A stretch of DNA of 64,000 nucleotides from Strobilurus pachycystidiatus. Taxonomy: Eukaryota; Basidiomycota; Agaricomycetes; Agaricales; Physalacriaceae. Positions 1-64,000 of the stretch are shown piece after piece. Below the pieces are notes generated by a model. It ran no database searches and was not told where the DNA came from. It saw only the letters and a list, made by a program, of their open reading frames with translations. Each line of letters opens with the position of its first letter. Within the stretch, counting starts at the first letter, position 1. The translations under genes were made by a program, and so were the position numbers. The stretch spans positions 3,720,001 through 3,784,000 of the forward strand of contig JAHLMK010000001.1 in the NCBI GenBank assembly GCA_019915135.1, written 5' to 3'.

Positions 1-988
1 GTTCAGATGCTGGACGGCCCTCGAGAAGGGCACGCTTGAGTGCAGCGATCTCCTGCCTAAGCGCCTGATTTTCGGACTGAGTGGAGCCTAGCTCTGAGCG
101 AATCGCTTGGAGTAAACGATCACGCTCCGCGATATCGAGCTCAAGGGTGGATATGTACTCTAGTGGACGCATCAATATCTACCAAAATGAAGACTATTGA
201 TTAGACATACCCTTGCGCCTGACCCTGAAGTTACGAGCACTGATTTTGTTTCTGAGTTGACGTTTCTCCTTACTGGTCATCTTCGCGAAGACTTCCGGAG
301 GTGGGCGCCAGTCAGCGGGGAGATCGTCGTCGTCAATGTCCTTGTCCTTGGGTGGCGATGGGGCTGTCATGATTTGGACAGGCGCGGGTGGCGGCGGTGG
401 TGCTGTAGCCGTCTTCTTCGCGACGCCTCCGTTCTGCACCGTGCCCTTGCGGGACTTGCCATGACCGCCAACTTTGATGGGAGCAATGGTCACGGTCAAC
501 TTTTCCTGAGACTGCTCTTGGAGGGGAAGCGGGCCAGGCGCTGGCACCGGCTCGATCACCTCTTCCTCCTCCTCGGTCGGCGCGGGTGAGTCATGACTGG
601 ATGGCGTGCCGACGAGCTGGGGATCAATGCCCATCGACGCCTGAGGCTCCACGTCCATGCCCGCGCCAGAATTCCTGACTGTTCCGAAAAAGTCATACGA
701 GTCCGCAGGCTGTGGCTCTTCCAACTTCAGGTCCTCGTCGAGTAGCATGTTGAAAAGGCCGCTCGAGGAGGACGCCGACGGAGACTCGTAGACATCGGGG
801 AACGAGGTCATCGGAGCGGACTGGGGAGGTGTCAAAAGTGACTGGAAGGGCGATTGTGGCGACGAGGCGCGCGACGAGGATGCGGATGTCGAATTGAGGA
901 AAAGGTCGGTGTGGATGAATTCCGAGAGGTCGGCATCGGGCTGCGAGTAGAGCTGGGGATCGGCGAGCGGGTTGCTGTCCACCAACAT
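1..988 (-). CDS. bZIP transcription factor, 3' end beyond window
   Basis: DNA-binding transcription factor of the basic leucine zipper family, expected in the nucleus. Exon 1 is 211-988 and exon 2 is 1-159, joined over a 51-nt GT..AG intron at 160-210. The join restores a clear basic region (NKISARNFRVRRK) followed by a leucine zipper with heptad leucines that continues to the window edge. The N-terminal two thirds are Ser/Pro/acidic and look disordered, as in activation domains. I chose ATG 988 because the frame upstream has no ATG before an in-frame TGA at about 1090. A GTG at 1078 opens the same frame but is not a usual nuclear start. The leader carries a short upstream ORF and a perfect palindrome (listed separately). 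I do not recognise a specific orthologue. The C-terminus is missing because of the window border. Confidence 0.85.
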
Positions 989-999
989 GATGGTCGAGT

Positions 1000-1107
1000 T
1001 CAAAGAAATGTTACCAACTCCGTGCCAGCCAAAATCCGGAAATGGGGCAAGCTCGTGTTCGGCATCGATGCCGAACACCTTTGGACGTCACAATCGCATT
1101 CATCCAT
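1000..1107 (-). promoter_or_regulatory. Upstream ORF in bZIP leader
   Basis: A 35-codon reading frame in the presumed 5' leader of the bZIP gene. Its stop codon lies 11 nt before the proposed main start at 988. A longer version begins at an in-frame ATG at 1206. In fungi, bZIP regulators such as Gcn4/Cpc1 are controlled by upstream ORFs. That this one acts likewise is inference. A CRE-like half site (GACGTCA) overlaps its start region at 1084-1090. Confidence 0.4.
1055..1078. repeat. Perfect 24-bp palindrome
   Basis: The half-site GTGTTCGGCATC is followed directly by its exact reverse complement, giving a 24-bp palindrome with no loop. It lies within the upstream ORF and about 70 bp before the bZIP start. 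It could be a dimeric protein-binding site in DNA or an RNA structure, or chance. Confidence 0.7.
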
Positions 1108-1314
1108 CGCTTCCGTTTCTGTCCTCCCTGGCTCGTTTACTGCGTGAAACCTGCTGCAGACATGTGTAAAATGCTTTGTGTATGCCTCCCACCCAAGGCT
1201 CCCCAAGATCTGCGATACCTTCCGCGACGTGAGTAACCCAGGTCTCGACAGAAGACAAGGCCGAGGAGACGTGGTAAGCGAGTGCGATTAGCGATACACT
1301 ACACATGATTCAGA

Positions 1315-2810
1315 CTATATTTGTTCCTCTTCTTCGTCGTCTGCCTCCATGGGCGGCCAAAAAGTATCCACATCTGCCTTCAATGTTCGAACGACATCCC
1401 AAAACATGCGCTCCGCATACTCAACAGCGACATCAGGAGCATCAGGTAGAGGTAGTCTTGGTATTGAGGGAGAGATAATACAGCCATCGGGCTGTGAACC
1501 TTCTGATTGCTGTTCGTAGAATGCCGAGAAGAGCGGATGCGCGTCTTTCAATACGGCGGCGAGATACGGTTGCAGCAGGTCCTCTGGTGACATGGCTGAC
1601 GAATTTGTAGATATATAGATAATCCCTATGTCGTTGTGAGCGTGATAATCATGCAAAATTGCATTTGCACTGACATTTCCCTGACGGGGTAGACATCGTT
1701 CCCTCTCCAACAACCAAGACTGTCACAGCGGTTTCTGATGTCCCTCCCTCCACAGTACCGGGGGGAAACACGAGTATACCGGTGTCCAAAGGAGATTCAC
1801 TTCCGAGTTCCAATGGCTGATCTACTATTGCCACACAGCGGGCGACAGCCGGATGGGAAGATGCAGCTGCCACCAAGACGCCACATGTGATCGATTCAGG
1901 GAAATCCTCCAGCACGACTGTGAAAGTAGATTCCGAATGGATGACTGATGATAACTTTCTACCCAGGATGTACACGGCGCCTGCAACGGCGGCTGTTCGG
2001 CAGAATCCCTGAGCAATCTCGCCCGAGCTGCCATAGTGCCCGACCAGGAAGGGAGACGCGCCATAGCGCCCAGATGATCGAAGGTAGCGTTGAAGCCTTC
2101 TCAGCGTGGGCAACGTGGGCTCTAAGGGTAATGTCAGAGGCGCGAAGACAGTCGAGGACTCGTGGTACCGGATGGTGTGGAACAGAAAGCCAGTGCATAC
2201 ACAATGGCCGTCGTCGTGTCCTCATTCAACGAGAACTTCTGGGATAGAAACTGTCCAAATGGCGCATCCTCCATACCCTCAAGTTCAGGTTGATCTTCAA
2301 TTGATCCCGCTGCAAACATGAGGAACCGCATAAGCCTGCGCTTCTCGACAAGACTGATAGATTTGGTCTTGAATATATCTTCTTTGCTTCCTGGGACACC
2401 GACGATCCCCAGGGTCTTGTTGTATAGTGATACTCGCTCGACTAGACGGAAGCCACCATAGCGAGACACGCCGGAAGAGACAAGGCTCGAGATCAGCGGT
2501 CCTACTGCAGGTATGACTGAAGGTGCAAGGGATATGGAGTAGGAGCGAGCCTGGGGTAGTGGCTCCCCGTGAACAGTAGATCTGGGCTGCTTTGAACACC
2601 ATTGAACGAATTCGTCGAGGGATAGACTAGCTTCGTTGTTGCCATAGTAAGGATGTTCATCGAGGTGTGCTATTCGTAAGCCTGCCTTGGAAAGAGCACT
2701 GCCGTCGTTAGCCAGATGGAAGAAGACGGTAGTGTAACTTACGCAGCAGTTATCGATTCGACAAGGCCTGTGCCTATGATAATAACATCGAAAGCAGACT
2801 CATCGGACAT
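1315..2810 (-). CDS. MRS6: Rab escort protein (Rab geranylgeranyltransferase component A)
   Basis: Presents newly made Rab GTPases to geranylgeranyltransferase II, so it is needed for membrane targeting of Rabs in vesicle traffic. Model: exons 2743-2810, 2169-2698, 1675-2121 and 1315-1625 (451 aa), with introns of 44, 47 and 49 nt that all keep phase. The N-terminus has the FAD-fold signature VIIIGTGLVES and YYGNNEASLS. The middle has SSGVSRYGGF and VPGSKEDIF. Later come GRYGASPF and QGFCRTAAV, typical of the REP/GDI superfamily. The PGSKEDIF..EKRRLMRFL block resembles REP more than GDI, although the length is close to GDI, so GDI is the alternative. The C-terminus is very acidic. It lies in tandem with the RNPS1-like gene, 211 bp downstream of it on the same strand. 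Confidence 0.88.
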
Positions 2811-3021
2811 GGTTGTTCAAGATGAAGTTACATATGACGCACGCCTCCTTGTGAGATCGACCAATAATTCAGCAACAAAAGTACAAGTTCTAACTATAAG
2901 TAGTAAGCAAGGGTGCATAATCGTCCTCTACTTGCTAAGGCAGACTAAAAGAAGACGAAGACTGTATTCACGAAACGTAAACAAAGAGTTGTAAAAAGCG
3001 GGAGACGCTAATACTGTGCAA

Positions 3022-3759
3022 TCAGTCTTTCATCGGAGAGCGAGACCTGCTTCTGCTATCTCTGATATCATCACGACTGTGGCTTCGCCTACGAGGAGTA
3101 TACGAGCGGCTGCGGCTCCTGCTACTATAGGAAGAATAGCTCCTGGAAGAACGAGAAAACGAGCGGGATCTGGACCTCGAGCGGGAAGAGTAGCCTCCAT
3201 AGCTAGGAGACCTGCGGCGCGGCGGCAGACGTCCACCACGGCGTATCGGGGATCGAGAGCGCGAGTCTCGTCGGCCACCTCTGTAAAAGTCCCTTCCTCG
3301 CGGAGCGCCACGTCCACGACCGCCGCCTCGCCTGTACCGGGGCGGACTGCGCGAGCGAGAGAATCGACGGGGAGGCGGTCTTGGCGAGCGTGAACGAGGG
3401 GACGGAGAGCGGATGGTTTCAGTGGAGAGGACCACGCGGACTATAGCGCCGTCGAGTTGTCCGCCATCCATGTGCGACGCCGCCTTTTGCGCAGCCGAGG
3501 GATCCGTGAATTCGAGGGCTGCTTTTCCTTTGTTCTGGCCGGCTGAGGGTAGTCAGTTAGCGTGTGCAGATAGCAGCCGAGGATGCATACATTTTTGGTA
3601 TATGGGAAGGTCGATTTTTGCAATGGGGCCGTACGCGGAGAAGACGGCCTGGAGGTGTGGCTGGAGGATGTTGCGGGTGAGATTGGAGACGACGACAACG
3701 CGTGCTTCTGCTTTGGGGGACAACGAGCGCCCTCGCGCTGGCGATGGGGAGCGCGACAT
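3022..3759 (-). CDS. RNPS1: RNPS1-like SR protein (RRM plus RS domain)
   Basis: RNA-binding splicing cofactor; RNPS1 is a peripheral exon junction complex / ASAP component acting in the nucleus. Model: exons 3591-3759 and 3022-3542 (229 aa), joined over a 48-nt intron. The RRM spans about residues 15-95, with RNP2-like RVVVVSNL and the family hallmark HMDGGQLDGAIV near its end. The rest is a long RS/RGG tail (SRSRSPP, RGGGRGRGAPRGR, many SR and RS pairs). I chose ATG 3759 because it begins MSRSPSPARGRS. In-frame ATGs at 3807 and 3816 would overlap the start of the divergent RRP42 gene. Only 46 bp separate the two start codons, so the leaders or promoters must overlap. Confidence 0.87.
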
Positions 3760-3805
3760 GGCGGTGGGATCGAAAAGAGGTGCACGTGCGAACTGTCCTT
3801 TCACC
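3760..3805. promoter_or_regulatory. 46-bp divergent gap between RNPS1 and RRP42 starts
   Basis: The two start codons face away from each other across 46 bp. There is no room for two separate core promoters here, so initiation must lie partly inside the opposite gene's 5' coding region or be shared. I see no TATA box. Confidence 0.55.
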
Positions 3806-4970
3806 ATGGCTTCCATCTCGAAGGCAGAACGCTCGTACATCCAAGCTGGCCTGCTCTCGACTCCTCCGCGGCGCCAGGACGGCCGGTCTCTGCACGAATA
3901 CAGGTCATTAGCCTTGGAGACGGGCGTCGCCCCGCTTGCCAATGGGAGCGCCCGCCTGCACGTCGGGCGCAACGACGACGGCAGCGGGGGTACAGAAATC
4001 TTGGCTGCGACTAAGCTCGAAGTAGAAACCGCTGTCGAAGGCGGCGTCAGCGACGGCCGTGTCGCCTGCTCCGTCTCCTGGTTCGTAAAATCTTGCTATC
4101 TTTCGCATAGAAATTTTCATGGACATATCATGAAAAGACAGCTCTCCAACCGCCTACCCAAATCTCTCAACCAATGCCCTCGACGATCTGCAACACGATC
4201 TCACGACCGTCCTGCACCAGACCCTCTCCCATCCATCCCTCCACCCGTCCAATCTGACGATCCTTGCTGGCAAAAAATCGTGGCTGCTCAATCTCGATGT
4301 GGTCGTCCTCGCCGATGCCGGTAACATCTACGACGCCATATTCATGGCAGCGCGCGCCGCCCTTTGGGATACAAAAGTGCCAAGGACGAGAAGTGTTGAA
4401 TACAAGGCGCGCAAGACTGGTTTCAACGCCAAAGGCACCGCGGATATGGATGTGGACGAAGAGGCGCCAAGTGGTTTCGACACGCGCCAAGTCAACATAG
4501 CAGCCGATTTTGAGCTGCAAGATTACTGGGATGAGGGAGAGGTACTTGCGGGCAGAGACTCGTGGCCTGTGTGTGTAACTCTCAATCTGGTATGTGCACA
4601 TCGTGCTCGTACGCGTTCCAGGTGTCTCACAATGCCCAGGAGTCGCAGTGTCATTTTCTCGATGCCAATTTGCAGGAGGAAACGACATCGCCTCTTCGAA
4701 TACTGACATTCTACTCCTTTGGCTCTTCTCCACCTACCTTGCAAGCCATGCGAACACTTGGATCCGGCGATCTACCTCTGCCGCAGATCAAGACGCTGCT
4801 GTCGGTGAGCAAGCTAGTCAGCGCTCTGGTTAACAACTCAGTCGTTCAATCAGACTGGCGAAACGTACGCAGCTGAATTGTACAAAGCCTTGAATGGCAA
4901 ACTCGTCGAGGAAGATCTACGGCGTAACCAAAAAGCACGAGAGCGATTCTCAGGTCGTCTTGGTCGCTAG
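3806..4970 (+). CDS. RRP42: Exosome ring subunit Rrp42 (RNase PH family)
   Basis: Structural subunit of the RNA exosome hexameric ring, acting in 3'-5' RNA processing and decay in nucleus and cytoplasm. Model: exons 3806-4080, 4142-4589, 4640-4804 and 4842-4970 (338 aa), phases all consistent. The N-terminus has the RDGR-like RQDGRSLHEYRSL and NGSARLHVG. After the first intron come CSVSCSP and the conserved LDVVVLADAGNIYDA. ALWDTKVPRTR and DANLQEE follow, as in EXOSC7/Rrp42. An acidic insert (about residues 200-235, DMDVDEEAP) lies between the two halves of the fold and is longer than in the human protein. It starts 46 bp from the divergent RNPS1-like gene. RRP45, another ring subunit, lies 24 kb away in the same window. 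Confidence 0.9.
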
Positions 4971-5755
4971 GTGCAAGTCCATGTCCATGCAGGCGGATGT
5001 GCGGATGTGAATGCTTGCCCTGTTCCCTCGCGTCCATGTATATGTACCTTGTACTGTTTGCTACCCTCTGTGCATTTCCTGTTAGGCCTTCCAGCCGTGA
5101 AGATGTTACTGCTTTGTCCCTACTTATCGAAACGCGGGAGGACCAAAACCCCCGATACTTCATCGAGAATCGAGATACCCTCACGCCGGCCCGGGACCAC
5201 CCGAGACGCGTGCATCACGTGTATGTTGTCACGCCGCGTGACTGTGCCAACTGTCCTTCTCCAACGCGCCCACGTTGGCCTTGGGACAATCATGGTTCGA
5301 GACGCATCGGAGAGCCTCAACTTTCGAGGACGGCTCCTTGATAGGTCTCCAACCAAGCGTACTGCAGGCGCTGCTGCAGTCAGTACTCTCCGCAGTCAAA
5401 TCTGCCCTATGAACAACAACTTCAACTTCGTGTTTAGGTCGCGTTACCTACTCTCCCGTCTGTCAGGAATCCGAAGTCGCCAAATGCCTCGAACAAGGAG
5501 AATGTCTCCACGGAACCTTCCCAGGCGTGCAATCTCCGACAGGTAAGTCGAGTCTGTCGAGAACCTCGCGGACTGCCCATCTAGCCGGTCTTGTTGAATA
5601 CGCTTCTTAGATGAGGCAGAATTTGTCTGAACGAATCCAATTTCGAGAAAAGTGCCAAAGGCATCTCAATAATGGAACGGATAGCACTTTTTACAGTGCG
5701 ATGGTGTACGCTTACTACTCTAAATCTGTTAGACCTTGTTTGACTTGCTCGCAGG
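4971..5755. other. 785-bp spacer with no confident gene
   Basis: No frame here shows recognisable protein similarity. A good intron-like stretch (GTGTAC..TTGACTTGCTCGCAG) ends at 5754, directly before the RecQ start codon used here. A GTAAGT donor lies near 5542. The RecQ transcript may therefore have spliced 5' leader or coding exons here, but I could not build a stop-free reading frame into the helicase frame. Confidence 0.5.
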
Positions 5756-8428
5756 ATGACAGCAGACGCGCTCATTCAAGCTCTGGAGTCTGAAATCTCT
5801 GCACTGGAACCCATCTCTGTGTGCCAGAAACTCAACCTGTACCCGGAGGCTCACGAAAAGCTTTCTGTTTTCGGTCTGAAAGAGTTCCGACCCCTCCAGC
5901 TCGACGCTATCATGGCTGCACTCCACGGTAAGGATCTTGTGGTTCTCATGCCCACAGGAAGCGGAAAGTCTTTGACGTACCAGCTACCTGGTATATGCAT
6001 TACGGGGAAGACATGCGGTCTGACTGTTATCGTTTCTCCACTCGTTTCCCTAATATCGCAGCAATCGGAATACCTGCAGGCAAAGGGCATAGAGGCTCTC
6101 AATGCGTCAAAAGTAGGAGAGAGAGAATGGAGTGAAGGTGTCCTGCGTGCCATCGATGGTCCCGTCATCGCCTATATGACTCCGGAGAAGTTGGTTGGGA
6201 ACCCAGCGTTCAATCGACCTCTAGAGTTGCTGTACGATCAGCATCGTCTCGCTCGATTCGTCTTCGATGAAGCACATTGCATTCCAGACTGGGGAAATTC
6301 ATTCAGAACCGCAGTATGGATCCTTCCTCCTTATTATAATGTCCCTGCTGATGTGCATCTAGTATAGCGATTGCTGTGATCATGTTCGACTTCGATATCC
6401 AGACATTCCGGTCACCGCGCTGACTGGGACAGCCACCGACTGCCAAAGACTATACATCAAGGCGCGCCTAGCACTACGTCAGCCACTCGAATTTCGTGCA
6501 ACAAGCAACCGGGCAAACTTGCACTACCATGTCACTCAGAAGGTGGAGGACCCCGTTCAACAAATATTGGACTTCATCGAAAAGCAAGATTATACTGAAG
6601 AGAGCGGCATCATTTACTGCACTGGTAGAGCGGCCACGGAAAAACTTGCGAAACAGCTTGTGGAGGCTGGCATTGTCGCCAAGCCATATCACGCCTTGCT
6701 TCCCGATGCGGTGAAGGATGCTACACAGAATGAGTGGATGGCAGGGATCGTACAGATAGTTGTTGCCACAGTCAGTTCTCGAACATGGTGCTCGCACTCG
6801 TCACTGAATTGATGACAGACTGCCTTTGGTATGGGAGTCGATAAACCGGACGGTAAGTACTTGGCTGTAGTATCCATACTGCCGACAAGTACGTGACAGT
6901 TCACATGCAGTCCGCTTCGTCATTCACTTCAACGTGCCTCGAAGCCTTTCGAAGTCAGTTTTTGTTTCTAACTCTTGTCACCAAGTACTGACAGGCTTTG
7001 GGCAGTTACGTCCAGGAAACGGGCCGAGCAGGTCGAGACGGCTTAGAGGCTACCTGTCTACTACGTGAGCCACCCGTCGAATGCTCTTTGCTACTGATTT
7101 GATGAGAGAATATCCTAGTCTATAGCGAGGGCGACCTTAACTCCCTTATCAACACCACGCGACGGACCCCAAAGATCTCTGAATGGGACAAACGGACTCA
7201 GATTCGCCAACTCAATCTCGTGAAGCAGTTCAGCGTCAATGCGGATTGTCGCCGCAATCTCGTTCTTAATGCCCTCGATGAGCGGGGAACCGTCGTAGAA
7301 TGCGATTCGTCATGCGATAATTGTGCACGTCCCGACCAAGCTGGTGTCACGGAGAGTGATTTCACTCTGGAATCAAAGGACCTGGTGAAGTTCATGCAGT
7401 CTTCTTCATCACCACTAACCGCTGGCGACTTCCATTCCCATCTGCTCAGCAAGTTCGGAACTCGGATAGCGAGACATACCCCTTCTTATCTAACAAAGTT
7501 CGATGTCGCAGACATGATTCTGTCCCAGCTTCAGATGAAGTCAATCATCTTGTATCGCTACGAAGTCAGCACGGCCGGGTCACCGTGGTTCGAGGAGTTT
7601 GTGACGGTATGTCTTCAAACTCAGGAGTCGGTCTTCCTTCGAAAAACTCATACTCCTCAAAGCTCGGTGAACGCGCCCTGCCTTTTCTTGATCCCACGAA
7701 TGAGGAGAGAGTGCTTATACGACATCGGGGCGATCTCCACAAGCCTTTATCCAAAACTCAGAAGCGCGTCACGCGTCGACGTGCTTCATCGATTCATTGG
7801 ACGGAGAATGTAGAGGACGCCAGTGATTCAGACCCCGATAACATTTACACCTCGGACGATTCTGAAGAGGAAGACGTGACGACTGGGCTAGGCGGTCGTG
7901 TCATATTGCGGATCGAGGAAGAGTCTATGGTTGAACACCATCTCGGTGATGATGAACACTCGGTAGCGCTAGCGCAGGAAGAGCTCATGGATCTGAACCA
8001 AGATGCACGTCCAGAGCTTGCTCCCGACCAGGAGAGTATCTGGCAGGAAGAATTGCTAGAAGCGCTGAAGGATGAACGGGTTGCGGTGAGTCGGATGCCC
8101 AGGAAAGCCATGGAACCACGATTGAAGATTCTATAGATTCTTCGGGAGAAAGGTATCCCATACATTGCTGAATGGCCTGGAGAGCATCCTGTCCTCAACG
8201 ATGCTGCGATACGCACAATGAGCCGACGATGTCCCCGAGGTGACTCATATGTTTCCGCTCTTCGACCTATAGTTAATGGTTTGATTCCGCATAGATCCCT
8301 TCGCTGTTGAGCGGATCATCAAGGAGACTTATGAGAACTGGAATTCTCCTTATGTCAAGGACAAGTGTGTCAAATATAGTGAGCGCTTTGCAGCATTGTG
8401 TAACGCCTGGCGACAACGCCGAGGGTAG
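5756..8428 (+). CDS. RecQ-type DNA helicase
   Basis: ATP-dependent 3'-5' DNA helicase of the RecQ family, acting in recombination and fork repair in the nucleus. Model (749 aa): 5756-6313, 6363-6770, 6819-6852, 6911-6953, 7006-7064, 7119-7606, 7663-8085, 8137-8239, 8295-8428. All phases agree. Motifs in order: Walker A MPTGSGKS (about residues 65-72), DEAH box VFDEAHC, motif III region VTALTGTAT, motif V FGMGVDKPD and motif VI QETGRAGRDG. A RecQ zinc-binding module with Cys pairs (CDSSCDNC) and a winged-helix-like part follow. The C-terminal third is acidic and unlike known relatives by eye. The helicase core begins only about 35 residues from the chosen start, so this is a short RecQ, or further N-terminal exons exist upstream. 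Two exons (34 and 43 nt) are very short. Confidence 0.9.
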
Positions 8429-9230
8429 CGAATCAGCCCTTTCCTCCATGGTTTCAGCGTCATGTCTATTGTTTGTACCACAATATGTCCATCTATGGTT
8501 TGCGCAGCAACGCTCCAGACGTCGTGATGTGAGCCTGAGGAGATTGAGAGCTCTAAACAAGATTTAGCCTCACGAAGCTTGTCCTCTTCCCACGACTTTG
8601 AGTTAGCATCTTATACGCAGCAGAAGTAAAACTCAAGGCGAAAGAGTGTAAGTCCTCGGTGCCAGTCCTTGGAGTGCGTATGGTTTCCGGCCTAGTATGA
8701 ATCTGCAGCTGAGCAGACAGCATTCAGCTAAAGTGACCGATGTCACCGATAATTCTTGAAGGCATCCGGAAGTTTCATGCTTTTGGCCTTGTTCGTTTAG
8801 ATCTGGCCATCTTCCGACGCGTTTTTCGGCCATCGACCTGTCGGACCACAGAATCCACCGGTCAACGAGCTCTTGACCTGGTCAATTGGCTTGCCGCCTG
8901 GAGATTCACTTGACAGCGTGCGATGATAGCGATACATTTCTCACTAGCTTTACCGAGGCCGTTGATTGTACCTGCTCTCACTCATTTTCTGGACACCGTG
9001 TGTATGTAGGTGACAGTTCAATCAACGTTTATGGTGCTAATAGTAAATGGAAATATGATCATAGGACGGAACATTCCGATGAGGTTCAAAAACAACAAGT
9101 CCATCGTTTCTATTTATTGACACCGGTCCCCCACCCTGATGATCTGAACGCCTTGCTCTCTTAACTTATACCGTCATCTGGCGCGTCTCTCAACCACCAA
9201 CTTATCCCCCTCCCTGGGAGCGTCGTTCAA
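8429..9230. other. Spacer, no gene seen
   Basis: About 800 bp between the RecQ stop and the glycosyltransferase start, both on the plus strand. Open frames are short and unspliceable to anything recognisable. It presumably holds a 3' UTR and the promoter of the next gene. Confidence 0.5.
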
Positions 9231-10836
9231 ATGCATCCTGGGGACTCATTATCCACGGCGTCCACCGCCGGCCACACTGGCGACTCGTGGACGTGGAGGT
9301 TAACTCGGCGAAAGAAAACGCTAATGGTAGCCTTGATGATCCCCATTCTTCTCCTTCTCGCGGAGCTGGGCTTCTCAGACACATCATACCTACTCGACTG
9401 GCCGTCTTCACCTCCTCCGCCTCATGACGGCCATGTCGCTGAGACCGTTACCGTATTTGCGACCACTACAGCCTTCAGTGCTCCCACAGCCACGGAAACG
9501 GTCTACCTCCAATCTCCTCAGGCCGAGGCCACGGAAGCTGTTACATTTGTTTTGGTGATGTGGTCGGAGTCGTCGGCCACCGAGGGCGCGCTACTGATCA
9601 AGGTCAGTCCTTTGCCATCTTTTGTTTCCCACATCTTGATCAACGGGCCACAGTCGGTTCTGATGTATACGAGCGCTCCCACGGAATTCCATATCATCTG
9701 CGACGACGCCGCGCAAAAGGTTCTCGAAGAAAGGCTGTCGCTCGTTACACACCCTGCCTATGACGTGCGCGTGTACTTTTATACGCCGTCATGGCAGAGT
9801 ATGCTAGACCGTGTCGAGCGTGAAGGGTCCATCAAGACGGATCATTCTGCGGGACTTGGTATGTCCACAGTCTGGCTGTTAGTCTATCTGACAATAGTTC
9901 TTGCAGCTGGACTCATGAAGCTCTTCATACATGAAATCGTTCCTGATAGTGTCAAGAAAGGAATTTATATCGACACCGATGCACTCTTCATCTCCGACGC
10001 GGCGCTACTCTGGGATGTCTTCACGCACCTCAGATCCACGACATCTATCGTAATGGGCTTTCATCCTGACGAGAACAGCCCCGAATGGATCCATGCATCC
10101 CGTATCTGCAGTTGCGTGATGTTACTCGACCTCGAAAAGCTGAGGGACACCCGTTTGATGGACTCGAGCATCTATCGGCAGTATCACGGTGTCGGCGTCG
10201 AGTACCCCGAGGCGTTATCCCCTCCCACATTCCGCAAAATGTATGGCGATCCGAAGGCCGGCGACAGTGGGAAGTACGAGAACGTGCGGCTAGGCGATCA
10301 GGGATACTGGTGGGCCATAGTCGATGGCCGCCCAGACATATTCGAGCCTCTGAGCTTCGACTTCGAGGTCACGTCTTGTCTCATGGACACGTACATGACT
10401 GGTCTTGGCTCTGAAACAAGAACAGAGGAGGAGGAGATGTCTCTTCAGAGCCATGTCCAGGGCACGCCCCAAGAGGTATGCGCACATACATTTTATCAAT
10501 CATAACGTCGTGTACTAACAACGCGTAGGGAACTGTCATCCTGCCCAAGCTGCTGCACTTGTACGTCTAGCTTACCGTTTCTTGAGTCATTCGCTCATCT
10601 TTCTTTTTAGCAACTGCCTGCACGGAACACAGATATATACGGACTGGCTGGGGTGGAACGACCCCACAAATTCCCTCAACCGGCGCTGGGGCCCCGCCGT
10701 ACGTTACCACCATGGCTACAAGTGGATTTGGCTCAACAAGGGCAAACATCTAAAAACGACGCTGGAGATGACCTCTATACGAGATGTTCTCTTTGCCGAT
10801 CAGCAATTTGCTGCGCAACACGATATCCCATACTAA
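9231..10836 (+). CDS. LARGE-like type II membrane glycosyltransferase (GT8 fold)
   Basis: Golgi-type glycosyltransferase; relatives of LARGE and GT8 enzymes transfer sugars from nucleotide donors. Model: exons 9231-9602, 9654-9858, 9907-10475, 10529-10560 and 10611-10836 (467 aa). Two introns (51 and 48 nt) are multiples of three without stops, so they read through in frame. I treat them as introns because both have GT..AG borders and removal restores LIKSVLMYTSAPTEFHII and AGLMKLFIHEIVPD. Residues about 29-47 form a single membrane anchor after a basic N-terminus, giving type II topology. A Pro/Thr-rich stem follows. The metal-binding DXD motif is DTD in IYIDTDALFI, followed by SDAALLW. FNCLHG lies near the C-terminus. 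The acceptor substrate cannot be told from sequence. Confidence 0.85.
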
Positions 10837-11131
10837 CAGATCAGTTGGCACTGGTTCATACGATACCCATTACGATATAATAGAATATCCCCTCGTGACT
10901 GTATTTACTTTGTCGGCTAACACACTGTATTTGTACGTGGCCATACTGTTGCTATAGATCATTCGTTTCTTTTCCAACTTGACTTGGAATGGCCCAATGT
11001 GAGCCTTGGCTATTTATTGGTTAGCATCGCAAAGTGCAAGTGCGCCACTGTAACGCCCTCAACTTTCGGACCGGTCAAGCTGTTGGGTAAAATGACACTT
11101 GACGCATCTGATTATACAACTGCTAAGTAGT

Positions 11132-12639
11132 TTACTCAGTTTTCTTGCCCTTCTTCGGATCCCTTACTTCTCCAGCAAGGTACATCGCCGAAAACAAAAA
11201 GAAGCCAACGCTCGTGCTGATAGCACCTGTGTAGTAAGGCCACGCCGCGCTCAAGAATCGCGGGTATCCGTCATGCCTTGGGGGCACGACTGGCACCGTG
11301 ATCGCACTTTGCAGATGTGTCCAACCTTTGCGCTTGTAATCCACCACAAACTTGAAGACACCGTGACGATCGGGTGCGCGGAAGGTGACTTGGTATTTAC
11401 CAGGCTCGCCCTTGACTGGAGGGAGGGCAGTGCGGACGTGGGGATCGAGCATGGTGAACTCAAGCTGGAGGTCTGTCAGGCCAGAGTATGGCTCAAATGC
11501 TCCGCTGGTCGGGTCAAAGCGCGAAATATACGTGGTGTAGACCTAAACGAGATGAGAGATGAAGTCTTTCAAGGACGAAAAATGCGCACAATTTGATCGT
11601 TTGTGGTATACTGCTCCTGTGACTCCGTCGCGTTAACGAGGTGATGGGTGGTTTCGTCGATCCTAAGGACGAGAGATTCCTGGAAAGCCCAGGCAGTGAT
11701 ATCGCGCACAAACTGGGCGTTTCCAGATGGAGCGCTACAAAAGACGATGAGCTAGTTATTTATAGCAGAGGGGGACACGTACTTCGCGTATTGCTTCTTG
11801 ATGAACTTGTCGCTGAAGATATCAGCGCTTCCCACAAATGTCGCACGAGCACCTTCCAAAGGCTGGAAGCCAGCGACTAAACCAAGCTGACCACCAGCCC
11901 ATAGCCCTTCGCCGCCTTTGTCCGCGGCGTCAACGAGGGAGTCTGGTGTGCTGTCGGCATCCGCAGCATAGCTCTCAGCGGGTGCATTCAGAATGGGAAT
12001 GATGAGGGGGTTGCTTCCAAATGCGAAGGGTACTCCGGAGAACCACACGGGCGCGGTGTTTGGCGATAGAATAGGCGAGGTGGGGACCTGAACGGGGACG
12101 ACTGTGGCAGGACCTTCACGCTCCGGGAAGTAGGAAATGAGAGGAGTGGCGGGAGGCGGTAAGATGAGCGAGAACTCGGATGCGAGTGACGTGAATATGT
12201 TTTGCTTCGGTGAGAGCGCGATCAGGACATTGGTATTCAAGGAGAGTAACCGGACGATGTTTTGTGGAGTGATATCCTTCGCAAAAGCTTGACAAAAGTA
12301 AGGAAGATTGCCAATTCTCAGTGGATGGTCACGTACTTTTGGTGTCCGAGGCAAGCATGAGGACGTGTTCAAATACTGGCACATCATCGTCAATTAGAAC
12401 GGGCTTTTCGTCCTTTGGTGCCCGGAAAGTGAGATCATAGCCCTGCTCTACACATTGTCAAGAAATTAGTCGCACAGACTGAAGGTCTCCTCACCTCGCA
12501 GGCTGCCAAAGTATAGTGAGTAGTTGTCCTGCGCAGCAGGATCCAGTATGACGAGAACAGAGTCTCCTGTGCTTGACTTGGCGTCCAGTAGGCCAAAGAG
12601 GCAGAAGACGGTGGAAACGAGAGTAAGAAGCCCGCGCAT
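11132..12639 (-). CDS. WBP1: Oligosaccharyltransferase 48-kDa subunit (Wbp1/OST48)
   Basis: Essential subunit of the ER oligosaccharyltransferase that transfers glycan from dolichol to asparagines. Model: exons 12495-12639, 12337-12447, 11783-12287, 11590-11734 and 11132-11542 (438 aa), introns 47-49 nt, phases consistent. There is an N-terminal signal peptide (first 20 residues, hydrophobic), the GYDLTFRAP and LIDDDVPVFEHVLML stretch typical of OST48, and a C-terminal membrane span (about YYTGAISTSVGFFLFSAMYL). The last residues are KKTE, a classic dilysine ER-retrieval signal, as in yeast Wbp1. It lies head to head with MON2 (187 bp between start codons) and converges with the glycosyltransferase gene. 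Confidence 0.93.
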
Positions 12640-12826
12640 TGTGGCCGCCGCTGTGCAGGTCTGGTATGAGCTGAAGGGCGTTCGTGTCCAAGATGTGATC
12701 GAGCCACGTTCAGAGTATTTCCAAAATGGGAAGCCGCGAGCGCCTGCCTTTGAGGTCTCCGTCTAACCGTCACCTTATACCGAGCTCAGTATCACCAAGC
12801 CATAACCGTATGCTCTGAGCTCGACC
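12640..12826. promoter_or_regulatory. 187-bp divergent promoter between WBP1 and MON2
   Basis: The gap between two divergent start codons serves both genes. I see no obvious TATA box or repeated site. It contains the dyad-like GAGCTC twice (about 12782 and 12818). Confidence 0.45.
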
Positions 12827-15800
12827 ATGAGTAGTCTAGCATTTCTGGTGACGGAGCTCCAGGTATGTGTCCCAGTTCATCTACGACCACTTCGACAACT
12901 TACCCAGCTCTAGTCACTGGCTAGCGAGACGCGGCGGAAGCATCCAGACATCCGGGAGGTACATTGGAATATGGACATAAACCACGCCCTTGGCCTCATG
13001 AAACCTCTAGGCTGCAGAAAAGTCACTTGCAATACTCAGAGCATCGCCAGAACAAGCCAATGCAAGCCTGGCCTCTGGTGCGTTCATCTCATGACTTTGA
13101 AGTCGATTGACTCACTGTATCTGTAGATGGTCCTCAGTCAGAGGATCTTTTACGGCCCGTCTTCATGGGATGCGCAACGAAGAATGCCAAAGTCGTGGCT
13201 ATCTCACTGGGCTCTCTCCAACGCCTAATTGCTCTCAAAGCAGTCCCACAGTCTGCCGTGCAACACATAATAAGCACCATGAACGATGCGATGACTCAAG
13301 GTGTCGATATTCAGCTACGCATACTGCAAACCCTCGTGTCTCTCATTACCAACTTTCCCGCAATACACGGGGACCAACTAGGGGATGTACGTTGCTCTTC
13401 TGCGATCAATCCACACTTACCGATGCACTGTACACGTACAGGCTCTCCTGCTATGTTTCAAGCTTCAAGAATCCAAGATTGCAGTCGTTTCTTCGACAGC
13501 AGCAGCTACTCTTCGACAACTTGTCATGTTCGTGGTGGACAAAATGGTCGAGGAGGATAGGAAGGATGTCACACCAGAGGTGTCAGAGGTCAGACTCCCA
13601 GATGGAAGTACCAAGCTCCTTGGCCCTTCCGCGCGAGACGCCTTCTCTGTCTTCGAAGATCTCTGCTTACTGGCAAATTCCGAAAAGCCCAACTTCCTCA
13701 AGCTCGAGTTTCTTCACAAGACGTTCGCGCTCGAGCTTATCGAGAGTGTTCTTACCAACTATCACGACTCTTTCCGCGCTCACCTCGAACTCATTCAACT
13801 ACTCCAACATCACCTTTGCCCTCTCCTACTCAAGGCTCTCTCAGAGCGACCTATGTTTCCTCTCACCCTTCGCTGTACCCGCGTTGTGTTCCTTCTTCTC
13901 AAACAGTTCTCTTATGAGCTCGTCACCGAGGCGGAAGTGTTTCTCATGCTCCTCATCAAGATCATCGTAGACGAGGATCACCCCCAGTGGATGCGCGTTC
14001 TCGCAATGGAGATCATGCGCGGACTCTGCAGTGACGCCGAGTTGATGCGCAACGTTTGGGACCGATATGAAGCCTCCGGGAGCAAGGTCTTCACCGCATT
14101 AATTACCGCTCTGAACCGACTCGTCACAGAGAAGCCAGCACTGTTGGGCGTTGGGACGCAAATGATAGGTGTCAATGTTCCCGCCTCAGAGCCGGGAGTT
14201 CTGTCACCGTCGAGCTCGGGGTATAGTCTGGACATCAACGGAATGGCTGGAATGGTCGCAAACGCTGCTGTGGGTGTCGTCGGGATGATGGGAGGTGGAG
14301 CTGGCCTCAGTTTACAAGGTTCTGCCATGAAGCTTCAATGGTAAACACCATATCCCTTCAAAACACGATCGCTGAAGGTTGTTCTAGCATTGACCAGCTC
14401 GACAAAGCCGACTCTCCGCCAATTCCAGAGTCGTACATCTACCTTCTCGGCATCCAGTGCTTGGTATCACTATGTGAAGGACTTGCTTCTTTCACTGGTC
14501 CCCTGTACACGCAAACCGTCATACAACGCCCCCGAGCAGCCGGCGAAGCAGTAAACAGGGCGCCACCCGCCCTCAATGTGTCCAGCCTCCCTCCTGATGA
14601 ACCCACGACCCAACATCTTGTCATTGTCCAGAACATCATCTCGGGAGGGTGGCCCGCATTATTAGCCGCACTTTCCTTCGTCATATCTACCAATCTTTCT
14701 GACGAATTGTTTGTGGATGTGCTCGCTAGCTATCAAGCACTGATCAACGTCTCTGGCATGCTTGGTCTCAACACGCCACGCGACGCGTTCTTCACCAGTC
14801 TCGCCAAGTTTGCAGTGCCGACACGCGTCGTGAGCTGTTTGGACACATACCAGGACGTTCCCCAAACTCCGCGCTCCACTGTGGCGGAGAATTTTGGCTT
14901 GGCCGGACCGACCGGGCCTCCAGGACTCAGCGAGCGGAATTTGGCCTGCTTGAAAGTTCTCATTGGGAGCGCGATGTTTCTTTCGGGCAGTCTGGGCGAC
15001 AGCTGGTTCAATATCTTAGAAGTCCTTCAGAATGCCGAGTATGTCTTGACGAGCAAGACGACAGGTGTCGGTTCCCCAAAGAAGACTCGTGCCGTCTCTG
15101 GGACGCCACCTCAAGGTCGTCACCCGATGCTGATGGATCTGGACGTTGATACGCTGCAGAATGGGATGCAAAGATTGTTTGATGCATCCAAGAATTTGGA
15201 CGACGGTGCTTTCAAGTGTTTCGTCGATGCGCTGTGCAAGCTCAGTGCTGAAATGGTCGAGATGCAGTCCAACGCGAGTGTGGCTGTAGACAGTGATAGT
15301 CTGGACGATGGGCTGACTTCACCATCCGTTCACCATGGTAGGCGGCTCAGTGGCATACATATCCCCAAGACTTTCAACGCGGTTAGTCTATTGCTCCCCT
15401 AGAACGGCTCCCTTCCTGAACACCTTATAGCGCTCAGGCGATTTCGGAATAGGAAAGTTGGGCGGCATCGCCAAGCTGAACTTGCACCGAATGATATATC
15501 GCTCGCCGGACGTTGCATGGGATAGAACGACCAGTCATCTGCTCTCCGTCATCCGACTCCCATTCGCACCTCAAGGAATACGGATACAGGCTGCGCGAGT
15601 TCTAGACGATATCCTGGAGACCGTACCGCGTAATCTAGGCTCGACCGGCGACATCAAGGAAGACGTTCAGAAACGTGTTCTTGACGTTTTGAAACAGCAG
15701 GTCATGCCAGATGCCCTGGTTCCTTCGACCTATACAAGTGTCGAGTTGCGGAAGATGGGTCTGGAGACCCTTCACGAGATACTACAGAGTTCCGGCCACA

Positions 15801-18642
15801 CACTGGTCGTTGGCTGGGAAATGATCTTTGAGATGCTTGGAAGTGTGTGTAAGCCACTTCCTATAGGCAGGTCGCCGAGTGTGGATTCGGTTTCCGCGTT
15901 GAGCTCGACCTCTGCATCTGGGCGGGCCAAGCCACTTCTACTCGGTCTGGGAGCGCCATCCGAGAAGAGCTTTACCGCACTTATCAAGATTGCCTTCCAG
16001 TCGCTCACGCTCGTTTGCGACTCGGTCACGACGCTGTCGCCGGAACATCTTCGCCTGTGCATCAGCACGCTCGGTCATTTTGGACGACAAGCGGACACGA
16101 ACATCGCTCTGACAGCCGCGGCTAGTCTGCTATGGAGCGTTTCTGACGCAATTCAGGGCAAACGAAAGGACGCCGAGGAGGAACCGCGATACAGCGAATT
16201 GTGGATGTTCCTACTGCTTGAAGTGCTTGGTCTTTGCACTGACGGCCGGTCGGAAGTCAGAGATGGCGCTATCCAGACTCTGTTCCGAACAATGCAACTG
16301 TACGGCGGCACCTTGAGCCTGGAGACGTGGGACCAATGTATCTGGGAGGTTACATTCCCTCTGCTCGACCAACTCAAGGCGCAGGAAACGGACGATTGGG
16401 ACGAGAGTAAGAACCTAGCGCTCGGATCGATTGGCGGCATCTTCCATGACTTCATCGCCAGCAAGATCCTACACCTGGGAAAGTTCGAGGAAGTGTGGGA
16501 TGTGTTCGTGACCCATATGCAGGACACCGTCCTTCTGGACAATCGGACTATCAGCGCGCCGGCGCTGAGATGTTTGGAGAAGGCTCTGAAAGCCTCTGGC
16601 AATGCTCCGCCCGAGGTTAGTCAACGGCGGCGCAGTACCTACGAGCGGGCGTGGGTCTTCATCGATGGCATTGGGGAGGCGGTCTTGCAAAAGACTGAAG
16701 GTGGTTCATCAAAGCCATTTTCGCAGGAAAGCCTAGTCGCGCTCGTTGATGTCATTCAATGCACGCGTATAGCCAGCAGATCGTTCAGCGGTGAAGAATG
16801 GAATCTAGAAAGGATCACCAGGCTCATGGTCATCTTGAAAGGTCAATTGTTCTCTCTATTCAGCGCCGCTGGCGTGACTGATCTCGTCAAAACAAGGTAT
16901 CTTGACGTATCCCAACTCACCCGATTATCGGCCGGATATCGACGCCCTCCCCCCGGTTCAGGTAATCAGACACTGTTCTGTTCAGCGTAGTTCATCGGAG
17001 CTGATACAATGGCCTAGTCCGTGGTTATGGACTCAATCACTGGAATCGACTTATCTGTGCCGGGATCGCCCTCCCTCGTTATGAGAGATCTATCGGAATA
17101 CGCGACGCTTGCCTTTCTCGCTGCTTTTGATGTTCAACCGACTGGAGCGAGCAGCCAAATGCCTCTGAAGCGCATAACATACATCGCACTATCAAAAAAG
17201 ACGATGCCTATGCTAGTCGAGCTGTTCGTCAAGTACAAGGACAAAGTTGAGATATATGTCGATGGTACGCTAGAGTCGGTCTTATCGGTTCGTTTTTGGT
17301 TGCCAATCCTATCAATCGGTACTCATAAATCTACAGGCATATTCAATACCAGTGAAACTCAAGTATGATTGTCCGCCTGCCTCCAAGTTCGGCAAAGATC
17401 TGCCGCTATGGAAAACGGCGACAACTTGTTTCTTGCGCATTGTGAAGGAGCTTTCACATTCCATCAACTCGTTCTCACAAGGTGAGTGGCCCCCCTTCTC
17501 GCAAAGCCGATGATATTCACCTGAACACAGACGTCCCCGATGAACGTATTGAGGGCATTTGGCGACAGGTCATCGACGTTTTCCGTGGTGGTATACTAGC
17601 AGACTGGTAAGGGGTCATTCACCCTCGAGTATCTCATTGTTAACCTCGTTCAGTGCGCCGGCGGAGGAGTTTCCTTTGGATGTTCAAGAGGCCGAAGAAA
17701 ACTTTGACCTCGCCCTGATCTCATCTTTGGAGATAGACGTCGTTCCTCATTTTGGAGACCCGAGACTACCTGACGCACTCGTTGCTCAACTGGCCAAGAT
17801 ACTTCAGCGGGGGAGTCGATTATACGAAGCGGAGGGGCGAGGATTTTCGCAGAATGGAAGTCCTGGGTCTTCACCTCGCAACTCACAGGAATACATCAAG
17901 GTCGAAGGGTCCGTCGGACACGGCAGCACCGACTCTGGGCTGCTGCTTCCTCGCGAACGGTTCTCGTATTGGTGCTTCGACTTGTTGTTCTTGATATGTT
18001 CCAACACGACCAAAGGTTAGTATGCTTCCCCCGTGCTCTTATCATTGGCTCAACTTCGTAGACCAAGAGCAATCGAGGAAAAGACTGGCAGCGTTAAGCT
18101 TGCCGTCATTGTTACATCGCTGTAAAATGACAATGGAAGCGTACGTGGCGGACGAATCCTTACGTGGCAATCTTCCTTTCCCGAGGTTCGTCCTATATCT
18201 CCGGGAGTTGACATGTTCCAATCATCGTTCAGAGCGCGAGAGGATGAGCTGTTGTATGTTCTTCGCAAGCTACTCGAACTAAGGCTCTGGTACGGATCTT
18301 TGTGGGCGGCGCTGTCTGAGACACCCTCGGAATATTGCAATCAACTACCGAGTACCTTTTCACTTGTGGTTTCTTGCTGTGTTGCTCAACTTCCTTTCAG
18401 ACCTTGACACCACTTTGACACCATCTCTGCTTATTGCACACGCCGTGAAGCGATCTTCCATCGCTCATCTGTTTCACTTGTATAGTATTTTGTGCGAAAT
18501 TGCGTCTATTCCTAGAAAGACACCTTCTGTATGGATGGTAGGCGCCCAGTCCGAGGTAGAGGACGCTGCTGTTTACCTCGATGCGAGAGATTTGAGTCGA
18601 AAGTGTCTGAAGGAGGTTGGGCGAGAGATGGGTGTGGACTAG
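12827..18642 (+). CDS. MON2: Mon2-family endosome/Golgi trafficking scaffold
   Basis: Large HEAT-repeat-like protein related to Sec7 Arf exchange factors but without the Sec7 domain. In yeast Mon2 works with Dop1 and Neo1 at the trans-Golgi and endosomes. Fifteen exons: 12827-12862, 12914-12958, 13011-13077, 13127-13386, 13442-14340, 14388-15381, 15431-16841, 16897-16961, 17018-17287, 17337-17481, 17531-17606, 17654-18015, 18062-18185, 18233-18351, 18401-18642. They sum to 1704 aa with every phase matching. Conserved stretches: DQLGDALLLCFKLQESK, CIDQLDKAD, GGIAKLNLHRM, YPNSPDYRPDIDALPPVQ and the C-terminal IASIPRKTPSVWM. The first two exons are only 36 and 45 nt. The length matches the family (about 1630-1720 aa). 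Confidence 0.93.
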
Positions 18643-18849
18643 ATTAATATACAGTACTCTCAAGTACGGGGACCATCTTACAGATAATTGGTATAATCGG
18701 ATTTGTTTTAGGATACTCAGCACAGTTCCATTCCACTGTCTAATTCGTGATCCAAAGGGTCCTTGAGCTGTTACATAGGAGATACAGAAGGAAGGTACAG
18801 TAAATAACTAGCAAATAACTAAAAGCTCGTCACTGGTAAAGGAAAGGTT

Positions 18850-20129
18850 TCAGCGCCATCCATCGGTCGCTTTTTTCTTTTTCTTTCGATTAGGCTTGCG
18901 CTGCGCTCCGCCCCCGGCGAAAAGTCGGCCTTTCCTACAGTCGTTACAGTACCACTTCACTGTCGTCGGTGCCTCCGTCAAGCCCACGCATCCAATATGA
19001 AACTTCGAGCATCAAGAAGCTGTCTTGCATAGAGAACGAGGGCGCTCACCCATTCAATCTTGCAGGCCATATTATCGCATGCGATCATCTTTCATAACAT
19101 CAGCAAGATGCTTCGGCGAAGGTCAATTTCAAGACACACCTCTCCGTAGGAGACTTGCTGGCAAGTGCAATATCTGGGCTCGTCCGGATGGGCTGGCTGT
19201 GCAACGTAGACGTTAACCTTGGGTTTTGGAAGCTCTTCTGTGTTATCCTCTGGAGGTAAAAGAGCCGGCGCTTTGGACCCGTGAGTCTGAACGGGAACTC
19301 TGATCTTCAAGGCAGAACCGCTTGCAGCTGCGTCGAGAACAGGTTCCGGTTCGACGTCGCTAATTGGGCTGATTGCTGTATGTGCCGGACGACTCCACTT
19401 CTCAGGCATTGAGATCGGAGGTAGTATTGTACCAACGATGGATTCGGACTGAATAACATTCTCTTGTTCGGCTATGACATGATCAAGCAAGCGAATTTGG
19501 CGTTCTATCTGGAGGAGTATTGAATACGGTGGGCAGAACGAACACGAACCCATACCGTTTCTTGCATGGTTTGAGCGAGGTTTATTTTTTCTTCACTTGC
19601 GCGAACCCGGTCTTCCATAAGAGAGCCTATTTTCGGCAAAAGAGTACGAGAGTTGATAGGAAGTTCGGTGGGAGGAGGATTGGGGTCAGACTGTGTGGCA
19701 TCAGGAATATCGGACGTGTCCTTGAGTTTTCTGCGACGGATGAGATAGTAGTTCCGCATCGCTTCCTGTAGTCTTTCTGAGCATTCTGCAAACGACACTT
19801 AGGAGTCAGTCCTGTCATGAGTGAGGACGACAGACCTCGCTCGTAATCATCGACCTCCTTCATGAGTGACATTTTTCGATGGCTTGTGTGGGATAGTTGA
19901 TCCAAGGCTGAGAATTGGGTATACTGCGAGGACATGGACGCGTCGAATGCTCACTTTCCGTATGCTCCTCACGCACGGTCTGGCGAATCAAATCCTCATC
20001 CAGACTGGCCGTGTCGTCATCGTCATCACTTGCGGTGTCCAGTTCTGGGTTGTCGTTCTCCATGGTTTGTTCTTCGGCGCCAGGAAAGGCAGAAGAATGA
20101 GGTCGTTTGCGAGAGCGAGCGGAGGACAT
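18850..20129 (-). CDS. ING-family PHD-finger protein
   Basis: Inhibitor-of-growth family protein, a subunit of histone acetyltransferase or deacetylase complexes that reads H3K4me3 (yeast Yng1, Yng2, Pho23). Model: 19977-20129, 19836-19923, 19556-19785, 19140-19508, 19050-19088, 18850-19002 (343 aa), introns 47-53 nt. An acidic N-terminus precedes the ING helical domain (YTQFSALDQLSHTS, MKEVDDYERE). A variable linker follows, then a complete C4HC3 PHD finger (CTCQQVSYGEMIACDN, EWFHIGCVGL, WYCNDC), including the Trp after the central Cys pair used for H3K4me3 binding. The tail is polybasic (KPNRKKKKKATDGWR), like the phosphoinositide-binding region of ING1/2. Which paralogue it is cannot be decided. 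It is divergent from the next gene with 130 bp between starts. Confidence 0.92.
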
Positions 20130-20259
20130 GATCGTAAGAGTGAGAGCAGCAGCTTTCTTAGGGTTAGGGCTACAGCTTCTGATGATGGCTGACGAATCAC
20201 GATGCCATCATGATCTGCTGCTGTATCAATGCATCATATACCCTCTGCAGCCAACCGCT
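20130..20259. promoter_or_regulatory. 130-bp divergent promoter with telomere-like box
   Basis: The gap between the ING start (20129) and the pseudokinase start (20260). It holds TTAGGGTTAGGG at 20158-20169, two units of the fungal telomere repeat and a known binding site type for Tbf1/Reb1-like factors in yeasts. A role here is inference. Confidence 0.5.
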
Positions 20260-22542
20260 ATGGTTGCTGGCAAGACCGGCAAGACTTCCATGGCCCTTGG
20301 CGCCCTAGAGTTTGCTGGGAATGCTAGCGGTGTACCCTTCGCTGGAACAGCGGCTACTCTAGTCAAGGAAATTGCTGAGTTTGCTGAAAGCGTGCGAGTG
20401 TCCAAGGTACACTCGGTGCATCTTGCGTTGAAATTGTACTAAATAAGGGTCAGGGAAAGGCCAAAAACATTGCAAACTCTTGTACTGTGCTTCTCAATAC
20501 GTTGGAGGACTTATCCGGGAAAGCTGTTGGAACTGAGCTCCAGGCTTCTGCGGATGAAATCACGCTGTATGGACAGTCCGACGACGTTGAAATTCCGGTT
20601 AACGGATGCTTAATAGTGATCTTGAAATCGTCCGAAACCGTACCAGGACTTATGCTCAGTATGGCCGCCTCAAGAGCTATCGTCAGTTCAGTCTGTATTC
20701 ACGATGGACTCCTTCTCTGATCGAGACGGTTTCAGTCAACGCGAAAGAGATTTCTCGTGGTATTGATCAATGTGAACATAACATGGACTTGGTTATCAAG
20801 AAGTTCAACGTGCGTCTACACATCACCCGGCTAGTATCTTCGTCGTCTAACCCAGCCTCCAGATGGGGTATGGTGCACGTTCTCTCTGTCACGTCTAGCT
20901 CACTAATTGTCACCTGTCGAATGAAAGCCACCAGTTCGTCGTCTATGAACAGCAACACCAGACGCATGAATTAATACAACGCAATCACGCCGAAATGACA
21001 GATCTTCTCCTCCAAGTTTTGGGGGATCGGGCCGAAATGGCTCATGTTGTGGCGCTGCAAAACTCTGGAGAACAGGTTGCCGAGCTGCTAATGAGGGATG
21101 GGCAGGAGGTTTGTCTTCATGCGCTAACTACTTTTGATATCTACTGACTATAACCCATCTTGGGACCATAGGAGCTCAGGAACCTCCGCGAAGCCCCACC
21201 CACCGATGAACCTTTAGATCAACGCCAGGCGCGGTATCATCAGTATGAAGCTGGTGTCATGGGTCTTCATCTCTGGACAGGCATACCACCGACTGTAAAG
21301 GTTTTAGATGGCGAAATAACGAAGATCGGAGACATCCCGTTCGCAGGGGGCCCATACAGTGACATTTGGGAAGGGAAGTGGCTCCATGATGAGAAGGTAA
21401 CGTTCTCTTTCCCAGTTTGATTGCTTGCAAAGCAACTGACACTGCCAGGTTGCACTCAAGTGTTTACGAAACGTCAAAACCAGCGATCCGAAAGGCAAGA
21501 AGGTCAAACAGAATTTAGCACTGACGTTGAAGAGGAAGATATCTCATTCGTATCTAGAGATTCCAGCGTGAAATTACAGTGTGGGACACCTTGAAGCACG
21601 AACATATCCTACCGTTCTATGGCATCTGTTACGAATTGGGATACAGTATATATATGGTGCATCTCCTCTTTGCAGAGAAATCTCCCTATTCAGACTCTTT
21701 GCAGGTTTCCCCATGGCAAGAGCACGGAGACGTCCTTGGGTAGCTGTCTGCTTCCTATCCTCAAGAATAATCAAGCTGATCTACGATACATAGCTATGTC
21801 AAGTCCAATCCAAGCGCGGATAAGATACACCTCGTAGTCGTTACCATGCTGACGTTTCCTCACGCTCATTGTCATTTAGGTACTTGGCGCTGCCAAAGGG
21901 ATGGAATATCTGCACTCAAAAGGCGTCATCCATGGCAATGGTAAGTAGTGTCAGTCAACTACATCTTGGTGCTGACCTGTTCTTCTCAGTCAAATGTGTA
22001 TGTTTTCTAAGTACCATCCTAAAGCACTGGGCTTGACTTGACCATTCAGACAAACATCGTGGTCATGGCAAACGTAAGTATTAATCCACCTCATCGTGCA
22101 CACGGTATACTAATCGCACTTCACACCACAGGGCGAAGCATGCATGTGTGACTTTGGCGTCGCCAAAGTGATAGAAGACGTGACAGAAGTCTCGGTATCC
22201 GCCACACAGACCAACTCAGGCGGCGCTCGATGGCTCGCTCCCGAGCTCATGGATTCAACGTTGGCGCAGATGTCCCCGACCACGCAGACGGACGTGTACT
22301 CCTTCGGCATGGCGATTCTGGAGTTACTGACTGAAAAGCCACCGTGGTGCGACGTGAAACGCGAAGCTACCGTGATCTTGAATGTGGTCAGTGAGCACAA
22401 GACGCCTAACAGACCAGATGTGTGTTCGTCGGATGAGCTGTGGGAGGTTATGCAGAAGTGCTGGAGGATGGACAGCAGAGAACGACCGGCGATGGGGCAA
22501 GTGAGGGAGGACATAGAACATCTCCATGAAGGGGTGAGTTAG
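20260..22542 (+). CDS. MLKL-like protein: N-terminal helical bundle plus TKL pseudokinase
   Basis: Thirteen exons (530 aa): 20260-20406, 20454-20575, 20617-20809, 20935-21108, 21172-21396, 21449-21502, 21558-21656, 21705-21739, 21794-21833, 21880-21940, 21990-21997, 22050-22073, 22132-22542. All phases agree. Residues 1-160 are helical, with a Gly/Ala-rich start (LGALEFAGNASGVPFAG) that resembles the MLKL/HeLo-like four-helix bundle found at the N-terminus of Agaricomycete NLRs. A charged helical linker (about 160-230) follows, then a TKL-type kinase fold. It has VALKCLR with the ATP-binding Lys, the catalytic loop HGNVKCTNI, DFG, APE and the kinase C-lobe. The HRD aspartate is Asn, so phosphotransfer is probably lost while ATP binding may remain. 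MLKL and its plant and fungal relatives kill cells by membrane insertion of such a bundle; that role here is inference. The exon 3-4 join is the least certain (125-nt intron). Confidence 0.78.
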
Positions 22543-22689
22543 TAGGTGGAAGGATGCTATATACCGCATTCCACGTTCAGTACGAGTCAAACACTACGCC
22601 AGTCATCTATCATCAGGTACTTGCATAGTATATCGACAGCGGACCTTCCCGCAAAGAGTACAATTATTTAAAGAACAATACTCTAAAGA

Positions 22690-25075
22690 CTAATGTACAA
22701 TGGTCCGATTTCCTCTGATTGGTGGGGTATCCCCTTCGTCCTCTTTGATCGCCAGCACGCATAATCCTGCCACAACGAAAACTGCTACGCTGGTGTATAC
22801 TGGCACTGCACGGTCAATCATCAGCAGTACGCCGCCCAACATTGGCGCAATCATGCCCCCTCTGAGCAAAGCATTAGTACAAGATCTCTTGTTAGAAGAG
22901 AACAAAGGAACGCACATTCTAGACAACGCAGACGCGACACCGCATGCAGTGCCACGGACTGGACCAATCAATTAAGTGCATTTTACAAGCAGGAAGAAAA
23001 GCCATACCCTTCGTCCCAAAAATCTCGGGTGTCCAGCCATATAAGACGGCCCACATCACCGTCACACTGAGACTGATTCCTACAGTACTCGCTCTGACCG
23101 CCCATGACGACTCGACCACGACAAACACGACACAAAAGAAAGCCGTTATGAATGAGCTTCCCGCCAATGTCAATCGTCTCCCCAACCGTGTTTCGACGAG
23201 ATACGCGGCCAACTATGAGGGTGATCTGATGATGTTGATCTGGCCTACATTGAGAGAACTCACTATGGCACCAGGACAACCCCCAAGAGTGAATATCACG
23301 ACGTCCCATAGACTCGCTTCGAGGCTTTTGGGTACGACGACATTGGTTTGCGGCCCAGTTTCAAGTAGTTTGGGAAGGTATACGTTGAACATCGTGTATG
23401 CTGCAACAACAGTTCAGTGATCTCCAGGAATGGGAAGAATTCAGACAATCACCTAAGGCCATAGAACACCAGGTAGCCCAGACTAACATTGTAGTCCTTC
23501 GCCACTCTGGGGTCAACACCAAAGACATGCGGTCCCACCATGCCCACAGTGGACGCCTTATGAACCGCGGAAGCGCACTGTACACTTTCTTCTCGTACAT
23601 TGACGACGGTCTCCTCTGGGCAGACGTCGGTCTCCTTTGGGAAGACGTCGAGACTCCCCGAGGCCGAGGCGGCGGAGGTTCCTGGTCATCATCTTCACCC
23701 TTGGGTCGCCCATTCAGTATCGGCTCTGCCTGCTCTGTCGTCGGGGTCGCAAACACATGGGATTCCAGCGTCGGTGACGACGCGCCTGTCGCGCTGTAAT
23801 CAACATACTCTGGAGTGACGCCGCCATTTGCGCTGGTAGGAGATCGAGTGAGGGTGGGTTTATGGGTATCCTCCACGTCGTCCAAGTCCAAGTCCAACGG
23901 CGATCCATTGAAGCGCGATATCAGCTGTAATGCCTCTACAGCCTCTTGATGCCGACCAGCGTGAACCAAGTATCGCGGGGATTCGTGCAATCGAAAGAAA
24001 ACCATACGCGCGAGGAACATCGCCAAGGTCTAGTTCAAGGTCAAGGATTGAACGGGTGGGGTTTGGAGGTTCGTACAATGAGGCCTAAGGCGATGAGAAG
24101 ATATTTCCATCCTTCGTTATCTTCGCACGTCTCCATCGTTGCCGTACAGGAATGCTGGGGGACGACGAGGAGGGCAACTACAGCCGCAAGAACTGCGCCG
24201 ACGGAGAAGAAGACCGACAGAGCGGTAACAAGATACTGCTTCCCCTGCGGCATGTGTTCCAGTAGAAGAGTGCCATCTGTAGGCATCGATCCCTGGCGAA
24301 CGTTAGCTCGTTCAAGGAAGCGATAAGAGGCAAGGCCACTTACTCCCACTGCGGTGCCGAGAAGGAATAGAAGCACGCACAGGGAGGTATAACTCCAGGA
24401 CAGCGACGCCAGCAAACCGAATGTCGCTGTGAAGAACAATGTTGCATTGAAAGCTGTACTGCGTCCCATCAAGTCAGAACCTGCACGAACGTGAACCTGA
24501 TGTCAATTCGCGCTATAGAATAGACATACATGTTCCCCATCCCACTGCTCCAAGCATCATGCCTGCGAAAATTGACGACGAGAGAAGTCCGATGTATTGG
24601 TCGGGTACTGCCAAGAGTGAGTACGCGACGTGTGATATGAACGGAGCTTTTACCTGAATAATGCTGCTGAACGCGGGGAAGAATGATCGCCACAGCTTGA
24701 AGCCACATCTAATGCTGATTAGAGTAAGAATTGACTTGCGTATCGCAGGGACACACGTTGTCGGCCAGCCATCCTACGGCCATTCAGTTGGGGAAGTTGA
24801 GTGAGAGGGTATCGCGCACCGAATCCACATAGAGAGACTAGAGTCCACTGATAGCTTCCCATCCCAATTTTATCAATCGTTCTGTCCAACTGTTTTCACA
24901 AATAATGAACAAAAACCACAGCCATAGATGACGAGATGCATACTGGTGTCCTGCCATCTACGACGGCGTCCCCGCCGATGAGGTTTTGCTGCTCGACGTC
25001 GTCGGCATCTTCAAAGTAGTTGGAAACCATGCCGTCCTCCCAGAGGCCAGATGCACGAGGTGTAACGGAAGCCAT
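22690..25075 (-). CDS. MFS transporter, SV2/sugar-transporter-like
   Basis: Twelve-span major facilitator protein of the plasma membrane or an organelle; substrate unknown. Exons: 24944-25075, 24820-24889, 24757-24773, 24654-24708, 24530-24607, 24344-24480, 24077-24292, 23453-24029, 23264-23400, 23008-23212, 22916-22958, 22690-22861 (612 aa, all phases consistent). The short cytosolic N-terminus is acidic. LDRTIDKIGMGSYQW and GAVGWGTCSDLMGR (MFS motif A, loop 2-3) are typical of fungal SV2-like members, as is FRLHESPRYLV after TM6. The central loop between TM6 and TM7 is about 170 residues, Pro/Ser/acidic, much longer than usual. Exon 3 is only 17 nt. It converges with the pseudokinase gene (147 bp between stops). 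Confidence 0.85.
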
Positions 25076-26953
25076 ATTTAGGTATTAGTGTTGCTCTTTA
25101 GTGCTTCAGCGCTCTCTGTCAGCAAGTCCGGTGAATGCCCCGAATTCGTGATTGGCGTGGTCGATGACGAATTCATATACCTGACGAGGCTTGCGACGTC
25201 GAATATGCTGCCGAACGAGTCGGCTTTTGGTTCTCGAGGGCGTCGTTGCAGTTGAAGATATTCTCAGTCTATAAAGCACGTCAGGGGATTACCTCTTTTG
25301 GCGAGTCGGGCCGAAAAGGGCGGTGTGCAATTTGAAATTATTCTGGCCCTTAAATCAAGTCCGTTCAGACCTAAGTCCAAACACGGACTTGGGTCTTTTT
25401 CACATGCGAATTGCCAAGACGCCTGTTCGAATACAGGTCTGGCCACAATTATTGTGCGTCTGGCGCATTTTCAAAGCAGCGAGAGAGGTGACCGCGAATA
25501 CAGAGAGAAATGTGCTTAGAGTTAATGTTGGACATTAGCTGAGATAGGTTGGTACTTGAGTGAATCCAACACTGCTACATATTAAGATTATTTTGATGGG
25601 ATGTATTGGACTGACAGAGGCAAAAAAGACGCGACTCAAACGTCTCTCGAGTGTGGCTAGAGCATACATCGTGCTGCTGGGCCGTTGTGTGTCTCGGGCG
25701 ACGTCTAAGATCCGAGGTCATGAGCGCGTGCGACAATGACAGTCAATCACGCTGTCGTCCGCTATGAGGCACATGGAGGTCGGCACAAGAGAGAGCATGG
25801 GTGGAGGACTATATTTTTCGTCGAGGCGCGGAACGCTCAAATGAGCGATCCACATACCCGCAGCGAAAATGATTGGGTTGGTCGGGGTGGGTAGATGGTA
25901 GAGAGAACGGAGTGATAGAGTCGGTGGGGGGTTGATGGCGTTGGTTGCGGGGCATGCCACTGTGCACCTAACAGCAGTGAGGAAGATAGAGGGCCAGGGG
26001 GCGCGGTGGTGGCAAGGATGAGCGACCATGAAGGTGGCGATAACGGCGACGACGAGAGCGGCGACGACGGCAGCAATGGTGGTGGATGAGGCACCCAACC
26101 AACATGAGTGTACGAGAAAATGAAGAATAGCATACCATACTGACTGGAACATCCTCGGGACATTCCAGTCAGTACCCCCTGAGATCCCATCTCACAGGCA
26201 GTCGCATCTGCGGGGTTAGGGCTCTTGAAGCCCAATATGTATCCCCAGAATGACGGCTGCCTGCGGTTGCAGGGCTTACGCGTCCTCCGCGTCGTTCAAA
26301 TGACGGCTGGCGCGCGTCAATGAGCACCAAGTTTTGACGGCTGTCGTGAGCCGTGGACTGGCGATCTGAGTGCGCCGAGGGTCGGAAATGAGAATTCAAG
26401 GTTGAGAAAGGCCCCAGGCAAAAGCCTGGGGCTGGATGGCGCCACATAGTCGTCGCGGTGTGTTGGTAAGAGCAGAGCGACGGCGTTTGACGAGTTGCCG
26501 GCGATGTCGGCACGAGATCAATCTTATCGAGATAAGAAACTTGAAAACGATTGGTTGTGTCCCAAGTCCCAAATCGGCCGTTCTCCGGATGGACATGGGC
26601 TTGAAAACGAAACCCAAGCCAAATTGTCACTTCGGTCGCACTTGAAATCAAGAACGGAAATGGTCATATTAAGCTACCTACAATGTTTGGCATCAAACGA
26701 AGCCGTGAGTGCGTCAACAGATACATGGTCAACTAACTCTCTTCCTTTCCTCTCTTTTTTCTCTCTTTTTGCAACTTGAAAAAACTTGATTTTGACCCCG
26801 TCTGAACAGACTTGGGTCATAAGCCATTATTCTAAGTGCGAGTATACTGTACTGAAGTAGTAGACTCGTAATACCAGTCGGCTCAGTATGTTACCGACCG
26901 GACCGAATACCGATTGTTTGGTTTGTTTGGTTGGGGGCGGTGGTAACATCCTG
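25076..26953. other. Gene-poor spacer with hairpins and short repeats
   Basis: I see no gene. One 144-codon minus-strand frame at 25718-26152 has no recognisable motif. Structures seen: a 12-bp inverted repeat TACTGACTGGAA / TTCCAGTCAGTA with a 13-nt loop at 26138-26174. A 9-bp perfect hairpin GCCCCAGGC-AAAA-GCCTGGGGC lies at 26411-26432. Overlapping stem-loops around GACCTAAGTCC / GGACTTGGGTC lie near 25368-25396. CTTGAAAACGA occurs twice near 26540 and 26601. Confidence 0.55.
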
Positions 26954-27389
26954 AACCGACTGGGCCCCCATGGCACGATTTTGGCCTGGCCCGCCAAATG
27001 AGACGTAGGGACTTCAACAAAAATTTTCATTTTTTTGAGAAAAAGTGCAAAATCACCTATAAGAAAATGAATCCCCGTGTCGTGAAACGTTGAGAACTGC
27101 GATTGGTTCAAGGGGCAATTTTTGGGACTGTAAAATTCGTCGAAGTCCCGAGCTTAACCTTGACTGCTTGATCCGGAAGGTTACAAGCAGTCAAGCAATG
27201 GTAACAGTGTCTTACTCTCGAAAAATACCCCTCAAACTGACTTCAGATCTCAAGGATTCAGAACCATTAGATTCATTTGAGTATAGGTAAATTTGCACTT
27301 TTTCTTGAAAAAAATGAAAATTTTGTTGAAGTCAGGTCGTCTCATTTGGCGGGCCAGGCCTAAATCGTGCCATGGGAGCCCAGCCGGTT
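26954..27389. mobile_element. MITE-like element with about 115-bp terminal inverted repeats
   Basis: The left end (26954 to about 27071) and the reverse complement of the right end (about 27272 to 27389) match over roughly 115 bp with few changes, including CCATGGCACGATTT and GGCCTGGCCCGCCAAATGAG. The interior is about 200 bp and codes for nothing. This is the structure of a non-autonomous DNA transposon (MITE). Weaker matching continues outward to about 26943 and 27400 (GTAAC / GTTAC). I could not define a target-site duplication. Confidence 0.75.
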
Positions 27390-27705
27390 TTGGAAGTTAC
27401 TCGCCTGCCGTTGCTGACAAAATCGGATGGTGTCACGAGCCTACTGAAGTAGCTCTAAGCTGATGCCTATCGCTTTTCTCCAGCAACCATCTTCAACAAA
27501 CGACACGAGACACATAAAATTGACACGCGCGTGAAGGTGAGGCCTTCGGTACCAGGTCAACACTGAGTTGCAGTGCCTCTGGAGGACGAGGACTTTTCCA
27601 AAGGACCCGGAAAATATAAATGGATGGATGGATGGATGTATATTGTACACGGGCGGGGTGGGTGGTAACAGAACAGCTATTGAAGGCGATGTCGATGTTC
27701 ATCGA
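27390..27705. other. Spacer with TGGA microsatellite
   Basis: A 316-bp stretch between the inverted-repeat element and the TRM112 stop. It contains a (TGGA)4 tract at 27621-27638. No gene seen. Confidence 0.6.
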
Positions 27706-28223
27706 TTAACCGATTTCATGTTCAGCAAGGAGCTGGATATAAGTCAACGATAATCTCGTTGTAGAGTACGAACATACCATGTTTGGAATGCCGTTCGATA
27801 TGGGATAGACATGCTGGCAATTTGGGCAGGTCATCGAGCCTTCTTCAACGTGGATCTGCTCCGATGAATGAGAAGGATTGGTGCCACGAGGAGTGGACAC
27901 GAACTTCGAGGAGGACGTGATGTAAGCTTTTCAAAAATTCATCGTCTAGCATTTCTGGTTGTTCTGGTGGTAACGAAGTATCTCCGACCTAATGAGCGTT
28001 CAAGTGTGCTTCCAAGAGCAAGGGCCAATGAGATACTTACATCTTTAGCGGCACTTACGAGCGCATTCCATTCAATCTTGGGCATGAATCCCTTCAAAAA
28101 GTCCGGGTTGAACTCTGCCTCTCTAAGCTCGATCTGGACATCTTTGAAAATGAGAGGAAAGTTATTTGACGTGCATCCCTTGACATGGCAAGCCAGCAGG
28201 TTATGGGTGATGAGGCGGACCAT
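27706..28223 (-). CDS. TRM112: Trm112, activator subunit of methyltransferases
   Basis: Small zinc-binding partner that activates several methyltransferases (tRNA Trm9 and Trm11, rRNA Bud23, eRF1 Mtq2), linking tRNA, rRNA and termination-factor modification. Exons: 28041-28223, 27905-27988, 27778-27855, 27706-27732 (123 aa), introns 49, 52 and 45 nt. The start [17 protein letters not shown] carries the first two zinc cysteines, and [18 protein letters not shown] the second pair. [16 protein letters not shown] and HHVLLEIHVEEG are family hallmarks. The length matches yeast Trm112 (135 aa). It lies head to head with RRP45, 68 bp between start codons. Confidence 0.95.
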
Positions 28224-28291
28224 GGCAATCGAGAGATGAGATGCAAAAAGCCTTCCCGAAGAGGACGCCGATCAAAGTGATCCTTTTTTCA
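28224..28291. promoter_or_regulatory. 68-bp divergent gap between TRM112 and RRP45 starts
   Basis: Very short gap between divergent start codons. It must serve, or lie inside, both promoters. No TATA box seen. An in-frame upstream ATG for RRP45 exists at 28241 but sits only 18 bp from the TRM112 start. Confidence 0.5.
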
Positions 28292-29357
28292 ATGCGTCCA
28301 CCATCGCCATCCATTCCGGAACGGGAGTTCGTGTTTGACGCCCTCAAACAATCTCTACGCTTAGACGGCCGACAACCGCTTGAAATACGCACGCCAATAC
28401 TCACGTTCGGCGCGGAATTGGGATGTGTTGAGTGCGCGTTGGGCAAGACACGGTGCGAAATGGTTCAATCTGGCTAGTTTCTGGCGCTAATGATCTGACA
28501 GTGTCTTGGCAAACATCGATGCACAGATGGTGAAACCGACACCCGAGCGGCCGTTTGAAGGTATGCTATCGATACACTCGGAGATATCGCCCATGGCAGC
28601 CAGCGAGTATGAAATCGGTCGGTAGGTACGTGCTCAATGGTCATCGTCTGTGCGCTCATCATAACCATACACGTTAGTCCATCGGAGGAGGAAGTAACGA
28701 TAACGAGGATGTTGGATAAGGTCCTACGACGGAGTGACGCTCTTGACAAAGAGTCGTTGTGTATCATTGCCGGGCAGCGCGTCAGTCGAAAAAGACTTGC
28801 CGGATATCTCATTTGTCTCTGACTGGCTGTTAGGTCTGGCATCTCCGGTTAACCCTTCACTTTCTGGCCGATGCAGGCAACCTGTTAGACTGTGCTTGTA
28901 TGGCCGGCATCGTCGCACTAAAACATTTTCGACGTCCTGAAGTTGAAGTAGTGGGAGACGAGGTCACAGTGGTAAGGCGTAATGCATATGCACCTTAGTG
29001 GCTCCCTGACATTTTTGTTTCTCTCTCCAGCACCCTCCAACAGAACGCGCGCCTGTTCCTCTGTCCATCCATCATACACCCTTCTGTATCACCTTTGCCT
29101 TCTTTCCAGATTCATCTACACAGCCAGTAGTGGATCCGTCATCACTGGAGCAGCGGTTGAGTGCTGGACTAATGTCCATTGCACTGAACGCCCAAAAAGA
29201 ACTGTGCGTTGTGCAGAAGTTTGGTGGCGTGCCTTTGTCGGCGGACCATCTGCTAGCATATATCAATACTGCTGTCACGAAGGCTAAGGAGCTGGATGCG
29301 ATAGTTGAGGAGAATTTGCGCAGGGACTGGGCAGGAAGACGCGTCGAAGTTAGATGA
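28292..29357 (+). CDS. RRP45: Exosome ring subunit Rrp45 (RNase PH family)
   Basis: Second exosome ring subunit of the window, homologous to EXOSC9/Rrp45. Exons: 28292-28452, 28502-28621, 28678-28780, 28834-28971, 29031-29357 (282 aa), phases consistent. It starts MRPPSPSIPEREFVFDAL and continues with the signature RLDGRQPLEIR and GCVECALGKTRVLANID. FEGMLSIHSEISP follows, then LRLTLHFLADAGNLLDCA and FCITFAFFPD. The C-terminus lacks the long tail of human PM/Scl-75, as in yeast. I chose ATG 28292 because the family begins about 10 residues before REFV; ATG 28241 adds an unconserved basic stretch. Divergent from TRM112; CSE1 follows 270 bp downstream in the same direction. Confidence 0.93.
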
Positions 29358-29626
29358 ACATTGCGCATGTCACTCTTGTAAGATATGATGTACTTCTTTG
29401 GTACTGGCACACGCAGTGGCGTTCCTTGAAAAGTTAGAGACAACTGGTCGTCGGGTCTTTTGTAGCGCCACTTTTTGAATGTGGAATTTGAGACTCAGAG
29501 ATGCAACAGATGCAGCTCGAAGTGGCTGCCGGACCTGAGCCACAGCTGAGTAATCATCAGTCACCTGACATTCACGCGTCAGTCCCGAGAGAGCTGCTGT
29601 TCAAAGAAATTTTGTTTCCTGCCGCC

Positions 29627-32600
29627 ATGTCTGAATTACCTTCTCTTCTTCTTAGCTCCCTCAATCCATCGACTAGGAAGCAGGCTGAGCAGCAACTCGA
29701 CGCGTTCAGCTTGCAGGCTGGCTTCCTTACCCTGCTTCTCAGTCTTGTCCTCGACCAATCCCAGGATCGCGCCGTCAGACTGTCTGGAAGCGTTTACCTG
29801 AAAAATATCACAAAGTTGAAATGGGAAGAGGTACGCTCTTCGATATCACTGCTCATCGCAGCCAAATGCTGATTCGTCCCATGACTAGGACGTCCAGCCA
29901 CTTTCCGAGCAGGACAAGACATCGCTTCGATCGCAACTGGTGCCGGCCATGCTAGCTCTGTCGAGCCCCGCAGACAAGGCCATCCGGGCGCAGGTTGCTG
30001 AATCCGTGTCACTGATTGCCGAACTCGACTTTCCCGCCAAGTGGCCCGACCTCATTCAAGTACGCGCATTGTTTGATGAATCTCTGCCTTTCTCACGGCC
30101 ATCCAGCAACTTGTAGCGTCACTTTCTCCCACCGACTATAATGTTAACATCGGTGTACTCCAAACTGCGCATTCGATATTCGGCCAGTGGCGCGCCCACG
30201 TCCGCTCGGACCAGCTCTTCAGCGAGATCAACTTTGTCTTCTCCATATTCATGACACCCTTCCTTCAACTCTTCCGCCAAACTGCGACGCTTCTTCTGTC
30301 AAACCCCAGCCCCAACCCCGCGCTGACAACTCCTACTTCCAATTTAGCGCTGGTAGCTCAAAGCATGGTTCTCCTACTGGAGATATTCCACGACTTCACG
30401 TGCCAGGATCTTCCTCCTGCCATCGAGGATTCTCAGGCTGAGTTCTTCGGGCGGGAGCAGGGCTGGTTCCACAACTTCATGGCGTGGGATCCCGTCGAGC
30501 TGAGAGCTGCTGTGCGCGCCATTCACACTCTCAATGCCGTCGTTCGCTCACATTCATTCAGGAAGATGACACCACCCCGTCTTATCCCTCATTGATCAAG
30601 GCAAACATTTTCGAGATCGCAGAGGTATAGAATTCAGTGCCTTTCTACTTGTTCCTGTCTGATGTATGCATGCAGCTTTTCTTGAAATTGTATGCTGAAC
30701 AAATGCAAGAGTCTGGCGCTGTGGAAGTTCTGGTGCAAGACGTGTGGGCACTAATAGGTTCAAACCGTTTACCCAACGTTAGCGACGATCAGGTGTGTTG
30801 CTACCCACTTCTTGTAAGCTCAGCCTGACATCTTATAGGTCGTCTCGCAAGCTCTCCGCTTCGTGTCTTCTGCCATTCGCTCAGGACATTATCAGCCTCT
30901 GTTCGCCGCTGACAATATTATTTCCTCTCTCGTCGAAGGTGTCGTCATACCCAACGTCGCCCTTCGCGAGGTCGATGTCGAACAGTTCGAGGACGACCCG
31001 CTGGAGTTCATTCGACTGGACCTTGCACTAACATCTGCTGGAACCGATTTGGCCACGCGGAGACATGCAGCGGCTGATGTCTTACAGGCGTTGGTAGCAA
31101 GCGGGCATGAAGCGAGCACTACAAGAGTAGTCGGCCAGTGGATCGAGACTGGGCTGAAGCAGTACGAAAGTAACAGGAGCGAAAACTGGAGAGCGAAGGA
31201 CAGTGCGATCTACCTTCTCACCGCAATTGCAACGAGGGGATCGACTAGTCAGCTCGGCGTTACATCTACGAATGCTCTCATCAACGTCATCGATTTCTTC
31301 TCGAACCATGTCTTCCAGGACCTCGAGGCCAGTGCTGGATCCGTTCACCCCATCCTACAGGTCGACGCGATCCGGTTCCTGTTGACGTTCCGCAATCAAG
31401 TCTGTGATCATGCTGTTCCAATTTCCCCATTACTTACGAGTTCCCTTGCAGCTGACGAAGCCTCAAATATTGTCTGTCCTGCCCTCGCTGATACGCCACA
31501 TTGGCTCGGAGAGCTATGTTTGCGTGACTTATGCTGCAATTACCATTGACCGTATTCTGGCAATGAAACAGCAAGGCACATCACAAGCCCTGTATGTCTC
31601 CTTGACCTTTGTGTTGACTTTAGTTGACGTTTCAATGAAGCTTCTCGCCTGTGGATATCCATGACTTTGCGCCAAATCTACTGAACGCTCTTTTGAGTAA
31701 GATTGAATCTGCTCAAAGTCCGGAAAAGGTAGCAGAGAACGACCACTTGATGCGATGTACGTGTTTCTTATCTTCTTCAATCGCGTTTGACAGTCAACTT
31801 GCATCAGGCGTGATGAGGGTCATCTTCACTGCTCGCGAGTCTTCTACGCCCATCTACGAATCCACGCTGAGCAGGCTCGTGAACATCCTGGGCATAATCT
31901 CGAAGAACCCCAGTAATCCCAAATTTGACCAGTATATCTTTGAAAGTATATCTGGATTGATCCGGTAAGATCCAGAGCGGCCTTTTCACTTTCCGTCGCT
32001 GACATCTTCGATCTAGTTTCGTCGTACAGGCGACACCGACGAGCTTGTCTACGTTTGAGAGCGCTCTCTTTGGACCCTTCACATACGTCTTACAACAGGA
32101 TATCGACCGTAAGCCTATCTTTCCTTCTGATTGACGAACGCTCAGAACGTTTTTAGAGTACATTCCCTATGTTTTCCAGCTGCTTGCGCAGATGCTGGAA
32201 ATGCACACAAACGATGTTCCCGCCGACTACCAAGCCCTCCTTGGCTTCCTTTTGACTCCGGCTATCTGGCAGCAGAAGGGTAGCATTCCTGGGTTGGTCA
32301 AGCTCTTGAAGGCGTATCTCTCCCGTGGAGGCAACCAGATGGTCGAAGGTGGACAGATAACGGCGCTGCTGGGTATCGTCCAGCAACGGTTGATTCCTTC
32401 AAAGGTCAACGATGCATGGGGTTTCGAGCTGCTTCAATCGCTTGTCCAATATGTGAAAGGGTATGTCCACTTATCCTTTCGTACGGAAGAGCGTCTATTC
32501 ACTCCCATGCAGGGCTAGTCTGCAACAGTTCTTCAAGAACAGCATGATGTTCTTGCTGAACCGCATGCAGTCTTCCAAGACCGACAAGTACACGTACTTG

Positions 32601-33146
32601 TTCGTCAAGTTCCTGCTCTTCATCGTGGCCATTGAGGTGCCCGACGGCCTCAGCGAGGACTACTTGATTAGCGTGCTGGAAGGAATCCAACCCAACCTTT
32701 GGTCGGCCATCCTCAACAACTTTGTTGTCCCGGAAACATCTCGGATCCCCGTCAAGGATCGCAAGCTGGCAGTTGTGGGGTTGACGCGCCTGCTCACGAG
32801 CAGCAAGTACATGCTGCAACAGCCGAATGTACAGGCGTGGCCAGTCTTGTTCACCGCGCTTGTGAAGCAGTTCAACGAACCGCAGTATCTGGAGGGTCCG
32901 AAGGAGGACAGCGCGGGTATGACGGACATTGATCAGGAGGAACAGACCGCTGGCTACCAGGCGGCGTATTCGCAGCTCGCTGCGTCTAGCACTGCGCCTG
33001 AGGATCCTGTCGCGTATGTGCAAGACCCGCGAAAATTCCTGTTAGACAGGCTGATGTCGATGGATGGGAACCAGCTGCGGCAGCTTGTGTCGAGGACGGA
33101 TGTGAATGCCGTTGGGCCTTTCCTCCAGGGAACTGGTTTAGTGTAA
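29627..33146 (+). CDS. CSE1: Exportin-2 / Cse1, importin-alpha re-export receptor
   Basis: Karyopherin-beta that exports importin-alpha from the nucleus with RanGTP. Exons: 29627-29830, 29889-30059, 30107-30511, 30562-30624, 30676-30792, 30839-31399, 31452-31591, 31641-31756, 31808-31964, 32017-32108, 32157-32460, 32519-33146. They sum to 985 aa with every phase matching; the family is about 960-970 aa. The importin-beta N-terminal repeat (STRKQAEQQLDAF, LSGSVYLKNITKLKWEE) is followed by LIAELDFPAKWPDLI, then by YAEQMQESGAVEVLVQDVW and EDDPLEFIRLDL. The Cse1 C-terminal domain has LFGPFTYVLQQDID, FLLNRMQSSKTDKY and DPRKFLLDRL. ATG 29627 has a Kozak-like GCCGCC context. Confidence 0.95.
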
Positions 33147-33433
33147 TGTCTCATGACTCGTGCTGAATTTTACATATACTACTACAATTGCATACGTTCC
33201 GGTTTCAGTGTGAACCTCTACTGAGATGTGACGAAGAGAGCTCATCGTTTCCTGATCGGTTCCTACTGTACTCGCGACGCGTTGTGATCGCGCTCGGGAA
33301 CAAGGTAGCCGAGCCGGTTTCAGTGTATTGGTGCCGGTCATCAGCACACCTGCCTCGGGCATCAGACTCTACTCTATAAATCCACATACATGGCCGATGA
33401 TTGACTTTTACCCTTCTTCTCCCCAACACAATC

Positions 33434-34414
33434 ATGGCGCCCACTGCATACGTTGCCCCCGTCGCGAGCTCTCTCAACATCTTCAATCCCGAACTCTTCA
33501 AGGGCAAAGTGCTCTTCTGCACTGGCGGTGGCTCGGGCATCTGTCGCGGGATGACTGAGGCAGTCATGGCTCATGGTGCCAGCGCAGTCATCGTTGGGAG
33601 GAAGTGAGTGGGCATCGAAGCGTACTAACCGCCCTTCACCTGTGTTCTGACGCGTACTAGGATGGATCGCCTTACTCAGGCAGCGCAGGAGCTCAGTGAA
33701 GCGACCGGCCAGAAGTGTATTCCCGCACAGGCAGACGTGCGCGATCCCAAAGCGCTCGCGCAAGCTGTTGCCAAAGCCATAGAAGCGTTCGGCCGCATTG
33801 ACTTCGTTATATGTGGTGCTGCTGGAAACTTCCTTGCCCCGATCTCTGGCCTGTCGGAGAACGCGTTCAGGACGGTCATAGAAATTGATACCATCGGCAC
33901 CTACAACACCATCAAGGCCACTCTGCCCCACATACGCAGTTCCAAAGGCTCCTACATCATGGTCAGTGCCACCCTGCATTACAATGGCTCGCCTTTCCAG
34001 GCCCACGTCTCTGCCGCCAAGGCCGGCGTTGACGCGCTGTCTGCTGTGCTTGCTGTCGAAGAAGGTCCTTATGGTGTTCGGTCCAATGTTATTGCTCCAG
34101 GTATGAGGATCGGTATCTGCTCCTCGCATGCCACTAATGGTTGGACAGGCGCAATAGAGAGTACCGAAGGGTTTTCGCGCCTTCTCCCAAAAACAAAAGC
34201 GGCTGAGATCAACATGAAGCTCAAGCCGCTGGGGAGGTTCGGTCATGTCAAAGATGTTGCGAACACGACCATCTTCCTATTCAGCGACGCAGCCGCGTAT
34301 ATGACTGGTCAGGTGTTGGTCGTAGATGGTGGGAACGAGCATCTGAGAACAACCCTCGTCGACTATCCAGAAATGTTGTTGGAGCCACCCAGGCCACCCA
34401 AAGCCAAGATGTAA
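33434..34414 (+). CDS. SPS19: Peroxisomal 2,4-dienoyl-CoA reductase (SDR family)
   Basis: NADPH-dependent reductase removing double bonds during beta-oxidation of unsaturated fatty acids. Exons 33434-33603, 33661-34100 and 34149-34414 (291 aa). The second intron is 48 nt and reads through in frame, but GT..AG borders and the restored VIAPGAIESTEGFSRL support splicing. The Rossmann motif is CTGGGSGICRGM. DFVICGAAGNFL matches DECR2/Sps19. The active-site segment SATLHYNGSPFQAHVSAAKA is the DECR type with conserved Ser and Lys. The protein ends in AKM, a type-1 peroxisomal targeting signal, which fits the function. It follows CSE1 by 287 bp and converges with the chitinase gene. Confidence 0.92.
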
Positions 34415-34817
34415 TGTGTAGTGTACTTATAGTATAAAGCAATTCAGTATATACAATGTATCGACCCTTCATGTTGCAATATTTGGCGTTGTAGGATACC
34501 TTGGTGACGAAGACAGGGGAAAGAGAGATGATACTGATTCAAAGATGCAAAGTGCGAGGTCGAAGACACTTGAACGCGAAAGTGTACGAAACCTTAGACT
34601 TCGTCGACGAGCATACTCGACACCGGCTTAATGCTCAATGGAATACGAATGTCAACAGGTCTTCCGAATCAAGCTTCAAGCATGACATCGCCGTAATCAA
34701 CCGAAATGTCACTGCGGTCATTCCAACAAGAATCCTCCGGTTTGCTTCATATTTACAGTTACAGCCAAGGAAAAAATGAATGTGCTTTGGGTATCATAAA
34801 CGAGGGGTTGTCGATCT
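34415..34817. other. Spacer between convergent genes
   Basis: About 400 bp between the reductase and chitinase stop codons. It presumably holds both 3' UTRs. No gene seen. Confidence 0.55.
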
Positions 34818-36853
<2,036 letters not shown>

Positions 36854-38052
36854 AGTAAAGAACTGTGGGGAGGAAAGGAGAGGAGCGCCGGTGAGTAGGC
36901 GACTTGTGGGAAATTCAACTTCGAGGAAGGGCCTATTTTAAGGAAATGGGCAGGCAGAAGAAGCACAAGGGATCTCGGTTTGGGGTGCAGCATGCTTGCG
37001 CTATGGTTAGCAGTATGGTGGCGAAGACCGTGAATGATGTACATCCAGAAGGAGGATGTCGGGCACTGCAAACGCGAAGTTATTTTAAAAACACGGACGC
37101 ATGGTCCATACGACAAGGTACCAACTCGTAGAACAGTGTTTCCGTAAGATAAGTGATAGCACCTGGGACGATCCCAACGAAGACAGCAGATAAGCCATCC
37201 TCGGTTGGTCTTCTCACTTCCGATTCCTGAAAGAGCAAAGACACGTCAGAATAAGGCATGGTAGAGCTGAGGAGTCCTGAAAGACGAGGAATCAGCTGAA
37301 ATCAGCTGGAATCAAACTGAGATGGACAACTTCGCATACGCATGGTCGCGCTGGTCAACCATCAATGAACCAAAGGAGCTGGCCAAATCACACGATCATA
37401 TATCGTTGGATGAAAGCGGTCTGGATGAAGGTACCACCCTTTCGGGCAAAACAAGCGCTCATGATCAGTCCCCAAGAACACCGAAGAGTGCAGATTCCAG
37501 ACATGTAAAGTGTGATCCGGGACGAGCTACGGTCAGTATATCGACAGATACTGGTGCAACTCCGTACTGGGATGGTAGTCTGCTCCAGTACAGTACAGGG
37601 CTCTAGCCTGATTGGTTCGCTCACGCGGATTGAAGTGAGTATCAAGTCGCGTAGAGATTCAATCTGGTACGCATGCTTCGCAAGTCTGAAACAGAGCTCG
37701 CGTGTCAGTTTTTTCACAATACAGACTGTATCACAGCTCACCCATGCAGAGCGAGCCAAAAAGGATATTCTCGCCACATCTGGCTGTCCCGGTGTCCGTG
37801 GCCAAGTGATGGAAGTGCTTGGCAACGGCACGCTTCACCTAGTCGACGTCATGATGCATCAAACTTCGGCCCGATGCAACTTTGCAAGCTGCGGCCGCAT
37901 CTTTACCCTGTCTTTACCCCAAGTTCAGTTACTACAAGCTGAATTGGACAGCTCGTCTGCGCATGCGATTATAGTCTCAAGTCTGCTCTTACTTGCAGCC
38001 TTCATTTCTCTGCCGCCACCTGCTACTCTCCTTTCCAAGTGATAGTTATATC
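36854..38052. other. 1.2-kb divergent spacer, no confident gene
   Basis: Separates the divergent chitinase and deubiquitinase genes. Plus-strand frames at 37322-37606 and 37512-38042 have a coding-like composition in parts, but no motif I recognise and no clear intron model. They may be decayed or young coding sequence. Otherwise it is promoter sequence for both neighbours. Confidence 0.4.
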
Positions 38053-39483
38053 ATGGCTGACCACAACCTTAACCCGGAGGTTCACGCGTCACAAGCTGAA
38101 GTTTGGTATCTCAAGGAGATTACCTTCAAGACCGCGGAGTCGCGAAGCCCCTTGAAGATCATCACGCAAAACTTCAACGGGCACGTACCCGTCCTTCCTA
38201 TCCCATAGTCTTCGCGTCTAACTTACTCTCAGTCCATGTTCGTTCATAGCAATATGTACGTTCAGTCATGCCAGTCTAGTCGCAACCAATCTCAAGGCTT
38301 TCAAACCCTGCTAATCAGGCAATATCTTGATTCTCCGTAGAGCAATAACCATCGAACCCCCTGGTCGAAAGACCGTATCCTACGAGTTTCTTTCCCAACT
38401 GGTGGCGGAATACCTACTCCTAACGTGTCCCGATATTGATATCTCCGCCGCCTTGTCCGTAATGCCGTTCACCCAAAGTGCGTGTCTAGACACGCATGTT
38501 ATCGTCTATTGACGCTGTGAAATCTAGAGGGCATGGACCTGAATCCGCTGTTCACTGGTTCTACTTCCTTCCGACCAGGTGGAAGTGGCGGTGAATTAGA
38601 GCTCTTCAAGCAAGCGGGCATTGATCTTGTTCACGGGTGGCTGGTTGATCCTGAAAGCCGTGAAGCCTCTGCTTTGGCAGCTACGCCGGACTACGACAGT
38701 GCCGTCATGTTGATTGCCGATGCCGATCATCTCACGAAAGGGCAATTCGTCCACGAGGAAGGCGAGGCGCCACAATCAGGTTCCAGCAGCGGTTCGGGAG
38801 CTATGAGCGACCTCAGTGAAGAAGATAGAGCAAAGCTCACTAGAGGTATTGATCTCTCCAGTCTCAATTTAGCCGAATGGTTTACATTTGCGCTAGCCAT
38901 CGTCGTTCGCGAATTCCTGGACTCAACCCGTTCACAATTAACGTATCACGGACTCTTTCACCTAGCTTCGACCATTCAACCTGGATCTTTAGTTGCGCTA
39001 TACAGAAATCTTCACTTATCTGTTCTATACAAACAGAATGGTGATGATACCTCATTATACAGCCTTGTCACAGACCAGATCTTTGTTCGGGAGCCCTCCG
39101 TCGTCTGGGAGCGTTTGGAGGATGTCGACGGAGGGTCCTCCACATTTGTCGATTCGGACTTCGTGAGAGCAAGTCCTGCGGGAGGCGATTTCGCTGGGCA
39201 AACTGCCGAAGGTGCACTTCGTGCAGCGGAACTGGAAGCCAGTAACTTTATCGCCTCTGACCCTGCCGAGTGAGAAAACAGCTGCCATTGTTGACACGGT
39301 CACTGATGTATTCCTAGTCTTGCACTGGCACAACAATTACAACAGGAAGAGGAGAGTCATGCGCGATACCAACATGATCACCGCCGACGAGAAGCAGAAC
39401 GAAGGAGACAGGCGGAAATCGATAACAAAATCTCTCGCCAGGATAAATCGCGTAAAGCCAAGAAGGATTGTATCGTTATGTAG
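38053..39483 (+). CDS. MINDY-family (DUF544) deubiquitinase with CaaX end
   Basis: Cysteine protease of the MINDY-1/2 family, which trims K48-linked polyubiquitin. Exons 38053-38180, 38233-38255, 38319-38477, 38528-39269, 39318-39483 (405 aa). The catalytic motif QNFNGPC is assembled across the first two exons: exon 1 ends in AAC GG and a 23-nt exon begins T CCA TGT. This requires a GC donor for intron 1. Further family blocks: RKTVSYEFLSQLV, GMDLNPLFTGSTSFRPGG, GIDLVHGWLVDP, the His motif LYRNLHLSVLYK and VWERLEDVDGGSSTFVDSDF. The last exon encodes a ubiquitin-binding MIU-like helix (LALAQQLQQEEE), a basic coiled stretch and a final CIVM, a CaaX prenylation motif. Without the last splice the protein would stop at 39271-39273. 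Confidence 0.9.
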
Positions 39484-42296
39484 AATAGTCAATTACTAGG
39501 GGAACATCAGTGCATATACTTGATACGCCTCAAGACTCCCAGCGGCTCAGCCTTATGTACGCTGTTTACCCACAAGAAGATGGCCGAAAAGGCAGAGGAT
39601 TGATAAGAGAGGAATCGGTTCGATTCGTCTCAACTGTAATACGAACCACTTCTTGATTCAAAGACTGCCCGGTTCGACTGCGTAGGGCAAACGAGTGACG
39701 GAAGACCCACAATGAGGAACGGGGGACAATTTATGTGTCTCTAAGCTTCGGTGATGGTGTCAGAAGTGCACCCTGAAAACAAGTGCCCAATCTCAATCGA
39801 TTAGCCTCTTTCCATGCAATTATGTACGGGACAGAGATGCATGCCCTGTGCGTATAAGGAAGGCGAAATTCCCCAGCGATTCCTGTATCCAAGAGAATGA
39901 TAAGAAATAATCAAACCTGTGGGCTGAGACGTCTTGAGACGTTGACTTCAAACTTGGACCCGAAACTACGGCGCGCGAGTGAAAGGCTCTAATTTGAAAA
40001 ACAAAGTTGGACACAAGGCCTGTGGTTGCATACGATCGATTCTCTCAAGCCTGAGCCTTGCCAAAACCATCACCTCATACCTCTACTGCCGCATGTCCTG
40101 CGGCTACTCTTCCATTCTCACCGGAAATTATGCTGGGCCATTCAACAGGAATAACACACCGGTGCACAGGGACCAAGCAATGACCCAACAAACGTTGTCG
40201 AAGGAGGAGATAATGGGGAACAAGGAACGGGGACTGACCGAGGACTTCTTTGGGTGGCAGCACTTCCCTAGACTTTCACATCGTGGCCCATTCAATGTCG
40301 TTCATGTCTCTTTGGTTTGATGCATGCGTGGATCGAAGCACCTGGTGCGACTGGGCGTCCAAGAGAAGCTAGTCAATTTCGCCACATAACGTGCGTTGTC
40401 AGCACCTCGAGCCAAGATCTCCGCTGAACGCCTCTCACCTTATTGACAGCTGCGCGCATAAAGCCCTAGTCGCCGCTACCAAAGTACCGCCCCACGGGCC
40501 GCCTGAATCATGGGATAAACGCTCCGTGCTAGTGCCCATGCCGTCTATCTCAACCGGTGGTCGCCTTGCATTCTGCACATAGCGGCGCTGGTGGATCAAT
40601 GGGATTAGGGCACTCAAATGCTTCTTTGTTGGTCAGAATCCACGTCTACGTCCTCCCAGAAGCTCGTGACTGATTAGTAGCCTGAACATGGTCGAAACGT
40701 TAAACGGAGCATACGCATATCGCCCTCGCACCGCCCACGACACCGAGTCTTCCTCCAATATAGTTAGGCCTTGGGGAAGCATCCATTAGCTGCTTCAGAT
40801 TCTCGCTTGTGTCAGGTACTCCGAGTTAACATCCGATAGCTGCGCTCCAGAAGGCGGTCCTAAGCTAGGCAATCCAAGACAACAGTCATGGACGCCCTCA
40901 TCTGGCACCCACAAACACAGCAAGATGGAGCCAGCATACGCCTGGGAGACACAGCGATACGACCGCCCCAGCTTTTTTTTTCTTTTTAGGAAAAGACGCC
41001 ACGTTTCCTAAAATGGTCTTCGGGTTCAGCCGCCAGGACAGATTCAGACGGAAGATTGTGTAGACAGATGCGGAAAATCCTCTCTATGTTGCCTGCGCGC
41101 TTTCCCAAAGGCGACCGCCACGGACAATTTCTGCAGACATGACCGCAGAATTAATGTCACCTGCGCTAAGCACTCGGAAGACAGCAGCCTAGAGGACGTC
41201 AACACGTACTTTCGTTACCGCTCCGACACGTCCCGAGGCCCCACTAGCTTTTACTAGTGTTCTTGGAGCCATTTTGGACATGCCGACGCGATCCTTTAGT
41301 GCTTGACTCGGAGAAAACACGAGGACGGCCAAAAGAGTCGCAAGAAGATAAGGCTTTCTCTTGACTTAGTTTCCCGCTCGCTGGGCCGCTCCTCATCCTT
41401 GCAGATACGGCGCTGTGTCGGTTCCAGCGTGTTGCCAGTAGGCGCCTCGAATTCAAGTCCCATTGACAGGCGCAAATGCGATGAATAGAGAGCGTAGGTC
41501 CTTTCTTTCATCCTGTGGACAAACGACTGTCGTTCCTCGCATCTGGCCTTGCTCCGGGGAGTGTGTTGGACGACCTCTATGAAGTGTCGTTGTGGGGCGG
41601 GGCGGGAAGGATGGTAGCGAAAGTGCCGTCGACCGGTTTAGCGTGAACCAGTTGTGTACGTAAAAGCTTTCTACTGCTATCTATCTAATCTGACTGTATT
41701 AGTAGGTCTCTGAATCCATTCGACTGCACGCATTCCTCCTTGGTAGCGCAAAATCTCCTCACGAGTTACGAATTTAGTCGAGGCGCGTGTTCAGGTTTCA
41801 ACCATCTTGATCAAGCGACTTCAGACGTCTGGCATGAGCGGAGCTCAATCGACATGTGGTGCCGTATGACCCAGTCCTTAACTTATTTGTATATACTCGG
41901 CCGTGTATGTCTTCTGCACCAGACGCAACGGAGCCTTTTCTCAGCGATCGCGTTTATGATCTGCGCGATCGACAAACGCCCACCGAGGACGATGAAGGTC
42001 AAATGAAAGTGTTCGATTCCTAGTGAAACGGATCCGAAAAAGCAAAGACCTTCCAAGAACTGCAAGGCGTCGAATAAACTTAAGCTTTGATGTGCCTCCC
42101 GTATCACAAAGTTACTGTATACATTTTGCACGACACAACCGAAACACAACCGGAACCAGGAAAATGAAAGAGAGTACAACGAAAGCACGACGTAAGTGGC
42201 TAAAGGGAAAAGTACATACAATGAAAGCAGCAGGATTACAGAGTCACGTAGAATATCCAATAGGGAAGCAAAACGGGGGAAGCCAGTCAAGTATAG
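39484..42296. other. 2.8-kb spacer without a convincing gene
   Basis: Only short frames, none with recognisable motifs or a consistent intron pattern. A T-rich tract lies near 40974-40987. A tRNA B-box-like GGTTCGATTCG near 39614 lacks a matching A box and cloverleaf. A hydrophobic minus-strand frame at 41883-42290 lies in the likely 3' UTR of the zinc-cluster gene. Confidence 0.5.
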
Positions 42297-43133
42297 CTAT
42301 TTCTGCTGGACCATGGGCACGACAGCGGGCATCTGGTAGTACTGATGAGACACCATTGAAGATTGAGCGTCTGGACGAGCCGTGACGTACGAAGAGCCGT
42401 GATACGGAGGAGCATACGGAGCCAAGAAAGTAGCGGTATAGTGTGGCGGCGATTGGACGGACGAATAAGCGCTGCCATTGGCGACAGGCTCAGGCGGAGA
42501 AGCGGGCTGTGAGTGATAGGCGGCAGGGGCAAAGTAGTAGTGGGAAGAATGAGGATCGTAGTAGACGACCGGATCCCCAGGCCTGCCAGGGGGAGACGGC
42601 GGTCCAGTATACATGCCCGGACTATAACCTCCCGATCCCATTTGGACGAGACCGGCAGGGGGAGCGCCCGCGGGCAGATACGGGGCTCCATTAATAGGCA
42701 CGTCGAGGTCGACGTTACCTGCGCGATCTTTGGTCAACGGTCATCCAGATGAGAAACAGAGAAAGCCAAGAGGGGAACAAAGCGCACCTTTTCCATCGCG
42801 CTTCTTGTACGGACCTCTCTTGATGCCCTTCTTTCTCTCCTTGCGTTGGGAGTCGACGCATTCGTCGGCGATGCCATAGCGGATGCAGCGAAGACAAGGG
42901 CGGGAGTCGTCGCACTTTTTGCAGGCCTTCTGGCATTTGGTGCAGGCGTTCTTGACCTGGCGGCGTTTAGCACGGAGAGGAGGGGCAGGGACGAGGCCCT
43001 GGGAGTAGGGGTATGTGGCGTGCATCGGCGTAGAGTCGTACGGGGGAGAGTGCACAGTCATGGGAGACGAATTATCGGATACGGGGGAGTGCAGCATATC
43101 AGGACAGTCCTGAGGATAGGCGTGGGCCGCCAT
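42297..43133 (-). CDS. Small Zn2Cys6 transcription factor
   Basis: Fungal binuclear zinc-cluster DNA-binding protein. Exons 42788-43133 and 42297-42718 (255 aa), joined over a 69-nt intron. The cluster reads CTKCQKACKKC and CLRC, with spacing CX2CX6CX5CX2CX8C and an additional Cys inside the X6 loop. A very basic linker follows (RKERKKGIKRGPYKKR). The remainder is a Pro/Tyr/Ser-rich tail with no regulatory (Fungal_TF_MHR) domain, so this is much shorter than Gal4-type factors. I chose ATG 43133; an in-frame ATG at 43163 would add ten residues. It is divergent from the DYRK gene with 668 bp between starts. The target is unknown. Confidence 0.85.
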
Positions 43134-43801
43134 AGACAGCAAAGACAAAGTCGAAGAACACAAGACGAAGAGGTTTGGCGAATGCGCGTCTCACGCGGAC
43201 AGTGGGAGACGGGGCCAGGACGAATGGCAGAAAGATGTAAGGGCTGCTGGCAGACTTTTGAAGGCGTTATTGGGGGCACATGACACGGCGAGAACGGAAA
43301 AGAACGCACCACTGTTGGAATGAAGGGCTGTGACAGAAGGCGGCAAAGTGAAAAGTGGGAACGTGGGCGTCAACGAGGCAGTTGAATGGTGGAAATCACA
43401 CACACATACCGAACAGATGTGACAGGCGAGGGATGCGAGCTGGTTTGCTCGCTGGTTGCTCGCGTAACGTGGCAGCGAGTGCGCGGGAGCAGAGCTGTCG
43501 GGCTGTTGGCTTCAGACCAACAGCAGCTCGACGCCAACAGAGATCCTGGTTGCTGGCCCACAGCTGGGTGCGGCACGGCTGAGTCGGCTCCGGCGCCGCT
43601 CAAATGTAAGGAAACGTCTCAGGTAAACAAGGCCTCACACATTGAGCCTGGCACCCGCGCACGTCTTCGACGAGCCCACCACAGGCTCTGTATAAGTCGC
43701 TCTCGCCGTCCGCGTCGGGCACAGTCGGCTGCTCAGCGTTGTGAGCAGCGCCCAGCTCGTCGCTGCCTCTTTTCCTTTCTCTTCTTTCTCTCTTTCTCCA
43801 C
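43134..43801. promoter_or_regulatory. 668-bp divergent promoter (zinc cluster / DYRK)
   Basis: Spacer between two divergent start codons. No conserved frame seen. Pyrimidine-rich DNA (CTTTTCCTTTCTCTTC) lies just before the DYRK start at 43802, as often found near fungal transcription starts. Confidence 0.45.
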
Positions 43802-46800
43802 ATGTCCTCTCCTGCTTCCCCAGTCGCCACCCCAGCCAATTTCAGACGACGAGACCGCCCTCCCGCCCTCGAAATTCACCATGGCTCGCATGCCGCGCCC
43901 AAGGAATCCCGCGATGAACGTGACGATGACTTTCTCGTAGACTCAGCTCGCACGGTTCAGGTTGGGCCATCTTCTCATTCTCGTGTTCATCTCATGTTCA
44001 TATGTCCATACACCCTTTCAGCCCAGTCTGCTCGTTTCTCCGGCTCTTGAGGAGCCTCCGATGGACTCTGATTATCCGACCTCCCGCTCAACATCGTCTG
44101 TATCCCTGGACCCGTACTATTTTACCGCCCAGTCGCCGTCGGACTCACCATTTCCGCCTCCTCTGCCTTCCTTGAGAGGCACTCCGGAGAGCAGAAGTCC
44201 CAACGAACCTGTCACGCCCGCCAGGGACCCTTCATCCATCGACAGGCGTGGTCTAGTGGGTGTGGGAGAGCTTGCTACTCCTCGATGGACGCGCAGTGCT
44301 CACAACAGCAGTGACGAGCGGATACACATTCCGGAACCCATACTCGAGAGCGAACCGTATCAAGTTATCGATGCAGCCGAAGTCGAGGAGGAGGAGGAGG
44401 AGGTCCCCGATAGCCCGTGGACTATCGAGGCCATTGATGGTGAACTGTCAGAGAAGGAAGAGGTGTGCCCAGTAGCTTCAAACGCGAAACTCCATTAACC
44501 TTCTTCTATAGCCGGCCAATCTGGTGCCCGTCAACCGACCCCTCCGGCAGCGTCCCTCGATTGCTGATGAGAGTGGCGGGGAGGAAATCCTGTATCCGCG
44601 CAAGCCACCGGTTCCTATCGCCGACCTTCCCAAGCTTCCTCCTCCTGCCGAAGCCTACTCCACGGCCTTTGACCTGTCTGATTCGGTTAGCACGCCACCT
44701 CCCAGTGCTTTCAATCAGCCAGCTCGACGGGCGAAAAAGCGCACATCGGACGAGTTCGAACTAGATCAGACTGGGTCTCTCGTCTCCAAAGGCATTGGCT
44801 CGACGGGCTCGACCAAGGACAAGAGTGGCAAAGACGAAAAGCTTTCCGCTCGCCGACATCGGAGTCTCAATTCTGGCAGTATGCCACCTCCGCGGGATGG
44901 CAAACCGAGACGACGGGAAAGTGTCGGTATCTCCACCAGTACTGCCTCCAAGTCCTTGCTACACAAGGGGCCTGAAAAGCACACACGGCAGACGTCAGCA
45001 AGTTCCTCGTCCTCCAGCCACACGGACACTCATACCCGTCGAGTCCACACGACGGATTTCTCTCACCTCCCGCCATCGCCTTCCTCGTCGTCTATCCAAC
45101 ACTTTCTGCGGCAAGCTGGCAATGGGCCCAGTCCCAACCCGTCTGCACTCAACACATCACGCGACGCACATCTCTCACATTCCCCCAACGTTGCCCATTC
45201 TCTATTGCGTGGTACCCAGGAAGGATGGTCAGGAATGGATGATGAGGCTACGGCGGAAGCGCTTCGAAAGCTGGACGGACTCTCCGGGCGCAACGGTCGA
45301 GCTCGGGCTAGCGTTACCAGCCTTGGGCGCCCTCTCAGCTTGAGCCGTCCCAGTACACCGCCGTCCAAGTCTGGTGGCCAGTGGGAAGGAATGGGTGACG
45401 GGAAAGTCAATCGGTCAACCAGTGCGGCGAAGGAAAGAGAGATGGCCCAACGCCAGCTCCTTGGACTGCATGGCCCAAATGACTCGCTTCTTGATGTCGA
45501 ACCTATCGGAAGTGCTCTGAGCAGTGATGACCAAGTCTCGTCTTATGCCCACCTTCCCGAGAAGACACCAAAAAAGACTGGTTCAGGAAGTGCGAGGTCT
45601 AGCTTCACGCCTAAACGCGGCTCTGCATCCTCGACCACATACGCCAGTACCCCAACCACAAGCTCGAGGGACTCTGCTTCCATGTCAGCAGCTACTAGCA
45701 TGACGTCAGTTTCAGCGACCTCGGTGCGGAAGGCGCGACGGAACAGCGCAGGCAGCGACATCTCGAGTGTACATTCCAGTGATGCTGCGTCGTTGAAGGA
45801 CCGCGTGGCATCTCTTGCCGTAAATGGAGAAGTTCAAGACAACATCGATGTGCCTCCAGTTCCCCCACTGCCGAAGGATCTGTCCACTTACAGATCACCG
45901 CCATCGACTGCCGTAGGGCCTTCCTTCCCTCCCACGGCCCCTCGCGAGGGAGAACGCGACAGCCAAGACAACGGTGCTAGTGATCATCTAGAGGTTCCCA
46001 CCGTCAATCCTACAGCATCCTCTGAGGGAGTTTCCTCCGCGCGTCGTCAGAGCCAGCATTACTCAGGTTATGCCAGTATGGCTTCCGCTTCGGACTCAGT
46101 CCCACCAGTTCAAAAGACACCCTCGAAGAAATGGAGTTTCTCGAATGCCTTGAACATCAAGTTAACAGGCTCACCTTCCTCATCGTCTCAGAAGTCCGGT
46201 GGTTTCCCTCTGAGCCCACGCGCTGTCAGCTTTGGTCAGCAGATTCGCAGATCTACTTCCAAAGATCAGGCCCTATCTCCCTCTGAACCTCCATGGTCGC
46301 CAACACAACCCGACGCCATGGCGTCTGCTTCCTCTCTCGCTTCTTTATCGTCCGTTGGTTCTTCACGCACGCCTGCGCCTGCTCCCGCCAAGACGCCCGA
46401 CCACCGTATCCCCAGTCGATCGGGCACTGATTCAAGTGCGAGTACGAATCACAACTTTGCGTTGGGAGCGCCTGGCCCTCTCAGTCCGGACTCGTCTGTT
46501 CGCCGTGGACAGTCCAAGCGACTCACACCTTCCTCCATTCCGTTCTTCCGCAGGTCCTCCTCGCAGTCGATGCAACTGCCCGTGTCCAGTAGCGCGCGAC
46601 CTGCCTCGCCGTCTTCGTCCACGATGCCCCCACCTTCATCGGCCTACAAGAAAAGTGTATCTCCGGGCTTTGATCACAACCCTCCCTCGACTTCCGCCCA
46701 TAAGAAATCTTCCATGTTGAGTTTAGGTCTCCCTTCGTTATTGAAAGGTTCAAGTTCAAGGAGGAGCCTTCACAGTGATTCGAAAGAGTCTGTTTCTAAG

Positions 46801-49757
46801 ACTTCCCCGAAACTGAAGGATCTGGAGCGCGAGAAGTCCAGGACGGAGAAGGAGCAGAAGAAGAAGGATGACAAGGATCGGAGTGAGAGCAGGATATCTG
46901 TGCTTATGGGCAGAAAGCGTGGCAAGGTGTGTGACGGTGCATTATCGACTGGCTGGTGGCTTATAGTGAGTATAGACTTTGTCCTCTACAGATCCCCGGA
47001 AGCCCAAATCGCCGGTCAACTTGCCTCCCCTCAACGTACCTGCCATCGAGCCCGCGACCGCGCAACGGGTTGCGCGCCTTAAAGGCGCGCCTGGGACGCC
47101 AACGCACTCTCCCTCGCGAGGCTCTTCGGCGTCGTCAAGGGTGACCTCCCAGACTGTCAGTTCTATGCAAAAGCAGTCGGACACGTCTCTTCGCAGTCGC
47201 AATCAGCTCCCAACCATAGCTGGCTCACCCTCTGTTGGCACAACGACTACGTCTGTCAAGGATACAAAGGATGGTCCACCGATCAGCCTCGCGAATTCAG
47301 GCTTGCCAAAGGAGACTCCAACGAAGATACCACGTATATCGAGTCGAACCTCAGCTGCTGGATCGCCGACGCTAAAAGGTAGCTCGACTCTGACCAACCG
47401 CCGGCAGAGTTCGACGGCCCAGGCGTCTTCCTCGAACAATCCATCGCCTGTGATGAACGAGTTTGGACTCATCGATAACGAGACGCCGAATGCCAAGACT
47501 GTCATTGGTTCTTCGCGTATCCGGGCATCTCCCTCCACGATAACGTCTTCGATATCTCGCGTTCCTCGCCAGGTGTCTGGGAATGCATCTTCGACGTCCA
47601 CCTCCGGAATTCTTCCACGGAAGAGTAATCGTGATTCCATCTCGTTCAGCGGATTACGCAAATCATCTACAGCGTCCGTCGCCTCATTCTCCACGGTCAA
47701 TGGAGGGACCGATACTGGCAATGTCACCGCCCCCTCTCACTCCCGCTTTGCTCTTTCCCCCTCGAGAGGACTCAAGCTTCTTAGCCCGAAATCGCTGACT
47801 TCGCGCGCCTCGAATAGCTCTAGTACCCACAACATCCACCAGACCATCGCTTCGGCCTCCTCGAGCCGACAGTCCTTGTCGACACCGTCGCCAGTTCCTA
47901 GCTCGATAGACGATGAGGAGATTGCAGGAGATGAGGAGATGATGAGTTATATTCGCCGGCAACATGCGAAGAAGCTCTCCAATGGTGCATCTCAAGAAGA
48001 GCTGGACGAGCTTTTGCGATTCCCCGAGCCAATACCACCTGCCAAAGCCCTAACACCCGATGGTCAGTAGTTTCGTTTGTTACTGGAACTCATATTGATC
48101 ATGGTACAGAGGTTCTCGCAAGCTCGCAAAGCCAATACCTCTCGGATTACGAACGCAAAGAAATCAAGGACTATCCAGCTGTATACTGCATCGGTGCTCG
48201 GAGCAAGAAGAAACTTGCTACACGCGACGTTACGACTAATAACTTTGGATACGATGACGACCGAGGGGACTACCAGGTCGTTATGCATGACCATTTGGCA
48301 TACCGGTACGAAGTCATCGAATCGGTCGGGAAAGGTTCGTTTGGGCAAGTCCTAAACTGCCGGGATCATCAAACGGGAGACTCTGTCGCGATCAAGATTA
48401 TCAGAAACAAGAAGCGGTTCCATCATCAGGCTCTTGTAGAGATCAAAATCCTTGACAATCTGCGTAAATGGGTAAGCAATGATCATCACCGAACCAGACA
48501 GAACGCTCATCTTCTTCGGTCTCAGGACGAGGAGGAGAAGCATCATGTCATCAAAATGACCGAGAATTTCTATTTCCGAGGCCACCTCTGCATCGCGATG
48601 GAGCTTCTGAGCATTAACCTTTACGAGCTCATCAAGGCGAACGGTTTCGTAGGATTTACGACTGCGCTGATACGGCGTTTCACAAGCCAGATGCTTTTGT
48701 CGCTGTCTTTGATGCGCCATCATCGTATCGTGCATTGCGACCTCAAGCCAGAGGTATAGCCCTGCCAACCGTTCTGGGACAATTCCTCATTTTCCATTAC
48801 AGAACGTGCTACTTCGACATCCTGCGAAGAGCGCCATCAAAGTTATTGACTTTGGAAGTAGCTGTCTGGAAAGCGAGAAGAGTGAGTGTTCTCTGGCCAT
48901 CTGTTTGACCGCCACTCAACGATATCAGTCTATACATACATCCAGAGTCGCTTTTATCGTTCACCGGAAGTGATATTAGGGATGAACTACCACATGGCCA
49001 TCGATATGTGGAGTTTAGGATGTATCCTTGCAGAGCTGTTCACCGGATTCCCCATCTTCCCCGGCGAAAACGAGCAGGAACAGCTCGCATGTATAATGGA
49101 GGTACTGGGCGTACCTGAGAGGGAGTTCATCAACAAGAGTTCGCGCAAGAAGCTCTTTTTCGGTAAGCGACATTCTATCTGCGAGAAGCTTGACTGACTG
49201 ACCGCTCAAACAGAATCCAACGGCTCTCCGAGAATCGTCACCAACTCGAAAGGACGAAAGAGAAGACCAGGATCCAAGTCTTTGGCTCAAGTCCTACGCA
49301 GTACCGATGACCAGTTCGTCGATTTCATTGCCAAGTGTCTTGTTTGGGACCCAGAGCGGCGTTTGAAACCAGCGGCTGCTCTACGACATCCTTTCGTAGT
49401 TGGGGCTAGCCCTCATCGACAGAAACTTGCCGCGACTCCCAAAAGCACCCTGTCGACGACGAGCTTGAGTTCGCGCCGCAAGGATCCCACGGAAACGCCC
49501 AAGAAATCCCTCATAAGTGCGCCCACGCCATTGACTGCTCGGACGTCCCGCACTACAGCAGCCCATGTACCAACTACGCCCAGCAATTCATCGCATGCTT
49601 CTACTCTTGGATCCACGTCAAGGTCTTTCAGGGCTTCGCAACCTCAAAGTCTGTCATCCTATCATTCCAACCGGACGCTCAATGGGTATGCTGTACGTTC
49701 CGCTCTCCTCTTTGATTTTCTTACTAACGACTGCCTCAGACCGCCACTGCCAAGTAA
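43802..49757 (+). CDS. Giant DYRK-family protein kinase (Pom1/DYRK2-like)
   Basis: Dual-specificity kinase of the DYRK family; fungal relatives (Pom1, Yak1) act in polarity, size control and stress. Exons: 43802-43960, 44022-44462, 44512-46926, 46976-48062, 48110-48471, 48526-48753, 48803-48881, 48929-49162, 49214-49692, 49740-49757 (1833 aa, phases consistent). Residues 1 to about 1,370 are Ser/Pro/Thr-rich and disordered. The DH box ([20 protein letters not shown]) immediately precedes the kinase domain at about 1431-1732. That domain has [20 protein letters not shown], the HRD-like HCDLKPEN, DFG, the activation loop [13 protein letters not shown] with the autophosphorylated tyrosine, and [13 protein letters not shown] short Ser/Thr-rich tail follows. 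The last exon join (GCT|gtacgt) is one of two possible; the alternative changes only the last few residues. Confidence 0.92.
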
Positions 49758-50006
49758 CTAGTCATCTCGCTCAATTCTGACGCTTCCTTCACGACCAGAA
49801 ATCCACCTATATATACTATTTCGCTTACTTAGAACGAATTCGCATATTAACGCTAAGCTGGCTTTCATACCCCCCTGCTCTTTATATCTACCCTTTGTTA
49901 TCATGTCTACATAATCGTCGCATTGTTCTTGCAATTTTATAGTCTGTCCAAGGATCCTCCTACATATACATGGGGTGGAAGCTTGAACTCGAGCGCGCGC
50001 TCAAGC

Positions 50007-52836
50007 TCAAGGACGGATCAGATTATTCTTGCTAGCTTCCATCCAGGTGTCTGCCAACTCGTTCACTACTTGGGTCAATGTTTCCGCCACTTTGGTCCTG
50101 TCTTGTCCACTGCCCTCCAGATAGTATTTGATCTGTGGAGCGTCCCATGAGACGTTGCTTCGCCTTCCTGTTCAATCCAATGAGTACTGACCTTGGGTTC
50201 TGTGCCACTGGTTCTGTAAAACGCGCCGTAAGACCGAATGTCATCGAACGCAGAAGAAGCATACCGGACTGTGAGAACTATCTTTGTGCCCTCTGCCTTA
50301 TTTTCGCCACGGAACTGGATCATATGGCCTCCCGAGATTGGCAGTGTCGGCTTGAAGGATGGTGGATTCGAGCTATCATACCCTGTAGTCAAGTCTACTA
50401 CTTTCGTGATTGTGAGGCCTGCGAGGTCTGTCGGGTAATCGTGGGCATTCGGTGATCCCTACAGAAGGGTTAGCGTTAGCAGGCTTAGCAGGACAGCAAG
50501 TAAAGAACTTTACATTGAAGTGGCGTAGTCGAGCGAAGATGCTATCGATAACCGGAGCCTCCTTGCAGATGAAGTAGCTGTTCCTTGTCTGAAAGAAGGT
50601 CTGAGATCGTACGTGAGGGTTCGTTCATGATGCATACTACGAAGTATCCGTATCTGAGACGATTAAACGCATAAGCCGTCGCCTGTTAGCACAAAGGAGG
50701 ATACTTACTTCTCATAGAGGTCGTCCAAGTGCGACTTGACCGATTTACCTTCGAGGTGCAGGGTTTCTACTAGTTGCGCAAATACGACGCTAGCATACAC
50801 GCCGTCTTTATCTCTGACCTGCGAGCCAAACATGAAGCCGATGGCTTCCTCATAACCAAAAGGAACATCACAGCCCTCATTGGCGAGGTTGAGGGCCACA
50901 TTTCCGATATACTTGAAGCCTGCGAGATCGATATTCGTCAAGGAAGTCGAGAGAGCAACGAAAAGCATACCTGTAAGACATTCGGAGAACTTGAAACCTT
51001 CTGCTTGTGCCATGGCCTCGACCATCTTGGAGCTAACGGTTGACGCCACCATGGCCAACTTGTCGAGTGGCTTTCCCGACTTCCGATAGGCTTCTAGGAC
51101 GTACGAAGCAAATAGGACACCAAGTTGATCACCAGTGAATGCAATCCAGGTTCCATCTCGTCTGTAATATATGAAACCATCAAGTCTAAATGCAATGGGG
51201 CCCTACTTACTGCTTCTCCGCCGCTGCAAACCGATCCGCATCAGGATCCTGAGCTATCACGAGGTTGACACCTTGCTCGTCGGCCGTCTTCATTGCCATA
51301 TCCTACACCGCAAGTGGCGTTACAACCGAAGCTTGACCCTGGTGAACTTGGACACGTACAAGAGCACCTAGAAGAAGAGAGCCGCATCAGAAGGTTACCT
51401 GTTGTATCATCCGAAATATGTTGACCTTTCTCCTCCGGGTTTGGGAACGCCACAGTCGGAAAGTCTGGGTCTGGCTTCATCTGCTCCTTGACATGGATGG
51501 GGGGTACAAGACCGTACAACTCGAAGGCACGAGTGACGAAAGGCTCTCCAACCCCGTGCATGCTAGTGTTCACGAAACGAACGGAGAACGGACCGCTGAA
51601 AGAAAACAGTCGCGTCACATCCCAAGTCGCCACAGTGAGTGCTTACTTCGCAATTTTTGCAGAGGCAAGGTTAGAAAAGTAGGCCTCTTTCAACTCCACC
51701 GTTCGGTCGATGCAGAGTTCGGAAGACGTGACATGGCTGATATCCCAAGCTTGCGGAACTAGATTTGCCTTGATAGACTCGGATATGCCTTTGTCGTGAG
51801 GAGATATGATCTGGAAAGGTCAGAAGACGGGTTCGGGCCTCGGGAGTGCTGTCTCCTACCTGGACGCCATTCTCCCAATATACCTGCCGGTTCACCATCA
51901 GCGCAAAGAACTCTACACGAAGTACGCTCAGGCTACCTTGTAACCGTTGTCTTGCTGCAGAGGACGTTAATTTTACTTATGACCCAAGTAATAGAACTGA
52001 CCTTGGGATTGTGGCTAGCTTTCCAAGGGTAGTGATTAGGGTAGCTGTTTGAGGTGGCGATTGCGAACTATCTACCTGTAATCATGACACCACATGCTGC
52101 ATTCAGATGCTTAAGACTGAAGGGTACCCTGCAGAAGGGCTCTATCAGCCGTTCGACGAGTGTCCTGCGTCTCTCTTACATGGGGGTGTGGACAAGGCCA
52201 CGATGAAGATAGACGTTCATATTATTAGCGATGAAAGCAGCAGCAGTCAGTTGCGCCCATCTCTCGGAATTATACCGATGATCATGACCAATGATTACGC
52301 CCCGAGTGGACGCTTCCGGCACTTGCGAAAGAACATATCGACAGAGTCCCTGTCGTTCGGTTGAGTAGCAAGATCTCAATGAAGAGAGCAAATTATGTAG
52401 ACCTGAGACGCTTGGATGATGATGAGATCTGAGCGATGTGGGTCATTAACGTGGCAGAACGGCCAGACATCCGTGCATACCATTCATGCACGACCATCCA
52501 GCCGCCATTCGTCCTCTGAGACCTAGATAGTGCAGATGAAACTTGAACACACAGCGCGATCCATGTAGAGTGTCTAACCAGCAGTTCCGAATTCTATACG
52601 CGTCCTATGACATATGATTGATTTAAATGATCAAGCTAGCAAACCCTCAATAGCGTACGCACCTCATACGTGCTTCGAGTTCTGCTGTATTTCCCGCATC
52701 CCACAGCTGCTGGATTTCAGTGCGCGTGATGTCATTCTGTGTATGATTGAGATGAAACGCAAGAGAGATTAGGTGGAGCAGCAACCTTGTCCATCTCCAA
52801 CCATTGCTGTACGAGGCGTTCAAGTGATGATGCCAT
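50007..52836 (-). CDS. Phosphoglucomutase-2-like phosphopento/phosphoribomutase
   Basis: Alpha-D-phosphohexomutase superfamily enzyme, closest to yeast Prm15 (Pgm3) and human PGM2, interconverting ribose-1- and ribose-5-phosphate or glucose phosphates in the cytosol. I count 21 exons, many tiny. All four active-site loops are found after splicing: TASHNPK with the phosphoserine (exon pair at about 52018), the metal loop DPDADR near 51245, the sugar loop GYEEAIG near 50855 and the phosphate loop RTSGTEPK near 50210. The N-terminus is MASSLERLVQQWLEMDK followed by RIEFGTAGLRGRM. The C-terminus is ASKNNLIRP with stop at 50007-50009. Microexons include 52002-52018 (17 nt), 51937-51954 (18 nt) and 51360-51367 (8 nt). 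It converges with the DYRK gene. Confidence 0.9.
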
Positions 52837-53572
52837 CGTCGACGTCGACATCAAGGAGAGGTTGCACAGCCACATGACCAAATTCGTTCTTAAGTGTGGC
52901 ACGCACCGACGGCGCAACGGCGTCACTGCTCCTCGTTGTATCCTTTGCTCTGAGCCACTTTGAAGCTCCTCAGGCCTCATCGCCTCAGCCCAAGGTCTCG
53001 GCCTCAGCCCTCATCATTGACATACTGCGCTCATCAGCCACTCCATCACCAGAAGGTGCCAAAGGATGAGGCTTGGGTTCTCTGCATTGCGACGGGCTAA
53101 CTTTGGGGCTATCTGGGATTGAATTCCATGGTAAGCGCTAAGCGCCAATGCCTCCACTTGGCAGAATTCGAGGTCAGTCTTCCCGTCCCAGTCTACACGT
53201 CCAAAGTACTAAGTCATGATCGGAAGTTAGACGCGTCCACGGCTGAAGCCGGAGCTTTCCCACGGCCGACTGGTCCAGAGCGTGATCCACGTTATTTGAC
53301 CAGTTCCGTCTTCTCTCTCTCTCGGCGGGTCGACGGCCGCCTCGCGGGCGCATTCTCCATCACTGTCTTTGCTTCGGTTTCCCCTCGATTATGCTGATCT
53401 TTCTATTTTCCTTATAGATCCACTCGTAAGTCATCTGGACTTACTCCGGAATGAGTGAAAAAGTCGTTTGATTCAATCCTACAGTTTTTGACGCGTCTAT
53501 CTACCGTTCTGCATAAGCGGCTCCAAGTCATTCACAAAAAATCTCACCAGGACGGGCGACGTGGGGTGATAC
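52837..53572. promoter_or_regulatory. 736-bp divergent spacer (phosphomutase / YTH)
   Basis: Between divergent start codons. It contains repeated CTCATC/CCTCAG tracts at about 52975-53025 but no supportable gene. Likely two promoters. Confidence 0.45.
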
Positions 53573-55944
53573 ATGTACGGCGATGGCGGCCACGAAGGGG
53601 CGTCTGAAAGAGCGCATCCCGACGAGCATCAATCCCAGCAAAGCTCCCAGCAAGCTGGCGCGCCTCCTGGCTTCCGAGAATTCCAGGGAAATACCTACGC
53701 GCAGCCGCGGCCGTCGGTTTTTGGTCCATTCGCAATGTCCAATCCAATGCCACCCCCGACGGGCCTGCATGCACCACCGTACGGTATGCCGCAGCCCCAT
53801 GGATCCCACGCCGTGTACCACCAGCCTATCATTCATCAGTCCACGCTTTACGCGTCTTCCGCCCCTTTTCCTCCGCACCGACTGGCATCAGCGGAAGCCG
53901 GCTCGCATACACTCCCGAATACGTCCATCTATTCGCCACAGGGTACTACAACTCCGCCTCTTTTATCTGGTCCTGCACAGTCTACTCATCCAGCAAATTA
54001 TCTCGATGCAGGCTCTTACCACCATGGCGTCCCTTACACTTTACCCATCTCCCCGCCAGGGTTTTCTTTCCCTCAGCAGTCGTATCCCACCAGCCCTCGA
54101 TATCCCGCGCCCCAGTTCAACCAAGGAATTAATTACCCGCAACATTTCGCGGAGACTGAGGGTCAAGGAACATGGTGGTATCTTCCTCCTTCACGTCAAT
54201 ACGACGGCAGCCCCGCCCGGTATCAGGGTCCGTTTGCGGTCGACTATTCTCATCGACAGCCTGAAAACAACCAGCCATCGACCTCATCCTCCACGCACTA
54301 CTCCACAGCACCCCAGGTCCAACTCCCACCTCGCCGGCCAACCCCATCATCTTCTGTCGCATTCAGCTCTGTATCACCGATTCCCGATGGTTCAGTCTCG
54401 AGAGACACGCCACCATCACGGGAAACACCGCCCGACATACCGCCAACCCGTCGCGCGTATCATCCGAATCCCCCTACTTCTCGGTCGGAATGGGTTATGT
54501 GGGTCGGCAACGTCCCTTCTGATGCGACACATGATGAGGTTTGGCATTTCTTCAGTATGCCTGTCCTGCAACAATCTACATCTGAAGCACAGAGGACCGG
54601 CGTTCTGTCCATCTTCCTCATTGCACGTTCCAGTTGTGCGTTTGTGAACTTTGATAGTGAGGCCGATCTTCATCGGGCGATCGCTATGTTCAACGGTGTA
54701 CCGCTGCGACCTAAGGATCCGCGATGTCCCATGCTGGTCTGTAGGGTCAGGCGAAAGGATGATGATCTCAAAGCAGGCGTAGGCGGCCAACGGGGTACGG
54801 GTATACACACTCGATGGGTGAAGCAACAGAAGGCCAAAGCTCGCGAGGTTGATGAAGTTGGTGATGACCCCCCGGCCATGTCGCCACTGGTGTCAGATAC
54901 TGAGAGCTTCGTGGAACTCAAGGATCACGACGATCTGTTGCGCCCAGATTCAGCAAGGTCGGAGTCGTTCTCATCGACCGATTCGAGTATGCTAGGAAAA
55001 TATTTCCCGAAACGATACTTCATTCTCAAGTCGCTTACACAAGTGTGTCACTCTCGATATGACGACACGCCCAATCTCATTCTTTTTCACCAGGAAGACT
55101 TGAATCGGAGTGTCGAGACGGGGACCTGGACTACTCAGCGTCATAATGAGGGCATTCTTGATCAAGCTTACCGCAGTAGCAAGGATGGAGTGTTTCTGAT
55201 TTTTGGTGTCAATAAGAGCGGCGAGTTCTTTGGATACGCCAGGTGAGTCAATAATGTCGTAGTGGCGCTGATGATTCATTGACGATTTCTAGGATGGCAA
55301 GCTCCATCAGGACTGAGCCATTGCACCCATCAGAGTCTTTACCACCAGAACCTGGAGACAGTGCGGACGCCGCATACATACCCGACCGTCCCCTGGAGGA
55401 GTCGCCGATGCCCCTGCAGACACCCGAGCAGATGCGCACGGCAGTAACCGAGGGTGCTGTACTTTACAATCCCAAGTTGAGTTCAGCGCCACCCATATTG
55501 GGTCCACCTCCCCACTATATGACGCCAATCGCCCAAGTCCAATTGAGACATACTGTCGATACACGCTACTACAAACCGGAGCGTCCTGGGCTGAAGTCCC
55601 AGCAGCCCACGCTTGATTCCTTCCACTCTGCCGATGATCCATCATTCAACCTGGACAAGGACGCGCCGTTGCGAGCCGTCCGACACCCCCAGGAGGATGA
55701 CAGCGAGCTTGGGACCTCATTTCGAGTGGAATGGTTATGCACTGAGCGGCTTCCGTTCTATATGACACGACATCTCCGAAACGAATGGAACAAGGACCGG
55801 GAGGTGAAGGTGTCTCGTGATGGGACTGAGGTGGAACCGACTGTAGGGGAGCGTTTGTTGAGTGAGTGGCGCACTCTCGCTGCGGAAGCCGTTGGGAAAT
55901 CTCAAGGGAAAAAACGAACAAAGACGGGTCCCGATAAACGATGA
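53573..55944 (+). CDS. RRM-YTH RNA-binding protein (m6A-reader type)
   Basis: Predicted reader of N6-methyladenosine in RNA. Exons 53573-55042, 55094-55242 and 55293-55944 (756 aa). The first intron (51 nt) reads through in frame; splicing restores RYFILKSLTQEDLNRS, the YTH start. The N-terminal ~300 residues are Pro/Gln/Tyr/Ser-rich and low complexity. An RRM (about 305-395) has WVMWVGNVP (RNP2 position) and SSCAFVNFDSEADL (RNP1 position). The YTH domain begins near residue 478 with GTWTTQRHN (first cage Trp) and FLIFGVNKSGEFFGYARM. About 130 residues of disordered sequence interrupt it before FRVEWLCTERLPFYMTRHLRN (second cage Trp). It ends basic. RRM-YTH fusions are known in filamentous fungi. 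The target RNAs are unknown. Confidence 0.9.
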
Positions 55945-56773
55945 ACTGGAGATGGGAAGCTGCTGTTCCAGTGACGACTACGACGATCGCGATATACGAG
56001 GAGAATTGGTTGGGAAAGCGCCGCCTAACCCGAAGCCCGCCCGGTTCAGACCAGACCAGAAAAGCAAAACACCGTACACGACCGCACGAAAACACGTATT
56101 GCTCAATGGTGTTGACCCCTGTCACGTATGTCTTCTCTGGTCTCATGTCTTTCAAGGACGCATCACTGATATGCGTCCATCTCAGCCTATTTCAGCATGT
56201 CATTATTGTCACGCCCTGCCTCGTCAATCACGACACGAGTTCCGACTTTATCTTTTGCACGCTCATTCTCATTCTGCTTACAATTATTCACGCATAGCAT
56301 ATTTGATACTTATTCACTCACATATTCACGCATTTGAAAGTCTTTTTTGGTTTTCAATTGGGCATCTGGAGTCATCGTCGCATTTTGGTTTTTCCTGTCA
56401 TAGCTGTCCTGCTTTGTAGCCATATATCTCTCCCCTCATCATGCATTTGTACAACTGGCAATATACACGTTTGCGCTTGTGCGCTCGCATCCAACGGTGG
56501 TCCTCCTTCAAGCTGCCACCCGCAGCATCCTTGTGGTTCCCGTCGCGTCGCCGCCATAGCCATCCGCTTCCAAACAGGAGGGTGTACCACAGGCACCTTG
56601 GAAGGAATTTGGAAGCACTTGAAGTCTCGGATCACGCCATCTGTGGCGGTGCACTGCCGCACGGCGCGGATCGCGGCTATGCCGCTGCGAGGCTGTGTTC
56701 CGCCTACTGGTTTCCACAAACCACGACTTTCCGCCGCAGCTCTGCTACAGAAGTCGTATCATCGACGACCACA
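55945..56773. other. Spacer, no gene seen
   Basis: About 830 bp between two plus-strand genes. It has many short overlapping frames and no motif. It holds the 3' UTR of the YTH gene and the promoter of the Pil1 gene, with an ACCACA stretch just before the start codon. Confidence 0.5.
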
Positions 56774-59601
56774 ATGTTCAAGTCCGCGGCGACCAAGCTC
56801 GCTCACAACTCCACTCTGCCATCGCTAGGCGGGAACAATGACTTGCGCCCGTTACAGGACCTCATCAATGCTGAGAAATCCGTACTACTATCGTGCGTTT
56901 TCTCTCGTTCTTGTTTATCGTGTCATCGAACACATTCCAGGATGCAAAAACTCAGCGTTGACATGACGAAAGCAGCGGAGGCCTTGCGTACATGGGGTAT
57001 AGGGGAAGGAGATGATCTCGGGGTATGTGGCTTCGTCCACCGCTTCATTCCGTCTAACGTTGTCAAAGGATACCCTGAGTGCATCCACCACGATCCTTTC
57101 TAGCTTCTCCCATGCGCTCTCTCAGTACGCGACTCACGAGCATGCCATTCGCGATCACATGAAGTCCGTACGTTCTCGCGAGGAAGCCCTGGACGATCTG
57201 AAAAGGCGTCGCAAAAATGTTGTGGCAAAGGCGGATACTGCTGAGCGCAAACTCAGCAAGATGAGCCCCGAGCACAAGAATCTTGCTATGCAAACAGACA
57301 TCCTCAACAAGTTGAGAGACGAGATACGCATCATGGATTCCGATATCATGACGGAAGAAGCTGCTCTGGGAGATTTCAAGCGTCTCACAACACGTTCAAT
57401 GCTTGGCCTCAAATTTGGGGGACTCTTGGAGTTCAGCGAAAAGGGAACTGTGAGTACGACTGCCCACCATCACTACCATCACACTAATTATGTTTCATAT
57501 AGATCATTGGCGAGTACGGCAAACTCATCGTAGGAGTAAGTGCAACAAACGAAGCCTTTCTTGTCTTTCTTTAACATTCTCAAAGGAAATCCCCGAAGAT
57601 GTCACCCAACCAGGAATGCCTCGCAGGATGTACAATAACCACAACAGGGTGGAGTCTCTCGTTTCCGAGGCCTACAAATGTGTCAACGAAGTTGGCTTCT
57701 CCACAGTGCCGTCGCGCCCATCAGAGAGACACTTCAATCCTCCATCTCTGCCAGACCCGACCAGTTCTCCAACGCGTAGTGATCACCCTGGGGACTCGGA
57801 CGGTTTCCTTCCTACGCCTCAAGGACTTGGGACGGGACATTTCCTTGATCCGCCGGACGTTTCGACTTCGCAGAGTACCCCAACTTCTCCAAGGACTCCA
57901 ACTCATAACCAGTTCTCTTCTCCTCCCACCCTTCCCATGCTGCCCAGCGAGGCGAACCGCCCTATGGATGACTTCGGCCTCATGGGCAGGCCTTCCGATG
58001 CCAATACGGGTGGCGGCAGATTTGCCACATTCCCTGTGAACAACCCTCAGCGTGGCTTCGCTCTTCATGACCGCGCACCATCAATCACAACGACCCCCCA
58101 GGCAGAACCGGAGGAGTCGTTCGCAAACTCCGTTGCTTCGGCTCTAAGACTCCCGGGACGGGCCAGCGAAGACGAACCAGCGCCGTCATATGATTCTCAC
58201 CCACAGATCTATGCTCCACCGCCTGGTCCACCACCTGGTGCATGGCTAGGCATAGATTCGAAGGACGATCCCATGCGGCGAATTTCGACTGCACCATCCG
58301 AGGGTGATGTTGGACTAGCTTACATGACAGACCACGAGGAAGAGCAGGTGGAGCCCTCTGCACATACTCGTCAGGACTCTGCTTCCAAGAACATAGTACG
58401 CTTTGGCAGCGTCAGGGATATGGATACGGAGCTGCAGAAGAGGGAGGAAGGAGATCTTCAACACGTACCACCCGTGAATCAGGACCCTCCAACACGCCGG
58501 ATTCCTGCCCCCCAGTTCTCGCGCGAAGAGGAAGAGCGGGAGGCGAATGCCGCTGCAGCGCGTGAAGTGAGCAGGGAGCTCGATGCGTTGGCATTCAGTC
58601 CCCTTTTAGGACCTGTTCCGCGCACTCGCAACCTTTCACCTGAACGGTCCAGGTCTCCGCCACCGACTACGCCTATTTCAGGCAATGGACCACCACAGAT
58701 ACCAGCTTCGCCGTCTGTAAATAGCCGTTCACCTTCCTCGCCTATACGTCGTGAACCGTCTCCTCTATTCCCCCCATCTGCTCCTTTCCACGATGAACTG
58801 GCCAATGTCAATTCTCCGACCCCGACTGCTGCCCAGTCGTACGCACAGGCTCATCGCAGGTCTGGATCTCCCCCCTACCAGGACGTGCCAGCCAGTCCTA
58901 GTCGAGAACACCGCGCTTTGCCAAGTCCTGTTCGCGAAAGGCTTCAAACCAGTCCTGTGATTGAAAGCCGAGACTTCCCCAATCCCCCCACTGAGAGCAA
59001 ACCATACTTTCAGCCTTCCAGTCCCCTCGCCGAAAGTAGGCCACTACCGCCTCAACTCAATTTTGGTGATCGTAACTCTTCCTATGGAACCTCGACCCCT
59101 TATCGCACACCTCCAGAATTCCCAGCTCCACGTCCCGCATTCAGTAATCAGAGGTCTGCCTCTACAACGTCTGTTAATAGCGTAGGGCAGGGTCCACCTC
59201 CTGGAACCAGAACGATCTCGGCAGCAGCGTTTCGCCGACCACCACCAAGAATGGCGAGTAATGGAAGCGGGGACTTTGGCGCTGCTGGCATAGCAGGTCT
59301 CGCGGATACTACTCCGTTGACATTGAAAAAGCGTCTACCCAGTGCTCCTTACCCTCCTCCACCCGGTACGCGATTAGCAACAGCTTCTCCGCTAGTAAAC
59401 AGGGAGGCGGAGCCTGCACCCGGTCCTTATTCCCGGGCCTCTGTGGCTAGATCGGAAGAGGAAGAGGATTTCGACTATATCGGCGCGTACTCCCAAGAAT
59501 CTCCTCAACAGGCAGATTTTGGGAATAGGATCCCCACACGGGCTCCAGGATACGAGCAAGGGCGGTTTGCAACCGATATCGAGTCGGAGACGCTGAGATA
59601 G
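56774..59601 (+). CDS. PIL1: Eisosome core protein Pil1/Lsp1 with long disordered tail
   Basis: BAR-domain protein that coats plasma-membrane furrows (eisosomes). Exons 56774-56892, 56941-57022, 57069-57449, 57503-57535 and 57586-59601 (876 aa). The N-terminus MFKSAATKLAHNSTLPSLG and the helical BAR part are typical. Hallmarks are RTWGIGEGDDLGDTLSAS, HEHAIRDHMKSVRSREEAL, TRSMLGLKFGGLLEF and IIGEYGKLIVGEIPED. Yeast Pil1 is 339 aa. Here the single last exon adds about 630 residues rich in Pro, Ser and Arg, with many SP and TP sites and the repeated theme SP(L/V).ER/ES(R). Phosphorylation by Pkh-type kinases regulates yeast Pil1; the tail offers many possible sites, by inference. Confidence 0.93.
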
Positions 59602-60078
59602 TGAGCTCATGTTTGTACAAATATGTCAGCCTCTGCACAAAATGTTTTCTAAATCATAATCATAATGATTTGTATCATTACACCAACCGTATTGTGCCAT
59701 AGGAATGGCCAACTGCCCATAATTTACAGTACGACCAGTTGGCACCTGGAGGCTGGTTTCCTTGCGTTCAAGCAAGGACTCTCCCTACTCACAGGAAAAG
59801 GAAATAATGGATGCCGTTGTCTCACTTATTGATGGCCGTGGCTACAATAGGAAGAATACCCCTATTTTGGCTGGAAGCTCAATTTTGTAGACTATTCGGA
59901 TGAGCGTGGCAGCGAGGGCAGCGTCCCGGCATCCAGCGGCGCTACGGTCGTCTCACCATTAACCTCAGCTCAGCACGATACCATCAAAAATCTTGAGCAC
60001 TCGCGCTTGTGCACACAGGAATGCCAGTGTACTCCTTGCGCACCATGATCGCTGTCTGAGGTTACTAGTTCACTACTT

Positions 60079-60143
60079 ACTTAGGCGAAAACATGCGAGC
60101 GAATGGCGGCCGAAGGCCGCTATTCGGCGAGCTTGTTTGAGCC
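60079..60143 (+). repeat. 65-bp hairpin repeat, copy 1
   Basis: Begins ACTTAGGCGAAAACATGCGA and ends GAGCTTGTTTGAGCC. Inside is the stem GGCGGCC-GAA-GGCCGC, with the outer stem broken by two changes relative to copy 2. Direct orientation with copy 2, 279 bp away. Confidence 0.75.
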
Positions 60144-60357
60144 GTCATTACAAAGGGAGTCCGGGCACCCAAATTTGAACAACCTCAAGCCTTACATTCT
60201 CAAAGACTTGAGAGGAATCTAGAGATCGTAAGATTTATATGCTGCCACGAAGTACTGTGCAGCGAGCACTTGTTTACAGTGCGCCTCTACACTGATGGCG
60301 TCGTCAGGCCTGAACTGTTGGGGTAGTGGTACAGTGATTCTATGTATTACTATGAAT

Positions 60358-60422
60358 ACTTAGGGCGAAAACATGCGAGCGAATGGCGGCCGAAGGCCGC
60401 CATTCGCGAGCTTGTTTGAGCC
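60358..60422 (+). repeat. 65-bp hairpin repeat, copy 2
   Basis: Near-identical to copy 1. It contains a perfect 13-bp stem GCGAATGGCGGCC / GGCCGCCATTCGC with a GAA loop (60379-60391 and 60395-60407). Looks like a small mobile or palindromic interspersed element; nothing coding. Confidence 0.75.
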
Positions 60423-60613
60423 ACTGCTATCAATGTCTGACATCCCGACCATAATTGTTGTTTTTTATTCCAGAATCTAAGCAACCATACGCAAGGATTG
60501 GGCCCTCGGGGACACCTGGTCGTAATTACGGACTGAAGTTGCCGACAAGCCGACCAGGACCCCTGTTTATCCTGTCAGAGGTTAGATACAAATTTCACTC
60601 TTTGAGACCAATT

Positions 60614-60891
60614 TGTCAGGATTTTTGCCGGCGCTGCGCGCGCCTCCATTGTCAGGATTTTCGATCTAACATCACCAAAATTGGGTTTACCTGGGGTTTT
60701 TGGTCACAAATTTTGCCCGGCAGAGCTGCCGAGACTGGTCACGTGGCATCCTGGTTCCAAATTTGGCGCCTCGGGACCCGCTGAGCCCGCCATTGTCAGG
60801 ATTTTAATTCTACCTACCTCAACAATGGTCAAGAATTGTCAGGATTTTGATCCTAGCTCACCCAAAATTTTTGAAAAAATGTCAGGATTTT
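60614..60891 (+). repeat. Spaced TGTCAGGATTTT motif array
   Basis: The motif occurs five times on the plus strand, starting at 60614, 60650, 60794, 60837 and 60880 (intervals 36, 144, 43, 43 bp). Some units also share a downstream CACCAAAATT-like stretch. The array lies 150-430 bp upstream of the small gene at 61044. It could be degenerate tandem repeats or a set of protein-binding sites. Confidence 0.65.
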
Positions 60892-61043
60892 GTATTCAAC
60901 CTCTGAGGGCATAAACACGGGTCCTAGCCGACCTCGTACTCGTCACAGAGAGTGACATCACGTACACGAGTTTCTTCTGAACGGTCAAGTGAGCTCGTTA
61001 TATTGGTCGTCTCTTATCTTTTGTTCACCGCGCCAACAGCACA

Positions 61044-61310
61044 ATGCGACCGACATTGAGTCGGCTTGTTCGCCTAGTCCCTCGCTCGTCTGTCAAGACC
61101 GAAAAACCCATTCTTGCAGCTGTATCGGAGCGACCCCCGACGCCTAAACCGCCTACCCTGATCGAGGTTATGCTAGAAAAGCAACAAAAGGCAGGAAGCG
61201 ACTGGCCCGCAAATCTACGCATCGAACCCACCATACCTAAGGAGGCGTTCAAGGATATGCAAGGCAAAGTGAGGTCGAAACTGCGGGAGATGTTGCGGGA
61301 GACATGGTGA
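61044..61310 (+). CDS. Small hypothetical protein, probably mitochondrial
   Basis: An 88-codon open frame with a good start. I do not recognise the family. The first 20 residues are rich in Arg and hydroxylated residues with no acid (MRPTLSRLVRLVPRSSVK), which fits a mitochondrial targeting peptide. The middle is Pro-rich (RPPTPKPP) and the last 30 residues are predicted helical and basic. It might be a ribosomal or respiratory assembly factor. The TGGTGAGT at its end resembles a splice donor. Splicing to an acceptor near 61400 would replace the final stop by an unconserved tail, so I prefer the unspliced stop. It converges with the PHD protein gene. Confidence 0.55.
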   Translation: MRPTLSRLVRLVPRSSVKTEKPILAAVSERPPTPKPPTLIEVMLEKQQKAGSDWPANLRIEPTIPKEAFKDMQGKVRSKLREMLRETW

Positions 61311-61569
61311 GTCTTGTTGTACTGTCAAATTGCCTACTGACAACGGGCTGTTAGACCCATTCTCTCGTTTCGTTATCATTCTCTCTCTATGTTCCCAGGC
61401 GATCGACGCGTCCTCTCAACCATCATTCATCGTCATACACCTCGAGAGTGCACCCATCATAATCGTGCATCAAGGCAAAGACATATATTGTATAGAGCAC
61501 ATAACGAACGACTAGTTAAGAAAAACTACCTAAACATTCTGGAAAACATTCAACAAATTACGGGAAGCG

Positions 61570-64000
61570 CTATACAGTGGTTTCTGGATTCGCAGAGGGT
61601 GGGTTCAACCGTAAGCGAATCTTGAGGGAGGGAGTGCTGGGAACTCCAGAAGCGGACGATGGTGTTGCTGTGACTGGTGACTCTGGCGCTGCAGTCGGCA
61701 TTCTGACAGATTTTCTCTTGCCTGCTAACGCTCCTTTCGCAGCGGCAGCAGCGCTACCCTTTGCGACATAGTCGCTATCCTCCTCACGATCCTTGCGCTT
61801 TTTGCCACGCTTCGGCTTTTCCTTCTCCTCCGCAATAACACCCTCCTCGTCATCGTTAAGAGACTTACGAGCCCGAGGCACTCGTTTGACTCGCTCAGTG
61901 TTTGTACTAGCGGTAGCGGTAGCGGCAGCTCCATTCGCAGGGTTGTCCGTTTCCGTCTGGCAATTTGAATGAAAAGGGTACAAGCATGCGAATGAATGTA
62001 ACAAACCTTGACACGAGCTATCTTCCGTGGTGGCACGCTAGGCACAGGGTCTTCCGGAAGACGACTGGAACTCTGCAAGACGCCTTCAGCTCAAAGACCA
62101 TCTGATCAGCGAAGACACTTACCTTGGAAGAAGAAGCGGATTGATCCTCATTCTTTCCACCCCGGGACCTCAATTCCCGCAGGCTGGAATCGGACTGAGG
62201 GGTCGACTTTTTCCGCTTGGCAGTCGATGTGGAGGGCCCGGCAGAAGCAGAGCTGACTAGTGTGGGAGGCTATCGCTCATTTATTAGTAGTGGAAGCCAT
62301 CCAGATAGGAAACTCATACCTTGAGAGCTGGCCAAATGCTGCGCAGTTTGTCGTCAATCTCCGCCAAAGAGTTCATGTGTACAGGAGGAGCAGCTGGCTT
62401 CTTCGTCGGCTTCGAGCGAACAGGGCTCTGTGCGCCTCGTTGGAAATCGCAGAGCATCTGGACAGAATAAGTACAGGAAGAGAGTTGAGTATGCCGAAGT
62501 GCATTACTTGGGCCAACGAAAGGTCATCGCTGAGGGGCGAATCGGAGCCAGAGCCATTCTCATCAGCGTCGCTGAGAGAACTCAAGGAGGTCAAAGGTGA
62601 CGACACGCCCGAGTCATCATCCAGATCACTGAAGAAAAGTCAACGACAATGCCAATATAAGGAAGCTTCAACGCACGCCCTGTCGATCTTGCTCCAGAAG
62701 TCCAACAAGATAATGCGCTCCGGCACTCTGTATCGCCTCCCGTTGATCAAAATTTCCTCGATGTTGACCTTCTTCTCTGCCTGGCTGGTAGAGGCATTCT
62801 GTGATGGTATGATCTCGATGTTACCATTGTTGAACTGTCTCGGCTTCGCAATCTCGACGACCGCGTTCTGCTTCGGTATTCGATGTCGCGGAGGCTAGCG
62901 TGTGTCGTCGTTAGTGCCATGCCAACTGCCCACGTAAATGTATCACAACTCACAAGGACCTGCTCCGCATGGTTTGGACACATCCATTTCTTCGTGAACG
63001 GCGGCATCGAAGAAAGTGGCGGGTCAAGACAGTCCAGGTGCCAGTGAAGATCACAATAATCGCAAGAGATAATGTTCCTCCACATGTCATGTTGCACGGC
63101 TTTGGCCGTAGCACGCCGAGCACGTTTTGCGGCAGGGGCAGCGGCTGCTGCATTGTCCGGAATAGCGGAAGTCCCACACCGAAAGCAAAGAACGGGTTCA
63201 CCGTTTTTGTCTTTCAGGCGGAATGGTTCTCGCTCCTCGACATGACCCAGGCGACTACCCCGGGAGGTATCAGCGAAGGGCGCTAGCGGTGTGGAAAATG
63301 ATTACGCACTTCAGCCGGGGCTGTTTGATTTCAGAGCTATCCACGTATGCCCCCCTGTCACCTGTTGACACTGAATCGGGGGATTCCTTGTGAGATTCGA
63401 GGAGGTCTGGATATGGGATCTCGGAGCTCACCATCCTTGTAGAAGTTGCGAATTTCACTTGGGAGCTGGTATTCGGTCGGTATGGAGGTGTCGACAAGGT
63501 GTATGAGGGGAGAAATGAAGGAGGGCGGGGGTTTCTTCGGCGGGTTCTGGGAAAGTGCGGACATGAAAAATATGGTCTTGGCTGAGAGAATGAGAAACGC
63601 ACTTTTCGGATATTGCATGCCGGACAAAACCACTTCGAGTCGCTCTCGTCAATCTTCTGTATCGGTGGGTCAAGACACCACAAGTGGAATGCCTTGGGGC
63701 ATCCGTCACAGTAAACCAGGGACCCTTGCGACCGACATGATGAACAGTGATCCTCATTTGCGAGCTGAGCAAGGTCATTGGGATGGCCATTCATGGACGT
63801 ATGAGAACGGTCGATGCTTACTGCGTGGGCAGGAGCAGGCTCTGGTGATTGGAGCGAGACGGCTGAGGGCTCCTCCTTCACTCTGACCGACGCTGACTCC
63901 GTCTCCTTGGCCTTTCCTTTGTCCTTTCTCTTTGGGCGGCCATTCGTGGTGGTGGTGGCTTCAAGAGTCCTTTGTGCGGAAGCAGAACGGGAATGCGTGG
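61570..64000 (-). CDS. Two-PHD Rco1-like chromatin protein, 5' end beyond window
   Basis: Chromatin reader resembling Rco1 of the Rpd3S histone deacetylase complex (human PHF12). The frame is open to the right edge. PHD1 reads CSSCRSQGSLVYCDGC, then AFHLWCLDPP and WFCPAC. After two introns (about 63552-63605 and 63364-63430) the LPSEIRNFYKD and GDRGAYVDSSE segment matches the Rco1 region between the fingers. PHD2 has CFRCG, a Lys/Arg/Ala insert, CDYCDLHWHLDCLDPP and WMCPNH. Downstream lie VNIEEILINGRRYRVP, an acidic-Ser block and a basic, low-complexity C-terminus ending NPETTV. At least eight exons are visible. Two-PHD proteins also include Cti6-like factors, but the inter-finger segment favours Rco1. 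Confidence 0.85.

Follow-up and report, generated by a model that had tools for sequence, protein, structure and literature searches.

A conserved Agaricomycete protein with an MLKL_N-type helical bundle and a TKL-type pseudokinase in Strobilurus pachycystidiatus

Both animals and plants have MLKL-like proteins, and the HeLo proteins of fungi are known killers. Mammalian MLKL carries a four-helix bundle, a helical brace and a pseudokinase, in this order. Plant MLKLs, including wheat Pm13, likewise combine an MLKL_NTD/HeLo bundle with a kinase domain in one chain, as passages of PMC10951266 describe them. In basidiomycetes, according to passages of PMC9815663, there are hundreds of putative single pore-forming domains, and the MLKL-like domains of this group (BaMLKL) sit on NLRs or stand alone; besides a four-helix core, their fold has one additional helix at the N-terminus and a short one, hM, lying between h3 and h4. 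One sentence of a figure legend in a 2025 review (PMC12881547) mentions HELL domains of fungi joined to a kinase or pseudokinase, without giving a family, species or sequence; this architecture has already been noted in print for fungi, and its likeness to the protein described here is one of words only. Portions of PMC10197012 and PMC7889193 contain no mention of a bundle-kinase fusion, and a search of open-access PubMed Central yielded neither a description of this bundle-pseudokinase family nor any fungal TKL kinome paper.

The gene that we compared with these systems lies at 20260..22542 on the forward strand of the window, that is, the whole 64,000-nucleotide stretch of DNA that was analysed. 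Its ATG is at 20260 and its stop codon ends at 22542; start, stop and strand are as originally given, and between start and stop lies one intron-rich gene of about 14 exons, which encodes a protein of about 509-517 residues. In the 509-residue model, exons 1-7 occupy 20260-20406, 20454-20566, 20617-20681, 20736-20809, 20935-21108, 21172-21396 and 21449-21502, exons 8-14 occupy 21558-21656, 21705-21739, 21794-21833, 21880-21940, 21990-21997, 22050-22073 and 22132-22542, and all introns (46-125 bases) are GT-AG. The splice model was checked against relatives: 20682-20735 is an in-frame 54-base intron, which if left unspliced produces an 18-residue insertion in the alignment. The junction at 20810-20934 permits four alternatives, giving 509, 511, 513 or 517 residues, whose scores on two family profiles differ by less than 8 bits; the 509-residue version serves as the model for the features reported here although it scores lowest on both, and a few residues of the long helix probably depend on this choice. 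Some searches used a 528-residue, 13-exon model that keeps the 18-residue intron insertion and sets a donor one codon too far. On these alignments, the gene structure is established by homology. An 8-base microexon (21990-21997, +) lies immediately 3' of the HGN exon, and the introns interrupt the catalytic loop, which makes the loop invisible to frame-based searches.

A full-length search with the 528-residue query scored 7988 candidates and found 499 proteins at E<=0.001, of which 120 were listed. Forty-three of the 120 align over 95% or more of the query with 30-54% identity, for example in Hymenopellis (54% over 99%), Galerina, Pleurotus, Coprinopsis, Schizophyllum, Serpula and Neolentinus; the 39 named proteins among the 43 are, we take it, all Agaricomycetes. 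The predicted order of bundle and then kinase in one protein is borne out, and since these 43 relatives span the joined protein, the two parts are, as far as sequence can tell, one old gene. In its own genome, the N-terminal query from the 528-residue model matched the 20260-22542 locus only. That this N-terminus by itself found no relatives was rejected as a sign of novelty, because the query held the 18-residue intron error. A search with the N-terminal region of a relative, P0009, found 11 proteins including P0009 itself; ten of them have a kinase domain in Pfam, P0067 has no Pfam entry, and the search revealed no other architecture within its reach, namely proteins of similar length that share short words. 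A precomputed MLKL_N entry is present in 10 of the 120 listed proteins, one of them from an oomycete. The oomycete kinase P0076 (Nothophytophthora) is listed with MLKL_N and PF00514 (Armadillo) and represents an MLKL_N-plus-kinase arrangement outside fungi.

Alignment with P0009 places a Gly/Ala-rich N-terminal extension and a predicted extra helix ahead of bundle helix 1 (20260..20331, +, approximate), followed by the MLKL_N-type four-helix bundle of exons 1-4 (20332..20809, +, approximate limits), which was delimited by family profiles and the P0009 model. Exon 5 (20935..21108, +) would continue the last bundle helix and add the brace-like helices, judging from the predicted P0009 models, in which helices 107-163, 165-176 and 181-206 form the bundle end and the brace-like region; the helices between bundle and kinase have the position of a brace, and sequence similarity to MLKL was scored over the bundle and this region jointly. 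The P0009 model also has predicted helices at 4-15 (pLDDT 36-39, low confidence) and 100-105, which would fit the BaMLKL fold as worded in passages of PMC9815663, a comparison by description only; the partner in the S. pachycystidiatus protein differs, being a pseudokinase and not an NLR. The same passages say of Goodbye-like domains that an extra helix before helix 1 is a difference that needs experiments before death activity is ascribed (PMC9815663).

The N-terminal fold had been assigned by eye. We built a family profile from the N-termini of 24 relatives, leaving out the S. pachycystidiatus protein, and in a PDB sequence search it found seven MLKL entries first, with E-values of 3.7e-7 to 4.3e-4, the next match being at E 0.053; full-length MLKL of the mouse type (4btf) aligned to profile positions 25-170. 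The S. pachycystidiatus protein scored 188 bits against this profile in the 509-residue model and 188-196 bits over the four alternatives. These two results give the strongest support for the fold assignment. The profile returned no Cbl at E<=10, which speaks against a scaffold function, a rather improbable reading in which the bundle would self-associate or dock like the related N-terminal bundle of Cbl and the pseudokinase would control another kinase allosterically, with no killing.

Of the 43 relatives, 34 matched Pfam MLKL_N with an E-value of 1 or less, the best value being 9.4e-8. Among five relatives, P0041 (32.1 bits) exceeds the curated threshold of 27, and the other four stay below it at 24.4-25.9 bits. 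The S. pachycystidiatus protein alone gave no Pfam MLKL_N match (528-residue model, and 509-residue model at E<=5), and in the whole genome this profile had two weak matches, both outside 20260-22542. The N-terminus of the 528-residue model retrieved no MLKL from the PDB at E<=10; its single match was judged to be chance. A structure comparison of the full-length model had only kinases among the matches listed and was uninformative on the bundle. The assignment by eye is upheld through the relatives and not by the protein on its own: by sequence profile, the N-terminus falls within a family of MLKL_N type, and the fold call is valid at the family level. An artefact, with bundle and kinase exons drawn from different transcripts or a fold match arising by chance, is very improbable; the exon joins are predicted from sequence and the protein by itself misses the MLKL_N profile, but the coverage of the joined protein by the 43 relatives and the MLKL E-values of the family profile count against it.

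Exons 6-14 (21172..22542, +) encode a linker and the kinase domain, which is of the predicted TKL type (PF07714, residues 250-500 of the 509-residue model, E 2.2e-45). The ATP-site Lys lies in VALK (21458..21460, +), and the catalytic loop reads HGN instead of HRD (21931..21939, +), with Asn in place of the catalytic Asp, a loss that had also been predicted; Lys, Glu and DFG are retained. In the first 59 relatives listed, to which all active-site counts refer, the catalytic Asp column holds Asn in 53, Asp in three (P0004, P0035 and P0058, the last with two kinase domains), a gap in two and Gly in one. The other active-site residues are conserved: the ATP-site Lys in 53/59, the alpha-C Glu in 55/59, the second Asn in 56/59 and each of D, F and G of DFG in 57/59. 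P0063, beyond the first 59 and with 95% coverage, has His at the catalytic Asp column. The activation segment from DFG to APE (22150..22245, +) is rich in conserved Thr/Ser columns, four of five of which are kept in the S. pachycystidiatus protein. The observation of a bundle plus a pseudokinase at 20260-22542 is confirmed, and this pseudokinase, disabled through one lesion, could still bind ATP. A working or weakly working kinase that tolerates Asn for Asp, joined to an MLKL_N-type membrane or sensor domain, would agree with the conservation of the other active-site residues, with the strong conservation of the kinase half as a whole and with the Asp of the sister members P0004 and P0035; such a kinase is nonetheless unlikely, in view of the Asn in 53/59 relatives and of the severe drop in phosphate transfer that loss of the catalytic Asp causes in kinases. 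A catalytic-loop pattern search over 27 kinase loci of the same genome, some of which belong to one gene, had 11 matches, all with Asp as the last residue and none with Asn; this pattern is blind to intron-split loops.

The best PDB sequence matches of the kinase half were an EGFR-labelled chain, JAK/TYK2, MLT/ZAK, RAF and MET; MLKL was absent from the best 60 of its 1990 matches, and from the best 60 of 1929 matches of the full-length family profile. The kinase half thus appears RAF/TK-like and not visibly closest to MLKL, which hints that the fungal protein was assembled separately from animal MLKL. The original prediction of a direct counterpart of MLKL therefore stands in part. Domain order, a bundle homologous by profile, the retained ATP-site Lys and the lost Asp are shared with mammalian MLKL, whereas the kinase half gave no MLKL among those best matches, the fungal bundle has a predicted extra helix before helix 1, DFG is intact, only the catalytic Asp being gone, and any killing by the fungal protein is a prediction. 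MLKL itself has lost DFG too. The likeness to plant MLKLs spans another kingdom and is one of description, as given in passages of PMC10951266, not of sequence comparison.

In a tree of 43 kinase-domain rows, the S. pachycystidiatus gene pairs with that of Hymenopellis (support 100/100), and P0004 groups with P0035 at a support of 100/99, amid rows that bear Asn. Three Asp/Asn state changes follow from parsimony, compatible with Asp regained on a tree that is midpoint-rooted and has many open forks and meeting long branches. P0004 and P0035 are Moniliophthora and Paramarasmius members that read HGD at the position occupied by Asn in the family; in P0035, a short sequence, the Lys column is missing. 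It is possible, though doubtful, that the family represents a necroptosis-type executioner of Agaricomycetes, put together from a BaMLKL-like bundle and a fungal TKL kinase apart from animal MLKL, with an early single Asp-to-Asn change and an Asp regained in Moniliophthora and Paramarasmius.

We give slightly less than an even chance to a conserved Agaricomycete protein of MLKL type, with an extra helix, a four-helix bundle, brace-like helices and a TKL-type pseudokinase, that works as a latch. Of the readings considered, latch and release suits the anatomy best, and we infer each of its steps. The pseudokinase and brace would hold the bundle at rest. Binding of a nucleotide or a partner, or phosphorylation of the Ser/Thr-rich activation segment by another kinase upstream, would then release the bundle and let it oligomerise, and the oligomer would move to the plasma membrane and permeabilise it, with death of the cell or compartment as the outcome. 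Counted against the latch were the weak hydrophobicity of the protein's own N-terminus (0.91; 20 of the 43 relatives reach 1.6), the predicted helix ahead of helix 1, and a conservation that is higher in the kinase (0.60) than in the bundle (0.36).

MLKL may have a fungal counterpart in this protein, and a conserved bundle and pseudokinase in one fungal chain would make the logic of necroptosis testable in genetically tractable mushrooms. The natural Asn and Asp forms provide a contrast with which the role of the lost catalysis could be tested directly. Many relatives are named 'TKL/TKL-ccin protein kinase', a label that describes the kinase part only; proteins filed under it also have a domain of MLKL_N type, and their active site is probably dead. 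In passages of PMC7751435, a Lentinula protein with this label carries a phosphosite at position 818, which implies that longer, different proteins share the name. A table of conserved fruiting-circuitry genes in PMC4082614 includes the TKL/TKL-ccin gene CC1G_05652, which has counterparts in Schizophyllum and Laccaria and may belong to this family, whose label it shares.

The two weak MLKL_N matches elsewhere in the genome, L043 and L044 (contig C7 of G000, ~456.9 and ~458.9 kb; E 0.012 and 0.11), are adjacent and may be small BaMLKL-type genes in tandem, and the frames of L043 look helical of that kind by eye. Just upstream of the bundle-kinase gene, divergent open frames lie at 19092-20207 (-); one of them ends in a PHD-finger-like stretch by eye, but none of the pieces matched Pfam. 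A second protein-kinase gene lies at 48307-49398 (+), with PF00069 (E 8.2e-18) in its N-terminal part. Ordinary neighbours include a match to the Mon2 C-terminal domain at 15431-16990 (+) and a YTH/RRM_YTH1 match at 53570-55246 (+).
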